Positions 1-64,000 of a stretch of 64,000 bases of DNA are shown here, piece after piece. The stretch comes from Nitrospirae bacterium GWB2_47_37 (lineage in GTDB: Bacteria; Nitrospirota; Thermodesulfovibrionia; Thermodesulfovibrionales; Dissulfurispiraceae). A program made the translations under genes and the position numbers. The stretch is taken from assembly GCA_001803635.1 (NCBI GenBank), contig MHDU01000074.1, positions 124,001 through 188,000 on the forward strand, given 5' to 3'. Numbering within the stretch: the first letter of the stretch is position 1; the number at the start of each line of letters is the position of its first letter. The notes beneath the pieces are model-generated. The model did no database searches. It saw nothing but the letters and a program-made list of their open reading frames with translations, and was not told where the DNA came from.

Positions 1-347
1 AGATGGACGACAATGCGCTCGATTACCTGACGCGGTATAACTGGCCGGGCAATATAAGGGAATTGAGAAACGTCATAAGAAGGGCAGTCCTTCTTACCGA
101 GGACGGCGTCATAAGAAATACTCACATCGAACTCCTGATAGAAGAAAGCGATGAGAAAAAAGAGACCCTAAGCGTATCTTCATTATTCCCGTTAAAAGCG
201 GCAGTAACCGATACGGAAAAAAGGGCATTGAGACACGCGCTTCGCGTAACGAACGGCAATAAGAAAAAGGCGGCATCTTTGCTTAATATAGACTACAAAA
301 CGCTTCTTTCCAAAATAAAAGAGTATGGAATTTTTCCTGTGGAATAA
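1..347 (+). CDS. Sigma54-dependent response regulator / enhancer-binding protein, C-terminal fragment
   Basis: The window opens inside this gene, and only about 115 C-terminal residues are visible. They begin at the end of the AAA+ domain: the NWPGNIRELRN signature is typical of NtrC-family activators just before the linker. They finish in a Fis-type helix-turn-helix (EKRALRHAL, then NGNKKKAASLLNI and YKTLLSKIKEYGI). The protein would activate sigma54 RNA polymerase from upstream dyad sites; which signal it receives cannot be seen. The stop codon at 345-347 lies inside the first arm of a strong inverted repeat (340-372), and a -24/-12 promoter follows at 437. The Fis domain is closely related to the free-standing protein at 1266 and the fragment at 48713, sharing the FPLKxAV lead-in. 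Family assignment is secure. The sensory domain is unknown. Confidence 0.9.
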   Translation, partial: MDDNALDYLTRYNWPGNIRELRNVIRRAVLLTEDGVIRNTHIELLIEESDEKKETLSVSSLFPLKAAVTDTEKRALRHALRVTNGNKKKAASLLNIDYKTLLSKIKEYGIFPVE

Positions 348-372
348 TTCCATACGGTATGGAATTATTCCA
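325..372. promoter_or_regulatory. Tandem TGGAAT/ATTCCA dyads (putative enhancer sites)
   Basis: Two 15-base arms at 340-354 and 358-372 are perfect inverted repeats around a 3-base centre. Each arm also contains a near-palindrome of the form TGGAATwATTCCA (340-352 and 360-372, centres 20 bp apart). A weaker third copy, TGGAATTTTTCC, lies at 326-337. No T-run follows, so an intrinsic terminator is unlikely. The dyad nearest the promoter is centred 73 bp upstream of the -24 GG at 439-440, a plausible place for sigma54 enhancer binding. The cognate protein may be the activator whose gene ends here; that link is inference. Confidence 0.55.
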
Positions 373-436
373 TAAACCCCTTCTAAGACAGCCATCAAAA
401 AGCAGTTAAATCAAATTGTTATCGTTTAATATTCTG

Positions 437-454
437 CCGGCATTCCGTTTGCAT
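437..454 (+). promoter_or_regulatory. Sigma54 (-24/-12) promoter
   Basis: The sequence CCGGCATTCCGTTTGCAT has GG at 439-440 and GC at 451-452 with exactly 10 bases between, and TTTGC at the -12 end, matching the sigma54 consensus layout. The predicted start, about 12 bases after the GC, falls near 463, only a few bases before the ATG at 469. The same CCGGCAT core is seen at 24799 and 63128. Confidence 0.7.
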
Positions 455-468
455 TATCAATATGCGTT

Positions 469-807
469 ATGCGAAACGGATTTATTTTAATTATTGTAAT
501 TGCTTTTTCTTTTCTGTCGTTCGGATTCGTATCGGCGCCCGACAAAAAAGCAAAGAACAGTTACAACATGGTCGCGATGACTGTGGAAGACGCGAAATAT
601 AAGTTGATTAGAGAGGCGGACAGGAAAGGATTCTCTGCGGGTAAAAAGGCCGAGATAGTCAGGGCGTTTGAAAAACTTTCCATTTATATGCCGGTGAAAG
701 AGGCTTATAAAATGGTTTTGATAAGATTCAACCTGACCGATATGGAAAAGTTAAGGAAAGAAGGAAGCTACGACTATGAGGATACGATGAGATTGTCATC
801 TCAATAA
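469..807 (+). CDS. Small exported helical protein, function unknown
   Basis: The protein has 112 residues. An N-terminal hydrophobic stretch (residues 4-23, ending FGFVSA) looks like a cleavable signal peptide, so the product is probably periplasmic. The mature part is short and charged, and contains a conserved block READRKGFSAGKKAEIVRAF followed by MPVKEAYKMVLIRFNL. The same block recurs in the protein at 48032, so these are paralogues. No known domain is recognised. It sits directly downstream of a -24/-12 promoter and upstream of a receiver and a Fis-type regulator, so it may belong to that regulatory unit. Translation from 469 leaves almost no leader if the promoter is real. Confidence 0.6.
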   Translation: MRNGFILIIVIAFSFLSFGFVSAPDKKAKNSYNMVAMTVEDAKYKLIREADRKGFSAGKKAEIVRAFEKLSIYMPVKEAYKMVLIRFNLTDMEKLRKEGSYDYEDTMRLSSQ

Positions 808-850
808 TAGAACTAAGGCTGTGTGTTTGCCGAATGGAGGGTGATTATTA

Positions 851-1234
851 ATGAACTTGAAGGTTGTAGTGGTCGACAATGATAAAAGCAATCTGCTTCT
901 CATAGAAGAGATGGCGGCGTCATCCGGTCTTGAAGTTAAAGGCTTTTTATATCCGGAGATTGCTCTTGATTACATTAGAAGCAACGATGTCGATATGGTT
1001 CTTACGGATTTCAGGATGCCCAAAATGGATGGTTTGACGTTAGCAAAGGAAATAAGAAAAACGCACGCCGGAATGCCGGTTATTATGATAACGGCGGAAT
1101 GGGACGATCCGTCCTTGAATAGAACTGCGGTCGAGAGCGGCGTGGACGGCATCTTAAGCAAGCCTATAAGTTATGAAGAATTCAAGGTTAAAATCATGGA
1201 AGCAATACAAGATACGCAAAACAGAGCTGTTTGA
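851..1234 (+). CDS. Single-domain response regulator (CheY-like)
   Basis: This is a stand-alone receiver of 127 residues. The phospho-acceptor is Asp53 in LTDFRMPKMDG, the conserved Thr is in MIMITAEW (about residue 81), and the Lys is in LSKPI (about 104). The acidic pocket reads DND (9-11). There is no output domain, so it probably passes a signal by protein contact or phosphotransfer. A ribosome site (GGAGGGTG) precedes the ATG. It lies between the exported protein at 469 and the Fis-type protein at 1266 in a tight same-strand row leading into the che genes. The partner kinase is unknown; CheA at 10380 or one of the hybrid kinases nearby are candidates. Confidence 0.9.
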   Translation: MNLKVVVVDNDKSNLLLIEEMAASSGLEVKGFLYPEIALDYIRSNDVDMVLTDFRMPKMDGLTLAKEIRKTHAGMPVIMITAEWDDPSLNRTAVESGVDGILSKPISYEEFKVKIMEAIQDTQNRAV

Positions 1235-1265
1235 GCTTTCATTATCACAATACATGGAGGACGGC

Positions 1266-1460
1266 ATGAAAAAAAGCAGGTATGACATTGAAGCAAGCGG
1301 TCTTTTCCCCTTAAAAAAGGCTGTAATGGGCGTCGAGAAAGACGCCATAAAGCAGGCGTTGGAGATTGCCGGATGGAATAAATCTGCGGCGGCATCCATT
1401 CTGCATATCGATTATAAGACGCTGCTTACAAAGATAAGGACATACGGGATTTCTCAATAA
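1266..1460 (+). CDS. Stand-alone Fis-type DNA-binding protein
   Basis: The 64-residue protein is almost entirely a Fis/NtrC C-terminal helix-turn-helix: GLFPLKKAVMGVEKDAIKQA, then WNKSAAASILHIDYKTLLTK and YGISQ. ATG 1266 is chosen because GGAGG lies 4 bases before it; upstream in-frame starts would run into the receiver gene. It has no AAA+ or receiver domain, so it cannot activate sigma54 alone. It could compete with, or act alongside, the full activator ending at 347, whose own Fis domain carries the same FPLKxAV..EK..I/L..AL pattern. A third, apparently degenerate copy is at 48713-48919. Confidence 0.8.
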   Translation: MKKSRYDIEASGLFPLKKAVMGVEKDAIKQALEIAGWNKSAAASILHIDYKTLLTKIRTYGISQ

Positions 1461-1574
1461 ATGCGTTATGTCGAAGCCGAAGATTATGTTTGACAGCAAT
1501 GAGAAAAGGGGGTATTATATGAATTGTTTTTATGGTTCAGTAAGTTATGACATCCTGCGGAACGGGAGGCGTCC

Positions 1575-1997
1575 ATGCTGGGAAATATAAAAATATTGAT
1601 AGTAGACGACGCTCCTCCGATGAGGGCATTTATTAAAGCCGGCATCCTTTCGTCGATCTCCAAAGATATTTTCATAGACGAGGCGGTCAGCGGCGAAGCA
1701 GCTCAGAGCAAGCTTCAATTGCATAACTACGACCTTATACTGTGCGATTGGAATATGCCCGGCATGAAGGGCAGCGATCTTCTGCGGTGGATGAAGGAGC
1801 AGGAAGATCTGAAGGATACGCCGTTTATCATGGTGACGGCCCACAATGAAAAGGATATCATCATGGACGCCGTGAATCTGGGGATAACGGACTTTATCGT
1901 GAAACCTATAACGGTCGATATGCTGGCCAAAAAGACGGCATCCGCGCTTAGGGATATAATCCTTAAAAAAAGGCAGAACAACAATGGGGAGGAATAG
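1575..1997 (+). CDS. Single-domain response regulator (CheY-like)
   Basis: This receiver protein has 140 residues, with acidic pocket DD (11-12), phospho-acceptor Asp58 in LCDWNMPGMKG, Thr88 in MVTAHNEK and Lys110 in VKPI. The DWNMPxxxG form is common in CheY proteins of chemosensory systems. GGGAGG precedes the ATG at 1575. The next gene, a CheW-like adaptor, starts 5 bases after the stop, so it is probably co-transcribed and is the best CheY candidate for the CheA encoded at 10380. There is no output domain. Confidence 0.9.
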   Translation: MLGNIKILIVDDAPPMRAFIKAGILSSISKDIFIDEAVSGEAAQSKLQLHNYDLILCDWNMPGMKGSDLLRWMKEQEDLKDTPFIMVTAHNEKDIIMDAVNLGITDFIVKPITVDMLAKKTASALRDIILKKRQNNNGEE

Positions 1998-2002
1998 CGC
2001 CG

Positions 2003-2518
2003 GTGGACATCGACAAGAAAAAAAGCGATCTCATATTGAATGAAATAGAGAAGCGCAGGCTCAGGGAAAAAACGGTCGATGTCGAAGAAGAAAAGGTAAA
2101 GCTGGTTATTTTTTTACTGCTCGACGAGTATTATGCTTTTTACGGCGTTGCCGTCAAAGAGATACTGCCGTCTGCGAACATATTCTATGTGCCGGGATCT
2201 CCGGATTTTATCACCGGTGTGATCAATGTAAGGGGAGACATAGAGTCCGTAATCAATATCAACAAACTTCTTGGTCTGCCCGATTCAAGGATTACGCAAA
2301 AAAGCCGCATTGCAGTAGCGGTCAACGGGAATATGCGCTCCGGCATACTGCTTGATGCGATAGAGGATGTAATCGACGCGCCTCTTAGTTCCATAAAACC
2401 TCCCCTCTCCACGCTTGAAGGTTCAAAAAAGGATTTCATCACCGGCGAATTATTCTATAACAACAGAAATATAACGGTTCTCGACGTAGAAAAAATCTTT
2501 GGAAGAATCATGGCATGA
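2003..2518 (+). CDS. cheW: CheW-like chemotaxis coupling protein
   Basis: This 171-residue protein has a CheW/SH3-like fold from about residue 30 (VIFLLLDEYYAFYGVAVKEI), the typical VNVRGDIESVININ strand, and a final FITGELFYNNRNITVLDVEK strand. It should bridge chemoreceptors to CheA in the cytoplasm. The N-terminal 30 residues are charged and predicted helical, which makes it slightly longer than simple CheW. The start is GTG at 2003. Its stop overlaps the next ATG (ATGA at 2515), indicating translational coupling to a second, shorter CheW-like gene. Confidence 0.85.
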   Translation: MDIDKKKSDLILNEIEKRRLREKTVDVEEEKVKLVIFLLLDEYYAFYGVAVKEILPSANIFYVPGSPDFITGVINVRGDIESVININKLLGLPDSRITQKSRIAVAVNGNMRSGILLDAIEDVIDAPLSSIKPPLSTLEGSKKDFITGELFYNNRNITVLDVEKIFGRIMA

Positions 2519-2904
2519 ATATAAACGGAGAGGTGGAATTGCTTACCTTTAATATAGGGGGAGTTAAGATGGGCGTGGATACGGCTCAGATTGCCGCAAT
2601 GCTGGAAACCGGGCAGGCGGAAGAAAGAGGCGTCAGCGTCAGCGGTCTTTTTGAAAAGATGCCGTTTCGCGGCCGTGAAATTACCTGCAGCGCCCCCCAT
2701 GTAATAGTGATAAAAGATGAAGGGGATCCTTACGGCATTCTCATAGACCGGCCCGACGATATTCTCCGGGTATCCATAGATGATATACGTCACCTTCCGC
2801 CGATATTCGCGGCATGCGGATGTTCAAAGGCGATATGGGGCGCGGTTTTAAAAGGAGAAGACGTAATTCTGCTTGTGGATTTTTACAGGCCGGCGGAAAA
2901 TTAA
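2515..2904 (+). CDS. Second, divergent CheW-like protein
   Basis: This 129-residue product starts within the stop of the preceding cheW. It has the CheW strand pattern (LLTFNIGGVKMGVDTAQI; HVIVIKDEGDPYGILIDRPD; DVILLVDFYRP) but lacks a clear VxNxRG segment, so it is a divergent adaptor. Its pairing with a normal CheW suggests two coupling proteins in one array, or a regulatory adaptor. Assignment rests on fold pattern and context rather than strong motifs. Confidence 0.65.
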   Translation: MNINGEVELLTFNIGGVKMGVDTAQIAAMLETGQAEERGVSVSGLFEKMPFRGREITCSAPHVIVIKDEGDPYGILIDRPDDILRVSIDDIRHLPPIFAACGCSKAIWGAVLKGEDVILLVDFYRPAEN

Positions 2905-2945
2905 GGCGAACAGATAGAAAACATAAATAGATTTGGAGGTGGCTA

Positions 2946-4136
2946 ATGAAGTTTTCCGCAGGTGCAATTTTAAATTTAAGAGGGTCGTTGAAGAATCAGG
3001 TTTTCATTCTGGCCGTCGTGCCGATGATTATAGTCTTCCTCGTTTCGGCGTTTCTTTATGCCCCTACAATCAACTTTATTTTGATTTCTCTGGTTGTAAT
3101 GCTCGCCTGTATCGGCGGGATAAGATATGTCATAGATAAACTTATAAGTAAACCTGCAGCGAATGTTCTTTACGCCCTTAAAAATTTCAATAACGATCTG
3201 ACGCTTAGGATACCGGTGGCCTCCGAAAATGAGATTGGAGAGGTGGCCAAATGGTTCAACAGCCACACCGGAGAACTTCACGATATCATCAAAAATATTC
3301 TGGACACAATTAAGCATATAAACGCCTATGTAGCCGAAATATCTGCGGCTATAGGAGAACAGGCGACCGTTTCATCTCAGCAGTCCGCCGCCGTTTCCGA
3401 GATCACCGCTACAATGGAGGAGCTTTCAGCTTCATCCTCGCAAATAGCGGAGCATTCGAAATCCGTGGTCGATATTGCGACGCAGACATGGGAAAACACC
3501 AAAAAAGGGGCGAGGGGAGTGGAGTCTGTTTTAATGAAGATGAGCGAAATAAACAACGACAATCAGAACAATATTTCCGAAATTGTCGCATTGGGTAAGA
3601 AGTCCAAGGAAATAAGCAAGGTAATGGAGATAATAAATACTATTGCCGACCAGACCAAGCTTATCGCTTTTAACGCCGCCCTCGAAGCCTCAAGCGCCGG
3701 AGAGGCGGGCAAGAGATTCGGCGTCGTCGCGGTGGAGATAAGAAGATTGGCGGACAGCGTAATGGAATCTACCGGAGAAATAGAGGGTAAGATCAATGAA
3801 ATACAGGAAGCCATAAACCGCCTTGTAATAGCGTCCGAGAAAGGGTCGAAAGGAATTCAGGAGGGCATAGAATATTCGAGCGACACTGCAGCTATCCTCA
3901 GCGATATCGTCGACGCGGCACAGAGCACTACCGACGCCGCGAAACAGATTTCCCTTTCTACGCAGCAGCAGAAGACAGCGAGCCATCAGGTGGTAACGGC
4001 GTTGAGGGAAATAGTCGCCGGGGCGGGCCAGACCACAAATTCGATGGGTCAGCTTAATGCAATAGCCCAAAACCTGTCGCACTTGTCCGATAGTTTAAAG
4101 GGCGTGGTGGAACAGTTTAAGTTATCGAAAGGGTAA
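2946..4136 (+). CDS. Methyl-accepting chemotaxis protein with almost no periplasmic domain
   Basis: The 396-residue receptor has two adjacent membrane segments (about 19-39 and 42-63) joined by only a few residues, so there is no external sensor domain. A HAMP region follows (about 70-120), then a long signalling coiled coil. The hairpin tip reads DQTKLIAFNAALEASSAGEA, differing from the usual [19 protein letters not shown]; the same variant is found in the receptor at 5349. GGAGG lies before the ATG. It may sense membrane or redox state, or act with the binding protein encoded next (4197). Family assignment is certain; the signal is unknown. Confidence 0.92.
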   Translation: MKFSAGAILNLRGSLKNQVFILAVVPMIIVFLVSAFLYAPTINFILISLVVMLACIGGIRYVIDKLISKPAANVLYALKNFNNDLTLRIPVASENEIGEVAKWFNSHTGELHDIIKNILDTIKHINAYVAEISAAIGEQATVSSQQSAAVSEITATMEELSASSSQIAEHSKSVVDIATQTWENTKKGARGVESVLMKMSEINNDNQNNISEIVALGKKSKEISKVMEIINTIADQTKLIAFNAALEASSAGEAGKRFGVVAVEIRRLADSVMESTGEIEGKINEIQEAINRLVIASEKGSKGIQEGIEYSSDTAAILSDIVDAAQSTTDAAKQISLSTQQQKTASHQVVTALREIVAGAGQTTNSMGQLNAIAQNLSHLSDSLKGVVEQFKLSKG

Positions 4137-4196
4137 CCGGAGAGACGCCGATCCCGGACAAGCAGGGAGTTTTTAGAAGTAAAAAGGGAGGAAACA

Positions 4197-5339
4197 ATGG
4201 CAAGACTGTGTTTTATTTTTCTGGCGGCCGGTTTTTTTATAACCACCGGCCTTTATGCAGCCGATGTAGCGGCTCCACCCGTGATTAAGCTCGGCATGGT
4301 AAACGCACAGAAGGGCCCGGCAGAGGGGCTCGGCAAGGGGATGTTCATGGGGGCCGATGCCGTTTTTAAAGAGGTCAACGAAAAAGGCGGCATCAACGGC
4401 AGAAAGATCAATCTGATAGTGGAAGACGACGGTTATGAGCCGGACAAGGCCATCGATTCCACTCTAAAGATGATAGAGGAACATAAGGTATTCGCCCTTT
4501 TCGGCTATGTGGGAACCCCTACGGCCAATGCGGTAATTCCAATTGTAAAAGAGATGAAGGTTCCGCTCGTAGGGCTTTTTACAGGCGCTATGACTCTCAG
4601 GAATCCGGTAGTGTCGCAGATTATAAATATACGGGCGAGCTATGACGACGAGGCCGAGGCGCTGGTGGACTATTTTATAAAGAGCAAAGACGCAAAGACC
4701 TTCGGCGTATTCTATCAGGACGACGGCTTCGGGCAGGCAGTGCTTTCAGGGACGCTGAAGGCATTGAAGAAAAGGGGAATGGATGTAATCGCAAAAGGAA
4801 CTTTTCAGAGAAACACCACGGCAATAAAAACCGGGCTTGCGGAAATGCTGAAGGCAAAGCCGGATACGATAATAATGGTCGGGCCGTATACTCCCCTTTC
4901 GGTATTTATCAAAGAGGCGAAGGCCGAAGGCTTGAAATCGCACCTTGCCACAGTGTCATTTGTAGGAACCGGAAATCTTCTTGAAAAAGTCGGCGGCGCC
5001 GGAGAGGGGGTTGTCATATCGCAGGTGGTTCCTTTCCCGGAGGACGAGTCGTTGCCTGTTACAAAGGAATGCGCGTCTCTTCTGAAGAAATATTACCCGG
5101 GTCAACCGCTCGGTTTTGTAAATTTCGAGGGATGCATAACCGCAAAAGCGATGGTGTCGGCGCTCGAGAAAGCCGGCAAGGATGCGACGAGAGAGGGGCT
5201 TATAAATGCGTTTGAAGGGATGAGTAATTCAAACATGGGCGGGCTTACCATGAACCTCAACGCCGGAGATCATCAGGCATTGGACAGTGTGTTTTTGACG
5301 CGCATAGAGAGCGGCAAAATAGTCCCTATCAGGCAATAA
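4197..5339 (+). CDS. Periplasmic ligand-binding protein (Peripla_BP_6 / branched-chain amino acid type)
   Basis: This 380-residue protein has a signal peptide (residues 1-21, FFITTGLYAA) and a type I periplasmic binding fold: KLGMVNAQKGPAEGLG near the start, GGINGRKINLIVEDDGYEP, FGYVGTPTANAV in the ligand cleft, and a C-terminal GGLTMNL strand. No ABC permease or ATPase gene is near. It lies between two chemoreceptor genes, with 9 bases to the next, so the likely role is presenting a ligand to the receptor at 5349 rather than uptake. A paralogue at 24833 precedes a sensor kinase. The ligand is unknown; the family also includes amide and urea binders. Confidence 0.85.
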   Translation: MARLCFIFLAAGFFITTGLYAADVAAPPVIKLGMVNAQKGPAEGLGKGMFMGADAVFKEVNEKGGINGRKINLIVEDDGYEPDKAIDSTLKMIEEHKVFALFGYVGTPTANAVIPIVKEMKVPLVGLFTGAMTLRNPVVSQIINIRASYDDEAEALVDYFIKSKDAKTFGVFYQDDGFGQAVLSGTLKALKKRGMDVIAKGTFQRNTTAIKTGLAEMLKAKPDTIIMVGPYTPLSVFIKEAKAEGLKSHLATVSFVGTGNLLEKVGGAGEGVVISQVVPFPEDESLPVTKECASLLKKYYPGQPLGFVNFEGCITAKAMVSALEKAGKDATREGLINAFEGMSNSNMGGLTMNLNAGDHQALDSVFLTRIESGKIVPIRQ

Positions 5340-5348
5340 GGGGGGAGC

Positions 5349-7820
5349 ATGACCGTTAAAAAAAGGCTTCTCGGCAGCATGCTTATTACCGTAATCGGCA
5401 TTTTAATAATCGCGGCGATAAGCGTGTACGCCATACTGAAGATCAGGTCGGGGATAAATATCCTCACGGGTCAATCGACCCCACTGCAGGTGAAGACGTT
5501 GGAACTTCAGCAGGCCGTAGAGAGACTTTCGGCCGATATGATGCGGCTTGGACTTTCCAGCGATCGGCAGGAGGTTCAACGCCTTTCCGAAACGATAAAC
5601 GGGCATATCAAATTCATAGAACAGGCAAATAAAGATATGCGGCGTCTCGGCATGAAGGCCTCCGGAGCGGATACCTCCGTTCTTGATGGGGTGCACAAGA
5701 CCGTTGCCGGGGCCGTTGAGCGCAGGCTTGCGGACGTCGCTCTTTTTAAAGCAGAGGCATCGAATGTAAATGAATCGCTGAAAAAAGTGGAGCGTACAAT
5801 AGCCGGGATAAGGGATAAAATCAACGCCTTGAATGAGGATTTTTCGAGAAACGTCAAAGACGCCCAGCAGTCGAACCAGAGATTTAACGGCATAATTAAA
5901 AAAATTCTGACCCTGCAGGCGAAACTGAAAGAAATCGAGATAATCATGGCGGATATGGAGACGGTTAAAAACAGGTTCAGGCTGGCGCCGTTTAAGGAAA
6001 GGATGAAGGCCGTCACCGATTCCATCCGGATGGTAAGCCATGAAGAAGGAGACCCTGCGGTAATAAAGGAAATAAAGGAGGCTGCCGCAAAGATATATTC
6101 GCAGTTCACCGCGGAAGGCGCAGGCCTTATCGCCGTAAGGTCGGCCGTTCTTTCCGGTAAAGATGAAGAGGGGGCGTACATTTCTTTAAAAAAATCGATG
6201 TTGAAAATTGTTGACGCCCTCAATTCCAAGGTGGCGGAGATTATAGATCCCTTCGAGATGCAGATGGTGAAAGACAGGCAGAGAATAGAGGCATCGTATA
6301 ACTTCCAGAATACCGCCGCCCTGATATCCGGCACAGGGGGTACGATAAACCTCGATATAAAGGAACTTGCCTCGGCAGTAAGGTTTGTAATGTTGGCCGA
6401 TTCGCAAAGCGATATGCAGAAAGCGGAAATCGAGATAAAGAAAATGCAGGAGAGGATACGTTCAAACGTCGATAAGCTGGAAAAACTTCTCGGACGCATA
6501 GATCAGGCAAAGATGCTGAAAGATGTCGATGCAATGTCGGGCGTGATAGCGGCAACGGATGTTTCCATAAAAAAAATACTGCATGCCCGGAAAAGCGTGC
6601 TGGAGAGCGATGCGGCTATGCAGAGTGCCGTCGATACCGTAAAGGCGGTTTCCTTCGAGCAGTCGAAGAAGGGAGAGCATCAGGTTAAGATAATGACCGG
6701 AAAACAACAGGACGTGGTGGACAGCGTAAGCAATACCGTAAAAGTGTCTCTGACCTTTATGGTTGTGGTCTCGCTCATAGTCTTAGGCGCGGTCGTAGTC
6801 GCGAACGGAAAGGTCGCCATGAGTATTATTAATCCTCTGAAGACTACGGAGGAAGTGATAAGCGCGGTGGAAAAAGGCGATTTGACGTTAAGGATCGGCG
6901 ATACGGGCGATGACGAAATAGGGCAGATGTGCAGGTCTTTCAACGGTCTGATAGATAAACTGCACGGCGCAATATCGCACATATCGAGTAGATCGCAGGC
7001 GATAAACAGTTATGCCGAGAATATTGCGAAGACGGTGGACGGCCAGGCGACGTTTTCTTCACAGTTGTCCAGTTCCGTAGCCGAGATATCCTCCACAATG
7101 GAGGAGCTTTCCGCGTCTTCATCTCAGATTGCGGACTATACGAACTCCGTAGTGGAAGTTGCGAATAAATCATGGAACGACACGAAAAGGGGCGCTGCCG
7201 CCGTAGAGACCATCACAATGAAGATGAACGACATCAACACGGAAAATCTGAACAGCATCGGCGAAATCATGGAACTGGGGAAGAAGTCGAAGGAGATAAC
7301 GAAGGTGATGGAGCTTATAAATAAAATAGCGGATCAGACGAAACTCATAGCGTTTAACGCCGCCCTCGAAGCCTCAAGCGCCGGAGAGGCAGGGAAGAGG
7401 TTCGGCGTTGTCGCCGTAGAGATAAGAAAACTCGCGGACAGCGTTATGGAATCCACCGGGGAGATAGAAAACAAGATCAACGAAATCCTCGAAGCGGTAA
7501 ACCGTCTGGTAATAGCGTCCGAAAAGAGCTCAAAGATCGTTCAGGAAGGAGTAGATTACGCCGGCCGGACGGTTTCGATGCTGATAGATATAGTCAACGT
7601 GGCTGAAGAGACAAATAAGTCCGCGAAGCAGATATCCTTATCGACGCAGCAGCAGAAGACCGCGAGCAGTCAGGTAGCTTCCGCCCTGAGAGAGATCGTT
7701 AACGGCGCGGGACAGATGTCCGGCTCGATAGGTCAGATAAACGCCGTCACCAAAGAGATGGCGCAGTTGTCCGACGAATTAAGGGGGATGACGGATAAAT
7801 TCGAGGTAAAAGGGGAATAA
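5349..7820 (+). CDS. Methyl-accepting chemotaxis protein with large periplasmic helical domain
   Basis: This 823-residue receptor has a first membrane segment at about 10-31, roughly 430 periplasmic residues with heptad-like, largely helical composition, a second membrane segment at about 466-490, HAMP (about 490-545), and a methyl-accepting signalling domain to the end. The tip again reads DQTKLIAFNAALEASSAGEA, and the cytoplasmic half is nearly the same as that of the receptor at 2946. The long periplasmic bundle is of a size that could dock the binding protein encoded 9 bases upstream; that is inference. Seven bases separate it from cheB. Confidence 0.92.
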   Translation: MTVKKRLLGSMLITVIGILIIAAISVYAILKIRSGINILTGQSTPLQVKTLELQQAVERLSADMMRLGLSSDRQEVQRLSETINGHIKFIEQANKDMRRLGMKASGADTSVLDGVHKTVAGAVERRLADVALFKAEASNVNESLKKVERTIAGIRDKINALNEDFSRNVKDAQQSNQRFNGIIKKILTLQAKLKEIEIIMADMETVKNRFRLAPFKERMKAVTDSIRMVSHEEGDPAVIKEIKEAAAKIYSQFTAEGAGLIAVRSAVLSGKDEEGAYISLKKSMLKIVDALNSKVAEIIDPFEMQMVKDRQRIEASYNFQNTAALISGTGGTINLDIKELASAVRFVMLADSQSDMQKAEIEIKKMQERIRSNVDKLEKLLGRIDQAKMLKDVDAMSGVIAATDVSIKKILHARKSVLESDAAMQSAVDTVKAVSFEQSKKGEHQVKIMTGKQQDVVDSVSNTVKVSLTFMVVVSLIVLGAVVVANGKVAMSIINPLKTTEEVISAVEKGDLTLRIGDTGDDEIGQMCRSFNGLIDKLHGAISHISSRSQAINSYAENIAKTVDGQATFSSQLSSSVAEISSTMEELSASSSQIADYTNSVVEVANKSWNDTKRGAAAVETITMKMNDINTENLNSIGEIMELGKKSKEITKVMELINKIADQTKLIAFNAALEASSAGEAGKRFGVVAVEIRKLADSVMESTGEIENKINEILEAVNRLVIASEKSSKIVQEGVDYAGRTVSMLIDIVNVAEETNKSAKQISLSTQQQKTASSQVASALREIVNGAGQMSGSIGQINAVTKEMAQLSDELRGMTDKFEVKGE

Positions 7821-7826
7821 TCTTTT

Positions 7827-8852
7827 ATGGGACAGATAAGGGTTTTGGTGGTTGACGACAGTTCATTGGCGAGGGAGCTTATTACCGCAATCTTATCGAC
7901 CGACAAAGATATAATGATAGTAGGCGAGGCGCAAGACGGCAGGGAAGCCGTACGAAAGACGAGGGAGCTCAAGCCGGATATCGTTACTATGGACATAGAG
8001 ATGCCGGAGATGAACGGGCTTGAGGCCATAGAGCATATCATGGCCGCCCATGCGGTTCCCATTCTTGTAGTTACTACGAGGGGAGACGCTCATACGGCAT
8101 ATGCCGCCATATCCAAGGGAGCGTTAGACCTCGTCCAGAAGCCGGACGTGAATCTCGACGGCGCAAAGGAATTCATAGATAAGATAAAGCTTCTTTCCAA
8201 AATAAGGGTTATAACGCACATCGGCGGCAGGCGCGCAGTAAAGGATATAAAGGAACAGCCTAAACCGGTATTCGGTAATAAGACGGTCGACAGGATAGTT
8301 GCCGTCGCATCTTCAACCGGCGGGCCTGAAGCCCTGTCCGTCTTGCTTTCGGGATTCCCGGAAAAGTTCCCTTGCCCTATAGTGATCGCCCAGCATATCT
8401 CGGACGGTTTCGTTCAGGGAATGGTAGAGTGGCTTAAGAGAACATCGAGGTTGAATGTGAAGACGGCTTCCGACGGTGAGTATATAAATCCCGGAACCGT
8501 ATATGTGTCGCCCTCGGAAAAGCATATGGAGATCACGGTCGACAGGAAAATTGCGCTCGTCGAAAGGCATCCGAAGGACATCTACCGTCCTTCGTGCGAT
8601 GCCCTTTTATCATCCGTTGCAAAGGTATACGGACAGCGGAGCATAGGGGTCATACTGACGGGTATGGGGAGCGACGGCGCGATGGGGATTAAAAAGATAA
8701 AGGGAGCCGGGGGGCTGACTATCGCGCAGGACGAAAAGACTTCGGTCGTGTTCGGCATGAACAAGGCGGCGATAGACAGCGGCTGCGTCGATAAGATACT
8801 GCCGATAGACGAGATAGGCGACGACATTATAAGCATTGTAGGAAAGGCATAG
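7827..8852 (+). CDS. cheB: Chemotaxis methylesterase/deamidase CheB
   Basis: The 341-residue protein has a receiver domain first (DD at 10-11, phospho-acceptor Asp56 in TMDIEMPEMNG, Lys in QKPD) and then the methylesterase domain. The catalytic triad can be read: Ser163 in ASSTGGPEAL, His190 in IAQHISDG, and Asp in GMGSDGAMG (about 286). It removes methyl groups from receptor glutamates and so resets the array. It is directly followed by cheR, the opposing methyltransferase. Length and order are those of canonical CheB. Confidence 0.96.
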   Translation: MGQIRVLVVDDSSLARELITAILSTDKDIMIVGEAQDGREAVRKTRELKPDIVTMDIEMPEMNGLEAIEHIMAAHAVPILVVTTRGDAHTAYAAISKGALDLVQKPDVNLDGAKEFIDKIKLLSKIRVITHIGGRRAVKDIKEQPKPVFGNKTVDRIVAVASSTGGPEALSVLLSGFPEKFPCPIVIAQHISDGFVQGMVEWLKRTSRLNVKTASDGEYINPGTVYVSPSEKHMEITVDRKIALVERHPKDIYRPSCDALLSSVAKVYGQRSIGVILTGMGSDGAMGIKKIKGAGGLTIAQDEKTSVVFGMNKAAIDSGCVDKILPIDEIGDDIISIVGKA

Positions 8853-8879
8853 GAATGTTTTTTGTAACCGGAGAGGACG

Positions 8880-10370
8880 ATGGATCTGACGCCTTTTAAG
8901 GATATTATAAAAGAGAGGTGCGGCCTGAGTTTCGATGATGTAAGGAACGCAATCCTCGAAGAGGGTATCCGGAAAAGGATGTCCGGGAGGGGCATGGAGT
9001 CTCCTGCAATGTACCTCTTCGTTCTTGTCTCCGAACAGGGAGAGTTCAACGATCTCGTAAATCTGGTAACTATAAACGAGACCTATTTTTTTCGCGAGCA
9101 CGCCCATCTAAAATTGCTCACGGAAAGGTTAGTCTCCGAAAAACTTGCGGATAAAAGCCCTAACGGTAAACTCAGGATTTTAAGCGCAGGCTGTTCTACA
9201 GGCGAAGAGCCGTACTCGATAGCCTTATATCTTATGGAGAAATACGGCGCCGGTATCAACGGTTTTATTTCGGTTATAGGAGCGGATATAGACGGAGCAG
9301 CGATAGAGAGCGCGCAAAACGGGATTTTCGGTTCCCATTCCTTCAGAGGTTTTCCCGATAACCTGAAGAAAAAATATTTTGAAGAATGCGGATGCAACCG
9401 CTATAAGATAAAGGATTTCGTCAGGGAAAAAGTGGAGTTCCGGAGACTGAATCTTCTATCCGATTCTTACCCCGAAGAACTTAAGATGCTGGATATTATT
9501 TTTTACCGGAACGTATCCATTTATTTTGAGCCCGGGACGCAAAGGAGCATATTCAGTAATTTGGCCGGTCTGCTGAGGGAAGACGGATACCTGTTTTTAA
9601 GCGCTACCGAGACCCTGTCTCACAACTTCGGGATATTATCTCTTGTCGAAATGGACGGAATGTTCTTTTTCAGGAACAAACGGGAACGGGACCCGGGATG
9701 TAAAACGCATGATGCAGGAATGGTCGTCAAGCGTTGCGCGTTGAACGGTGAGAACGCTGCGAACAGTCCGCGACGCAATGCTCAAAGCGCATCGTGCATC
9801 GTAGATTACGCGTTAGGCGTCTCGCATAAGGCACCGGATACCGGTGCGTTTTTTGATGAGGCATTATCGTTCGCCAAAGGTAAACGGTACGTAGAAGCGT
9901 TGGAGAAGATAGAGGCTATACCGGAAAATGACCGGTTTTTTGTAAGGGCACATATGCTGAAGGCAGGCATACTTATCAACATGAAAAACATGAAAGAGGC
10001 CGAAACGGCCTGTATGAGAGGCATAGAGGCCGACAGGTGGTGCCTCGAAGGCTATTTGCTGCTTGGATTGATATATAAAATGCAAAACGATTATGAGAAC
10101 GCCCTGAAGAGGTTCAGGGAAGCCCTTTATATACAATCGTCCTCATGGCCGGCCCATTTTTATCTGGCCGAACTCTACGGTTCGGCGGGCGAACCGGAAA
10201 AGGCATGCCGCGAATATGAGATAACGGAGCGGTTATTGGCCAAAGGAGATATGCCGGACTATGGGTTTACATTTTTTCCTGTTTCTTTCCCGGCGGAAAA
10301 TATGGCGCGTCTTTGCAAACATAAAGTTTCGGAACTGAGAAATAGAATGAAAAAGGAAAGGATAGGCTAA
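8880..10370 (+). CDS. cheR: Chemoreceptor methyltransferase CheR with C-terminal TPR repeats
   Basis: This protein has 496 residues. The N-terminal CheR helical part (1-60) is followed by the SAM-dependent methyltransferase domain, with NETYFFREHAHL, the glycine-rich LSAGCSTGEEPYSIA motif and FYRNVSIYF. After a poorly conserved linker (about 265-320), at least three TPR-like helix pairs follow (about 320-455, for example GYLLLGLIYKMQNDYENALK). CheR-TPR fusions are known mainly from pathways controlling functions other than simple swimming, where the TPR region binds partner proteins. GGAGAGGA precedes the ATG. It is co-directional with cheB and cheA. Confidence 0.94.
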   Translation: MDLTPFKDIIKERCGLSFDDVRNAILEEGIRKRMSGRGMESPAMYLFVLVSEQGEFNDLVNLVTINETYFFREHAHLKLLTERLVSEKLADKSPNGKLRILSAGCSTGEEPYSIALYLMEKYGAGINGFISVIGADIDGAAIESAQNGIFGSHSFRGFPDNLKKKYFEECGCNRYKIKDFVREKVEFRRLNLLSDSYPEELKMLDIIFYRNVSIYFEPGTQRSIFSNLAGLLREDGYLFLSATETLSHNFGILSLVEMDGMFFFRNKRERDPGCKTHDAGMVVKRCALNGENAANSPRRNAQSASCIVDYALGVSHKAPDTGAFFDEALSFAKGKRYVEALEKIEAIPENDRFFVRAHMLKAGILINMKNMKEAETACMRGIEADRWCLEGYLLLGLIYKMQNDYENALKRFREALYIQSSSWPAHFYLAELYGSAGEPEKACREYEITERLLAKGDMPDYGFTFFPVSFPAENMARLCKHKVSELRNRMKKERIG

Positions 10371-10379
10371 GGGGTATTT

Positions 10380-12614
10380 ATGGCATTCGATATGGCGAAA
10401 TTTCTGGCGAGGTTTGTGGAAGAAGCCCGTGAACACGTGGAAAAGCTCAATAAAGGGCTTGTGTTCCTCGAGAAGAATCCGGATGACTCGGAGACTATAA
10501 ACGCCATATTCCGGTCGGCTCACACCATCAAAGGCTCTTCGAGAATGATGAAGCTCACACATATAACCGGGGTCGCGCATAAGACGGAGGACGTGCTGGG
10601 CGCTTTGAGGGAAGGCAAAATAAGTCATTCAAAGGAACTGGCGGATCTGATCTTCAAGGCTATCGATGTTATTTCGGACATGATAGACAAAACCGCTTCA
10701 GGGCAGGAAATCACGGATGACAGCGCCGCCCTTTGCGAAGAACTTGCTAAGGCGGCGGAAGGAAGCCTTCCCCCCGAATCAGCTATGCCTAAAGAGCCGG
10801 CCGAAAGAGAGACGCATAAACCGGAAGATCGCCCGGCTCCGGATACGAGCCGGCAGCCTGTACAGCAGTCTCCGGACAAGGGAACGAATCAAAAGCAGGC
10901 GGAGACCATACGCGTTAACGCGGAAAAACTGGACGAACTCATAAAGCTTATGGGCGAGATAGTTTCAAACCAGAACCGTATGAAGCAGAGGCTTATGGAC
11001 ATAAAAGAAATGGAGAGGATTGCTAAAAGAAACATGGAACTCGCGCAGGGAACCGGTTACGAAGATTTTTCAGGCGGCGGCAACGATAAGACCGTCGGGT
11101 CGGCGCAGTCGTTGTATCTCAAGATGAAACAGCTTGCATCGAGCGTCAGGGACGACAATAACATGTATGAACTGCTGGCAGGCGAGCTTCAGGAAAAGGC
11201 ATTGATAATGCGGATGGTTCCCATGACGGCGATCTTCGATTCCATGCACCGGATGGTGAGAGATATTTCAAAGTCTATGGGAAAGGAAATAGACCTCGTT
11301 GTCGAGGGCGGCGACATAGAGCTCGACAGGAAGATGATAGATAAACTCGGAGATCCCCTTATCCACATGATAAGAAACTCGATAGATCACGGAATAGAAG
11401 ACGGCGAAGAGAGGATAAAGGCAGGCAAACCGGAGCGCGGTTCCGTCAGGTTGTCCGCCTGTTATGACGCCGGGAGCGTGTTGATAGAATTGAGCGACGA
11501 CGGATACGGCATTTCGGTCGAAAAGATAAAAGAGAAGGCGCTTCGCAAGAAAATATTCACGGAAGAAGAGATAGACAATATGAGCCGTCCCGCTCTTATA
11601 GACCTTATATTTCAGCCGGGCTTCAGCACGAGCGCCATAATTACCGATATCTCCGGGAGGGGCGTCGGGATGGATGTAGTGAAAAGGAATATTATAGAGG
11701 AATTGAGGGGCTCCATAAGCATCGATACCGCGCCGGGCAGAGGGACGTCTTTTTATGTGCGCCTGCCCTTGTCTTTGGCTATTATGCGCATATTGCTTAT
11801 TTCGGCTGCCGGCATGCCCTTTGCGATAAGTTCCCATTATGTAAGCGAGATTATACGGCTTCCTGAAACGGAGTTTATGAATGTCGTCGATAAAAAGGCG
11901 GTAAGATTGAGGAACGAGTTTATCCCGGTTGTGAATCTGGACGCCGTCCTGAAACTTGCCCCCTACGCGCAGCCCCGGCATGCGGATAAAGAGAGCGATA
12001 GACTGATAATGATCGTTCATATCGGCGCGGAAAAACTCGGATTGATTATCGATGATCTGCTCGATGAAGAGGATATGGTTATAAAATCTCTGCCCGGGCA
12101 CATGAAGAATATCAGTTTGGTATCCGGCGTTATAATATCCGGCAGGAACGAGGTAATAAATGTGCTGCATATACCGGCTGTGATCGAAGCCGCGAAATAC
12201 GTGCAGGAGGCGCGCCGTTCAGGAGGGGAGGACGAGGAACGCGGCAGAGGCGCTAATATTTTAGTGGTGGACGATTCCCTTAATACGAGGGAGATAGAAA
12301 AGAGCATACTCGAGGCATACGGCTATATGGTAACTCTTGCAGAAGACGGGATGGACGGCCTTGATAAAGCCATGGAATTCAAATACGATGTCGTGATAAC
12401 CGACGTGGAAATGCCGCGTCTTGACGGATTTTCTCTTACCGAAAGGCTCAGGCAGGATGAGAAGTATAAAGATACGCCTATAATCATAGTTACGTCGAGG
12501 GAAAAAGAAGAAGACAAACGAAGGGGGATCCAGGTTGGAGCGGACGCTTATATAGTCAAGGGTTCGTTCGACCAGACGAGCCTCCTCGATACCGTGCAGA
12601 ATCTGGTAGGATAA
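10380..12614 (+). CDS. cheA: Hybrid chemotaxis histidine kinase CheA with C-terminal receiver
   Basis: This protein has 744 residues. Domains in order: HPt with His48 in FRSAHTIKGSS (1-110); a proline-rich linker (about 130-175) where a P2 domain would normally be, none recognised; a dimerisation domain (about 180-300); HATPase with IRNSIDHGIEDGEERIKAGK; a CheW-like domain (about 460-600); and a receiver (about 620-744) with ILVVDDSLNTRE and Asp in ITDVEMPRLDG. Missing P2 plus a fused receiver is the layout of non-classical CheA proteins such as those of pilus or social-motility pathways. It is followed by a 50-bp palindromic repeat (12622) and further phosphorelay genes. Confidence 0.95.
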   Translation: MAFDMAKFLARFVEEAREHVEKLNKGLVFLEKNPDDSETINAIFRSAHTIKGSSRMMKLTHITGVAHKTEDVLGALREGKISHSKELADLIFKAIDVISDMIDKTASGQEITDDSAALCEELAKAAEGSLPPESAMPKEPAERETHKPEDRPAPDTSRQPVQQSPDKGTNQKQAETIRVNAEKLDELIKLMGEIVSNQNRMKQRLMDIKEMERIAKRNMELAQGTGYEDFSGGGNDKTVGSAQSLYLKMKQLASSVRDDNNMYELLAGELQEKALIMRMVPMTAIFDSMHRMVRDISKSMGKEIDLVVEGGDIELDRKMIDKLGDPLIHMIRNSIDHGIEDGEERIKAGKPERGSVRLSACYDAGSVLIELSDDGYGISVEKIKEKALRKKIFTEEEIDNMSRPALIDLIFQPGFSTSAIITDISGRGVGMDVVKRNIIEELRGSISIDTAPGRGTSFYVRLPLSLAIMRILLISAAGMPFAISSHYVSEIIRLPETEFMNVVDKKAVRLRNEFIPVVNLDAVLKLAPYAQPRHADKESDRLIMIVHIGAEKLGLIIDDLLDEEDMVIKSLPGHMKNISLVSGVIISGRNEVINVLHIPAVIEAAKYVQEARRSGGEDEERGRGANILVVDDSLNTREIEKSILEAYGYMVTLAEDGMDGLDKAMEFKYDVVITDVEMPRLDGFSLTERLRQDEKYKDTPIIIVTSREKEEDKRRGIQVGADAYIVKGSFDQTSLLDTVQNLVG

Positions 12615-12621
12615 TAAACGA

Positions 12622-12671
12622 GGGGACTGTCCCAGATTTACGGGCGAAGCCGTAGAATCGGGACTGTCCCC
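12622..12671. repeat. GGGGACTGTCCC palindromic element, copy 1 (intergenic)
   Basis: The 50-base unit is bounded by GGGGACTGTCCC on the left and GGGACTGTCCCC on the right. Its interior GATTTACGG / CCGTAGAATC forms a hairpin around GCGAAG, so the whole unit is an imperfect inverted repeat. It lies between cheA and the receiver-kinase at 12696. Two more copies occur at 21426 and 23852, both inside genes. Confidence 0.85.
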
Positions 12672-12695
12672 GCAGCGTAAAGGAGGCGGATGATT

Positions 12696-13856
12696 ATGGA
12701 TTCTCAAAAGATAAAGACCCTCATCGTTGACGACGACCCGTTTGTGAGGGACATGCTCGGCATGATACTTCAATCCGGCGATTATGGCGTAGAGACTGCG
12801 GAGAACGGAATCGACGCCGTTGAAAAGTTCAAGGCCGATGCCGGCATAAATATTATAATCTCGGACATGAACATGCCGGGTATGAGCGGTCTTGAGTTGA
12901 TCAAGGCGATACGCGACGGTGGAAGCGACGTGCCTATTATCATCTTGACCGGTAACAACGAGATTTCCATAGCCGTAGAGGCGATCCGCAGCGGCGCAAA
13001 CGATTATCTGTTGAAGGACGAGAACATACAGGACACGATTATCCTGTCCGTCGAGAGGGTGATGGAGAAGTATCACCTGAAGATGCAGAATATCCGGTTG
13101 ATGGCGGACTTAGCCGAAAAGAATAAAGAGTTGGAGAAGTCCAACGCAGAACTCAAGGAGTTGAACAACCTCAAAAACAAATTTCTCGGCATAGCCGCCC
13201 ATGATTTGAGAAATCCCCTGACGGCCATAAGCGGGTTGAGTGAAATACTTATAGGCGAGGCGTTCGGTCCGCTCACGGCAGAGCAGGGAGAATATCTTTC
13301 CATTATTAACGGCACATCTAACGAGATGCTCGGTCTTGTAAACGATCTCCTCGATGTATCGATAATAGAGAGCGGAAAGCTCGATCTTGTTTTGAAGAAG
13401 GATTCTCTTAAGAGTATTCTTGAAAACAGAATGAAGATAAGTTCTATAATCGCGCAGAGAAAAAATATAACCATTAATGCCGATCTCCATGACGTGCCCG
13501 ATACGCTTTTTGACCCTAACCGCATAGCACAGGTAATGGATAATCTTATCGGCAACGCGATTAAGTTTTCGCCTACTGGCTCACATGTTTATATAACGCT
13601 TGAAAACAAAGGAGACGCCCTTCAGGTCGGCGTAAAAGACGAAGGCCCCGGCATACCCGACGACGAGAAGGCAAAGCTCTTCGGAGAGTTTCAGAGGTTA
13701 AGCGTGCAGCCGACCGGCGGCGAAAAAAGCACCGGGCTCGGACTGGCGATAGTGAAAAAGATCGTGAACGCCCACGGCGGGGATGTCAGGGTTGAAAGCG
13801 CCGTGGGATCTGGGACGACTTTTTATTTTACAATACCGCCGGATGGGAGAGCATGA
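12696..13856 (+). CDS. Receiver-histidine kinase hybrid
   Basis: The protein has 386 residues from ATG 12696; ATG 12690 is in frame but only 3 bases from AGGAGG, whereas 12696 is 9 away. A receiver (VDDDPFVRD; Asp in ISDMNMPGMSG) is followed by a coiled coil, HisKA with His in GIAAHDLRNPLTAISG, and HATPase (NLIGNAIKFSPTG, DEGPGIPDDE, STGLGLAIVKKI). No membrane segment is present, so it is cytoplasmic and is itself controlled by phosphorylation. It overlaps the next gene by 4 bases (ATGA at 13853), implying a relay CheA > receiver-kinase > HPt protein, which is inference. Confidence 0.92.
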   Translation: MDSQKIKTLIVDDDPFVRDMLGMILQSGDYGVETAENGIDAVEKFKADAGINIIISDMNMPGMSGLELIKAIRDGGSDVPIIILTGNNEISIAVEAIRSGANDYLLKDENIQDTIILSVERVMEKYHLKMQNIRLMADLAEKNKELEKSNAELKELNNLKNKFLGIAAHDLRNPLTAISGLSEILIGEAFGPLTAEQGEYLSIINGTSNEMLGLVNDLLDVSIIESGKLDLVLKKDSLKSILENRMKISSIIAQRKNITINADLHDVPDTLFDPNRIAQVMDNLIGNAIKFSPTGSHVYITLENKGDALQVGVKDEGPGIPDDEKAKLFGEFQRLSVQPTGGEKSTGLGLAIVKKIVNAHGGDVRVESAVGSGTTFYFTIPPDGRA

Positions 13857-15508
13857 CGGAAAACGGCGGTAATAATATTAAGGATAAACTCGGATCTCTC
13901 CGCGAGAGCTACCTCGGACAATTGCCTGCAAAAATAAAAGAGATGGAAGAAAATTGCGCCGCGCTTAAAGAGGATACCGGAAACGAGATAACCTTGAAGG
14001 ACATGCACAGGACGGCTCACAGCATCGCAGGCACAAGCGCATCTTTCGGCTGCAAGGCCATCGGCGCGACGGCTAAGTCGCTTGAGACGATATTAAAAAC
14101 GGTTATCGAAGAAAAGACTGAAATAAACGACAAAATATTATCTCGGATCAGCGCGCACATAGCGGCGCTGCATGATTCGATAAAACAGCCGGAATACGGG
14201 ACGATTGAAAATAAGACTTCGGAATGTTTCAGCCTGTCGAGGGGTGCCGTGGAGGAAGGAAAAAACAAAACGGTATTTCTTGTCGAGGACGACCCGTTCC
14301 TCCTGCGCAATCTTGAGATTCAGATAGGACATTTCAGCTATGATGTTAAGGCATTCGAGCGGTTGGATGATTTTAAAAAAGCGATAAAAAAATCGATGCC
14401 GTCCGCGATTATTATGGATATCATATTCCATGAAGGCGACCTTGCGGGCATAGAAGCGGTGCAGGATATTCGAAAGGAAGGGAAACGCATTCCTGTTATA
14501 TTCATTTCAAACCGCAACGACCTTGACGCGCGCCTGCAGGCTGTAAGGGCAGGTGGAGAGGCATATTTCGTCAAGCCCGTGAGTATAGCGAACCTGGTGG
14601 AAAGGCTGGATGTTTTAACAACATACAGGGATGTAGAGCCGTACCGCATTCTAATAGTCGACGACGAGGTCGAACTTGCGGAATTTTATTCCACTGTTTT
14701 GGAGACGGCGGGAATGAGGGCAAGGATCGTAAACGACCCTTTGAAGGTGCTTGAATCGCTTATCGAATTCAATCCGGATCTGATACTTATGGATAAGTAT
14801 ATGCCCGGCTGTGACGGCCAGTACCTGGCAAAGGTTATACGGCAGACCGAGGCGTTTTTCAGCATTCCTATCGTTTTTTTATCCACCGAAAGCGATATAT
14901 ACAAGCAGATGACGGCCATGCGCATGGGGGGAGATGATTTCCTGACAAAACCCATCGACCCCGGAGTTCTTGTGTCGTCCGTATCCATCCGCGCCGAACG
15001 CATGAGGACCGTGAGATCGCTTATGGAAAAAGACAGTTTGACGGGTCTGCTGAATCATACAAAAACAAAGGAACAACTGGATCTTGCGGTAGAACGCGCT
15101 GAACGCAGCAGCGGTAAATGCTGCTTTGCCATGATAGATATCGACAAATTCAAATTCATAAACGACACATACGGTCATCCTGCCGGAGACAGGGTTATCC
15201 TCAGCCTTTCGAGACTCCTGCAGCAGAGGATGCGTAAGGTCGATACGGTAGGTCGCTACGGTGGGGAAGAGTTCGCGGTTATTCTCGGCGATACCGACGC
15301 CGCATCCGCGTTTAGAGTGCTCGATGAGATACGCGTAAGCTTTTCGAATATCAGGCATCAGCATGAAGGAAAAGAATTTTTCGCAACCTTCAGTTGCGGT
15401 ATAGCGGCATTCCCCGGCTGCAAGGATGCGGTTACCCTCGGCAGCGAAGCGGACAAAGCGCTTTATGCGGCCAAAAACACCGGAAGAAACAGGATTGAGA
15501 CGGCATGA
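13853..15508 (+). CDS. HPt-REC-REC-GGDEF diguanylate cyclase
   Basis: This protein has 551 residues. The N-terminal HPt domain has the phospho-acceptor in MHRTAHSIAGTSASFG. Receiver 1 (about 140-255) contains LVEDDPFLL but has IIMDIIFHEGD instead of the usual DxxMP. Receiver 2 (about 263-380) is standard, with LIVDDEVELAEF and LILMDKYMPGCDG. The C-terminal GGDEF domain carries the active-site variant GRYGGEEFAVIL, which is catalytic in the family, so c-di-GMP synthesis is expected. The inhibitory RxxD site was not resolved. It is coupled by 4-base overlaps to both the upstream kinase and the downstream sigma54 activator. Confidence 0.92.
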   Translation: MTENGGNNIKDKLGSLRESYLGQLPAKIKEMEENCAALKEDTGNEITLKDMHRTAHSIAGTSASFGCKAIGATAKSLETILKTVIEEKTEINDKILSRISAHIAALHDSIKQPEYGTIENKTSECFSLSRGAVEEGKNKTVFLVEDDPFLLRNLEIQIGHFSYDVKAFERLDDFKKAIKKSMPSAIIMDIIFHEGDLAGIEAVQDIRKEGKRIPVIFISNRNDLDARLQAVRAGGEAYFVKPVSIANLVERLDVLTTYRDVEPYRILIVDDEVELAEFYSTVLETAGMRARIVNDPLKVLESLIEFNPDLILMDKYMPGCDGQYLAKVIRQTEAFFSIPIVFLSTESDIYKQMTAMRMGGDDFLTKPIDPGVLVSSVSIRAERMRTVRSLMEKDSLTGLLNHTKTKEQLDLAVERAERSSGKCCFAMIDIDKFKFINDTYGHPAGDRVILSLSRLLQQRMRKVDTVGRYGGEEFAVILGDTDAASAFRVLDEIRVSFSNIRHQHEGKEFFATFSCGIAAFPGCKDAVTLGSEADKALYAAKNTGRNRIETA

Positions 15509-17316
15509 AAAATTATACGAAGCCGGTCAGTATCGGAAAACTTCTTACCAAAAAAAGCGAATCCGAACTGCTGAAAAATCTTATGAGCCGTATGGACGGC
15601 GCTCTTGCCGTATACGATGCCGGCGGTAAAAAGATAGCCGGCAAGGCGGGACCGGATGACACAAGATTTCCGGTAAGGCTGGACGGAGAAACGATAGGAT
15701 GGGTATCGGGCGGAAAGTCCGCGCCTGTAATTGCGGCACTACTGAGCCGGCTTGCCGGAAAAGAGCGGGATATCAAGTGTCTTGGCGAGGAGACGCTCGA
15801 TAAATATAAAGAGATAAACCTTTTCTATTCTATAAACGAAAAGATAGCCCTATGCATAGAGCCGGCCGGGGTTGCGGAAATAATTATCCGCGAGGCAAGG
15901 AAGATGATCAAGTCCGACAATGTATCCGTAATGCTTATGAACAACGATACGGGCGTTCTGGAGGTGCTCTCGGCCTCGGGCAGGGAATTTAATCCGAAGG
16001 CTGTGTTGAAACCCCGGTACGGAATTGCGGGCAGCGTTTTTTCAAAGGGCAGGGCGGAAATAGTGAACGACGCGGATGCCGATAAGAGATTCGTCAAAGG
16101 CGCGAATAAAGTGTCGTCGATAATATGCGCGCCTCTTAAAATAAACGAAAGGGCCATCGGGGTGATGAATATAAGCGCCGAAAAGCCGTATCATTATAAT
16201 GCGGCCGATCTTAAACTGCTTACTACCTTAGCCTCGGTTGCGGCTTCGGCGATAGAAATTACTCGGCTTTATGCGGCAGAAAAGAGGCGCGCTGAAGACC
16301 TCAGCGAGAAAAATAAAGGCCTGCAAGCGGAGCAGGAGACGCTCGCGAGGGAGAATATAAACCTTAAGCAGAATCTCCGCAAAAGGTATTCTACGGCAAG
16401 GATACTCTGTGTGAGTCCTGCTATGAAGGAGATACTCGGCAAGGTCGAAAAAATTGCGGATACACCGGTCAACGTGCTTATAACCGGCGAGACCGGCACA
16501 GGTAAGGACCTCATAGCAAAGGCTATTCATTATAACAGCAGCCGCGCGGGCAAGCCGTTTGTTGCCGTAAACTGCTCGGCCATACCGGAAACCATCTTCG
16601 AGAGCGAGATGTTCGGCATAGAAAAGGGCGTCGCGACAGGCGTTGACAAGCGGATAGGCAAAATAGAACATGCCGACGGCGGCACATTGTTCCTCGACGA
16701 GATAGGGGACATGTCGTTGTCCAATCAGGTAAAGATGCTTCGCGTCATAGAGGGGCAGGAGGTGGAAAGGGTAGGCGGCAGGGAACCTGTGCCTGTGAAC
16801 ATAAGGCTTGTTGCGGCTACAAACAAGGATTTGAGAAAAGAGATAGAAAAAGGGGCGTTCAGGGAGGATCTCTTTTACCGGCTGAATGTGGTCAACCTCA
16901 GGCTGCCGCCCCTGAGGGAGCGTACAGATGATATCCCGATCCTCCTGAACCATTTTTTAGAAGAGTGTTCCCGCAGGTTCGGCAGGCCCCGCATGCGCCT
17001 TGCTTCCGATATTGTGAAAGCCCTGACCGGATATCACTGGCCGGGCAACGTGAGGGAACTCGAGAACGAGATAGAGAAGGCGGTAGCGCTTTCCACCGCC
17101 GATACCATTACCGTGCATGACATATCGGAAACGGTCAGGAAACAGCGTAAGACCGCTTCCGGCGAATCCGGAGCGCTTACCATAGATGAATCCGAGAAAA
17201 TTCTCGTTCAAAAGGCGTTGGATGACGCCGGGGGCAACAAATCCAAGACTGCAATAACTCTCGGCATAAGCAGAGAAGGGCTGCGCAAAAAGATGAAACG
17301 TTACGGATTTCAGTAG
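15505..17316 (+). CDS. GAF-domain sigma54-dependent transcriptional activator
   Basis: This protein has 603 residues. The first 110 form an unnamed domain (KPVSIGKLLTKKSESELLKN ... IGWVSGGK ... LDKYKEINLFY) also found at the N-terminus of the HD-GYP protein at 31431. A GAF domain follows (about 115-260), then a coiled coil. The AAA+ domain has Walker A TGETGTGKDLIAKAI and Walker B GGTLFLDEIGDM. The sigma54-contact loop reads EKGVATGVDKR in place of GAFTGA. The Fis-type HTH is at the end (NKSKTAITLGISREGLRKK). It lies just before a -24/-12 promoter, so control of the hydrogenase operon is a reasonable inference. The effector is probably a small ligand. Confidence 0.93.
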   Translation: MKNYTKPVSIGKLLTKKSESELLKNLMSRMDGALAVYDAGGKKIAGKAGPDDTRFPVRLDGETIGWVSGGKSAPVIAALLSRLAGKERDIKCLGEETLDKYKEINLFYSINEKIALCIEPAGVAEIIIREARKMIKSDNVSVMLMNNDTGVLEVLSASGREFNPKAVLKPRYGIAGSVFSKGRAEIVNDADADKRFVKGANKVSSIICAPLKINERAIGVMNISAEKPYHYNAADLKLLTTLASVAASAIEITRLYAAEKRRAEDLSEKNKGLQAEQETLARENINLKQNLRKRYSTARILCVSPAMKEILGKVEKIADTPVNVLITGETGTGKDLIAKAIHYNSSRAGKPFVAVNCSAIPETIFESEMFGIEKGVATGVDKRIGKIEHADGGTLFLDEIGDMSLSNQVKMLRVIEGQEVERVGGREPVPVNIRLVAATNKDLRKEIEKGAFREDLFYRLNVVNLRLPPLRERTDDIPILLNHFLEECSRRFGRPRMRLASDIVKALTGYHWPGNVRELENEIEKAVALSTADTITVHDISETVRKQRKTASGESGALTIDESEKILVQKALDDAGGNKSKTAITLGISREGLRKKMKRYGFQ

Positions 17317-17324
17317 CCGGCAGT

Positions 17325-17421
17325 GCCGACTAAGTTGGCGATTTATTTCAAAGGTATTCTATAGGGATATATGAAATCCATTGATAACAGTTGATTTTAT
17401 AGCATGGCATGCAATTTGCTA
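17325..17421 (+). promoter_or_regulatory. Sigma54 promoter with upstream GCCRA-N5-TTGGC dyad
   Basis: TGGCATGCAATTTGCT (GG at 17406-17407, GC at 17418-17419, 10 bases between) is the best -24/-12 match in the window. The dyad GCCGA-N5-TTGGC at 17325-17339 is centred 74 bp upstream of the GG. The same dyad type is found at 24721, 73 bp before another -24 GG. A further near-palindrome (CGGCAGTGCCG, 17318-17328) overlaps the end of the activator gene. The predicted start near 17431 leaves about 37 bases of leader before the chemoreceptor ATG at 17468. Confidence 0.75.
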
Positions 17422-17467
17422 TCTCCTGTCAGCGAATATTCATACAGAAGACAGCGAGGAGGGGCAT

Positions 17468-18817
17468 ATGCCGGCTAAAATTTTTTCTTTAAGCATTAAA
17501 CTCAAGTTCGGGATAGGGTATCTTTTTATGACGATCGTTCTTTTGATTCCGTTTATGATTACATGGCATTCGGCAGAAACGGCGGTCGGAAAATACGAGT
17601 CCGCATTGAAGGCGCAGATATCGCAGGGAACTGCCGTTGAAATTGCCGGACTGAGAGATGAGTTTGCCTCTGCAAAGAATTTATCCATTGCAGCAAGCGC
17701 CGTTATCTTCATCGGAGCGATCGCGGTTTCATTCGGATTTTTGAATGCCGTATTCATCCGTCCGATAAAGCAACTCGATGACTTTGCAAAGGCATTAGGC
17801 GCAGGAGATTTTTCGTATAAGACCGACGTTAAATATATGGATGAAATAGGCAGCATCAACCGGAGCCTTAATACCGCCTTTGAAAACATCAATAATCTCC
17901 TGTCCTCTATTATGCACTACACGAACAGCCTTAAAAATAAGGATATTGAAGGCGCGGAGGCGGCGATAAAACAGATAAGCGATAAATGCAGGGACGCGGG
18001 AATTTTTAAGTGCATTTCCGATCTCGGCAATGCCGTATATCTTATTGCCGGGGATATAAAGGACATACAGGATGCCCTTGTCCATACATCGAATATATTG
18101 GCGGATGTGATTAATCACACAGGGATTTTAGGCGCTTCAACGCAGGGACAGACATCGGAATTAAGCGAGGCAACGAGGGCGATTGAGGAAAATTCAAGGG
18201 TGATCAACAATCTGGCGGAGATAGGGATAAAGGCGAAAGACAGCGTTACGCTGATTGCCGATGATATTAATGCGAATGCATCGCGCATGTTCAACCTTTC
18301 GGAATCCATCAATAATATTCAAGACAGCACAAAAAAGATAACCAGCATCATAACCGTAATAAAGGATATAGCGGAACAGACTAATCTTCTTGCCCTGAAT
18401 GCCGCCATAGAGGCTGCACGGGCAGGCGAGCAGGGGAGGGGATTCGCCGTTGTGGCGGATGAAGTGAGAAAGTTAGCGGAGAAGGTCTCAAAGGCTACTC
18501 AGGATGTGGTTAATATTATCAAAGAGACGGAGGAGAGGGTTTCTACCGGCGCTAATGCCGTAAGCGAAATAGTGGAAGCGGAAATGCATGTCGGAGACGA
18601 GATTTCAAAACTGAAGGACGGCATTTTAAGTCTGTCTTCCGCCGTTGAGGAGCAAAGCGCTTCCATGTCTCAATTGAGCGGTTCTTCGCTGAAGGTGTCG
18701 GAAGAATCGTTGCAGATTTCATTCGCTACCGGGGAGTTGACGGAGTCTGTTTTAAAAATGGTGGAGCATATGGATAATGCGTCAGGCATTGTCAATTCAT
18801 ATAAGATGGGAGGATAA
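17468..18817 (+). CDS. Methyl-accepting chemotaxis protein heading the hydrogenase operon
   Basis: The protein has 449 residues from ATG 17468, chosen for AGGAGGGG just upstream; an in-frame upstream start at 17381 would lie before the predicted promoter. Two membrane segments (about 14-33 and 77-99) flank a short periplasmic loop. HAMP follows, then about 60 residues with a cysteine pair ([10 protein letters not shown]) before the signalling domain. The tip is canonical ([20 protein letters not shown]), unlike the two receptors at 2946 and 5349. The next gene, the hydrogenase small subunit, starts 1 base after the stop, so the receptor is almost certainly co-transcribed with it. Confidence 0.92.
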
Positions 18818-18818
18818 T

Positions 18819-19817
18819 ATGTCGGGCAAACCCAAATTAGCCGTGTATTGGGCGTCGTCATGCGGAGGATGCGAGATTGCGGTCGTTAATCTTAATGAAA
18901 AGGTACTCGATGTGGATGCGAATTTTGATTTTATGTTCTGTCCGTGCCTTCTGGATACGAAATACAAGGACATAGAGGCGCTGTCCGACAAGGACATTCT
19001 AATCACGCTGTTTAACGGCGCGATAAGGACGGCGGAAAATGAGGAAATAGCGCATCTTCTGAGAAAGAAATCGCAAATACTTATTGCCTTCGGCTCATGT
19101 TCATCCGAGGGATGCATCCCCGGACTTGCAAATCTCCATACGAGAGAGGATATCTTAAATACCGTTTATCTCGATAATCCGTCAATAGATAATCCGGCAC
19201 ACATTATCCCGCAGACAGAAACGGATGTGCCTGAGGGGAAACTTTATATCCCTGCCTTTTATAGTAAGGTAAAGACCCTTTCACAGGTTGCGGATGTGGA
19301 TTATTTTATTCCGGGTTGTCCGCCCGAGCCCCATCAGATATGGAATGTCGTGAGTGCGGTTGTTGAGATTTTGAAGACAGGATCGCCCTTGCCTGCTAAG
19401 GGAAGCATTCTCGGCGCAGGGAAATCCTCCGTGTGCGATGAGTGCGAGAGGAAAAAAGCCGACAAGAAAATAAAGAACTTTTACAGGACATATGAAATCA
19501 TTCCCGATACGGAGAAGTGCCTGCTTGAGCAGGGCATTATCTGCATGGGCATAGCAACGAGGGACGGCTGCGGCGCTTTGTGTCCTAAAGTAAACATGCC
19601 CTGCACCGGATGTTACGGTCCTCCCGAAGGAGTGCTTGATCAAGGCGCAAAAATGGTTGCCGCGCTCGGCTCTATCATTGACATCGGGGATGTAAAAGGT
19701 CTTTCCGAAGACGAGATTAATAAAAAAATAGATTCGGTGATGGATTCGATTCCCGATTTTGCGGGGACATTTTATAAATACAGCCTGCCCGGCTCTATTC
19801 TGAAAGGGAGGATATAA
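18819..19817 (+). CDS. mvhG: [NiFe] hydrogenase small subunit (MvhG type, group 3)
   Basis: The 332-residue product starts at ATG 18819, with GGGAGG 5 bases upstream. Cysteine motifs for the electron-transfer clusters are clear: ASSCGGCE near the start, GSCSSEGCIPG, PGCPPEPHQIW, and a C-terminal set (CDECERKK, CGALCPKVNMPCTGC). No signal peptide or membrane anchor is present, so it is a cytoplasmic enzyme, as known for F420-non-reducing hydrogenases. It passes electrons from the NiFe site to MvhD and HdrA encoded downstream. Its stop overlaps the start of the large-subunit gene by one base. Confidence 0.93.
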   Translation: MSGKPKLAVYWASSCGGCEIAVVNLNEKVLDVDANFDFMFCPCLLDTKYKDIEALSDKDILITLFNGAIRTAENEEIAHLLRKKSQILIAFGSCSSEGCIPGLANLHTREDILNTVYLDNPSIDNPAHIIPQTETDVPEGKLYIPAFYSKVKTLSQVADVDYFIPGCPPEPHQIWNVVSAVVEILKTGSPLPAKGSILGAGKSSVCDECERKKADKKIKNFYRTYEIIPDTEKCLLEQGIICMGIATRDGCGALCPKVNMPCTGCYGPPEGVLDQGAKMVAALGSIIDIGDVKGLSEDEINKKIDSVMDSIPDFAGTFYKYSLPGSILKGRI

Positions 19818-21316
19818 TGAGCGCTAAAAAAAGAATAACAATAGACCCTATTACAAGGCTCGAAGGGCACGGCAAAATAGAGATATTTCTGAACGACGAG
19901 GGCGATGTTGTGAATACCTATTTTCAGGTGCCTGAATTAAGGGGATTTGAACAATTCTGCGTAGGAAGGCTCGCCGAAGATATGCCCGTGATTACAAACA
20001 GGATTTGCGGCGTCTGCCCGGAGGCGCATCACATGGCGTCCGTAAAAGCGCTCGACATGCTCTTTGACGCAGAGCCTCCTTCCGCTGCAAAAAAAATCAG
20101 AGAACTCCTTTACATGGCGTTTTATGTCACGGACCACACCACTCATTTCTACGCCCTCGGAGGCCCCGATTTTATCGTAGGCCCGGACGCGCCTCCCGCG
20201 GAGCGGAATATACTCGGCGTTATCAAAAAGGTAGGGCTCGATATAGGCAAACAGGTAATAGACTGCAGGGCGAGAAACCATCATGTAATAAAAATGCTCG
20301 GCGGCAGGGGTATACACCTTGCAGCGGGCTTGCCCGGAGGATGGAGCAAATCCATATCGGAGGACGAGAGAAAAGAAATAGAGGAGATTGCAAGAAAGAA
20401 TATAGATTTTGCCCTTTTCAGCCTCAAGGTTTTTGACGACATTGTCCTTAAAAACGGCAATTATCTCGATATGGTAACATCCGACATTTACCTGCACAAG
20501 ACCTATTACATGGGCACTGTTGACGACAAAAACAGGGTTAATTTCTATGACGGCATGATAAGGGTTGTAGACCCCGAAGGAAAGGAGTTCCTTAAATATC
20601 ATCCTAAGGAATATACAAATCATATAGCGGAGCGCGTTGAGCAGTGGACATACCTGAAATATCCGTATCTTAAAAAGGTGGGGTGGAAGGGGTTCACGGA
20701 CGGCATGGACAGCGGCGTGTATGCGGCGACCCCGTTATCGCGGCTTAATGTCTCGGACAGCATGGCGACTCCAAAGGCGCAGGAACATTTTGAACGAATG
20801 TATGAGACATTCGGCAGCAAAAAGATAAACGGCAGGTATAGTCCCGTGCATCACAGGCTTGCAACGCACTGGGCACGCCTGATAGAGCTTTTATACGCGG
20901 CGGAACGCATGCTCGAACTCGCCGTCGATCCTGAAATAACATCTCCGGACGTAAGAAAGATACCGGAAGGTGTAAAGGGCATAGGCATAGGCATAGGCTC
21001 GGTCGAAGCGCCGAGGGGCACATTGACCCATCATTATGAGACGGATGAAAAAGGCGTTCTCACAAAAGTGAATATGATAGTCGGCACTACAAATAATTAT
21101 GCGCCCATGACAATGTCGATAAAGAGGGCGGCTGAAAAGCTTATTTCAAAAGGCAAGGTAGTCGAAGAAGGAATATTGAACAGGATCGAAATGGCATTCA
21201 GGCTTTACGACCCGTGCCTCTCGTGCGCGACGCACTCGCTGCCGGGGAAGATGCCGATGACGGTGAATATAAGAAATATCAACGGCGATGTGATGAAGAC
21301 ATTTAGAAGGGATTGA
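19817..21316 (+). CDS. mvhA: [NiFe] hydrogenase large subunit (MvhA type, group 3)
   Basis: This 499-residue subunit has both nickel-binding motifs: N-terminal RICGVCPEAHHM and C-terminal DPCLSCATH. About 26 residues follow the last motif (SLPGKMPM onward), a tail that would be removed by a maturation protease, and such a gene follows directly. The enzyme splits or forms H2 in the cytoplasm. With MvhG, MvhD and HdrA it fits the group 3c type that feeds flavin-based electron bifurcation. HdrB and HdrC genes are not in the window, so the final acceptor is unknown. Confidence 0.94.
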   Translation: MSAKKRITIDPITRLEGHGKIEIFLNDEGDVVNTYFQVPELRGFEQFCVGRLAEDMPVITNRICGVCPEAHHMASVKALDMLFDAEPPSAAKKIRELLYMAFYVTDHTTHFYALGGPDFIVGPDAPPAERNILGVIKKVGLDIGKQVIDCRARNHHVIKMLGGRGIHLAAGLPGGWSKSISEDERKEIEEIARKNIDFALFSLKVFDDIVLKNGNYLDMVTSDIYLHKTYYMGTVDDKNRVNFYDGMIRVVDPEGKEFLKYHPKEYTNHIAERVEQWTYLKYPYLKKVGWKGFTDGMDSGVYAATPLSRLNVSDSMATPKAQEHFERMYETFGSKKINGRYSPVHHRLATHWARLIELLYAAERMLELAVDPEITSPDVRKIPEGVKGIGIGIGSVEAPRGTLTHHYETDEKGVLTKVNMIVGTTNNYAPMTMSIKRAAEKLISKGKVVEEGILNRIEMAFRLYDPCLSCATHSLPGKMPMTVNIRNINGDVMKTFRRD

Positions 21317-21329
21317 AAACGGTGAAGCG

Positions 21330-21896
21330 GTGAAAACAATAATTATAGGACTCGGCAATCCGATACTTTCCGACGACAGCGTGGGGATTAAGGTAGCGCG
21401 TATCCTTCAGGAAAGGGTCAAGGATGGGACTGTCCCAGATTTACGGACGGGTTTACCGGTAAGTTTGGGCGAAGTCGTAGAATCGGGACTGTCACCGTCG
21501 GCTAACATTAACATTGACGTCGTCGAAATTTATGCCGGCGGGATACGGCTGATGGATGCGATGGTAGGATATGAGAGGGCAGTGATAATCGACGCAATGG
21601 TTACCGGCAAGGTAAGTCCGGGAAGTTTACAAACGCTTCCGCTGTCGGCCCTTATAAGTACAAGGAATATGGCCTGTATGCATGACACCAATATCTCGAC
21701 AGCGCTTGAATTGGGAAAGATGATCGGGCTTAAACTGCCCGATCATATCAGTATCTTCGGCATAGAGGCAAAAGACGTCGAAACCTTCAGCGAAGAGCTT
21801 ACGGAAGAGGTTGAAAAGGCAGTGCCTGAGGTGGTTGAAAATATAATCAAAAACATATTCGGGGGTGGTTATGAAAATAGGCGTATACTTCTGTAA
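21330..21896 (+). CDS. Hydrogenase maturation protease with in-frame repeat insertion
   Basis: This 188-residue protein starts at GTG 21330. It has the HyaD/HycI family opening (IIIGLGNPILSDDSVGIKVA), VEIYAGG in the middle and MHDTNIS further on, which supply the acidic and His ligands used to sense bound nickel. It cleaves the large-subunit tail. Residues about 31-56 (DGTVPDLRTGLPVSLGEVVE and on) are encoded by a palindromic element, sitting between the first helix and the next strand where homologues have a short loop. The reading frame survives. The 3' end overlaps hdrA by 26 bases. Confidence 0.9.
   Translation: MKTIIIGLGNPILSDDSVGIKVARILQERVKDGTVPDLRTGLPVSLGEVVESGLSPSANINIDVVEIYAGGIRLMDAMVGYERAVIIDAMVTGKVSPGSLQTLPLSALISTRNMACMHDTNISTALELGKMIGLKLPDHISIFGIEAKDVETFSEELTEEVEKAVPEVVENIIKNIFGGGYENRRILL
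21426..21496. repeat. GGGACTGTCCC palindromic element, copy 2 (inside maturation protease)
   Basis: Flanks are GGGACTGTCCC (21426-21436) and GGGACTGTCACC (21485-21496). It shares AGATTTACGG and GCGAAGTCGTAGAATC with copies 1 and 3 but carries about 20 extra bases in the loop. It is read in the frame giving GTVPDLR ... EVVESGLSP, the same frame as copy 3. Confidence 0.85.
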
Positions 21897-23817
21897 TTGC
21901 GGTACGAATATCAAAGACAAGATTGACCCTGAAAAAGTAAAGACGCAAATGCCGCCCGGCGCTCATTTTGAGACGGTTGATTTTGCCTGTTCGGAGGACG
22001 GTAAAAAACAGATAGAAGACAGCTTGAAGGAAAACAGGATTGAGCGCGTCGTAATATCCGCGTGTTCTCCGAGAGAGCATGAAAATACATTTATGCGCGT
22101 TTTATCGAGGGCCGGCATAAACCCGTATCTGATGCATATGGTCAATGTAAGGGAACAGGTTGCATGGGTGACGGAAGACAGCGCAAAGGCTGCGGAGAAG
22201 GCCGGGCGCTATATAAACTCGGCAATTAAAAGGGTTGCCCTTCACGATCCCCTCGACAAAAAAGAGATAGTCATGTGCCCGGATGTGCTTGTCATAGGGG
22301 CGGGACCGGCAGGTCTTAAAGCAGCGTTAAGTCTTGCAGAGGCAGGAAGAAAGGTTGCGGTAGTTGAGAAAACCCCTGTAATCGGCGGCATGCCGGTACG
22401 CTTTGAAGATCTTTTTCCGAACATGGAGTGCGGCCCTTGCATGTTAGAGCCGATGATGGGAGATGTCCTTCACGGAGAATATTCCGAAAATATAGAGCTT
22501 ATGACGCTTTCGGAGGTCATGGAGGTAACAGGTTTCTACGGAAATTTCATAGTGAAGATAAAAAAGTCTCCGAGGCATGTGGATACGCATAAGTGCATAG
22601 GCTGCGGCGAATGCATTGCAGTATGCCCTTCGTCCGCTAAAAACGAGTTTAATTACGGGATGAACGAGAGAAAGGCCGTCGATTTTCCGTTTATGGGCGC
22701 CCTTCCTAACGCGCCTTTTATTGACCGCGATAAATGCATCAGGCTTCAAGGGAAAGAATGCACAGCTTGCTCCGATGCCTGCCCCGTAGGTGAGGATGTT
22801 TTCCTTTTTGACGAAAAGGAAGAGGTTATAGAGAGGAATGTGGGCGCTGTGGTGGTGGCTGTCGGCTCATCGCTTTATGACTGTAAGAATATTCCCGGTC
22901 TCGGCTATGGAAAGACGGCAGATATTTATACAAGCGCGGAATTCGAAAGGATGCTTGCTTCAAACGGCCCTACAGGAGGGGAGATAAAGACATCGAAGGG
23001 CGGCGTTCCGGTATCCACAGCAATAGTCCACTGCGCGGGCAGTCTCGATAAAAACCACATGGAATATTGCTCCGGCATTTGCTGCCAATACGCCTTTAAG
23101 TTCAACCATATGATAGAAAAGAAACTGCCGGGCACAAAGATTTACCATTTTTACAAGGAGATGGTCGTTCCGGGTAAAGAGGAGTTTTCGCTGTACCTGC
23201 ATGCGAGGGATAATCCTAATTCAGTTTTTATTCGATATCAGACCGCGGACAGCCTGAGCGTCTCGGAAAGGGACGGCGGGAAGGTCATTAAAATCACAGG
23301 CGCGGGCGGCGAGGTTCTTGTGGATATGGTCGTTTTATGCCCTGCCGTAGTCCCTGCCGCTGAATCCGGAAAGTTAGGCGCGATACTCGAAGCCGCTCAA
23401 GACAGATTCGGCTTTTTTGAGGAACTGCACGGCAGGATGGATTCGGCGCAAAGCAAGATACGGGGAATATATCTTGCAGGAACATGCCAGTCTCCGATGG
23501 ATATTCAGAAGTCCATGAATCAGGGAATGGCTGCCGCAGGCTACATACTTTCCGGTCTTGTCGCAGGCAAAAAGCTCGAAATAAAGCCTATTACGGCTGT
23601 AGTGGACTCAGACAGGTGTTCGGGATGCAGGGTGTGTATAAGCGTATGCCCTTACAAGGCGGTATCTTTTGACGCCGGAAAAGAGGTGTCCGTTGTCAAT
23701 GATGTCCTTTGTCAGGGATGCGGCACATGCGTTGCCGCCTGCCCGTCCGGCGCGATTAAGGGCAATCACTTTACGAATGAAGAAATATTGGCGGAGATAG
23801 AGGGGGTGCTTAAATGA
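21871..23817 (+). CDS. hdrA: HdrA-like heterodisulfide reductase subunit A (flavin, iron-sulfur)
   Basis: This 648-residue protein starts at ATG 21871, though GTG 21865 is also in frame. An N-terminal CNCG region is followed by the FAD fold (VLVIGAGPAGLKAALSLAEA) and GMPVRFEDLFP. Ferredoxin-type motifs are present: CIGCGECIAVCP, a CxxC set in CTACSDACP, CSGCRVCISVCP and CQGCGTCVAACP. In the family this subunit carries the bifurcating flavin and links hydrogenase electrons to ferredoxin and a second acceptor. Its position between the MvhA protease and MvhD genes supports an HdrA-Mvh complex. No selenocysteine codon is seen. Confidence 0.92.
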   Translation: MKIGVYFCNCGTNIKDKIDPEKVKTQMPPGAHFETVDFACSEDGKKQIEDSLKENRIERVVISACSPREHENTFMRVLSRAGINPYLMHMVNVREQVAWVTEDSAKAAEKAGRYINSAIKRVALHDPLDKKEIVMCPDVLVIGAGPAGLKAALSLAEAGRKVAVVEKTPVIGGMPVRFEDLFPNMECGPCMLEPMMGDVLHGEYSENIELMTLSEVMEVTGFYGNFIVKIKKSPRHVDTHKCIGCGECIAVCPSSAKNEFNYGMNERKAVDFPFMGALPNAPFIDRDKCIRLQGKECTACSDACPVGEDVFLFDEKEEVIERNVGAVVVAVGSSLYDCKNIPGLGYGKTADIYTSAEFERMLASNGPTGGEIKTSKGGVPVSTAIVHCAGSLDKNHMEYCSGICCQYAFKFNHMIEKKLPGTKIYHFYKEMVVPGKEEFSLYLHARDNPNSVFIRYQTADSLSVSERDGGKVIKITGAGGEVLVDMVVLCPAVVPAAESGKLGAILEAAQDRFGFFEELHGRMDSAQSKIRGIYLAGTCQSPMDIQKSMNQGMAAAGYILSGLVAGKKLEIKPITAVVDSDRCSGCRVCISVCPYKAVSFDAGKEVSVVNDVLCQGCGTCVAACPSGAIKGNHFTNEEILAEIEGVLK

Positions 23818-24332
23818 AATCTCAAATTTCAAATTCCAAAAATCAAAGCAAGGGGACTGTCCCAGATTTACGGAGCGAAGTCGTAGAATCGGGACTGTCC
23901 CCGGTAGCAGACAATTTCGAGCCTAAGATAGTCGGCTTCCTCTGCAACTGGTGTTCATACGCCGGAGCGGACAAGGCCGGAACGGCGCAAAACCCCTATC
24001 CGCCGAATGTAAGCATAATAAAGGTCATGTGCAGCGGAAGGGTCGATCCCCAGTTTGTAATGAAGGCCTTTGAAAACGGGGCGGATGGTGCTATAATACT
24101 CGCATGTCATCCCGGAGACTGCCATTACAAGGAAGGCAACTACCGGGCCGTGCAGCGCCACCGGATGCTTTCAAGACTTTTGGGGCAGATGGGAATAGAA
24201 AAAGAGAGATGCCGTTTTGATTACGTCTCGGCAGGAGAGGGAGATAAGTTCGTAAGGGTCATAACGGAAATGGTCGAAATCGTCAGGGGTCTAGGCCCTT
24301 TAAAAAAAGCGAAAACCGTTCAAGCCGTTTGA
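23814..24332 (+). CDS. mvhD: MvhD-like electron-transfer subunit with repeat-derived N-terminus
   Basis: This 172-residue protein overlaps hdrA by 4 bases. The conserved MvhD domain begins near residue 37 (IVGFLCNWCSYAGADKAG) and continues with KVMCSGRVDP and LACHPGDCHYKEGNY, giving cysteines for a 2Fe-2S cluster. It would relay electrons from MvhG to HdrA. Residues 1-36 have no counterpart in the family: they are encoded by an AT-rich stretch (KSQISNSKNQ) plus palindromic element copy 3 (GTVPDLR..EVVESGLSP). No good internal start with a ribosome site was found, so the extension is probably translated. Confidence 0.9.
   Translation: MKSQISNSKNQSKGTVPDLRSEVVESGLSPVADNFEPKIVGFLCNWCSYAGADKAGTAQNPYPPNVSIIKVMCSGRVDPQFVMKAFENGADGAIILACHPGDCHYKEGNYRAVQRHRMLSRLLGQMGIEKERCRFDYVSAGEGDKFVRVITEMVEIVRGLGPLKKAKTVQAV
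23852..23902. repeat. GGGGACTGTCCC palindromic element, copy 3 (inside mvhD)
   Basis: The 51-base unit, exactly 17 codons, runs from GGGGACTGTCCC to GGGACTGTCCCC. The interior AGATTTACGG / GTCGTAGAATC matches copies 1 and 2. It is preceded by an A/T-rich run (23818-23848) that also appears foreign to the MvhD family. Confidence 0.85.
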
Positions 24333-24370
24333 ACCGTTTGAACGGTATTTAAAAACAGGAGGGATGAGAA

Positions 24371-24592
24371 ATGACAGTTCAAACATTGGATGCAAGAGGA
24401 CTTAAATGCCCTCAGCCTACATTAAAAATAACAGCTATGGCCGTGAAGATGAAGCCCGGCGATGTCATTGAGGCCATGGCGGACTGTCCCACGTTTGAAA
24501 AGGACGTGAGGGATTGGTGCTCCCGTTCCAAGAAGATAATGCTCTGGATAAGGGACGAAGGCACTGCAAAGAAGTGTCAGATACAGTTTTAG
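24371..24592 (+). CDS. tusA: TusA/SirA-family sulfur carrier-like protein
   Basis: This 73-residue protein has the family fold and motif: LDARGLKCPQPTLKI with the active CPxP cysteine near residue 14. A second cysteine is in ADCPTFEKD and a third in DWCSRS. TusA-type proteins carry persulfide sulfur, and related genes often sit beside Hdr-like complexes in sulfur-metabolising bacteria. It ends the hydrogenase/Hdr row, 38 bases after mvhD, with a strong AGGAGGG site. Whether it serves sulfur transfer for respiration or for cofactor synthesis cannot be told. Confidence 0.85.
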   Translation: MTVQTLDARGLKCPQPTLKITAMAVKMKPGDVIEAMADCPTFEKDVRDWCSRSKKIMLWIRDEGTAKKCQIQF

Positions 24593-24720
24593 GCCGCTGC
24601 AGCCCGCTTAAACATCTATGTTACGCATAGGCCGGCGAAGTCGCTCCAATGCTTCGTCTTCCGTCTTGAAGTCTTCAGTTTTTTTATTCGACCGTTATCC
24701 ATTTATTTTGATTAATAAGC

Positions 24721-24816
24721 GCCAACTTTATTGGCATATTTCGATATGATCCCGATTGAAATAGAGCAAACATATTGATAATATTAGGTTCGCTATTACC
24801 GGCATATAATTTGCTT
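24721..24816 (+). promoter_or_regulatory. Sigma54 promoter with GCCAA-N5-TTGGC dyad in the 240-base gap
   Basis: CCGGCATATAATTTGCTT has GG at 24801-24802, GC at 24813-24814 and 10 bases between. The dyad GCCAA-N5-TTGGC at 24721-24735 is centred 73 bp upstream of the GG, as at 17325. The predicted start (about 24826) is only some 7 bases before the ATG at 24833. Earlier in the gap (24606-24626), a 21-base segment resembles 43860-43880. Otherwise the gap is featureless. Confidence 0.72.
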
Positions 24817-24832
24817 ATAATCAGAGAATCAT

Positions 24833-26077
24833 ATGGCACGATATAAAAAAATAGGATTATTGATCTCTCTGTGGCTGCCGCTGTTGATGCTCTTTTCACC
24901 GGTACAGGGATATGCCTCGGATATTGTCTTGGGAATGTCCGCTGCATTCAAGGGGCCTTCCCGGGAGCTTGGAATAGAGCTTTACAGGGGGGCTATGGCA
25001 TATATAGAGCATGTCAACAGAAACGGGGGAGTAAACGGCAGAAAGATTATTATAACGGCGTATGACGACAGCTATAATCCTATACCCGCAATAGAGAACA
25101 CAGTCAGGCTTATTGAGAAGGATAATGCGTTTCTTCTGCTCAACTATGTAGGAACGCCTACAGTAACACGGATATTGCCTCTTCTGAAAAAATACAGCGA
25201 TAAACATATATATCTTTTCTTTCCTTTCACCGGAGCGCAGCCGCAGAGGGAAGCCCCTTACAACGAGTTTGTATTTAATCTTAGGGCGTCTTACCGGCAG
25301 GAGACCGCGGGACTGACGGATAATTTCGTGCGTATCGGCCGGAAGAGGATAGCCGTGTTTTATCAGGCCGACGCGTACGGAAGAAGCGGATGGGACGGCG
25401 TTAAAAGGGCCCTTGCCGAATACGGTTTTACGATAGCAGCCGAGGCCGGTTACAACAGGGGAGCAAAATACTCCGACAGCATGAAAGAGCAGGTGTCCAT
25501 AATCGGGAAGGGAAGGCCGGATGCCGTTATCTCCATAGGCTCGTACGCCGCATGCGCCGCATTCATACGGGACGCGCGCGACTCCGGCATGGATGTGCCG
25601 ATTGCCAATGTGTCTTTTGTCGGCAGCGAAAGTCTTCTAAATTTTTTGATCGCCTCAGGTAAAGAAAGGAAGAGGGATTATACGAGAAATCTGATAAATT
25701 CGCAGGTTGTTCCGAGTTATGAGGATACGTCTCTTCCGGCGGTCAGAGAATACCGGGAATTGATCGGACGATACGACCCGATGCCTCCAAAGGAACTAAT
25801 GGATGCGGGTTATGTCTCTCTGCGGCATAGTTTCGTGAGTTTTGAGGGATTTCTCAATGCCAAATTGCTTGTGAAAGTTCTGAAGAGAATGAACGGGGTT
25901 TACGACAGGGCGGCAATAAGAAAAAACGTCGAGACGATAAGGATGTTCGATATAGGGATAAACGAGCCGATATCGTTCGGGCCGGGAAAACATCAGGGCT
26001 TGGACAGGATTTATTACACCACCGTGGACGATCAGCGGTTTGCGCCCATTTCTGACTGGAGCAGGTGGAAAAAATGA
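24833..26077 (+). CDS. Periplasmic ligand-binding protein paired with sensor kinase
   Basis: This 414-residue protein has a signal peptide (residues 1-27, ending VQGYA) and a type I binding fold like that of the protein at 4197: [42 protein letters not shown]. Again no transporter genes are near. Its stop overlaps the ATG of the kinase at 26074 (ATGA), so the two are made together and the kinase probably reads ligand occupancy through it. The C-terminal part has [20 protein letters not shown]. The ligand is unknown. It appears sigma54-controlled. Confidence 0.85.
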
Positions 26078-28659
26078 GGGTGTCTAAACTTTTCAGAAAA
26101 AACCTGAAGATTGTCATACTTCTTTTTCTCTTTATATCGACCGCGATAGCCGTACTGTCCGGTTGGATTATTAAAAGTTACCTCTTTAGCGAATACAGGA
26201 GCAAAGGCATTGCAATATCGAACAGCATAGCCGGTTCGAGTACGGAAATAATACTCAACAGGGATCTCTCCACGCTTCAGGCCATAATAGACCAGTTCAG
26301 GGAGATAGAAGGCGTTTCATATATTTATATAACGGATGACAAAGGCGAGGTCGTATCCCATACGTTTGTTCCCGGCATACCGGAGGGTATACGGCATACA
26401 AATCCCGCAAAGGATAAGACTACTATAATGGATATAACGATAAAGGGGCGGGGTGATTATATGGATGTCGTTTATCCAATTCTCGCAGGGGTCGCGGGGT
26501 TTGTTCACGTCGGCATGGATAAGGGTATCATCAGGCGGCAAGTAGGTTTGGCGATCCTGTCGCAGTCTGCTCTTATTGCGGTAATCTTCTCCGTGAGCGC
26601 CGTTGTCATCTATTTATTTTTCAAACGCAGTATCGATATGCCGATTAATGACCTTACAGACTACGCGCACAAACTTATAGATCATGATTATACGGCATCG
26701 GTGGACAGGTACTATGATAATGAGTTTGACGTGCTTGCAGGCGCAATGCAGTATATAGCCGTGGACGTTCACGAAATGATCGGCAAATATCAGGATGCGG
26801 TATTTGAAAACGAAAAGGACAAATTGGAATTGCAGAATACCCTTGAATACCTTTCATCAATAGCGGACGGATTGCTTATTACCGATACGCAAGGGTCGAT
26901 AATGAAGTTTAACCGTATATTGCTTGATATGTTCGATCTTGCGGAGGATGCCCTTCCGCATAAGAAAGTCGGGGATGTCTTCCAGGCCGATATGGCCGGG
27001 CTGATAGAAGCCTGTACAAATGCCTCTAAAGGCGAGGTTGTAAAGGCGGCGATCGACCTTCCCGGCGGCAAGGTATACAGGGTTGTCTCGACTCCTATAT
27101 ATCAGGAGACAACAAGGGATGAAGGCATAGGCTATGAGTTTAAAGGCACGGTGACGCTTATCAGCGATATAACTAAAGAGAAAGAGATCGACCGGATGAA
27201 GACGGATTTCATATCGACAGTCTCGCACGAGCTCAGGACGCCGCTTACATCGATTTTAGGATTTACGAGGATCATCAAGAAAAGGCTTAATGAGGCGGTA
27301 TTCCCTATCGTTCAGAGCGACGATGAAAAGACGCAAAGGGCGGTAAATCTGGTGAAGGCCAACATAGATATTATCGTCTCGGAGGGGGAGAGGCTGACAA
27401 AGCTGATAAACGATGTCCTCGATATAGCGAAGATGGAGGCGGGTAAGATAGAGTGGAAGGAAGAAGCGATATCTATTCCTGAAATAATAGACAGGGTGAC
27501 TACGGCAACCGGTACGCTTTTTGAGCAGAAGGGGCTTAAGTTGATAAAGGATGTAGAAGAAGGACTACCTGAAGTATCGGGAGACAGAGACAGGTTTATA
27601 CAGGTAATAATCAACCTTATATCCAACGCGGTGAAATTTACGGATAAAGGCGCGGTAACGGTTAAGGCAAGGAAGGTTCAGGACGATTTTGACGGGGTCG
27701 AAATCAGCGTTATCGATACCGGCGTAGGCATAGCAAAGGAAGATTACGATAATGTATTCGAGAAGTTCAAACAGGTAGGAGATACCCTTACCGACAAACC
27801 GACGGGCACAGGGCTCGGGCTTCCGATATGCAAGCAGATAATCGAGCGCCATGGAGGAAGGCTGTGGGTAGAAAGCGAACTTGGAAAAGGGAGCGCCTTT
27901 TCCTTTACAATTCCTACAGGTAAGAGAGAGGCCGTATTTTCAAAGGTAACGGATATAGACGCCTTAATGGGTCAACTGCGGGAACACGTGACAACGGCGG
28001 TTCCTTCGGACGAATATATGGGTAAGACCATACTGGTAGTAGATGACGATGCAAATATACGCAAACTGCTGAAACAGGATTTTGAAGCCGCCGGATACAG
28101 GGTAAGAGAAACGTCAAACGGCATAGAGGCGATCAACTACCTTAAACTGGAAAGGGCGGATTTGATTATCATGGACGTTATGATGCCCGAGATGAACGGA
28201 TTCGATGCCGCCGCGATTATAAAGAATACCCCGTTGACGAGGGATATTCCGATTATAATCCTTTCGATTGTGGAGGACGTAGAGAGGGGATACAGACTCG
28301 GCGTGGACAGGTATTTTACCAAGCCCGTCAATACCGAAGAACTCATTAAAGAGACGGGGCTGCTCATATCGCAGGGCGCGTCGAAAAAGAAGATCATGGT
28401 AGTGGATGAAAACGAGTCGGTAGCAGGCACCCTGACAAAGGTCTTGGAGGCAAGGGGATTCGATGTGATCAGCGTGTGCAACGGCAGTGAGTGCATACAA
28501 AAGGCCGTCACGGAAAAACCGGATATGATAATCATAGATACGGTGCTTTCCGGCAAATACAACGTAGCCCGGACATTAAGGTTTGAGAAGGGGCTTGAGA
28601 ACGTATACTTTGTATTCGTCTCGGGAGACAAAGACATACCGGTGAGGGATGTTTTATGA
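26074..28659 (+). CDS. Membrane sensor histidine kinase with PAS domain and two receivers
   Basis: The protein has 861 residues from ATG 26074. Membrane segments at about 10-32 and 165-188 enclose a periplasmic sensor of about 130 residues. HAMP is followed by PAS ([20 protein letters not shown]), HisKA ([18 protein letters not shown]), HATPase ([25 protein letters not shown]), receiver 1 with Asp in [12 protein letters not shown] and KPVN, and receiver 2 ([20 protein letters not shown]). Receiver 2 stops after FVFVSGDKD without the conserved lysine strand and looks degenerate. It overlaps both the binding protein upstream and the next kinase (28656). Confidence 0.93.
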
Positions 28660-29840
28660 CGGTAAAAAAGATGAACTCGATATTGGTGGTAGACGATGAA
28701 GAGATAGTGAGGTTTGCCCTGACCGGAAAGCTCGGGGAGAACGGCTTTGATGTGTGCGAGGCATGTAACGGACGTCATGCAGTAGAAGTCTTCGGCACAA
28801 AGGAGTTTGACGCGGTACTCCTCGACCTGAAGATGCCCGAGATGGACGGCATAGAAACTCTGAAGGAACTCCGGAAACTCGAACCGGATGTGCCGGTTAT
28901 TATGTTGACGGCCTTCGGAGATATCCCCACTGCGGTGGAATCCATAAAACTCGGAGCGTATGATTTCGTGGAAAAACCTCCTCAGATAAGCAGGCTCATG
29001 GTCACTATAAGAAGAGCGATAGAGAATCGCGAGCTTGCAAGGGAGATAACGGCGCTCGGCAAGACGGTAAAGGAAACGGAGGTGCTGCGCGAGGCGTACG
29101 GCAGGCTCAAGGAGGCCGATGCCGTGAAGACTTCGTTTTTATCGTCGATTTCGCATGAACTCAGGACGCCTCTTACATCGATTGTGGGATACGCTAAAAT
29201 AGTAAGGAAGAAACTTAAAAAAGTATTGCCTCCGGCAGGCGAATATTCCGGTGAAGCCCTGACCGTGGAGAAAAATATGGAAATTATAATCGCGGAGGCC
29301 GAGAGATTGACCGGCCTTATAAATAATGTGCTCGATATAACCGGGATGGAGGCCGGAAAGACGGAATGGAAATCGGAAAGGGTTTATATCCCGGATCTCG
29401 TTGAGAGCGCACTGTCTTCCGTATCTCTTTTGTGCGGGGGCAAAGGGATAGAACTCCATAAAGAGATCGGGAAGGATCTGCCGGAAATAACCGGAGATAG
29501 AGGAAAGTTGGCGCAGGTGCTGAAAAACCTTTTATTGAATGCCGTGAATTTTACCGATAAGGGCGCGGTGACCGTAAGGGTAAGAAAGATGCGGTATTCC
29601 GAAAAGGATTTCGTGGAAATTTCTATAATCGATTCAGGCATCGGCATACAGGAGAAAGACCGGGAAAACGTGTTCGAGAAATTCAGGCAGGTAGGAGATA
29701 CGCTGACGGACAAGCCTAAGGGCGCGGGACTCGGACTGTCCATCTGCAAGTATATCGTGGAACATCACGGCGGGGAAATATGGTTTGAAAGCCGGGACGG
29801 CAAAGGGAGCGTCTTTTCCTTTACCGTGCCCGTGGGATGA
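28656..29840 (+). CDS. Receiver-histidine kinase hybrid
   Basis: This protein has 394 residues: a receiver ([12 protein letters not shown]; Asp in [11 protein letters not shown]; Thr in MLTAFGD; Lys in VEKPP), a coiled coil, HisKA ([18 protein letters not shown]), and HATPase ([25 protein letters not shown]). It has no membrane segment. It overlaps the upstream kinase by 4 bases and the next gene closely, so the cluster encodes kinases that can be phosphorylated by each other. The kinase core is clearly paralogous to those at 26074 and 29852 (shared [16 protein letters not shown]), indicating local duplication. Confidence 0.92.
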
Positions 29841-29851
29841 GGGAAAATACA

Positions 29852-31402
29852 ATGAGCGAACAGGCGGTAAAGATACTGGTTGTGGACGATGACGCATTTG
29901 TCAGGGAGGTGCTCTCCGATATGCTGCAGTCGGGCGGTTATGAAGTTAAAACCGCGGAAAACGGAGCCGAGGCGCTCGACGCGTATATTACCGATACCGG
30001 CATAGACCTGATCGTATCCGATATAAACATGCCTGTTATGGATGGAATACAATTTATTAAGGAACTCCGTAAAAACAGCCTCGATGTCCCGGTCGTGATA
30101 GTAACGAGCATAAGCAGCATCTCGGTGGCTGTTGAGGCGTTAAACAGCGGGGCGGTAGACTATGTGCTGAAGGATGAAAGCCTGCAGGATACAATCAATA
30201 TTACGGTTAAAAAAGCCCTTGAAAAACACCATTTGAAAAAGCAGAATCTTCAGCTTGTCGCAGATCTCGCTATAAAAACCGATGAACTGGAAAATACGCT
30301 TTCTTATTTGACCGCTATTATTAATAACATGCCGGACGGTCTACTCGTGGTCGGCAGGGACGGTAAAATAACCCTCGCAAACCCGGCCATAGGCAAAATG
30401 TTCGGTATTCCCGGCGGCAATATAACCGGCAGGGACTGCGGGGATGTTTTCGGAGAAAAACTTTTAGGCATGGTTGAAAAGAGCCGCATGGACGGAAATG
30501 AAATGTCCGTCTCGGACATAGAGCTTGCAGGCGGCAGGACAGGCTGGGCTATTTTTACGCCTATCCGCAAAAAAATATCAATAAAAGGCTCGCAGGAAGA
30601 GGCAATAGAATCTCTTGGAATCATAAGAGACGTAACGCTGGAAAAGGAGATAGAACGCATGAAGGATGACTTTATCTCCACCGTTTCCCATGAGCTTAGA
30701 ACGCCTTTGACCTCCGTCATAGGATTTACGAAGATCATAAAGAAAAAACTGGAAGATTCCGTTTTCCCTGCCGTCACATCCGATGACGCGAAGATACGGA
30801 AAGACGTAAGCCGGATCGGCGAGAACCTGAAGATTATAATTTCCGAAGGCGACCGGCTTACATTACTTATAAACGACGTTCTTGACCTCGCAAAAATGGA
30901 GGCGGGCAATATCGAATGGAGGCCTGCGGCTCTCGATATCGGCGATGTGATAGAAAGGGCTGCCGCGGCCACAGCGTCTCTTTTCGAAAACAAAGGACTT
31001 GTCCTGTCAAAGGACATGGAAGAAAAATTGCCTCCGGTAATGGGAGACAGCGACAGGCTGATTCAAGTCGTCATAAATCTCATTTCCAACGCGGTGAAGT
31101 TTACGGAAAAGGGATCGATAATCATCAGGGGACGCATAAGGGAGCAAGAGGCGGGAGGCAGGGATTATGTTGAAGTGAGCGTAACGGATACCGGCATCGG
31201 GATAGCGCAAAAAGACCTTGAAAAAGTTTTTGAAAAGTTCAGGCAGGTGGGAGATACCTTTACCGGCAAACCCATAGGCACGGGTCTCGGCCTCTCGATA
31301 TGCAAACATATAGTGGAACATCACGGGGGCAGGATATGGGTAGAGAGCGAGCCCGGCAAAGGGAGCGTATTTTTATTCACCCTGCCGTCGGCGAGACAGT
31401 GA
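29852..31402 (+). CDS. Receiver-PAS-histidine kinase hybrid
   Basis: The protein has 516 residues from ATG 29852; an in-frame ATG at 29837 overlaps the previous gene and adds five residues. A receiver (VVDDDAFVREVL; Asp in VSDINMPVMDG; VLKDES in place of KP) is followed by PAS (LTAIINNMPDGLLVVGRDG), HisKA ([18 protein letters not shown]) and HATPase ([25 protein letters not shown]). The receiver closely resembles that of the kinase at 12696, including the KD in place of KP. It is soluble. The input to PAS is unknown. Confidence 0.92.
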   Translation: MSEQAVKILVVDDDAFVREVLSDMLQSGGYEVKTAENGAEALDAYITDTGIDLIVSDINMPVMDGIQFIKELRKNSLDVPVVIVTSISSISVAVEALNSGAVDYVLKDESLQDTINITVKKALEKHHLKKQNLQLVADLAIKTDELENTLSYLTAIINNMPDGLLVVGRDGKITLANPAIGKMFGIPGGNITGRDCGDVFGEKLLGMVEKSRMDGNEMSVSDIELAGGRTGWAIFTPIRKKISIKGSQEEAIESLGIIRDVTLEKEIERMKDDFISTVSHELRTPLTSVIGFTKIIKKKLEDSVFPAVTSDDAKIRKDVSRIGENLKIIISEGDRLTLLINDVLDLAKMEAGNIEWRPAALDIGDVIERAAAATASLFENKGLVLSKDMEEKLPPVMGDSDRLIQVVINLISNAVKFTEKGSIIIRGRIREQEAGGRDYVEVSVTDTGIGIAQKDLEKVFEKFRQVGDTFTGKPIGTGLGLSICKHIVEHHGGRIWVESEPGKGSVFLFTLPSARQ

Positions 31403-31430
31403 AGTTATAACTTGCAGAAGGGGGATTGAC

Positions 31431-32801
31431 ATGGGACGAATAAGCCTGAGAAAACTGCTCTATAAAAAGGATGTTGCTCCGGTATTACACGGCATTATAA
31501 ACGCAATAGGGTCTTCCGTCACGATAGAGGACGCGGGCGGAGCCGTATTGCTTACTGCCAATGACGACGCCGCCAAAACAAGCAGATCTCCGGTTACGGT
31601 ATCCGGAGATATTATAGGATGGGTGATAGGCGACGGAAAGACCGCGCCTATTGCCTCGATGATTGCATACCTTGCCGGGATGGAGTCGGAGCGAAGAAAT
31701 CTTGCCGACGAGACCCTCAATAAGTATAAGGAGATAAATCTGTTGTATAACATGGCCGAAAAGGTCTCGTCGTGTCTCGATCCCGGGGAAGTGGCAAAAC
31801 TGGTTATAGATGAAACGAAAAAATTTATAGACGGGAGCGGCACGTCCTTAAAACTCCTGAACGAGGAGACAGGAGAGCTTGAGACTATTACGAGCTGCGG
31901 CAACGAGTGCAATGCTCATACAACGGCAGCGCCCGATAAAGGAATAGAGGGCAGCATTTTTACGACGGGCAAGGCCGAGATAGTGAACGACGTTCTTGCC
32001 GACCCGCGCTATGTCGCCGGAGAGAACAAGGTAAGTTCGATGATCTGCGCGCCGCTCAAGATAAAGGACAAAGTTATCGGAACCATTAAGATAAGCAGCG
32101 AGAACCCCATCAACTACACTGCCGAGCATCTCAAGCTCCTCAATACCATCGCATCGCAGGCTGCCGCGGCCATAGAGAATGCACGGCTCTATGATGAGCT
32201 GAAAGAGGCATTCTTCACCACGGTTTATACCCTTGCGGAGACCATAGAAAAGAGAGATCCCTATACGGGCGGCCATACCAAAAGGGTTATGGAATACAGC
32301 CTCGCAATAGGCCGGGTGCTCGCGCTTTCCGAAGAGGATATGACAAGGCTCAAACTTTCTGCTATACTCCATGATATAGGAAAAATAGGGGTAAAGGACA
32401 GCGTGCTGCTTAAGGCAGGCAAGCTTACGGACGAAGAATTCGACGAGATAAAGAGGCATGCGGTATACGGCGAAGAAATACTGGCCCATATTAAACAGCT
32501 TAAGAACATTATACCGGGCGTCAAGTACCACCATGAAAAATATAACGGGAAAGGGTATCCCGACGGATTGAAAGAAGAAGAGATAGATATTACCGCCCGG
32601 ATTATCGCAGTGGCCGACTCGTTTGACGCAATGACATCCAGCAGGCCTTACAGGGAAGGATTGAGTCTCGATATCGCTTTTGAAGAACTGCGAAAGCACG
32701 CGGGCACGCAGTTCGACCCCGATGTCGTTACCGCTTTTTTCGCAGCCGACGTCATAGAGGCTTTTTTTGAGGCCAATGCGCGGGGGAAGTTTTTTTCATA
32801 G
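31431..32801 (+). CDS. GAF/HD-GYP c-di-GMP phosphodiesterase with novel N-terminal domain
   Basis: This protein has 456 residues. Residues 1-105 (GRISLRKLLYKK ... IGWVIGDGKTAPIASMIAYL ... LNKYKEINLLYNMAEKV) match the N-terminus of the sigma54 activator at 15505. A GAF domain follows (about 110-250). The HD-GYP domain has HTKRVMEYS, ILHDIGKIGV, KYHHEKYNGKGYPDGL and RIIAVADSFDAMTS, all metal and GYP residues, so c-di-GMP hydrolysis is expected. A ribosome site (AAGGGGG) precedes ATG 31431. It sits between the kinases and a receiver-HPt pair, so it may be an output of that relay. Confidence 0.92.
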   Translation: MGRISLRKLLYKKDVAPVLHGIINAIGSSVTIEDAGGAVLLTANDDAAKTSRSPVTVSGDIIGWVIGDGKTAPIASMIAYLAGMESERRNLADETLNKYKEINLLYNMAEKVSSCLDPGEVAKLVIDETKKFIDGSGTSLKLLNEETGELETITSCGNECNAHTTAAPDKGIEGSIFTTGKAEIVNDVLADPRYVAGENKVSSMICAPLKIKDKVIGTIKISSENPINYTAEHLKLLNTIASQAAAAIENARLYDELKEAFFTTVYTLAETIEKRDPYTGGHTKRVMEYSLAIGRVLALSEEDMTRLKLSAILHDIGKIGVKDSVLLKAGKLTDEEFDEIKRHAVYGEEILAHIKQLKNIIPGVKYHHEKYNGKGYPDGLKEEEIDITARIIAVADSFDAMTSSRPYREGLSLDIAFEELRKHAGTQFDPDVVTAFFAADVIEAFFEANARGKFFS

Positions 32802-32823
32802 TTTTTATACGGAGGAGGACGGA

Positions 32824-33201
32824 ATGCATAAGATATTGATAGTAGACGACGAGCCGCACATACGGCTCCTTCTGGAGCAAACCCTCGAAGAACTCGAAGA
32901 CGAGGGAGTGGAACTGCTTATTTCAGATAACGGCGAAGATGCATTGGAGGCAATAAAGACAGAGAAGCCTGAACTTGTATTTCTTGATGTCATGATGCCG
33001 AAGATGAACGGATTCGATGTGTGCCATAGGGTAAAAAACGACCTCGGATTGAATGACGTTTATATAGTAATGCTGACGGCCAAGGGACAGGAATTCGACA
33101 AGCAGCGCGGAGTGGAGGTCGGAGCCGATATTTACATGACGAAACCGTTCAATCCCGATGAAATCGTCGAAAAGGCCCGCTCGGTCCTCGGACTGTTGTA
33201 A
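32824..33201 (+). CDS. Single-domain response regulator
   Basis: This receiver has 125 residues from ATG 32824, chosen for the GGAGGAGG site and the typical HKILIVDDEPHIR opening; an in-frame upstream start would lie inside the HD-GYP gene. Phospho-acceptor Asp is in VFLDVMMPKMNG, Thr in MLTAKGQE, Lys in MTKPF. The Gly-Phe-Asp-Val and KPFNPDE pattern is that of PleD/DivK-like receivers. It is followed 9 bases later by an HPt gene, suggesting phosphotransfer between the two. Confidence 0.9.
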   Translation: MHKILIVDDEPHIRLLLEQTLEELEDEGVELLISDNGEDALEAIKTEKPELVFLDVMMPKMNGFDVCHRVKNDLGLNDVYIVMLTAKGQEFDKQRGVEVGADIYMTKPFNPDEIVEKARSVLGLL

Positions 33202-33210
33202 GGATAATTT

Positions 33211-33537
33211 ATGCAGAACAGCGGAGATACCGCGCCGGAATGGCTTGAAGGCGACAAAAAACTTTTTTCCGGAATAAAAAATATTTTCATCAAGAATGTT
33301 CCCTCCCAGATGGAGCGGCTGAAAGACGCCTTTGCCTCCAATGATATTTCGACAATAGAACTCCTATCGCATTCAATTAAAGGGGCGGCCGCCATGATCG
33401 GAGCAATGCCTCTGAAGGAAGAGGCGGGCAAGGTGGAACAGGCCGCAATGGAAAGCGATTTAGATAACGCGCGCGTCTGCTTCGAAGGCATGGAACGCGA
33501 ATTTAAAAAGACCCTCTCCGCGCTCCAATCCTCTTAA
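33211..33537 (+). CDS. HPt phosphotransfer protein
   Basis: This 108-residue, all-helical protein has the HPt signature around the phospho-accepting histidine (LLSHSIKGAAAMIGAMPL, about residue 52) and flanking helices typical of the fold. There is no kinase domain. As the last gene of the phosphorelay cluster it can shuttle phosphate between the hybrid kinases and free receivers such as that at 32824. Confidence 0.87.
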   Translation: MQNSGDTAPEWLEGDKKLFSGIKNIFIKNVPSQMERLKDAFASNDISTIELLSHSIKGAAAMIGAMPLKEEAGKVEQAAMESDLDNARVCFEGMEREFKKTLSALQSS

Positions 33538-33545
33538 TCTCAAGA

Positions 33546-33659
33546 AATAATAAATTTCCGTTTAAGGGTAAAGAGCAGTCTTATAAATTTAAAGGCATAG
33601 AAAGGCTCTGGAAGGATTTTATGAACGACATTAAACAGTTTAGAGAGGGAAAAAAATGA
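33546..33659 (+). pseudogene. Remnant of TumE-like (DUF6516) toxin, 3' end only
   Basis: The frame encodes KFPFKGKEQSYKFKGIERL, then WKDFMNDIKQF and a stop at 33657-33659 that overlaps the ATG of the next gene (ATGA). This resembles the last strand and helix of TumE/DUF6516 toxins (a YxFxSxExLxxDFxxDI pattern). The frame has no start codon and abuts the HPt stop, so the 5' two-thirds is missing. The antitoxin-like gene that follows is intact, as expected after toxin loss. Confidence 0.6.
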
Positions 33660-34030
33660 AAGTTAAAAATATCAGAATAGCGATTAAGGCTGATGAAGAT
33701 ATATTTGCCGAGGTTAAAGATGTATGGCGCAAGCTTGAAAAAGGAGAGCGTGTTAAGAAGCATGAAGGCGTATCTTTTGAAACCCTCGACGCTATGAGAA
33801 AGGTTTTAACAGAGGAACGTATAAAGATTTTAAAAACCATTAAACGGGAACATCCGCAGTCCATATACAGGCTTGCCCAGATTCTCAAAAGGGATGTAAA
33901 GAATACCTACGACGATTTAAAGCTTCTTGAGGATGTAGGACTGCTTGAACTCAAAAAAGAGACCAACGGCAGAGAAAAGACAACCCCGGTTGTAAATTAT
34001 GATAAGATACTTCTTGAAATAGCGGTGTGA
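33656..34030 (+). CDS. Winged-helix antitoxin-like regulator (TumA type)
   Basis: The 124-residue protein starts in the stop of the toxin remnant. A helical N-terminal part (DEDIFAEVKDVWRKLEKGER) and FETLDAMRKVLTEERIKIL lead into a winged helix (SIYRLAQILKRDVKNTYDDL, LLEDVGLLEL). In TumE/TumA-type modules the second gene is such a regulator and represses its own promoter. Here it would be an orphan. Other ArsR-like regulators share this fold, so the function is only suggested by synteny. Confidence 0.65.
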   Translation: MKVKNIRIAIKADEDIFAEVKDVWRKLEKGERVKKHEGVSFETLDAMRKVLTEERIKILKTIKREHPQSIYRLAQILKRDVKNTYDDLKLLEDVGLLELKKETNGREKTTPVVNYDKILLEIAV

Positions 34031-34083
34031 AAAAGAAAAATGTTTTTGATAATAATCCCTAAATATACAACAAAATGAAATGG

Positions 34084-34125
34084 TAGGCACGAGGGGTATC
34101 GAACCCCTGACCTCTACCGTGTCAA
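34084..34125 (-). repeat. Left attachment copy: 3' half of tRNA-Val
   Basis: It is identical over 42 bases to 36772-36813. On the minus strand it covers the anticodon loop, variable loop, T arm and 3' acceptor strand, but the 5' half (D arm) is absent, so it is not a functional tRNA. It marks one junction of an integrated element. Confidence 0.85.
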
Positions 34126-34252
34126 AGCGCCAAACGGCAATTTAAGCAAATCGGCTGCCGGTAACGATTTGGGCTAAAAGCATTGAGGCTGTAAGGTTTG
34201 CAAGGATTCTATATTTTATGTTCGTTATCGTATTTTCTGCCCTTTTTGATAT

Positions 34253-34285
34253 TTTCTGCTACAATTTTGCTACATTTTTACTACA
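34253..34285. repeat. Three tandem 11-bp repeats (putative integrase arm sites)
   Basis: Units TTTCTGCTACA, ATTTTGCTACA and TTTTTACTACA lie head to tail with 11-bp period, so they face one side of the helix. They sit about 130 bp inside the left attachment copy. Two more units of the same family occur at 35942-35963. A second feature nearby is an inverted repeat TACCGAAGCG (34289-34298) / CGCTTCGGTA (34329-34338). The rest of the 34031-34504 gap shows nothing else except the promoter at 34406. Confidence 0.6.
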
Positions 34286-34405
34286 GTCTACCGAAGCGAT
34301 CCGGCATAACAAAAACTGTAAATTATACCGCTTCGGTATAATAATTATAATTTAAACAAAAAGCTACATAATCGGCTAAAAATCAATAATATCTGCACAA
34401 AATTC

Positions 34406-34434
34406 TTGATTCCCTCCTTCTGTAGGTTTATAAT
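34406..34434 (+). promoter_or_regulatory. Sigma70-type promoter upstream of the HEPN cassette
   Basis: TTGATT (34406-34411) and TATAAT (34429-34434) are separated by 17 bases. The predicted start is near 34441, and the first cassette gene begins at 34505. The promoter lies outside the proposed cassette edge at 34468/34469, like an integron common promoter. Confidence 0.55.
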
Positions 34435-34504
34435 GCTATAAAATGTATAATAAACTTAAAAGAGAATGTTAGAACTCTCGCAATACTAAAATAGGAGGTA
34501 GTAA

Positions 34505-35023
34505 ATGGATAAAGAAAGAACTGCCGAAGTCCAATCTAAGTTATTGGAAATGAATAAACTCATCGCCAGATTGGACCCAGCAATAAGGGCGGCTGCCTTT
34601 GAAATTATGGTTCCCTACTATTTTGAAGATAAACCAGCTGCTAGAAAAACAAAGGAGGACAAGACTAAGGAGGGGGGAGGAAAATCATCAAAGGAAGATG
34701 TTGATGTCAGCGATTTAGGAGCGTTTCTTGAAATCTTCGAGCATGCAAAACCAGCGGATAATGTCATGCTGCTAGTTGCATGGCTGTACTCCCAATATGG
34801 GGCATACTCGATACAAGTAAAAGAAATAAAGGAACTTTCCGATGCTAGTGGGTTAGTAATCCCTAATCGGGCTGACAATACCATGCGGCAAGCGAAAGAT
34901 AAGGGCAAAGGGTTGTTGTTTAGTCAGCAAGGAAAGGGCTGGAAATTAACTGTCAGTGGAGAACTGTTTGTAAAAAACACATATAACGTTAAGAAAGGAA
35001 ATAAGAGCCTTCCGAAGGATTAG
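34505..35023 (+). CDS. Winged-helix-like protein of unknown function (cassette gene 1)
   Basis: This protein has 172 residues. The N-terminal helical part (1-40) and a lysine-rich linker (44-65, KPAARKTKEDKTKEGGGK) lead to a domain at about 86-158: VMLLVAWLYSQYGA, IPNRADNTMRQA and GWKLTVSGELFVKN. The order of helices followed by a hairpin before xLTxSGExFV suggests a winged helix. The same pattern opens the next protein (residues 17-93), so the two share a module. A strong AGGAGG site precedes the ATG, and the stop is 3 bases before the next start. It may bind DNA or its partner. No family name is recognised. Confidence 0.6.
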   Translation: MDKERTAEVQSKLLEMNKLIARLDPAIRAAAFEIMVPYYFEDKPAARKTKEDKTKEGGGKSSKEDVDVSDLGAFLEIFEHAKPADNVMLLVAWLYSQYGAYSIQVKEIKELSDASGLVIPNRADNTMRQAKDKGKGLLFSQQGKGWKLTVSGELFVKNTYNVKKGNKSLPKD

Positions 35024-35026
35024 TAA

Positions 35027-35770
35027 ATGACTATTGTAGAGTTCTTGCACCCCATTAAGTCAAAAGGCATTAAAAACGTTTGCCTGGCTGCAATGTATTT
35101 CGATCGACGCTATCAGGCTGGCGAGTCTTTAACTGTAGAAGGTCTAAGGGCGTTACTAAAAAGAGCAAAAGTACCAAGGGCCGCACAGCTAAACTTGGCT
35201 GCAACGTTATCTCAGTCCGCGCCATACGTTGATACAGTTGGAAAAGAAGGCAATCGATTTCTATGGTCGCTTACTAATAGTGGGGAATCATTTGTTAGAG
35301 AGCTTCTGGAGCTCCCGGCAAGTGACATAGAAATAGAGAACGACGTATCTTCATTAGAGGCTCTTATCTCCTCAATTTGCGATAAAGATGTATGTGACTA
35401 TCTAAATGAAGCGGTCAAATGCCTCCAAGTCAACGCGCTCCGGGCGTGCGTTGTATTTGTATGGTCTGGGTCAGTAAAAAAGATAAGAGATGATGTGTTT
35501 TTGTGTGGCGTCAGCAATATTAATCCCGCATTAGCGAAATTCGATTCAAGAGCTAAGCCTGTTAAGAAGCTAGATGATTTGGTTTTAATCAAAGAGTCAA
35601 CACTTCTGTTAGTTGCTCAGGAGTTGGGGCTTTTCGATAAAAACCAAAGATCAGTGTTAGAAGACTGCTTGAATCTCAGAAATAAGTGCGGCCATCCCGG
35701 AAAATACAAAATTGGGCCAAAAAAGGTGAGTAGCTTTATAGAAGATGCAGTTGGTATTTTGTTTGGATAA
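35027..35770 (+). CDS. Winged-helix plus HEPN-domain protein (cassette gene 2)
   Basis: This protein has 247 residues. The N-terminal module (17-93: VCLAAMYFDRRYQAGESLTV ... LWSLTNSGESFVRE) parallels that of gene 1. The C-terminal part (about 110-247) is helical and has the HEPN marks: an EAVKCLQVNALRACVVFVW helix and a late LRNKCGH motif, an R-x4-H with Arg218 and His223. HEPN proteins with this motif are often RNases in toxin-antitoxin or phage-defence systems. Here the partner and mobile context point the same way, but activity is inference. The attC-like site begins 3 bases after the stop. Confidence 0.65.
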   Translation: MTIVEFLHPIKSKGIKNVCLAAMYFDRRYQAGESLTVEGLRALLKRAKVPRAAQLNLAATLSQSAPYVDTVGKEGNRFLWSLTNSGESFVRELLELPASDIEIENDVSSLEALISSICDKDVCDYLNEAVKCLQVNALRACVVFVWSGSVKKIRDDVFLCGVSNINPALAKFDSRAKPVKKLDDLVLIKESTLLLVAQELGLFDKNQRSVLEDCLNLRNKCGHPGKYKIGPKKVSSFIEDAVGILFG

Positions 35771-35772
35771 GA

Positions 35773-35845
35773 GCTCTAACAATACGCTCGTTCGGACGCA
35801 AACTACGCTGCGCTTCGTTTGCCTCTCACAGCTTGGTCGTTATCC
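35773..35845 (+). other. attC-like recombination site
   Basis: The 73-base imperfect inverted repeat begins GCTCTAAC (R'') and ends GTTATCC (R'). The left arm CTAACAATACGCTCGTTCGG and the reverse complement of the right arm share TAAC, A, GCT and a perfect GCAAAC/GTTTGC inner stem (35798-35803 and 35816-35821), with unpaired bases typical of attC. Size is within the usual 57-141 range. The remaining gap to hicA holds the repeats at 35942 and the hicA promoter. Confidence 0.55.
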
Positions 35846-35941
35846 AAGAATCAATTATAAATCCTTCTCCCTTAATATTTTTTCAAGAAGCGCACAAAGA
35901 CTTTGCATAGTCGATTTCCACAAACGAAATCCGGCAATCTA

Positions 35942-36019
35942 AAATTGCTGTAATTTTGCTGCATCGGCGCATGAAGGTCAAAGGCAGGCAGTGTAACTCT
36001 TTGATTTTAATGGTAGGCA
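35942..36019. repeat. Second 11-bp repeat pair and decayed attachment-like sequence
   Basis: AAATTGCTGTA and ATTTTGCTGCA (35942-35963) match the repeat family at 34253. At 36009-36019, AATGGTAGGCA repeats the bases at the start of the left attachment copy (AATGGTAGGCA, 34079-34089), followed by GGTAT after five bases in both. This may be a decayed right junction of an inner element, leaving hicAB in a second unit. Confidence 0.4.
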
Positions 36020-36082
36020 TTGTTGGTATGTCATATTTTTATGACGGTAATAAGAATTCGCTTTTCGCGACATTTTAGTAAC

Positions 36083-36124
36083 TGCAAGTCAGTTGCAATA
36101 TCCTTTCTTCCGTGCTATTATAAT
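36083..36124 (+). promoter_or_regulatory. hicAB promoter and probable HicB operator
   Basis: TTGCAA (36093-36098), a 17-base spacer and TATTAT (36116-36121) form a promoter; TATAAT also occurs at 36119. The inverted repeat TGCAA-N5-TTGCA (36083-36097) overlaps the -35, a likely autoregulatory site. The start falls near 36128, so hicA may be translated with little or no leader. Confidence 0.5.
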
Positions 36125-36127
36125 CTC

Positions 36128-36388
36128 ATGAGCAAAACCGAAAAGCTGTTACAGCGTTTTCTATTAAAGCCGAAAGACTTTACTTTTGAGGAGCTCGGAA
36201 AGCTTCTAAAGGGTTTCGGATACGAAGAAGCGAAGACAGGCAGGGCATCGGGGTCAAGGGTAGCGTTTATCAATCGTAAGACAAAGAGCATCATCCGGCT
36301 GCACAGGCCGCACCCAAGTCCGGAGCTTAAGCGCTATCAGTTGGATGATGTGGAAGAGGCATTAAGAAAAGTGGAGGTGATCAAATGA
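36128..36388 (+). CDS. hicA: HicA-family mRNA interferase toxin
   Basis: The 86-residue protein starts at ATG 36128. It has the double-stranded-RNA-binding-like HicA fold: KPKDFTFEELGKLLKGFGYE, then ASGSRVAFINR and LHRPHPSPELKRYQLDDVEE. The usual GSHH active-site stretch is GSR here, with a histidine in LHRPHPS; this matches the HicA subfamily with the SGSRxxF pattern. It cleaves mRNA when free of HicB, which overlaps it by 4 bases. It lies in the island next to the tRNA-Val gene. Confidence 0.85.
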   Translation: MSKTEKLLQRFLLKPKDFTFEELGKLLKGFGYEEAKTGRASGSRVAFINRKTKSIIRLHRPHPSPELKRYQLDDVEEALRKVEVIK

Positions 36389-36720
36389 AAGACGGCATCA
36401 TTTATAAAAACTTTATCGGTTCCGTGCATTTCAGCGCCGAAGATAAGGTATTTCACGGCAAGATTGAGGGTATCGGCGACCTGATAATGTTTGAGGGACA
36501 AAGCGTCTCCGAACTCATCAAGGCGTTTCACGAGGCGGTAAATGATTACATTGAACTATGCAAAGAGGCCGGCAAGGAACCTGAACGGCCATTTAAAGGC
36601 AGTTTTAATGTAAGGATATCCTCAGACCTTCACAGGAAGGCGGTGAAGAAGGCTACTATAATGGGCGTATCCCTGAATCAGCTCGTTCAGAAGGCGTTGG
36701 AAGAAAAAGTAGCCGTCTAA
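36385..36720 (+). CDS. hicB: HicB-family antitoxin
   Basis: This 111-residue protein has a partial RNase H-like HicB domain (YKNFIGSVHFSAEDKVFHGK, FEGQSVSELIKAFHEAVNDY) followed by a ribbon-helix-helix (FNVRISSDLHRKAVKKAT, VSLNQLVQKALEEK). It neutralises HicA and represses the promoter. GGAGGTGATC precedes its ATG, and the overlap with hicA indicates coupled synthesis. Confidence 0.9.
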   Translation: MKDGIIYKNFIGSVHFSAEDKVFHGKIEGIGDLIMFEGQSVSELIKAFHEAVNDYIELCKEAGKEPERPFKGSFNVRISSDLHRKAVKKATIMGVSLNQLVQKALEEKVAV

Positions 36721-36771
36721 GAAGGGCTTCGGACGCTCGAATCGGAGGTAATGCCATAGGGTTATAAAGAA

Positions 36772-36843
36772 TAGGCACGAGGGGTATCGAACCCCTGACC
36801 TCTACCGTGTCAAGGTAGCGCTCTCCCACTGAGCTACGCGCCT
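36772..36843 (-). tRNA. tRNA-Val (anticodon GAC)
   Basis: Read on the minus strand, a 72-nt cloverleaf is complete: acceptor AGGCGCG/CGTGCCT, D arm GCTC..GAGC, anticodon stem CTACC/GGTAG with loop TTGACAC (anticodon GAC, plus-strand 36809-36811), T arm AGGGG-TTCGATA-CCCCT, and discriminator A. CCA is not encoded. Its 3' half is duplicated at 34084. Confidence 0.93.
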
Positions 36844-36944
36844 ACATAATGTGGAATGTTCATTAAAACCAAAACTGCGCATTTTTGTCAATACCGGCTT
36901 AAATGCTTGAATCAAGGCATATATGCATGGTATGATTTTATCAA

Positions 36945-37652
36945 ATGGCTGCTTTGATATTAATAGTAATTATGCTGTTTGCAAGCGTGGAATCGCAGGC
37001 CGATATTTATAAGTATGTATCGGACGACGGCACTGTTATTTTCACCGACACTCCTATAGACAGAAGCGGCAAGGTCGTATCGAGGGAGAGGAAAACGTCT
37101 TACGCCTCTAAGAAGGTATCGGGCAAGTCATATGTTACAAATGCTCATTATCATACTATGGCAGAGGAAAGGGCGGCCGTGCATAATATAGATCCCCGTC
37201 TTGTAAAGGCCGTTATAAGGGCGGAGTCGAACTGGAATCCCAATGCCGTTTCTCCCAAAGGCGCGCGGGGGCTCATGCAGTTGATGCCTGCGACAGCCTC
37301 CATACTCGGCGTGAGAAATTCTTTCGATCCCGAGGACAATATAGACGGAGGCGTCAGGTATCTGAAATATCTGTTGAATAAATTCAGCGGGAATATTACT
37401 CTCGCGCTTGCCGCGTATAACGCCGGCCCTAAACTTGTTGAAAGAATAAGAACCGTGCCGTCGATACCCGAGACAGTTACATACGTTAACAGGGTTATTA
37501 ATTACTACTCCGGAAATAATTTCGTGCCGGTTCAGGGAGGCGTTACCGGAGGCGGAAAGCATGCAAAAATACAAAAAATGGTTTTAAAAGACGGAACGGT
37601 TCTCTTTACGAATTCATATCTTTCCAATTTATATTTCGATCAGGGATTTTAA
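36945..37652 (+). CDS. Lytic transglycosylase (SLT) with N-terminal DUF4124
   Basis: This 235-residue protein is exported by a signal peptide (1-19). DUF4124 (IYKYVSDDGTVIFTDTPI) is followed by an SLT lysozyme-like domain: catalytic Glu in VIRAESNWNPNAVSPKGARG, LMQLMPATA, and LALAAYNAGP. It cleaves peptidoglycan glycan strands in the periplasm, for turnover or to open the wall for secretion structures. The C-terminal tail (KMVLKDGTVLFTNSYL) repeats the DUF4124 theme. The stop touches the GTG of nadA. Confidence 0.9.
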   Translation: MAALILIVIMLFASVESQADIYKYVSDDGTVIFTDTPIDRSGKVVSRERKTSYASKKVSGKSYVTNAHYHTMAEERAAVHNIDPRLVKAVIRAESNWNPNAVSPKGARGLMQLMPATASILGVRNSFDPEDNIDGGVRYLKYLLNKFSGNITLALAAYNAGPKLVERIRTVPSIPETVTYVNRVINYYSGNNFVPVQGGVTGGGKHAKIQKMVLKDGTVLFTNSYLSNLYFDQGF

Positions 37653-38627
37653 GTGCCGGAAATAATAGACGAGATTTTAAGATTAAAACAAGACAAGAAT
37701 GCCGTAATCCTCTCCCACAATTATCAGAGGGATGAGGTGCAGGATATCGCCGATTTTATCGGGGACTCCCTCGAACTTTCAAGAACAGCCGCGGGTCTGG
37801 ATTGCGGCGTGATAGTTTTTTGCGGAGTGCATTTCATGGCCGAAAGCGCATCTATCCTTTCACCGAATAAAACAGTGCTTTTGCCTGAACTCGATGCCGG
37901 ATGCCCTATGGCGGATATGATTCAGGTAAGCTCAGCGAGAAAGGTATGGAAGACATTTCCGGGATACGAGACCCAGCCGACATTTGTATTCCCTCACGAA
38001 TTTACGCTGAGGGATATAAAGGCAAAATATCCGGGCGTGCCTGTTGTCGCGTACGTCAATACGACCGCCGATGTAAAGGCGGAAAGCGATATATGCTGCA
38101 CGTCGGCAAATGTGGTGAAGGTAATGGAATCGCTTCCGGATGAGAGAGTGATATGCATTCCCGACAGGAATCTTTCGATGTGGGCGCAAAAGAATACAAA
38201 AAAGCAGGTTATCGCATGGGACGGTTTTTGCCACGTGCACGACAGGGTTACGAAGGACGATATTTTAAAGGCCCGGAAGGAACATTCAAATGCCGTTTTA
38301 ATGGCGCATCCTGAATGCAGGCCGGAAGTTCTCGATCTCGCCGACCATGTTACAAGCACGTCCGGAATGCTGAGGTTCGCGAAGGCATCCGACGCAAAGG
38401 AGTTTATAGTCGGAACCGAACTGGGCTTGATGCACAGGCTGAAAAAGGAAAGTCCGGATAAGGTCTTTCATCCTCTCAGAAGGGATATGATATGCCCTAA
38501 TATGAAGAAGACTACTCTGAACAGCGTGCTAAGCGCTCTGAAAGAGATGAAAAATGTCATTAAGGTTCCAGAGGAAATCAGGATTCCCGCCAAAAAGGCG
38601 CTGGACAGGATGCTCGAAATAAAGTAG
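37653..38627 (+). CDS. nadA: Quinolinate synthase A
   Basis: This 324-residue protein starts at GTG 37653 directly after the previous stop. Motifs of NadA are clear: LSHNYQRDEVQDIADFIGDS, FCGVHFMAESA, CTSANVVKV and the C-terminal CPNMKKTTL, giving the three cysteines for the 4Fe-4S cluster. It condenses iminoaspartate with dihydroxyacetone phosphate in NAD synthesis. nadB and nadC are not in the window. Length is in the normal range. Confidence 0.95.
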   Translation: MPEIIDEILRLKQDKNAVILSHNYQRDEVQDIADFIGDSLELSRTAAGLDCGVIVFCGVHFMAESASILSPNKTVLLPELDAGCPMADMIQVSSARKVWKTFPGYETQPTFVFPHEFTLRDIKAKYPGVPVVAYVNTTADVKAESDICCTSANVVKVMESLPDERVICIPDRNLSMWAQKNTKKQVIAWDGFCHVHDRVTKDDILKARKEHSNAVLMAHPECRPEVLDLADHVTSTSGMLRFAKASDAKEFIVGTELGLMHRLKKESPDKVFHPLRRDMICPNMKKTTLNSVLSALKEMKNVIKVPEEIRIPAKKALDRMLEIK

Positions 38628-39739
38628 TGTCTCCCCTTAAACAAAAAATAATCGAAAAGATCAAATCCGAAGGCCCCATCAATTTTGAGACATTCATGGA
38701 TATGTGCCTTTATTATCCTCACTTAGGTTATTACTCTAAGGATTCCGCAAGAATAGGCAGGGCAGGCGATTTTTACACGAGCCCGCATCTTCACCGGATA
38801 TTCGGCGCAATGCTCGGCAGGCAGATGGAGGAGATGTGGACAGTCATGGGACGCCCTGAGACTTTTCACGTTATCGAAATGGGATCGGGCATGGGATACC
38901 TTGCAAAGGATATGCTGGAATATCTAAAAGTGAAGGAAATCTTCAAATATATGCAATACAACATTATCGAACTTAATCCGGCAATCAAAGCAAAACAGCA
39001 GGAGATGCTCTCGGATTTTCCGGATAAAGTTAAATGGGTCTCTCATATAAACGAACTGGAATCCGTTAAAGGCTGTTTTCTGTCGAATGAGCTTCCGGAT
39101 GCCTTTCCAGTCAGGCTCATCGAGACGGATTCCGGATTGAAAGAAATCCATGTATCGGCAAACGGAGATGATTTAGTTGAGGTCAAGATGCTGTGCAGTA
39201 ATGAGGTTAAAAGATATTTTGAAGAATTCGGGATAGATTTGCCTGAAGGCTATAGGACAGAAGTTAATTTGAAAATAAGGGAATGGCTTAAGGATATAAG
39301 CAGAAAAATATTCGAGGGCTTTATTCTGACGATAGATTACGGGTATACGGCATCGGATTATTACAGCGAGCAGAGGAGCAGGGGAACTCTCCTTTGTTAT
39401 CATCGGCACCGGATGAACGAAGACCCTTATCAAAATATAGGCGAGCAGGATATAACCGCTCACGTAAATTTTTCGTCTTTGAAAAAATGGGGAGATGAAT
39501 TCGGCCTAAAAACCGTCGGTTTCTGTCCGCAGGGCACGTATCTCGTATCTCTCGGCATTGACGAAGTTATCAAAGAGCTTTACGGAGATTCGCCCGACCT
39601 TTTTGAGATCGCAAAGATAAAGGGATTGTTCATGCCTCAGGGAATGGGAGAGTCGCATAAGGTAATGATTCAATATAAAGGAGAAAGCGTGCCGGAATTA
39701 AAAGGTTTCTCGTTCAGGAATCAGATGAAATATCTTTGA
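38627..39739 (+). CDS. MidA/NDUFAF7-like SAM-dependent methyltransferase
   Basis: The 370-residue protein starts at GTG 38627, sharing a base with the nadA stop. Family marks: YSKDSARIGRAGDFYTSPHL, the SAM loop EMGSGMGYLAKDML, SNELPDAFPVRL and TIDYGYTASDYY. Relatives methylate an arginine of a respiratory complex I subunit in mitochondria; the bacterial target is unknown. Its 3' end overlaps the convergent gene at 39721 by 19 bases. Confidence 0.85.
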   Translation: MSPLKQKIIEKIKSEGPINFETFMDMCLYYPHLGYYSKDSARIGRAGDFYTSPHLHRIFGAMLGRQMEEMWTVMGRPETFHVIEMGSGMGYLAKDMLEYLKVKEIFKYMQYNIIELNPAIKAKQQEMLSDFPDKVKWVSHINELESVKGCFLSNELPDAFPVRLIETDSGLKEIHVSANGDDLVEVKMLCSNEVKRYFEEFGIDLPEGYRTEVNLKIREWLKDISRKIFEGFILTIDYGYTASDYYSEQRSRGTLLCYHRHRMNEDPYQNIGEQDITAHVNFSSLKKWGDEFGLKTVGFCPQGTYLVSLGIDEVIKELYGDSPDLFEIAKIKGLFMPQGMGESHKVMIQYKGESVPELKGFSFRNQMKYL

Positions 39740-40500
39740 TACGCCTTTAGCCTTTCCATGCTTTTCAATACGCTCTCAGGGGTGTGAGCTTCGATTGTGT
39801 AAACGCAGTTGTTGTCTTTCAATTCCGAAAACAGAGTGTCGAAATCGACGCTTCCGTCTCCGATAGGATAGTGCGAATCCGAGCTTTTATCATTGTCATG
39901 CAGGTGCAATTCGATAATATACGGCTTGAGTTCTTCAAGCCACTGCTTTAGAGGAACCCTTGAAAATAGATTGCAGTGTCCGGCGTCAAAACAAACGCCG
40001 AAATTTCCGGAATCCATGCCTTCCATTAAAAGCCTGAGATTAGCCGGCTCGTCCTCGAATATATTTTCTATCGCTATTTTCACGCCGAGACTTTCAGCCC
40101 TCTCATTCAGAGGGATCCACGTTTCGAGGCTCTTTTCGAGCCACAGTTCCGTTTCCAGGGAATACTTCCATTTCTCGTAGCCGGAATGAAAAACGATGCT
40201 TACGGGTTTCAATATTTCCGCAATATCGAGGACATGATTGAACCTTTCTACGGTGGCATTTCTCACTTTAGAATCCGTCGCGCCGGGAGATAGATCCATA
40301 AACGGCGCGTGAAATGAGAGCGAAGGGTTGTGATTAAGCGTATCCTTCAGTTTTAGAACGGCATCCGTATTTATTTTATCCATCGCGCCGGAGTCGAAAT
40401 AAATTTCGAGGTTCAATTTATTTTGGAGAATAAAGCCGATATACTCCCCTACCTTTTCATGCGGGACATGGATATGCGGGATAATCGTCAATTTTGGCAT
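39721..40500 (-). CDS. Sugar phosphate isomerase/epimerase-like TIM-barrel protein
   Basis: This 259-residue protein has the AP endonuclease 2 / xylose isomerase-like fold. Metal-ligand positions can be seen: SFHAPFMDLSPG, IVFHSGYEKW, IAIENIFEDE, GVCFDAGHCNLF, IIELHLHDND and VYTIEAHTPES. It may be an isomerase, epimerase or nuclease; the substrate cannot be told. It is encoded opposite to its neighbours, with a small 3' overlap with 38627. Confidence 0.75.
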   Translation of the reverse strand: MPKLTIIPHIHVPHEKVGEYIGFILQNKLNLEIYFDSGAMDKINTDAVLKLKDTLNHNPSLSFHAPFMDLSPGATDSKVRNATVERFNHVLDIAEILKPVSIVFHSGYEKWKYSLETELWLEKSLETWIPLNERAESLGVKIAIENIFEDEPANLRLLMEGMDSGNFGVCFDAGHCNLFSRVPLKQWLEELKPYIIELHLHDNDKSSDSHYPIGDGSVDFDTLFSELKDNNCVYTIEAHTPESVLKSMERLKAYQRYFI

Positions 40501-40521
40501 TATTCGAATCTTATCCCGGCG

Positions 40522-40812
40522 TTATTTTGCGGCAGCCGGTTCTTTCTTAGGTTCGGATTTTGTTTCGGTCTTTGTTTCTTTGGATTTATTTTCGGACGCG
40601 CCTTTATCCGAATCCATCGCCTTTTTTCTTTCGGACGACGCGTAATCGGTTACGTACCAGCCGCCGCCTTTGAGGACGAACGACGTATTTGATATTAGTT
40701 TTTTTACCTCGCCCCCGCATTCCGGGCACACGGTTAAAGGCGCATCGCTGAATTTCTGCATTACCTCGTGATTTTTTCCGCATTGCAGACATTCATATTC
40801 GTATATGGGCAT
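40522..40812 (-). CDS. FmdB-family zinc-ribbon protein
   Basis: The 96-residue protein starts at the ATG ending at 40812, with GGAGGT upstream; a longer frame starts at 40827. The N-terminal zinc ribbon has [17 protein letters not shown] and [13 protein letters not shown], followed by [11 protein letters not shown] and a lysine/glutamate-rich disordered tail. The family is widespread and thought to be regulatory. Function here is unknown. Confidence 0.88.
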
Positions 40813-40894
40813 AAGTAATACCTCCACAACTAAGGTTTAACATATTAATATAACCAAGAGCAGGTTTTTAGGTCAAGGAAGGCCGGCGATATGA

Positions 40895-40927
40895 TTGACT
40901 TTTTTGCGTAAATTCTGGTTATATAAT
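40895..40927 (+). promoter_or_regulatory. Possible promoter of rplU operon
   Basis: TTGACT (40895-40900) is followed by TTATAT (18-base spacer) and TATAAT (40922-40927, 21-base spacer). The -10 is good but the spacing to the -35 is not ideal. rplU starts at 40956. Confidence 0.4.
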
Positions 40928-40955
40928 AGTCTCTAATTTATTCGGAGGTGGTAAC

Positions 40956-41270
40956 ATGTATGCGATAGTAGAGGCGGGCGGAGAGCAGATAAGGGTTTCT
41001 GCCGGCGATAAGGTTTGCGTTGAAAAGATCAATGGAGACATTAATTCGGAGATAGTGCTCGATAAAGTCCTGATGGTCTCGAAAGACGATAAAACGGTTT
41101 ACGGCAGCCCGTACGTTAAAGGGGCGAGCGTAAAGGCGGAGATAGTAGAAGCAGGCAGGATGCCGAAGGTTCTTGTTTTCGGGCCGAGGCCTAAAAAAGC
41201 CCATAGAAGATTGAAGGGGCACAGGCAGCAATATACCAAGCTTCAAATAAAAGAAATTATCGGAGGATAG
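40956..41270 (+). CDS. rplU: 50S ribosomal protein L21
   Basis: This 104-residue protein opens [20 protein letters not shown] and ends with [18 protein letters not shown], the L21 rRNA-binding signature. It is followed by rpmA and obg in the usual bacterial order. GGAGGTGG precedes the start. Confidence 0.97.
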
Positions 41271-41272
41271 AG

Positions 41273-41554
41273 ATGGCACATAAAAAAGGAGTCGGAAGCT
41301 CAAGGAACGGTCGCGACAGCGCGTCTCAAAGACTCGGCGTAAAGAGGTTCGGCGGACAGGTTGTCCGGGCGGGCAATATCCTCGTAAGGCAGCGCGGCAC
41401 GAAATTCCATCCGGGCAGTAATGTCGGCAAAGGCTCCGACGATACGCTGTTTGCACTGATAGACGGGACGGTTACGTTCGAGAGGAAAGACAGGACAAGG
41501 ACGAAGATAAGCGTTTATCCTGCAGCGGCTTCGGCGGCAACGGCAAACGTTTAG
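41273..41554 (+). CDS. rpmA: 50S ribosomal protein L27
   Basis: This 93-residue protein opens [20 protein letters not shown], with [20 protein letters not shown] following, all L27 features; its N-terminus reaches the peptidyl transferase centre. No cleavable N-terminal extension is present. It starts 2 bases after rplU. An intrinsic terminator follows at 41580. Confidence 0.97.
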
Positions 41555-41565
41555 ATATAATTTAA

Positions 41566-43718
<2,153 letters not shown>

Positions 43719-44188
43719 CCGAAGCGAAGCAGGTAGCGACATAATATTTCCGCTCATTCTCGCCGGACATCCGTGTCCGTCTCCGAGGCACCAGCTCAGT
43801 TTCGCCGTCACGGCAAAACTTCGAGCTGCTGAAACCGCTCCAATACCATGCCCTCGCCTGCTTTAACATCCATGTTACGCCCGGCTTCCGCTATCGTCTT
43901 CAGCCGGGGTGAAGTAAACCGTGCTTTTGCTGCAAAAATTGAACTATATGCCTTAAGCCCGAATTTAGTTGGATATCATAAGTTATTTCGCACAATATGA
44001 TTTAAATCATATCCTTGTCCGAAGCCCTCCATTATTATAATGCGTTAACGCTAAGCGATGTTCTATTTTTCAGATCGATGACTCGTAGAGGGGATAAATT
44101 TTTCGAGGCTGAAGGGTGGTGGTTTTATAGAGCGGGCAGGTATTTTTTTGACGTGATTTTGTTGTTACGATTCTAAAGGAGGAAATTT
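43719..44188. other. 470-base intergenic region before the HAO-like gene
   Basis: The first half has GC-rich, low-coding sequence with no credible gene. It includes a 21-base segment (43860-43880) matching 24606-24626 with two differences, and CGCTCCAATAC nearby as in that region. The second half holds the FNR-type palindrome and a -10 element. Confidence 0.5.
43995..44041 (+). promoter_or_regulatory. FNR/CRP-type operator and promoter of the HAO-like cytochrome
   Basis: ATATGATTTAAATCATAT (43995-44012) is a perfect 18-base palindrome containing TGAT-N4-ATCA, the FNR/Dnr half sites. TATAAT lies at 44036-44041. The palindrome centre is about 44 bp before the expected start (near 44048), close to the -41.5 position of activator-dependent promoters. 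It suggests control by oxygen or nitrogen oxides. Confidence 0.65.
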
Positions 44189-45418
44189 ATGAGGTTTTTG
44201 AAGACAGCTTTTGTTTTTGTATTTGTTTTGCTGATGAGCAATGCGGCGTTTGCTGCTTCCAAAAGCGAATGTCTGGATTGCCATAAGAAGGTTACCCCCG
44301 GCGTGGTAAAGCAACATATGGAAGGTAAGATGGCGAAGAAGGGCGTTGACTGCTCGTCCTGTCACGGCTCGGATCACAAGAAGATGGATGATTCGAAACT
44401 CGCGAAAATGCCTACCCCTGAAACCTGCGCCGGTTGCCATAAGACTCAGGTCGATCAATTCAAGAACGGAAAACATAACCTTGCATGGATTGCTTCAAGC
44501 TCCATGCCTATGATGGCGCACCAGCCCAAGGCTGTTACCGGAGAAGGATACAAGGGATGTTCGAGTTGTCATAAGATCGGCGCTAAGTCCGAGGCTGAAA
44601 AGAAGAATATCCGCTACGGACACGCGCAGTGCGATTCCTGCCACACGAGACATTCGTTTAAGAAGTCCGAAGCTCAGGATCCGAGGGCGTGCCAGACATG
44701 CCATATGGGATTTGACCATCCTCAGTGGGAGATGTGGTCTACTTCAAAGCACGGCACAATATGGCAAATAGAAGGGAAAGACGGCAAAAGGGCGCCTGTA
44801 TGCCAGACCTGCCATATGCAGAAGGGCGATCATAATGTAATGACCTCGTGGGGATTCCTTGCATTGCGCTTGCCTGAGGATGATAAAGACTGGCTTAACG
44901 ACAGGGTTGCCATCTTACAGGCTCTCGGCGTTCTCGACGGCAACGGCAAACCGACCGCGCGGCTCGATCTGGTCAAGGCGGGCAAGGTAGCGCGTCTGAC
45001 AAAGGAGGAGTTCCAAAAAGAGCGGGACAAGATGACGAATGTCTGCGCTACATGTCACGGGAAATCCTATGCCAAAAAGCAGCTTGATGAGGCGGACCTT
45101 GTGATTAAGGACGTAGACAAGATTTTTGCGGAGGCCATAAGAATAGTGCAGGGGCTTTATAAAGACGGCATCCTCAAAAAGCCTGCGGGCTGGACATTCG
45201 CTCCCGACCTCCTTCAGTTCTACGAGGCAAAGAGTTCGGTAGAGCAGGAACTGCATCGCATGTTCCTCGAATACAGGATGAGGACATTTCAGGGCGCGTT
45301 CCACATGAATCCGGATTATATGCACTGGTACGGATGGGCGCCTATGAAAGAGACCCTACAGAAGATTAAAGACGAGGCGGCAAAGCTGAGGGCCGAAAAG
45401 GCATCGGCAAAACATTAA
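44189..45418 (+). CDS. Octahaem cytochrome c, hydroxylamine oxidoreductase-like
   Basis: This 409-residue protein has a signal peptide (1-22) and eight CxxCH haem sites (CLDCH 28, CSSCH 55, CAGCH 80, CSSCH 124, CDSCH 148, CQTCH 168, CQTCH 205, CATCH about 288). The C-terminal part (EYRMRTFQGAFHMNPDY, HWYGWAPMKETLQ) is that of the HAO family. In anaerobes such proteins reduce nitrite or hydroxylamine. The tyrosine that cross-links the active haem in oxidising HAO could not be assigned. No membrane quinol partner is encoded beside it. A terminator follows. Confidence 0.88.
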   Translation: MRFLKTAFVFVFVLLMSNAAFAASKSECLDCHKKVTPGVVKQHMEGKMAKKGVDCSSCHGSDHKKMDDSKLAKMPTPETCAGCHKTQVDQFKNGKHNLAWIASSSMPMMAHQPKAVTGEGYKGCSSCHKIGAKSEAEKKNIRYGHAQCDSCHTRHSFKKSEAQDPRACQTCHMGFDHPQWEMWSTSKHGTIWQIEGKDGKRAPVCQTCHMQKGDHNVMTSWGFLALRLPEDDKDWLNDRVAILQALGVLDGNGKPTARLDLVKAGKVARLTKEEFQKERDKMTNVCATCHGKSYAKKQLDEADLVIKDVDKIFAEAIRIVQGLYKDGILKKPAGWTFAPDLLQFYEAKSSVEQELHRMFLEYRMRTFQGAFHMNPDYMHWYGWAPMKETLQKIKDEAAKLRAEKASAKH

Positions 45419-45430
45419 TCTCAACAAAAA

Positions 45431-45460
45431 AGAGGGGATGGCAGCATCCCCTCTTTTTTT
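45431..45460. terminator. Bidirectional intrinsic terminator
   Basis: Stem AGAGGGGATG (45431-45440) and CATCCCCTCT (45445-45454), loop GCAG, with T-run to 45460 on the plus strand and an A-run before it that serves the minus strand. It separates the converging cytochrome and XRE genes. Confidence 0.9.
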
Positions 45461-45471
45461 GTAAAGACAAA

Positions 45472-45822
45472 TTAAATTTTCTCAATGCCCGACAAAAGCC
45501 CTTTTGCAGCGGATAGGAATATAAGCTGTTTCTTTTTGCCGAGATTTCTCAACTGACTGAGCATGACGGCAATCTCGTTCTCGATTTTTATATCAGCTTT
45601 GTCCGATGGGATATTTATGAGGTCTGAAATCTGAATATTTAATGCTTTTGCTATCATGTAATAACTGTAAATGGAAGCGTTAACTTTACCCTGCTCTATA
45701 TTGCTTATGTATGTAGGATGAAGCCCTGCCATTTCTGCAAGTTTTTCCTGCGAAAGTTTCCTTGTTTTTCTGACCATCATTACTTTTTTACCGAGGGATT
45801 TAAGTAGGTCTTTCGAATTCAT
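45472..45822 (-). CDS. XRE-family transcriptional regulator
   Basis: This 116-residue protein has an N-terminal lambda-repressor-like HTH (VRKTRKLSQEKLAEMAG, LHPTYISNIEQGKVNASIYS) and a helical C-terminal half that may dimerise. It is divergent from the PilZ gene at 45998. An inverted repeat between them (45865-45899) is a likely binding site, so it probably represses itself and that gene. Confidence 0.85.
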   Translation of the reverse strand: MNSKDLLKSLGKKVMMVRKTRKLSQEKLAEMAGLHPTYISNIEQGKVNASIYSYYMIAKALNIQISDLINIPSDKADIKIENEIAVMLSQLRNLGKKKQLIFLSAAKGLLSGIEKI

Positions 45823-45864
45823 GATTATAGAGAATAAACGAAAACGAGGAAAACATTAATATTC

Positions 45865-45910
45865 AATAGTCTATATTTTTCTTGACATGATAGACTATTT
45901 ATGATATTTT
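45865..45910 (+). promoter_or_regulatory. Promoter with AATAGTCTA/TAGACTATT operator
   Basis: Perfect 9-base inverted repeats at 45865-45873 and 45891-45899 bracket TTGACA (45882-45887). TATTTT lies 17 bases further (45905-45910). The layout suits repression by the divergent XRE protein. Confidence 0.6.
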
Positions 45911-45997
45911 CTTATAGAATATAGCGTAAAGACTAAAGAAGTTGTTTATTGCCTAAATTAACATGACGTTTATTCTGTATCAGCATAGGGTGAGAAT

Positions 45998-46621
45998 ATG
46001 AAACAAAACAGTTTCCATGTAGGCGCAAATATCAGCATAGAGATGGTCAGCAGTTACGACCGCATTCCCGCAACGTTAGTAGGATGGGACGAGGGGGCAT
46101 TTATCATCGCGAAGAGCAGTCAATTTAAAGACCTTCAGCTTTCATCTCAGGATTGTTGTAAAGTCAGATTCGTAAAAGACGGCGTTGCATACGGATTTCA
46201 GACGTACACGCTCAATATGAGTTATTTTCCCGCTCCGGTGCTATTTTTGAAGTATCCTGAGGCAGTTGAAAGCATGCCGCTTAGAAAGTCCAAAAGATTA
46301 AAGACCAAGATGCCGGCAAAAGTCACGAAAAAGAACGGAAAAGGCAATGATTCGGACAGTGACGCTAAAATTCTTGATTTGAGCGCGACAGGGTGCTTTA
46401 TAGAGACCGTTGCCAATAGGTTCATGACGACGGATGAAAGTTTTTATCTGACATTCATGATCCTCGACAAGAACATAGAAGCAGACTGCGTCGTGAGAAA
46501 TATCAGGAAAGCAGACGGCAGGTATTTTATCGGAGCCGAATTCAACAGCATCCCGCCGGATAAGAAAGAAATGCTGCATTCATTTGTCGACATGTTCGCC
46601 GCCGAAGAACAATATCTCTAA
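45998..46621 (+). CDS. PilZ-domain c-di-GMP receptor protein
   Basis: This 207-residue protein has an N-terminal YcgR-like domain (ISIEMVSSYDRIPATLVGWD ... YGFQTYTLNM) and a PilZ domain from about 95: RKSKRLKTKMP and LDLSATGCFIE, the RxxxR and DxSxxG c-di-GMP-binding motifs. It would pass c-di-GMP level to a target such as motility. An HD-GYP gene follows 21 bases later, probably in the same transcript. Confidence 0.88.
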   Translation: MKQNSFHVGANISIEMVSSYDRIPATLVGWDEGAFIIAKSSQFKDLQLSSQDCCKVRFVKDGVAYGFQTYTLNMSYFPAPVLFLKYPEAVESMPLRKSKRLKTKMPAKVTKKNGKGNDSDSDAKILDLSATGCFIETVANRFMTTDESFYLTFMILDKNIEADCVVRNIRKADGRYFIGAEFNSIPPDKKEMLHSFVDMFAAEEQYL

Positions 46622-46642
46622 ACATTCAAAGGTGATGAAACA

Positions 46643-47713
46643 ATGGCAATGAAATACAGAATAATCGACCATGACCGTCCGGCGGCATTCACCGAGGTAA
46701 AGAAAAGGCCGGCCGACGACGCTGCAACCGAGGCAGTCCGGCTAAAAGAATTTTCCCACCGTAAAAGCACGTTTTTTAACATAGCAAGGAATTCCATTTT
46801 CCCCGGCACCACGATAAACTTCAGCCTTTACACGCAGAAGATAAGGGATTTTGAAGTCTTTGTCAGCGCCGACAATGAGAAACCTGTCCTTATAGGCGAC
46901 GATACGATGCAGAATATTTTTCAGACACCCTCGGAATTGGTCATAGAAAATAATGCCGTTCCCGCCTATAACAAATACCTGAACTCCTTAATGGATACCT
47001 CCAACCTGCCCGAAGACGAGGCCATATACAGGAAAGCGGTTGTCATAAAAGAAAACTCCAAAGTTGTAATGAAAGACCTCCTTGACGACCCGAGGAGCGG
47101 GGAAAAGATAAAAGAGGTAAAAAACGCCGTCGGCTCCATAACGGACTCATTGCTCGAAAATATAGACCTCATTTATTCAATGCTATCCTTGACCAAATAC
47201 GACTATTACACATACACCCATTGCGTCAATGTAGCAGTGTTGAGCGTCGGATTGGGCATTGCAGTAGGCGGAATGACCGGAGAAGAATTAAAGACCCTCG
47301 GCACAGGAGCAATGCTCCATGACGTAGGGAAAACAGTTATCGCGCCCGAGATACTCAACAAGCAGGGCAGCCTTGACGCCTACGAATACAGGGCGCTTCA
47401 GGAGCATGTGAAAGAAGGGGAGAAACTGCTGCGGGAGTCAAAAGAGATATTGCCGGAAGCATACGGCCCAGTTACGCAACATCATGAAAAGCTGTCCGGC
47501 AAGGGGTATCCTTACGGGCTGCGCGGCGAAGAGATAAGCCTGTTCGGGAGGATAACCGGCATAGCGGATTGTTACGACGCACTTACAACGAAGCGGTCAT
47601 ATAAACAGGCGTTCAGCCCTTACGAGGCATTGAAAGTCGTGTCAAAGGAAAAAGAAAACTATGATCCCGATCTCCTGATGGAATTTATAAAGATGCTCGG
47701 CAAGGTGAAGTAG
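46643..47713 (+). CDS. HD-GYP domain phosphodiesterase
   Basis: The 356-residue protein has an N-terminal region (1-150) without a named domain and an HD-GYP domain: YTHCVNVAVLSVGLG, AMLHDVGKTVIAPEILNK, VTQHHEKLSGKGYPYGL and GIADCYDALTTKRSYK. Metal and GYP residues are intact, so c-di-GMP breakdown is expected. It sits beside a PilZ protein. The N-terminal half resembles that of other HD-GYP proteins of the DUF3391 kind only loosely. Confidence 0.9.
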   Translation: MAMKYRIIDHDRPAAFTEVKKRPADDAATEAVRLKEFSHRKSTFFNIARNSIFPGTTINFSLYTQKIRDFEVFVSADNEKPVLIGDDTMQNIFQTPSELVIENNAVPAYNKYLNSLMDTSNLPEDEAIYRKAVVIKENSKVVMKDLLDDPRSGEKIKEVKNAVGSITDSLLENIDLIYSMLSLTKYDYYTYTHCVNVAVLSVGLGIAVGGMTGEELKTLGTGAMLHDVGKTVIAPEILNKQGSLDAYEYRALQEHVKEGEKLLRESKEILPEAYGPVTQHHEKLSGKGYPYGLRGEEISLFGRITGIADCYDALTTKRSYKQAFSPYEALKVVSKEKENYDPDLLMEFIKMLGKVK

Positions 47714-47726
47714 AGGGGAGGGTATG

Positions 47727-47927
47727 ATGAGCCAAAAAATAATAATTGAGAGGTGCAAAGGTTGTTATGCAACGGAGAATTGTTTGTTTTTATTTGAAAG
47801 CCGCAAGTTTTGCGGCGGGCCATTTGAAAGCGTACAAAGGCACATGGAAGTTATCAAGACCTGCGTAGGGAAGTCCGACGGCAAGCGATCATCGTCTTAT
47901 AAAAAGGATCGGAAGGCAACTCAGTGA
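47727..47927 (+). CDS. Small cysteine-containing protein, unknown
   Basis: This protein has 66 residues from ATG 47727, 5 bases after GGGAGG (47724 also possible). Cysteines fall in IERCKGCYATENCLFLF and RKFCGGPF, with a further one in IKTCVG, so a metal site is possible. The tail is lysine-rich. It follows the HD-GYP gene closely and may be co-expressed. No family is recognised. Confidence 0.5.
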   Translation: MSQKIIIERCKGCYATENCLFLFESRKFCGGPFESVQRHMEVIKTCVGKSDGKRSSSYKKDRKATQ

Positions 47928-48031
47928 TGAGGTAATTGCAGATTGAATATGCCAAAAAGGTAGAAAAGGACCGGCATTTAATTTAACTGCAGACGTTTTA
48001 ATGAGCGAAGGACATTAAAGGAGATGTGCTT

Positions 48032-48490
48032 ATGAGATGGAGTGTGCTGTTTATCTCAGCGGCGATATTAGCAGTAACCTCAACCATGACAGGCATTTTT
48101 AAATTCAAAGTTTCGACGATTGAAGGCATAAAAACAGAATTGGAAACACCATTGGAAAATAAAAACTCTCTAAATAAAAACAAAGATATAACGGAGCCGT
48201 ATGACACGAAGACTGAGGAAAACGCCGCTAAAATAAAAGACAGTATGTTTTTGAAGGATAAGACATTGATGGAGGCAAATGAGCATTTAAATAGAGAGGC
48301 CGACCGGCAGGGATTCTCCGAAGAAAAAAAGGCTGAAATAATAAAAACATTTGAAAGGCTTTCACGGCATATGCCTGCGAAGGAGGCGTATAAACTGATT
48401 TTAATAAGATTCAACCTGATAGATATAGAGAAATTCAAAGAAGCAGGGAACTCCGATTATGAAAAGTCAGTGGGGGTAATGTCGAGATGA
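48032..48490 (+). CDS. Exported helical protein, paralogue of the 469 gene
   Basis: The protein has 152 residues from ATG 48032, 8 bases after AAAGGAG. A signal-like segment (1-22) and a variable linker (25-75) are followed by READRQGFSEEKKAEIIKTF and MPAKEAYKLILIRFNLIDIE, which match the protein at 469 at most positions. A -24-like sequence (CCGGCATTTAATTT, 47971) lies upstream but lacks the -12 GC. It shares with the 469 gene the nearby presence of a Fis-type sequence, so a whole module seems duplicated. Confidence 0.55.
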   Translation: MRWSVLFISAAILAVTSTMTGIFKFKVSTIEGIKTELETPLENKNSLNKNKDITEPYDTKTEENAAKIKDSMFLKDKTLMEANEHLNREADRQGFSEEKKAEIIKTFERLSRHMPAKEAYKLILIRFNLIDIEKFKEAGNSDYEKSVGVMSR

Positions 48491-48517
48491 TATTGATAAA
48501 TAGGAGGTGTTTAAAAA

Positions 48518-48709
48518 ATGAACTGTGAGGCTGTGTATTTGGAGGAAGCGGACAGGGTAGTGTGCGGCAAGCAGGGCAGCATGTTTCTTTTCAGCAGCGA
48601 CCTGATACCGGAAGATATTAAAAAACAGAATATGGCCTCCGGCAAATGCGAACAATGCGAAGGCATGAAAAAGGCTATGGAAGATGCAAAAAAGAAAAAA
48701 TGGCAATAG
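48518..48709 (+). CDS. Small CxxC protein, unknown
   Basis: This protein has 63 residues, with cysteines in MNCEAVYLEE, RVVCGKQGS and a CEQCEG pair near the end. GGAGGTG precedes the ATG. The lysine-rich tail ends just before the degenerate Fis-type frame. No known family. It may bind metal or nucleic acid. Confidence 0.5.
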   Translation: MNCEAVYLEEADRVVCGKQGSMFLFSSDLIPEDIKKQNMASGKCEQCEGMKKAMEDAKKKKWQ

Positions 48710-48712
48710 GCT

Positions 48713-48919
48713 TAAAGAGAGTTCGAAAAAAATAAGATTAAAAAATCATATGAGCTTTTTCCTTTAAAGAAGGCTGTAATGACCGTTGAGAAAACCTCTA
48801 TAAAAAAAGCATTGGAGATAACGGAATGGAACAAATCAAAGGCGGCATTAATGCTGGAAATCGATTACAAGACCCTGCCTGCAAAGATTAAGGGATATAG
48901 GATTGTCAGGTCTGTTTGA
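48713..48919 (+). pseudogene. Fis-type HTH fragment without a normal start codon
   Basis: The frame between the stop at 48713 and the stop at 48917 reads SYELFPLKKAVMTVEKTSIK, then EWNKSKAALMLEIDYKTLP and KIKGYRI, matching the Fis domain at 1266. No ATG or GTG with a ribosome site precedes the conserved lead-in; the first ATG (48779) would remove it. LP replaces LL in YKTLL. It is probably decaying, or starts at an unusual codon such as ATT 48737. Confidence 0.6.
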
Positions 48920-48936
48920 CAATTTCACGGCCTGTA

Positions 48937-51015
48937 TCAATTCAATTTTGAAAAATCTGCCGTCTGCAATGCGATGTCCCGGATAGTCTTAATCAATGAA
49001 AGGCGGTTGTTTTTTATTTCTTCATTTTTGTCCATGACGAGGACTTTGTCGAAGAAATTATTGATAGGTTCCTTCAGTTTTTTCAGCGCGCTTATTGCTT
49101 CATAATATTCAGAGCCCGATACGAGAGATTCTATTTCGGTTTTTGCGGCTTTTGCCGAAGCGTACAATATTTTCTCTTCCTCAGCCGACAACAACTTCTC
49201 TTTCAATTCTACGGTTTCGCCTTTCGGCGCAATATTATTTATCCTTTTGATCGCAAGGAGGAACGGCTCATAATCGTCATCTTCTTTGAGTCTCATCAAG
49301 GCATCGAGCCTCTCCCTTAATGTATACACCGGCCGGCTATTTGCGTAATGCAATACCGACTGAACAGCGTCTTGAGGGTATCCGGAGGATGCAAGGATTT
49401 GTTCTATCCTCTGTTCGAAAAAGGCTGCGATGCTTGAGAGCACGGCGTTCTTATTGTCGATTCCGCATAGCCGGAGAGATTCGTTAAACAATTCATAAAT
49501 AGTAAGAGGGAATTTTTTCTCCGTTAGTATGGCGATAATACCTATAGCCTGCCTCCTGAGAGCGAAAGGGTCTTCGGTTCCTGTGGGCATCAGTCCGATC
49601 CCGAAGAACGAGGTGAGGTTGTCGATTTTATCGGCAAGGCTTACGATAGAGCCGATTTCGGATGAAGGAACTGCATCTCCGGAAAAGGCAGGCTTATAAT
49701 GCTCCGATATTGCTTTTGCAATTTCTTCGGTATATCCGTCATTTATAGCGTAATAGCCGCCCATGATTCCCTGAATCTCCGGAAATTCTCCTACCACGCC
49801 GGAGATAAGATCGGTTTTGCATAAGATAGCTGCGGTGTGTATACCTTCTTTTTTCCCCGGCAGGCATTTGTCTGCAGTGGAAGCCGCTATCGCCGCCATA
49901 CGCATGACTTTATCATAAATAGTGCCGAGCTTTTCGTGGTAAATGACCTTTTTCAGGCCTTCGAGTTTTTCCTTCAAAGGAATCCGCTTGTCGTCCTCAT
50001 AATAAAAACGGGCGTCTTCGAACCTCGCCTTTATGACTTTTTCAGCGCCTCTTTTGATCGTTTCGGCATTGTCCTGTTTTGTATTGCTTACGATAATGAA
50101 ATAATTTACGAGTCCGCCTCCGGCGTCCTGCAATGCAAAATATTTCTGGTGCCCCTTCATGACGGTTATAAGCAGTTCTTTAGGCAGATAAAGGTATTCC
50201 GCCGGGAATGTTGCAAGCACGGGAACGGGATATTCCACGAGGTTTGTTACGTGCCGGAGCAGTTCTTCGTCTTCTATAATTACGGCATTCGCCGATGAAG
50301 CTAATTTTTTTGTACCGTCCCGTATTATTTTTTCTCTTTCATCGGGATCGAGGATTATGAAATTATTCTTCAGCAGATTAATGTACGCGCGGCAGTCTTT
50401 TACCTCAAAGGCCGCGGGAGAAAGAAATCTGTGTCCCCGCGTCATGTTGTCGCTTTTCAGACCGTCTACCTCAAAGGCTATTTTTTTATTGCTATACGTC
50501 GCCAGTATCCAGTGTATCGGACGCGCGAACCTGAGGCTGCCGTTTCCCCACCTCATGGATTTCGGAAAATTTAAAGATAGGATCAGTTTAGGCAGTATTT
50601 CCGGAAGGACGTGTTCCGTCTGCTGCGATGCCTCTTTGATTAAGGCAGTTAGATAAGTCCCTTTGCCTTTTTCTTTTTTGAGCAATTCTTCGATTTTCAA
50701 GCCGTGCGTTTTTGCAAATGCCTCCGCCGCCCTGGTAGGTTTTCCGTCTTTATCGAATGCGGCATTGACCGGAGGTCCCCATACCTCTTTTTCAGAGGCT
50801 CCCTGTAATGGAGCCAAGTCCGCAATAAGAGACAATCTCCTCGGCGTCGCATAGGTCTTTATGGAATTGAAAGGGACTCTGTATTCGGAGAATATCCTTT
50901 CCGAATTTTCCTTGAGTTTGACGATAGTTTCCGGCAGGAACCTTGCAGGAATCTCTTCGGTTCCTATTTCTAAAAGCAATATATGTTCCGCGTTGTTCGT
51001 ATTTTGCATAATCAT
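48937..51015 (-). CDS. glyS: Glycyl-tRNA synthetase beta subunit
   Basis: The 692-residue protein starts at the ATG ending 51015, overlapping the glyQ stop; ATG at 51009 has better spacing to AGGGAA. The family opening is [19 protein letters not shown]. Also seen: [28 protein letters not shown], and the C-terminal anticodon-binding helices ([20 protein letters not shown]). It joins glycine to tRNA-Gly with the alpha subunit. Length is normal. Confidence 0.96.
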
Positions 51016-51881
51016 TTCCCTAAAAGCGGGAATCCCATTTCCTCTCTCTGTTTGAAAAACGCCTCGGCGCATACTTTTGCGAGCGCCCGCACCCTTGCTA
51101 TATAACCGGTTCTTTCCGTTACGGACAGCACGCCCCGCGCATCGAGCAGGTTAAAGGTATGAGAGCATTTCAGGCAAAACTCGTAGGCGGGAAGCACCAG
51201 TCCCGTTTTATTCATCTTTTTCGATTCCTTTTCGTAGGCGTCGAATTGGTTTATCAACAGGTCGGTATCGGCATAGTCGAAATTGAACTTGGAAAACTCG
51301 ATCTCGTCCTGCTTGTGAATTTCTCCGTATTTGATTCCTTTACACCACTTCAGGTCAAAGATATTATCCGTTTCCTGAAGATACATGGCGATTCTCTCGA
51401 GCCCGTAAGTAATCTCGACGGAAACCGGCTTGAGGTCGATGCCTCCGACCTGCTGGAAATAAGTGAACTGCGTTATCTCCATGCCGTCAAGCCAGACCTC
51501 CCATCCGAGTCCCCATGCGCCGAGGGTAGGCGATTCCCAGTCGTCCTCCACAAAGCGGATATCGTGCCTTAAAGGGTCGATCCCGATATATGCAAGGCTT
51601 TCGAGATATAAATCCTGACTTTCGATAGGAGAAGGCTTTAATATGACCTGATACTGATAATAGTGTTGCAGCCTGTTGGGGTTTTCGCCGTACCTGCCGT
51701 CTGTCGGCCTTCTGGACGGCTCGACATAGGCCGTTTTCCACGGCTCCGGCCCGAGCACCCTAAAAAAGGTAGCCGGGTGAAAGGTTCCGGCGCCTACTTC
51801 CATGTCATATGGTTGAAGCAGCACGCAGCCTTTTTTTGCCCAAAATTCCTGCAATTTTAATATTAAATCCTGAAAATACAT
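51012..51881 (-). CDS. glyQ: Glycyl-tRNA synthetase alpha subunit
   Basis: The 289-residue protein opens [20 protein letters not shown] and has [40 protein letters not shown] and [10 protein letters not shown], all GlyQ marks. It carries the catalytic site for glycine activation. It overlaps glyS by 4 bases in an operon on the minus strand. Confidence 0.97.
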
Positions 51882-51959
51882 AGTTCCTTTTTTAGAAAAA
51901 ATGAATAAACATGTTATATAAAAGACGAATCCTTTGTCAAACTAAGGCCGGTCGCCGTG

Positions 51960-51989
51960 TTGACATAACTAAGATATGAGGCATATACT
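51960..51989 (+). promoter_or_regulatory. Promoter of the DEAD-box helicase gene
   Basis: TTGACA (51960-51965) and TATACT (51984-51989) with an 18-base spacer. The predicted start near 51996 gives a leader of about 93 bases containing a terminator-like hairpin. Confidence 0.65.
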
Positions 51990-52023
51990 GTATATTACAT
52001 GAATAAAGCTGAGTTTCAACGGT

Positions 52024-52059
52024 CCCTCAGAGGATTTTAAAGAAACCCTGAGGGTTTTT
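52024..52059 (+). terminator. Leader terminator / attenuator before deaD
   Basis: Stem CCCTCAG (52024-52030) and CTGAGGG (52048-52054) with a 17-base A-rich loop is followed by TTTTT. It lies between the promoter and the ATG at 52089, so full-length mRNA requires readthrough. Confidence 0.7.
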
Positions 52060-52088
52060 ATTTGTGAAATTAAGAATCGAGGTAGAAT

Positions 52089-53642
52089 ATGAAGTTTGAG
52101 GACTTTTCTTTAAGCAAAGAAGTATTGAAAGCCGTATCGGAAATGGGTTTTGAAGAGCCCACGCCGATTCAGGTTTCCGCTATACCCATGGCATTGAGCG
52201 GAGGAGACATCATAGGCCAGGCGCAGACAGGCACCGGAAAGACGGCGGCATTCGGGATCCCGATAGTTGAAAAATGTCAAAGAGGCAAAAATCTTTTCGC
52301 CATCATTCTCGAACCCACGAGAGAACTCGCGGTGCAGGTCGCTCAGGAGATTAACGAAATAGGAAAATCCAAGAAGATACGCGTGCTTCCGGTTTACGGC
52401 GGCACTTCCATAGAAAGGCAGATAAAGGCGCTGCAGAGGGGAGTCGATGTCGTTGTCGGAACTCCGGGACGGCTTATAGATCATCTGAACAGGGGAACGG
52501 TTTCCCTTGCGAATATAAGGATCGCGGTTCTCGATGAAGCGGATGAGATGCTTAACATGGGCTTTGTAGACGATATGGAAACGATACTTAAAAATACTCC
52601 GGCTGAAAGACAGACCCTTTTATTCTCGGCGACCATGCCCCAGCCCATAATGAACATCGCCAAGAGATACATGAAAAATCCGGAAAAGATAAGGGTAAAT
52701 ACCAAGGACGTAGTCGTCCCGAAGATAAAGCAGATATTTTACGAGGTAAGGGAAGAGGAGAAGGTAAACGCGCTTTCGAGACTGATAGATGTTGAAGATC
52801 CCGAGCTTGCCATTATATTCTGCCACACCAAGCGGGAAGTGGACGAGGTCGCCATGAAACTCGGCCAACTGGGGTATAACGCGGGCGCGCTTCATGGAGA
52901 TTATACTCAGGCTCGAAGGGACGAAGTTATGAATAAGTTCAAGAAGGGCATGCTCGATATACTTGTGGCAACGGACGTTGCCGCTCGCGGCCTCGACATA
53001 CAGAATGTTACGCATGTCATAAATTACAACATTCCCCAGAACCCCGATAGCTACATTCACAGGATCGGAAGGACGGGCAGGGCCGGAAAATCCGGGATGG
53101 CTATAACTCTCGTCAGTCCGAGGGAATATAGGCATTTAAGGCTTATAGAAAAGACTGCCCAGACAATAATCGACAGGAAGAGGCTGCCTTCGGCAAAAGA
53201 CGTTTTAGTGGCGCGCGAAAAAAACATTGTTAAGGATATATCCGAAATAATCGGCGAAAACAAACACGCGGGCTATATGGACATGGTCAGGGAGTTGTCC
53301 GAACAGCACAGTTTCGGCGAGATTGCGGCCGCGGCTATTTATGCGGCTTACGGCGAGATTAAAGAGGCGCCGGTACAAGAAAAATACGAAAAGCCGGGGA
53401 TGGTGCGTCTGTTCATGACTATCGGGAGAAAGGATAAGATAAAGGTGCCTGATCTGGTGAAGTCTATAGCGTCCGAGGCGCATATCCCTCACGGCAAGAT
53501 AGGAGATATAGACGTCCTCGACAAGTTTACCTTTATCGAAGTTCCGGAAGAACTTGCGGACAGGGTTATACGCTCCGTGGACGATATGGTTATGAAAGGC
53601 AGAAGGGTCAAGATCCAGAAGGCAAGGGCAAAGACAGCTTAA
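52089..53642 (+). CDS. deaD: DEAD-box ATP-dependent RNA helicase (DeaD/CsdA-like)
   Basis: This 517-residue protein has the Q motif (GFEEPTPIQVSAI), Walker A AQTGTGKTAAF, PTRELAVQV, TPGRLIDH, VLDEADEML, FSATMP, ATDVAARGLDI and HRIGRTGRAGK. A C-terminal DbpA-like RNA-binding domain (about 435-510, RLFMTIGRKDKIKVPDLVKS) directs it to structured RNA. It acts in ribosome assembly and mRNA decay, often at low temperature. Expression is likely attenuated in the leader. Confidence 0.94.
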   Translation: MKFEDFSLSKEVLKAVSEMGFEEPTPIQVSAIPMALSGGDIIGQAQTGTGKTAAFGIPIVEKCQRGKNLFAIILEPTRELAVQVAQEINEIGKSKKIRVLPVYGGTSIERQIKALQRGVDVVVGTPGRLIDHLNRGTVSLANIRIAVLDEADEMLNMGFVDDMETILKNTPAERQTLLFSATMPQPIMNIAKRYMKNPEKIRVNTKDVVVPKIKQIFYEVREEEKVNALSRLIDVEDPELAIIFCHTKREVDEVAMKLGQLGYNAGALHGDYTQARRDEVMNKFKKGMLDILVATDVAARGLDIQNVTHVINYNIPQNPDSYIHRIGRTGRAGKSGMAITLVSPREYRHLRLIEKTAQTIIDRKRLPSAKDVLVAREKNIVKDISEIIGENKHAGYMDMVRELSEQHSFGEIAAAAIYAAYGEIKEAPVQEKYEKPGMVRLFMTIGRKDKIKVPDLVKSIASEAHIPHGKIGDIDVLDKFTFIEVPEELADRVIRSVDDMVMKGRRVKIQKARAKTA

Positions 53643-53645
53643 CCG

Positions 53646-54122
53646 CTATTTTTTATAATTCGAAAGAACGGAGTCGAGGTATTTTATAAACCATTCCGCC
53701 TCAAGCTGAGAAAGCCAATGCGGTTCTTTGGCGTCTATAAAACAGAATTTTTTGCCGCCCGGATCTTTAATGATATTGCCGTTATGGTCGAGGAATAATA
53801 GCAGGCATTCGTTTTTGAAGTCGTATTGGTTGCCGAGCATCTCTTCTTCTTTTGAAAGTGCCTTCGTCAGATCTACCCGTACAGGTATAAAATCCTTTAT
53901 TAATTTTTCGGCTATGGAAGGGTTGTCGTAAGCTATTTTCTGGAGTAATTCGCATCTCGGGCATCCTTTGCCGTAAAAGAAGTCTACGATCATCGGCTTT
54001 TTTTCAATCTGCGCTTTTTCCGTTCCTTCTTTCAGAGTAAGCCATTTTATTTCCGATGCTGCAAAGACATCGGCGCATATAAACAGAAAGACTGTTATCG
54101 TTAAGGCGTAAAATTTTTTCAT
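53646..54122 (-). CDS. Exported thioredoxin-like protein
   Basis: This 158-residue protein has a signal peptide (1-22, ICADVFAAS) and a thioredoxin fold with YGKGCPRCELLQ, giving a CPRC redox site. Extra cysteines occur at NECLLLF and KKFCFID. Relatives take part in periplasmic disulfide handling or cytochrome c maturation. It converges on deaD with only 3 bases between stops, and no clear terminator is seen there. Confidence 0.75.
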   Translation of the reverse strand: MKKFYALTITVFLFICADVFAASEIKWLTLKEGTEKAQIEKKPMIVDFFYGKGCPRCELLQKIAYDNPSIAEKLIKDFIPVRVDLTKALSKEEEMLGNQYDFKNECLLLFLDHNGNIIKDPGGKKFCFIDAKEPHWLSQLEAEWFIKYLDSVLSNYKK

Positions 54123-54189
54123 ATGTACTCCTTAAATTTTATATTACCAGTTAAATTGACATTTTTCAATACGTTACTTTAACATTAAT

Positions 54190-54285
54190 CAACCCTGGGG
54201 GAGGCGCAAGCCTGAGAGTTTCCGGTTTCGGAAAGACCCCACGAACTTGATCCGGGTAATTCCGGCGTAGGGAACGGGAATATTA
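54190..54285 (+). promoter_or_regulatory. TPP (THI-box) riboswitch
   Basis: The conserved elements are present in order: CTGGGGGAGGCGCAAGCCTG followed by GAGA, then GAACTTGATCCGGGTAATTC and CGGCGTAGGGAA. It binds thiamine pyrophosphate and shuts off the thi genes. A hairpin with T-run follows at 54294. Confidence 0.95.
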
Positions 54286-54293
54286 AGAGAACT

Positions 54294-54327
54294 AATCCTC
54301 TATTCCTTTCAGGGATAGGGGATTTTT
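54294..54327 (+). terminator. Riboswitch-controlled terminator
   Basis: AATCCTCTATTCC (from 54294) pairs with GGATAGGGGATT (to 54325), followed by TTTTATTTTT. It lies directly between the TPP aptamer and thiS, as expected for transcription attenuation. Confidence 0.8.
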
Positions 54328-54343
54328 ATTTTTGGGAGATGAA

Positions 54344-54547
54344 ATGAGGCTCAAGGTAAACGGCGAAGACCGGGAATTTAACGGCAAGACGGTTTTGGAA
54401 TTGCTGCAGGAACTCGAAATTATTCCCGAAAGGGTTGCAGTAGAGGTGAATCTCAAGGTTATTAAAAGAGCCGATTTCGAGAATCATCCGCTAAATGACG
54501 GGGACAGCGTGGAGATAGTTTATTTTGTAGGAGGAGGAGCCGCATAA
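54344..54547 (+). CDS. thiS: Sulfur carrier protein ThiS, with two residues after the Gly-Gly
   Basis: The protein has 67 residues from ATG 54344, preceded by GGGAGATG. The ubiquitin-like fold (MRLKVNGEDREFNGKTVLEL, VAVEVNLKVI, DSVEIVYFVGGG) is standard, but the chain ends GGGAA rather than at Gly-Gly. The thiocarboxylate forms on the terminal glycine, so either the two alanines are removed or the protein is unusual. It is followed by thiG. Confidence 0.9.
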   Translation: MRLKVNGEDREFNGKTVLELLQELEIIPERVAVEVNLKVIKRADFENHPLNDGDSVEIVYFVGGGAA

Positions 54548-54574
54548 GATTTGAGATTTCGAATGGAGGAAGAA

Positions 54575-55345
54575 ATGGAAGATAAATTGATCATTAAGGG
54601 AATAGAGTTTAGATCGAGGCTATGGATAGGAACCGGGAAGTATAAAGATTTTGAAGAAACCGCGCGTGTGATAGAGGCGTCCGGGGCGGACGTGGTGACT
54701 GTCGCGGTCAGAAGGGTTAACATTACCGACAGGAAGTCTGAAAATCTGCTGGATTATATCGATCCCAAGAAATATAAGATACTTCCCAACACAGCAGGTT
54801 GTTATACGGTTGAAGATGCTTTGAGATATTCCCGTCTTGCGAGAGAGTCCGGTGTTTCCGACATGATCAAACTTGAGGTAATAGGCGATGAAAAGACGTT
54901 GTTCCCTGATGTAATAGGCCTTTTAAAGGCTACCGAGATCCTCGCGAAGGAAGGATTTATAGTTTTCCCTTATACCAATGATGACCCGGTAATGGCTAAA
55001 AGGCTCGAAGACGCGGGCGCTGCCGCGGTTATGCCGCTCGGCGCTCCTATCGGATCGGGGCTTGGGATAAGGAATCCGTACAACATAAAGATAATACTTG
55101 AAGCCGCTAAAGTACCGGTAATAGTAGACGCGGGCGTCGGCACCGCATCCGACGCGGCAGTAGCCATGGAACTCGGATGCGATGCGGTTTTGATGAATAC
55201 TGCCGTTGCCGCGGCAAAAGACCCGATAGCTATGGCGAACGCCATGAGGCATGCCGTTATTGCCGGGAGGCTGGCGTATAAGGCCGGGCGCATGCCGAAG
55301 AAGCTTTATGCGACTGCGAGCAGCCCGATAGAGGGAATGCTATAG
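54575..55345 (+). CDS. thiG: Thiazole synthase ThiG
   Basis: The protein has 256 residues from ATG 54575, chosen for GGAGG 5 bases upstream; a longer frame begins at 54551. A TIM barrel with [14 protein letters not shown], the Schiff-base lysine in [23 protein letters not shown] and [12 protein letters not shown] for phosphate binding. It forms the thiazole ring from deoxyxylulose phosphate, ThiS thiocarboxylate and dehydroglycine. It is separated from thiE by no bases. Confidence 0.96.
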
Positions 55346-55993
55346 TTGATAGATTTTAAACTTTATTTGATTACTGACAGGAAACTATTTGCCGACAGCG
55401 GTTTGATGTTTGCTGCTGTCGAAGAGGCGCTTAAGGCGGGAGTAAGGGCTGTTCAGCTTAGGGAGAAGGATTTGCCGACGAGGGAGTTGCTTTATATGGC
55501 TTACAAAATGAGGGGGCTTACGGCTAAATACAGCGCAGGGTTTTTTATCAATGACAGGGTTGATATTGCCTTATGCGTTGATGCGGACGGCGTGCATCTC
55601 GGGCAGAATAGTATCCCTGCTTATGCCGTTAGAAAGGCTGTTAACGCATCACGCATCACGCATCACGCATCACGTTTTCTTATCGGAGTTTCTACGCATA
55701 ATTCGGAAGAAGCAGTTATCGCGGAAATGGAAGGGGCTGATTTTGTAACATTCGGGCCGATTTACCATACGCCTTCAAAACTAAAATATGGCGAGCCTGT
55801 CGGATTGGAGTCATTAAAAAAAGTTAAAGAAAAAATATCGATTCCTATTTTCGGGATCGGCGGGATAAAATCTGATAATGCTAAAGAGGTCATAGATGCA
55901 GGCGCTTATGGCGCTGCAGTAATAAGCGGGATTTTGATCGAGGCTGATACCGCATCAGCCGCAGAAAAGTATCTAAAAATATTAGGAACCTAA
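55346..55993 (+). CDS. thiE: Thiamine phosphate synthase ThiE with internal heptamer repeat
   Basis: This 215-residue protein begins at TTG 55346, directly after thiG. A TIM barrel with VQLREKDLPTRELL, FFINDRVDIALCVDADGVHL, ADFVTFGPIYHTPSK and GIGGI. It couples the pyrimidine and thiazole halves. Residues about 100-110 (NASRITHHASR) come from four and a half copies of ACGCATC and have no match in the family, lying in a loop between barrel elements. The frame stays open. Confidence 0.93.
   Translation: MIDFKLYLITDRKLFADSGLMFAAVEEALKAGVRAVQLREKDLPTRELLYMAYKMRGLTAKYSAGFFINDRVDIALCVDADGVHLGQNSIPAYAVRKAVNASRITHHASRFLIGVSTHNSEEAVIAEMEGADFVTFGPIYHTPSKLKYGEPVGLESLKKVKEKISIPIFGIGGIKSDNAKEVIDAGAYGAAVISGILIEADTASAAEKYLKILGT
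55644..55674 (+). repeat. Tandem ACGCATC heptamer inside thiE
   Basis: Four complete copies plus ACG, 31 bases in total. The unit is not a multiple of three, so loss or gain of one copy would shift the thiE frame. Confidence 0.9.
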
Positions 55994-56215
55994 TATGAGC
56001 GATTTTATGCAGGAAGGGCATGGCTCAAAGTCTTTAGAAAGTGTTTGTTGAAATGCATAGGAGAGATTAAAAAGGTATTACTCAATAAGTAACCACCGAT
56101 GCGGATGACGGATATAAGATAGATGTTTTTGCAAGTGCGGGGTCTAAAGGCTTTTCGCCACACCCTCCCTGCATTTTAAGTGTAAGTTGAGAACGCAAAA
56201 GTGAAAGGAGACATT

Positions 56216-57499
56216 ATGACAAGAATAGAGCAGGCAAGAGAGGGAATTATTACGGATGAGATGAAAGCGGTTGCATCGGCAGAGGGCGTATCCGCCGAAA
56301 AACTGGCATCGGATATCGCCGAAGGCGTAACCGTCATAACGAGGAATAATCTGCACGATATTAAGCCGCTCGGCATCGGCAAGGGGCTTACCGTAAAGAT
56401 TAACGCGAATATAGGCACGTCAAAGGACAAGGTTTCTTATGACGATGAGATGAGAAAGCTTGAGGCGCTTGTGAAATACGGCGCGGATGCGGTGATGGAC
56501 TTATCGACCGGAGGAGACATTAAGGGTTTGAGAAACGCGCTTATGAAGAAATCTCCGGTTGCCGTAGGCACGGTGCCGGTTTATGAGACTATAGTGCAGA
56601 CTGTGGAAAAGCACGGGCATATAGCAAAAATGAATCCGGACGACCTTTTTGCCGTTATAGAAGACCATGCAAAGGAAGGCGTTGATTTCGTAACGGTTCA
56701 CTGCGGCATTACATTAAAAGCGATTGAACGCCTTAGAGAAGACAGGCGCATTCTCGATGTAGTGAGCAGGGGAGGGGCGTTTCTGCTGGAGTGGATGATT
56801 TACAACAACAAAGAAAATCCCCTTTACGAACAATACGACAGGCTTATCGAAACGGCAAAGAAATATGATTTAACGCTCAGCCTCGGCGACGGGTTCAGGC
56901 CCGGATGCCTTGCGGACGCGACGGACAGAAGCCAAATCGAAGAATTGGTGACTCTTGGTGAACTAAGGGACAGGGCGCTTGAGGCAGGAGTTCAGGCAAT
57001 CATCGAAGGCCCCGGACATGTGCCGTTGAATCAGGTCGAGTTGAATATAAAGATGCAGAAGGAGATATGCAAGGGCGCTCCGTTTTATGTGCTCGGCCCG
57101 TTGGTTACGGACTGCGGCATGGGATATGATCACATTACTGCGGCAATAGGCGGAGCTATCGCCGGAGCCGCAGGCGCGGATTTCCTGTGTTATGTTACCC
57201 CGTCGGAACATATAAGGCTACCCGACATCGACGATGTTATCGAAGGCGTTATCGCTTCAAAGATAGCGGCTCATGCCGCCGATATTGCAAAGGGGATTCC
57301 GGGGGCAATCGAGAAAGACAAGGAGATGGCTCGATTTAGGAAAAACCTCGACTGGGAAGGGCAGGCGTCAATGAGCTTTAATCCTGACAGAGTTAAGAGG
57401 CTGCGCGGAGAATCGCCTCCCGGCATGGCCGAGGTATGCAGCATGTGCGGAGAGTTCTGCGCGATAAAGACGGTGGAGAGGGCGCTTAATAAGAAGTGA
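56216..57499 (+). CDS. thiC: Phosphomethylpyrimidine synthase ThiC
   Basis: The protein has 427 residues from ATG 56216, with AAAGGAG 6 bases upstream; GTG 56201 is less likely. Motifs: GLTVKINANIGTS, VMDLSTGGDIKG, EGPGHVPLNQVELN, and the C-terminal radical-SAM cysteines CSMCGEFC. It rearranges aminoimidazole ribotide to HMP phosphate. No second riboswitch was found in the 207-base gap after thiE, which holds no gene, so it may rely on the upstream thi transcript. Confidence 0.96.
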   Translation: MTRIEQAREGIITDEMKAVASAEGVSAEKLASDIAEGVTVITRNNLHDIKPLGIGKGLTVKINANIGTSKDKVSYDDEMRKLEALVKYGADAVMDLSTGGDIKGLRNALMKKSPVAVGTVPVYETIVQTVEKHGHIAKMNPDDLFAVIEDHAKEGVDFVTVHCGITLKAIERLREDRRILDVVSRGGAFLLEWMIYNNKENPLYEQYDRLIETAKKYDLTLSLGDGFRPGCLADATDRSQIEELVTLGELRDRALEAGVQAIIEGPGHVPLNQVELNIKMQKEICKGAPFYVLGPLVTDCGMGYDHITAAIGGAIAGAAGADFLCYVTPSEHIRLPDIDDVIEGVIASKIAAHAADIAKGIPGAIEKDKEMARFRKNLDWEGQASMSFNPDRVKRLRGESPPGMAEVCSMCGEFCAIKTVERALNKK

Positions 57500-57507
57500 T
57501 TTTTACC

Positions 57508-58284
57508 TCAACGCCACTCTTTTAATTTATTGCTTATAAATTCTATGATCTTGTTATGTTCTTCCGCGCCTCTGCCCTGAATCAGCATCGGCTCTCCGAA
57601 GGCGAAATAGACTTTTTGTGCGGGATCGATTTTTCCGAAATCCTTAAGATATTTGCCGTTGCCCCACGCGCCTGTTTTCAGCGCTACAGGCACTACAGGC
57701 ACATTCGCCCTTTGCGCGAGTTTTATTCCGATAGTGTTGAAAGTTTTAGGATCAAGCACGGCAGTCCTTGTTGTCTGGGGGAATATGATGACGGATCTGC
57801 CTGCCTTTAACCTCTCGATGCCTCCCTCAAGCACTGCCTTCAAATCATCGCGGGGATTCGTCCTGCCGACTACGATGGGATCTCTGGAACGCATCAGATG
57901 CTTGAACACCGGATAGTCTATGAGGCTTTTTTTTACTACGAATGTCGCCTCTTTCAAAGGAGAAATTATTGTCGGAAGCACGAATGTTTCGAGAGTGCTC
58001 ATGTGGTTTGAGATAAACACGCACGGGCCTTCGAGCTTTCTGAAGTTGTCTATGCCCGTTATTTTTATCCTGACACCCACATATTCCAAAGCGCGAAGCG
58101 ATTCGAGGCTGCTGTCGCACCATTCCGCGTTGCCGTATTTTTTATTTTTTGCCTTGGAAGCCGCCCTGAAAACGATGTCGATGATCCTGCAATAAAGGCT
58201 TAATGAAGGCGCTGCTTTGGCCGGCAGCGAAATTTTTTCAGGCGCGCTTTCATAAGAGCCGTTAGAGAACACAAGTTTATCCAA
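57508..58284 (-). CDS. PlsC-like acyltransferase
   Basis: This 258-residue protein has the lysophospholipid acyltransferase layout, but with altered motifs: SNHMSTLETF (NHx4E where NHx4D is usual) and IIFPQTTRT where FPEGTR is usual. VGRTNPRDD and VPVVPVALKTG follow. It probably acylates lysophosphatidate or a related lipid at the inner membrane. It lies next to an HD-domain gene on the same strand. Confidence 0.78.
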   Translation of the reverse strand: MDKLVFSNGSYESAPEKISLPAKAAPSLSLYCRIIDIVFRAASKAKNKKYGNAEWCDSSLESLRALEYVGVRIKITGIDNFRKLEGPCVFISNHMSTLETFVLPTIISPLKEATFVVKKSLIDYPVFKHLMRSRDPIVVGRTNPRDDLKAVLEGGIERLKAGRSVIIFPQTTRTAVLDPKTFNTIGIKLAQRANVPVVPVALKTGAWGNGKYLKDFGKIDPAQKVYFAFGEPMLIQGRGAEEHNKIIEFISNKLKEWR

Positions 58285-58295
58285 GAATTCCTCCT

Positions 58296-58847
58296 TTAAG
58301 ACGGTTCTTTAAAAAATTTCAGCCATTCATCGAATTGTTTTAGCTTATTATCGCCGAATTTTACAATTATTTCCCTTATCTCCGAAACTGATTTTTCGGT
58401 TGTGAGGCTGTCCTCTCTTTTGGAATAAAATTTATCGGCAAAGCAGATTATTTTTTCTTCGATAGAAATAGGGAGCATGTCCCTTTTAGGGAGGGGAAAT
58501 CCGTTTGCCTCGATATCGGCAATTGTAAGTCCGGTCCCGACATGCCTTTCGCAGACAAGGGCATGTATCGGTAATCCCTCTTTCTCCAATATCTCTTTCC
58601 CAAGATAACCGTGTGAGATATAGGGATGAAAGCCGTAACAACCGATCTTCGGGGCATGGGTCATGAAGATGCCTATATCGTGGAGCATCGAAGCCTCTTC
58701 TATGAATTTAAAGTCCGGATTCAGTTCCTTAACCCTTTCAGCCGTCTGCAGCGCCTTATGCGCCACCAGTTTGCTGTGATGGATTAAAAAATGGTAAGCC
58801 GTTGAATCGGGCTCGTAATATTTTTCTATTATTTTAACGGCATTCAT
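58296..58847 (-). CDS. HD-domain phosphohydrolase
   Basis: This 183-residue protein has the HD metal site: HSKLVAHKALQ, ASMLHDIGIFMTHAP, HGYLGKEIL and FADKFYSK. It resembles small HDIG hydrolases of nucleotides. The substrate is unknown. It ends 11 bases before the acyltransferase start. Confidence 0.8.
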   Translation of the reverse strand: MNAVKIIEKYYEPDSTAYHFLIHHSKLVAHKALQTAERVKELNPDFKFIEEASMLHDIGIFMTHAPKIGCYGFHPYISHGYLGKEILEKEGLPIHALVCERHVGTGLTIADIEANGFPLPKRDMLPISIEEKIICFADKFYSKREDSLTTEKSVSEIREIIVKFGDNKLKQFDEWLKFFKEPS

Positions 58848-58938
58848 ACGTAATTATAATAGATTTGTAAGACCATGTGCTTAGTTCATCGCCTTGACGG
58901 GCCTATCGCTTCTGCCTGCCGCTATTTGTTCGATGGTA

Positions 58939-58967
58939 TTGACAAATAGGCACTATATAGCAATACT
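58939..58967 (+). promoter_or_regulatory. Possible promoter of the cyclase gene
   Basis: TTGACA (58939-58944), 17 bases, then AATACT (58962-58967). The -35 is perfect and the -10 matches at four of six. Confidence 0.45.
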
Positions 58968-59004
58968 ATTAAAAATTAACATGTTAGGGGGCAGGAGGCG
59001 CGTT

Positions 59005-59820
59005 ATGGGAGACGAGAATAAGGATTTAAAAACGGATGTCGATAAGATAATCGAAGAAAAGGAGCGTCTTGACAAGTTATTCAAGGAGCGCTTTACCCGT
59101 GTTATAACGGTCATGTTCACCGACCTGAAAGGTTCTACGTCAATCGCCGAAACGCAGGGCGATTTCGCGAGTAGGACATTAATAAAACAGCATAACGATA
59201 TACTTTTTCCGCTCATAAAAAAACACAACGGCGTTCTCGTGAAAACAATGGGAGACGGCACAATGTCGTATTTTGAAAAACCCCAGAACGCCTTGCGGGC
59301 CGCCGTCGAAATACAAAAAGGCATTGACGGGCACAACTTTGAAAAGAAATCCAATATCCCGATTCTTATTCGTATAGGGATACATACGGGGCAGGGTATT
59401 GTAGAGCAGAACGACATCTTCGGTGATGTCGTAAACGTAGCGTCGAGGTTTGAAGGGCAGGCGAGCCCCGGAGAGATATGCATATCCGAAGAAACCTTCA
59501 GCGCGCTGGACGATAAATCCGAGGTTTATTGCCGGTTTATGAGAGAAACTACCTTGAAAGGCAAAAGCGAGCCGGTCAAGCTTTATAAGGCGTTCTGGAA
59601 TCCCAGGGAAATAGAGCAGGACATGTCGGACAAACAGCCGATTCGGCAGAAAGAAGAAAAAAAAGGCCTGCCGGTAGCCGTAAAAATTCTATTGTTTATT
59701 GTCATCCCCCTTATTGTTATTTTCCTTCTGATAAGGGGCGGGAATCTGTTTAATTTCTCGGAGCCGGAAGAGAAAAGGACAAAACAGCACAGCGTGACCA
59801 TCCCGGGAGAGGCTAAATGA
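59005..59820 (+). CDS. Class III adenylate/guanylate cyclase with C-terminal membrane segment
   Basis: The protein has 271 residues from ATG 59005, after GGAGG; a longer frame from 58894 is not supported. A short coiled coil precedes the cyclase domain: VMFTDLKGSTSIAETQG and KTMGDGTMSYF supply metal residues, with GIHTGQGIVEQNDIFGDVVN following. A hydrophobic segment near the C-terminus (about 232-252) anchors it, an order the reverse of most. It makes cAMP or cGMP. It is next to cellulose genes. Confidence 0.88.
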   Translation: MGDENKDLKTDVDKIIEEKERLDKLFKERFTRVITVMFTDLKGSTSIAETQGDFASRTLIKQHNDILFPLIKKHNGVLVKTMGDGTMSYFEKPQNALRAAVEIQKGIDGHNFEKKSNIPILIRIGIHTGQGIVEQNDIFGDVVNVASRFEGQASPGEICISEETFSALDDKSEVYCRFMRETTLKGKSEPVKLYKAFWNPREIEQDMSDKQPIRQKEEKKGLPVAVKILLFIVIPLIVIFLLIRGGNLFNFSEPEEKRTKQHSVTIPGEAK

Positions 59821-59848
59821 ATAGGCTTCTACGGACGATAACAAAAGT

Positions 59849-62119
59849 ATGCTCTTCGGGGATAAAAATGCGGCTGAAAATATTTCGTTACAGGCGAAAT
59901 TAAGCGATCTATTCGAAGACGACAGGCTTTTAAAATTTGCAATATATGCCGTCATGCTGATTGCGACGGCTTCCTTCCTGCATCTGGCGAGATTTTACCT
60001 GACGCTTACCTCGCAGTATGCAATAGGCTGGGGATTGGTTCTTGTTTTAATTGTATTTAAGAGAATAGAGGCGTTCAAGAAACCCCCGTTAAGAATTATT
60101 TTCATACTCATAACCGTTTTTATTACCCTCCGTTATTGGCTCTGGCGAACATCTGAAACCCTTGTATACACGGACCCGCTGGATTTTGTGGGAATGTCGG
60201 TTCTTTATTGCGCTGAATTATACGCGCTTACGGTACATTTCCTCGGCATTTTTTCGAATATATGGCCGATGGAAAGCAAGATCGTTCCCTTGCCCGAGGA
60301 TACCTCTCTTTATCCGTCTGTCGATGTATTTATCCCTACCTACAATGAGTCTGCGGACATAATCAAGATAACCGTGACGGCTGCCTTGAATATGGACTAT
60401 CCAAAGGATAAGCTTAATATTTATATCCTCGATGACGGGGCGACCGTTGCAAAAAGAAGCGACCCGAAAACCTCGCAGGCGGCATGGGAGAGGCATTACG
60501 ATATCAGGAGGATGACAAACGCTCTCGGCGTCAATTATATTACCCGCGAGACGAACATAAAGGCCAAGGCCGGCAACCTTAACCACGCAATGAACCATAC
60601 CTCCTCGGACCTTATTCTTGTGTTGGACTGCGACCACGTGCCTGCCAGAGACATTTTAAGCAATACGGTAGGGTGGTTTTTAAAAGATGAAAAACTCGCG
60701 TTCATACAGACGCCGCATTTTTTCATAAATCCGACCCCTATAGAGAAAAATATGGCCATATTCAATGATGCGCCGAGCGAGAATGAGATGTTCTATCGCG
60801 GCAATCACCTCGGCCTGGATTCATGGAACTCCAGTTTTTTCTGCGGTTCGGCGGCGGTTTTAAAGAGAAAGTATCTGGAAGAGGTCGGCGGCATATCGGG
60901 AGAGACCGTCACGGAGGATTGCGAGACCGCCTTCTCTTTGCATAAGAAAGGTTATTCGAGCGTTTATATCTCCAGACCTATGGTGTGCGGCTTGTCGCCC
61001 GATACATTCAATGATTTTATTCTTCAGAGGAGCAGATGGGCGCAGGGAATGACGCAGATACTTATTTTGAATAATCCGTTATTTACAAAAGGCCTCAAAT
61101 TTTATCAGCGTCTTTGTTATTTTAATAACTGTTTTTTCTGGTTCTTCGGAATGTCGAGGTTTATTTTTTATATAGCTCCCGCGGCGTTTCTCATTATGGG
61201 GCTCAAGGTATATTTCGCGTCCGTTAATCAGGTTCTCGCCTATGCCGTGCCTCATGTGATAGCAACGGTCATATTGATGGATTTCTTTTATGGGAAGTTC
61301 AGATGGCCGTTTTTCTCGGAACTCTTTGAAAGCATACAGTCGCTCTTTTTATTGCCGGTTGTTTTTGGAGTTCTCGCTAATCCGAGAAAGCCCACATTCA
61401 AGGTGACGCCCAAAGGGAAAAGTCTGGAGAATGATTTTTTGAGCGGGTTGGCCCTCCCGTTTTTTCTGTTGTGCGCCGTACTTTTAACAGCCGTGCCTAT
61501 GGCTTTGGTAAAGTGGTTTAAATACCCTCTATACCGGGATGTTATAGCCATAACCCTTGTGTGGTGCCTTTTAAATCTGTCATTGGCAATGGCGTCGTTC
61601 GGGGCATTTTTTGAGAAGAGACAGATTCGCCGGCATCATCGTTTGTGGGCTAAGGGCAAGGCATTGCTTTTTTTCACGAGGTTGAAGAAGACCGTGGAAG
61701 CGGATATTCAGGACATCTCGATGTCCGGAGTCGGGCTTTCTTTTAAGCTCGATTCCCCTTTAAAGCCTCTGGAGCACATCATGTTCGAGGCAAGGGACAG
61801 CTATGGAGAAAGGCATAAGCTTGAACTCCGTGTCCAGAGAGCGGTAAAGAAAGGCGATGCGTTCATATGCGGCTGCGAGTTTTTGCTGTCCGATGAAAAA
61901 CAGTTCGAGACGGCAGTGCAGTTCGTTTATGGGGACAGCCAGAGGTGGGTGGACTTCTGGGACCGGAGAAAGAAGTCGGCCTCTCCGTGGTGGGTATTAT
62001 ATTTTATAGTAAGGATGATGATTAAGGGTTTCAAAACAAGCATTATTGCCGCAGCCCAATTTATCTACCTTCCAATAACGAATTACATTAAATTAATAAG
62101 CAGGAAATCGGAGACGTAA
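59849..62119 (+). CDS. bcsA: Cellulose synthase catalytic subunit BcsA
   Basis: This 756-residue membrane glycosyltransferase (family 2) has VDVFIPTYNE, YILDDGAT, LVLDCDHVP, TVTEDCETAF and LQRSRWAQG, the D, DxD, TED and QxxRW catalytic set. Several membrane segments flank it. The C-terminal PilZ domain (RRHHRLWAKG, IQDISMSGVGLSF) binds c-di-GMP in the family and opens the active site. The start at ATG 59849 has only a weak ribosome site. The partner bcsB follows after one gene. Confidence 0.94.
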   Translation: MLFGDKNAAENISLQAKLSDLFEDDRLLKFAIYAVMLIATASFLHLARFYLTLTSQYAIGWGLVLVLIVFKRIEAFKKPPLRIIFILITVFITLRYWLWRTSETLVYTDPLDFVGMSVLYCAELYALTVHFLGIFSNIWPMESKIVPLPEDTSLYPSVDVFIPTYNESADIIKITVTAALNMDYPKDKLNIYILDDGATVAKRSDPKTSQAAWERHYDIRRMTNALGVNYITRETNIKAKAGNLNHAMNHTSSDLILVLDCDHVPARDILSNTVGWFLKDEKLAFIQTPHFFINPTPIEKNMAIFNDAPSENEMFYRGNHLGLDSWNSSFFCGSAAVLKRKYLEEVGGISGETVTEDCETAFSLHKKGYSSVYISRPMVCGLSPDTFNDFILQRSRWAQGMTQILILNNPLFTKGLKFYQRLCYFNNCFFWFFGMSRFIFYIAPAAFLIMGLKVYFASVNQVLAYAVPHVIATVILMDFFYGKFRWPFFSELFESIQSLFLLPVVFGVLANPRKPTFKVTPKGKSLENDFLSGLALPFFLLCAVLLTAVPMALVKWFKYPLYRDVIAITLVWCLLNLSLAMASFGAFFEKRQIRRHHRLWAKGKALLFFTRLKKTVEADIQDISMSGVGLSFKLDSPLKPLEHIMFEARDSYGERHKLELRVQRAVKKGDAFICGCEFLLSDEKQFETAVQFVYGDSQRWVDFWDRRKKSASPWWVLYFIVRMMIKGFKTSIIAAAQFIYLPITNYIKLISRKSET

Positions 62120-62125
62120 GGCCGG

Positions 62126-63121
62126 ATGGAAACCCGAAAAAGGCATAGGCTTATCACAAAAGGCGATTTTGACGGACTTGTATGCGCTGTCTTATTGAAA
62201 GAGATGGATATTATTGACGAGGTTGTATTTGCCCATCCGAGGGATATCGAGAGCGGTAAGATCGAGGTAACGGGCAGGGATATTACTGCGGGGCTTCCGT
62301 ATAACGAGAAGGTCTATCTGGCATTCGACTACTATCCCGGCGCCGCTGCGTCCGGAGGCGGAAAAAACCTGATAATTGACAGCGGCAAGCCGTCCACATC
62401 AAGGGTTATCTATGATTACTTCGGGCGGAAGAAGTTTCCGCGCATTCAGGAAGATATGCTGAATGCGGTGGATAAGGGCTTCAGCGGCGATATTACTATA
62501 GAAGAGATTTTATATCCGACGGGATGGATACTCTTTAATTATCTTGTCGACCAGAGAACGGGACTGGAGAGATTTAGAAAATTTTCATTAACTCATTCCG
62601 ACCTGCTTATTAAATTAATATATTACTGCAGAAGACATACTATATGGGAAATTTTCAATATCCCGGCTATAGAGGAAAGGCATAGGCTATATTTTTCATC
62701 TATAGAGCAGTATAAAACTCAGATGCTCAGGTGTTCGTCGGTGCATTACAATCTGGTCGTAACCGACATGAGAAATGAAAAGATCATCTATCCGGGAAAC
62801 CGGTTTATGGTTTACGCGCTATTCCCTGAGTGCAATGTATCCATGAATGTATCTTTGGATGTAAAAAACGGCAGAACCGTATTTGTTGCGGGCAAATCGA
62901 TTCTTGACAGGTCGTTTTCCGCCGACATCGGCAGGGTAATGAAAAAATACGGCGGCGGCGGACATTCAAAGGCGGGAACATGTCAGGCCGGTAATGACGA
63001 TGCCGATACCGTTATGAGAAAACTTATTTCCGAATTTAAATACCCGCTGTTTAAAAATCTCTTTCTCGGATATTTCAACTATTATTATCCGCTTGCCCCT
63101 GAAAAGTCCATCACTAATTAA
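62126..63121 (+). CDS. DHH-family phosphoesterase-like protein
   Basis: This 331-residue protein has RLITKGDFDGLVCAVLLKEM at the start and GGGGHSKAGTCQ near the end, the DHHA1 signature. LAFDYYPGAA and IIDSGKPSTSR fill the middle. Members act on short phosphodiesters, such as oligoribonucleotides or cyclic dinucleotide products. Between bcsA and bcsB it might clear pGpG, but that is speculation. It starts 6 bases after bcsA. Confidence 0.75.
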   Translation: METRKRHRLITKGDFDGLVCAVLLKEMDIIDEVVFAHPRDIESGKIEVTGRDITAGLPYNEKVYLAFDYYPGAAASGGGKNLIIDSGKPSTSRVIYDYFGRKKFPRIQEDMLNAVDKGFSGDITIEEILYPTGWILFNYLVDQRTGLERFRKFSLTHSDLLIKLIYYCRRHTIWEIFNIPAIEERHRLYFSSIEQYKTQMLRCSSVHYNLVVTDMRNEKIIYPGNRFMVYALFPECNVSMNVSLDVKNGRTVFVAGKSILDRSFSADIGRVMKKYGGGGHSKAGTCQAGNDDADTVMRKLISEFKYPLFKNLFLGYFNYYYPLAPEKSITN

Positions 63122-63127
63122 TATCTG

Positions 63128-63145
63128 CCGGCATTAAACTTGCTT
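63128..63145 (+). promoter_or_regulatory. Sigma54 promoter upstream of bcsB
   Basis: CCGGCATTAAACTTGCTT has GG at 63130-63131, GC at 63142-63143 and 10 bases between. No dyad lies 73 bp upstream, unlike the others. A second GG-N10-GC (63217-63230) is weaker. A 7-codon frame (63290-63313, MRIFDGK) with an RBS-like sequence overlaps the bcsB start (ATGA). Confidence 0.6.
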
Positions 63146-63309
63146 AATATTAAGCTAATGTAGGTGCAGTATAACACCGCCGGGAGTTGTAATAGAGCGG
63201 CATAAGGCATTTGCATGGGAAATTTTTTGCTGAATAATTGATTGGCAGCCAAAAAAATGACGGTATTGCCTTGCGCGGGAGAGAATACTATGCGGATTTT
63301 TGACGGAAA

Positions 63310-64000
63310 ATGAAGAGAAGAAAAATATTTTTAACTGCAATTGTTGTTAAATTATTTTTTTGCATGGTATTTTTTCCTGTCCCGGCAGAGGCGGACGTTT
63401 TTAAGCTTCCGTTATATAAAATCGCACCGGCTAAAACCGTAACTCTTAAATGCACTTCTGCGGAATACGGCATAAGCATACCGGTGGCGGAACGGTGGAA
63501 GGTTGAAAAAGCCGTTTTAGTTTTTGGTTATGTAAATTCCACCGGACTCCTCGAAAATAAATCCCGGTTGACGGTTAAGGTTAACGGCTATCCTGTTTCG
63601 CAGATAAACCTTAATCCCCTTGCTCCCGAAGGATTCGTCAAACTGTCGTTGCCCGCGCTTTTTCTTGAACCGGGGTATAACAGCATTACCTTTGAGGCTT
63701 CGCAGCACTATACCCTTGAGTGCGAATATCCGTGCGCATCGGATTTGTGGACTACCTTGAAACTGGATGAGGCTTATCTGGAGATGGAGTATTCGCTTAG
63801 GGATGTGCCGTTGAAGCTTTCCGCGCTGCCGAATTTTCTGTTTGATCCGAAGATAAGTCCTCGCGGCGAAGTGAATATAGTGATAGAGAATACAAAAAAT
63901 GTCGATATGGTAAGCATTGCGAGCATTGTAGCGTCAGGCATAGCGAGGAGATTCGACTATAAAAACGTATATTTTTCCGTATCGAGCGACATCAAGCCCG
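63310..64000 (+). CDS. bcsB: Cellulose synthase regulatory subunit BcsB-like, N-terminal part
   Basis: The gene runs off the window; 230 codons are visible from ATG 63310. A signal-like segment (1-29, ending PVPAEA) is followed by a beta-rich domain (KLPLYKIAPAKTVTLKCTSA, WKVEKAVLVFGYVNS, LTVKVNGYPVSQINL, YNSITFEASQHYTLECEYPC). The carbohydrate-binding pattern and proximity to bcsA indicate BcsB, which guides cellulose across the periplasm. The C-terminal membrane helix is not in view. Confidence 0.8.
   Translation, partial: MKRRKIFLTAIVVKLFFCMVFFPVPAEADVFKLPLYKIAPAKTVTLKCTSAEYGISIPVAERWKVEKAVLVFGYVNSTGLLENKSRLTVKVNGYPVSQINLNPLAPEGFVKLSLPALFLEPGYNSITFEASQHYTLECEYPCASDLWTTLKLDEAYLEMEYSLRDVPLKLSALPNFLFDPKISPRGEVNIVIENTKNVDMVSIASIVASGIARRFDYKNVYFSVSSDIKP

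Follow-up and report, generated by a model that had tools for sequence, protein, structure and literature searches.

The two genes described here lie on the + strand of a 64-kb window (the whole stretch of DNA that was analysed). Gene 1 (34505..35023) encodes a 172-aa protein which, judged from its predicted model and its homologues, is probably an adaptor or sensor, and gene 2 (35027..35770) encodes a 247-aa protein in which a winged-helix (WH) module (residues 1-96) is followed by a HEPN domain (about residues 108-245), suggesting a probable RNase effector. Both ORFs were found intact at the positions proposed by an earlier, sequence-only reading of the window, with a gap of 3 nt between them, and gene 1 is preceded by a strong ribosome-binding site with the SD sequence TAGGAGGTAG at 34492. 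When the window was compared with the homologous pair of the gamma-proteobacterium HTCC5015 (L002), synonymous sites were saturated and dN was only 0.08 for gene 2 and 0.18 for gene 1, indicating that both proteins are under purifying selection. No model describing gene 1 or the pair was present in Pfam, NCBIfam, PADLOC-2023 or PHROG, and no paper describing the pair was found in a literature search. Searches of protein 1 against Pfam, NCBIfam, PADLOC and PHROG returned sub-threshold noise only, and NlpA lipoprotein and PqqF, which appeared at that level, were rejected as its identities. Single-sequence scans of protein 2 against Pfam (empty) and NCBIfam missed the HEPN domain, and protein 2 alone gave no match to the PDB by phmmer; no match was obtained by tblastn against phage records, or by tblastn of protein 1 against plasmids.

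The HEPN type had been assigned to protein 2 on account of an Rx4H motif (Arg218, His223), and this assignment was supported when profiles were compared. Residues 108-245 aligned with PD-T7-3-type proteins of plasmids and phage contigs, over their N-terminal domain (hhalign 99.4, E 4.6e-22), and the gene-2 family profile matched the PDB entries of Dandelion-hepn (E 7e-5) and Dandelion (E 3e-4), which the PD-T7-3-type profile matches more strongly (3e-18). The putative catalytic motif R218-N-K-C-G-H223 (35678..35695, + strand; codon of R218 at 35678 and of H223 at 35693) follows the consensus R-N-x2-[AG]-H. Its Arg and His are not variable; together with the Asn they are invariant in 11/11 aligned homologues and stay so down to 16-20% identity, and E128, C132, R139, W146, N166, K189 and E190 are likewise invariant in the 11 homologues, as are R218, N219 and H223. 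AlphaFold2 predicted the HEPN block as all-helical with pLDDT mostly above 90. A Foldseek search with the protein-2 model gave many HEPN chains among its matches, all of them weak (best E about 0.4). Foldseek against viral models gave nothing significant. Some HEPN domains are inactive, and the motif by itself is no proof of RNase activity; from its sequence, protein 2 is probably a HEPN RNase.

It had also been proposed that the two proteins share a module with a common end motif. Both copies of the motif, GWKLTVSGELFV and LWSLTNSGESFV, are present, and they proved to be the end of a whole WH module common to protein 1 (residues 69-161) and protein 2 (residues 1-96). The profile-profile alignment of this module (hhalign, 12 protein-1 homologues against 11 protein-2 homologues) reached a probability of 96.3 with a score of 66.4 and an E of 1.6e-9, compared with scores of at most 16.9 in 30 column-shuffled profiles and 14.1 in the reversed control. 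In the AlphaFold2 model, protein 1 is predicted to consist of an N-terminal helical hairpin (residues 3-39, LDPAIR), a disordered linker of low confidence (residues 42-66) and a C-terminal winged helix (residues 83-159, pLDDT about 80) which is built of helices 83-98, 105-115 and 121-132, strands 137-148 and a last helix 150-159. Foldseek of this model returned scattered winged-helix and EF-hand matches, none of them significant. The N-terminal WH of protein 2 was predicted poorly by AlphaFold2 (pLDDT about 33-55), and its assignment therefore rests on the profile match.

The two genes were expected to occur together, and a gene-1 neighbour was indeed found at 14/14 loci encoding a full-length WH-HEPN protein (the window, L002-L004, the plasmid locus L005, L016-L019, L023-L025, L029 and the phage contig L036). 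Close homologues were found in HTCC5015 (protein 2 86% identical), Terasakiispira (L003, 78%) and Rhodanobacter (69%), and distant pairs on an Ochrobactrum plasmid, on the phage contig L036 and in eight genomes (L016-L019, L023-L025 and L029) taken as samples of HTCC5015's class and phylum and of the window's own phylum. The two genes of L018 are divergent, yet they lie inside one cassette. A divergent HEPN protein on the prophage contig L035 has two gene-1-like ORFs upstream, and no gene 1 was recognisable beside a further viral HEPN protein (L037). Two of the loci carry damaged genes: gene 2 of Terasakiispira has an in-frame stop at codon 178 while its gene 1 is intact, and gene 1 of L016 appears frameshifted beside an intact gene 2. 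For L016, either gene 1 is dispensable for silencing protein 2, or an in-frame WH-only ORF is enough, or the frameshift is a sequencing error.

On the evidence of the boundary sequences, the two ORFs are carried together by an integron gene cassette (34469..35839, + strand), a feature that the sequence-only reading had missed. An attC-like site (35773..35845, + strand) follows gene 2, running from R'' GCTCTAAC to R' GTTATCC with inner arms that are partly degenerate, and the predicted recombination points are G^TTAGAAC (34468/34469) and G^TTATCC (35839/35840). The 5′ boundary GTTAGAAC matched the reverse complement of the window's own R'' GCTCTAAC at 7/8 positions, a level reached by 11/500 shuffles. 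The corresponding boundaries of L002, L003, L017 and L018 matched at 8/8 positions (0/500 shuffles each): at these four loci the GTTRRR.. just 5′ of the first gene is the exact complement of the R'' just 3′ of the last, and R'' is followed by clear attC sites which fold as hairpins. In an arm-matrix scan of both strands of the 64 kb, with arms trained on other loci, the attC-like site of the window ranked first among 1477 candidate arm pairs (21.7, against 17.6 for the next); its bottom-strand hairpin (-8.7 kcal/mol) is weaker than those of most homologous sites. The window's genome encodes an integron integrase (IntI, TIGR02249 above cut-off) on another contig (G000:C32), not adjacent to the cassette, and no attC array was present in the stretch of that contig that was read. 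Integron integrases above the curated cut-off were also found in the genomes of L002, L017 and L019.

The cassette in turn lies inside a tRNA-Val element. Two copies of the 3′ end of tRNA-Val form a 42-nt direct repeat, one attL-like (34084..34125) and one attR-like (36772..36813), the latter inside the tRNA-Val gene itself (36771-36844, - strand). The left end of the element (34126..34342), in which TGCTACA repeats occupy 34257-34286, is about 89% identical to a sister element (over 34079-34342), and the right end (35859..36019) is 87% identical; no integrase gene was found inside the element (34084-36813). The pair had been placed in a mobile island beside hicAB. This is correct: the tRNA-Val repeats bracket both the pair and hicA (36128-36388, + strand; Pfam HicA_toxin 1.3e-8) with hicB (36385-36720, + strand; Pfam HicB 3.6e-21); the unit of mobility is, however, the integron cassette and not just the island. 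In the sister genome, an element at the same tRNA with the same ends (L043 2040-3887) has a membrane protein and BrnTA (the BrnT toxin and a probable BrnA) as its cargo. Since hicAB is absent from that element, it represents a separate neighbouring insertion; it also lies outside the cassette of the pair, and it was rejected as a functional partner. A comparison with the empty site was attempted in the sister species G001, where the contig ends before the tRNA. Pieces of the element ends recur elsewhere in the same genome (C69 and C20; L058, L059) and in sister genomes (L060, L061, L065), and several of them adjoin small toxin-antitoxin-like genes (PIN, and by eye DUF4258/DUF2283-like).

The gene-1 profile also recovered relatives whose next gene differs from the WH-HEPN protein, and because these relatives of the partner adjoin other cell-killing enzymes, the pair resembles one version of a so far undescribed, modular type of bacterial defence. 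In L081 and L099, the gene-1 relative adjoins a predicted pPIWI-associated nuclease (PF18165, pP_pnuc_1 2.7e-11). L099 (1-14534) is a defence island holding the type I restriction-modification genes HsdM/S, a probable HsdR, GmrSD, AbiEii, the pPIWI-associated nuclease and the gene-1 relative, with two RhuM-like genes recognised by eye. In L094-L097, the gene-1 relative is followed by a ParA-like ATPase and, at loci where the reading extended one gene further, by a protein with a RelA_SpoT domain (PF04607, E 3e-13 to 2e-17); the conserved three-gene clusters span L094 2908-5210, L095 5323-7683, L096 2842-5128 and L097 3678-6048, and the adaptor and RelA/SpoT proteins of L094 gave no match in PADLOC. 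In Terasakiispira (L003), another pair, with a DUF4145 HEPN protein as its effector, lies ahead of the WH-HEPN pair. DUF4145-like HEPN pairs, in which the gene-1 relative has a beta-type N-terminal module, were seen at L003 5731-7040 and L096 6841-8188, each near another unit containing gene 1. The partners in L088 and L090 show an RN-x-H-like motif, and their C-terminal part looks like a winged helix, as judged by eye and from weak matches only. A possibly TIR-like partner was noted by eye only beside the gene-1 relative of L089; Pfam and the PDB gave no support for a TIR domain in the L089/L098 partner.

When the gene-1 proteins with non-HEPN partners were compared as a profile with those having HEPN partners, the match was 97.5% with a score of 79.0 against 14.9 for shuffled profiles, part of the former set having been found with that same profile; L083 and L093 are marginal as gene-1 relatives on their own (E about 4e-4). 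As far as these neighbourhoods indicate, protein 1 is not a dedicated partner of the WH-HEPN protein, and the description of a modular adaptor or sensor suits it better than that of a dedicated antitoxin. We tentatively suggest, at somewhat less than even confidence, that it founds an undescribed class of small WH adaptors, composed of a variable N-terminal sensor, a linker and a WH, which may couple infection sensing to interchangeable effectors, namely WH-HEPN and HEPN-WH RNases, DUF4145 HEPN proteins, the pPIWI-associated nuclease, ParA with a RelA/SpoT synthetase, and possibly a TIR-like protein.

CBASS, Thoeris and Avs are modular defence systems in which interchangeable effectors are joined to a conserved control component; here, the control component differs in being a WH protein of 170-200 aa without a recognised enzyme domain. 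Among known HEPN proteins, PD-T7-3 (PADLOC PDLC04108) has a HEPN domain homologous to that of protein 2, with the motifs E..C...R and RN..(A/G)HP in common. It is a single protein of about 430-460 aa, in which the HEPN domain is N-terminal and a long C-terminal region follows, with neither a WH nor a partner gene; protein 2, with its 247 aa, its WH first and HEPN last and its partner gene, is therefore not a PD-T7-3 member. PD-T7-3 defends E. coli against phages (Vassallo et al., 2022; PMC9519451). BxaP, which resembles it in structure, protects against T4, an activity that a P121A change in the N-terminal region of BxaP abolishes (PMC10799925). A PD-T7-3-like HEPN protein was also seen directly 3′ of the integrase in two P2-like prophage contigs from IMG/VR (L011, L012). 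Dandelion and Dandelion-hepn (PDB 9wxf, 9wx2) have the HEPN domain in common with the gene-2 family by profile, but Dandelion is a single chain of 460 aa, unlike the two-gene pair; no paper describing Dandelion was found in the literature search. HEPN-MNT and other type II HEPN toxin-antitoxin pairs likewise place an Rx4H HEPN protein, of weak Foldseek similarity to protein 2, beside a small partner, which is a nucleotidyltransferase in HEPN-MNT and a WH adaptor here. Vpc_cass2 has a HEPN-type fold and also comes from an integron cassette (PDB 3JRT; PMC3548836, PMC3710099); it was absent among the PDB matches that the gene-2 profile gave up to an E of 10, and for that cassette family neither a partner protein nor a winged helix is described. 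The HEPN domain is of a known kind, whereas gene 1 and the pair are undescribed by the models searched or the literature found.

HEPN RNases are common abortive-infection effectors, whose triggers are mostly unknown. The pair had been put forward as a toxin-antitoxin or defence candidate, and this was strengthened by its kinship to PD-T7-3 and Dandelion, its carriage on integrons, a plasmid and a phage contig, and the swapping of effectors by relatives of protein 1. We consider it fairly probable that the cassette is a mobile two-gene conflict module, most likely acting in anti-phage abortive infection, in which the WH adaptor controls the HEPN RNase through their homologous domains. The RNase activity, WH binding, restraint, trigger and phage protection that we infer would fit together as follows. 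Protein 2 would be a HEPN ribonuclease effector, probably dimeric, whose RN..(A/G)H motif cuts RNA, and the cutting would arrest or kill the cell. The WH of protein 1 would dock on protein 2, or both might bind nucleic acid side by side, and the docked protein 1 would keep protein 2 inactive; when the variable N-terminal module of protein 1 registers an infection cue, the RNase may be released or assembled. Such an adaptor/sensor-effector arrangement accounts for the invariant catalytic residues, for the obligate pairing, even where the genes are divergent, for the shared domain and for the swapping of effectors. Experiments have established integron cassettes as carriers of many phage-defence genes (review PMC12409362). 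Counted against such a module are the poor AlphaFold2 confidence for the WH of protein 2, the weak Foldseek matches to HEPN structures and the apparently frameshifted gene 1 of L016, and also that most of the loci belong to integrons, plasmids or chromosomes in which no defence island was identified.

A type II toxin-antitoxin cassette, with protein 2 as a constitutive HEPN RNase toxin, protein 1 as an antitoxin and autorepressor binding DNA through its WH, and cassette maintenance as its role, appears to us rather unlikely, though it is the main rival. It would suit a pair of linked small genes, set 3 nt apart with the antitoxin-like one first, the conservation of the two-gene unit at 14/14 full-length loci, the frequent carriage of pairs of this type by integrons and tRNA elements, and the presence of BrnTA at the same tRNA site in the sister genome. 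The gene-1 relatives beside ParA-RelA and the pP_pnuc nuclease are at odds with a dedicated antitoxin, however; also against this reading are the apparently broken gene 1 beside an intact gene 2 in L016, the divergent genes of L018 and the grouping of the gene-2 HEPN with PD-T7-3, which stands alone and has no antitoxin gene. A purely regulatory or RNA/DNA-binding pair, in which the WHs bind DNA while the HEPN domain, without catalysis, serves for dimerisation or RNA binding and influences the expression of cassette or phage genes, would agree with the two WH modules and with the existence of inactive HEPN families (PMC3710099); we regard it as improbable, for the R, N and H are invariant down to the lowest identities, as is typical of catalytic HEPN domains. 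That the cassette is a degenerate, non-functional remnant, as its degenerate attC arms, its position outside an array and the codon-178 stop of Terasakiispira gene 2 might suggest, is very improbable given the two intact ORFs of the window, their strong ribosome-binding site and the purifying selection seen against homologues.

In the preferred reading of a WH adaptor controlling a HEPN effector, a domain is common to the effector and its partner, the two travel as one cassette and relatives of the partner drive other effectors, so that sensing and killing should be separable and can be tested by part swaps between natural family members. The module would add an adaptor-based type to the defence systems banked by integrons, and a predicted role would fall to the unannotated neighbours of genes for RelA/SpoT-like proteins and pPIWI-associated nucleases. 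If the adaptor class is real, it would constitute a new family of modular immune systems disseminated by integrons, phages and plasmids.
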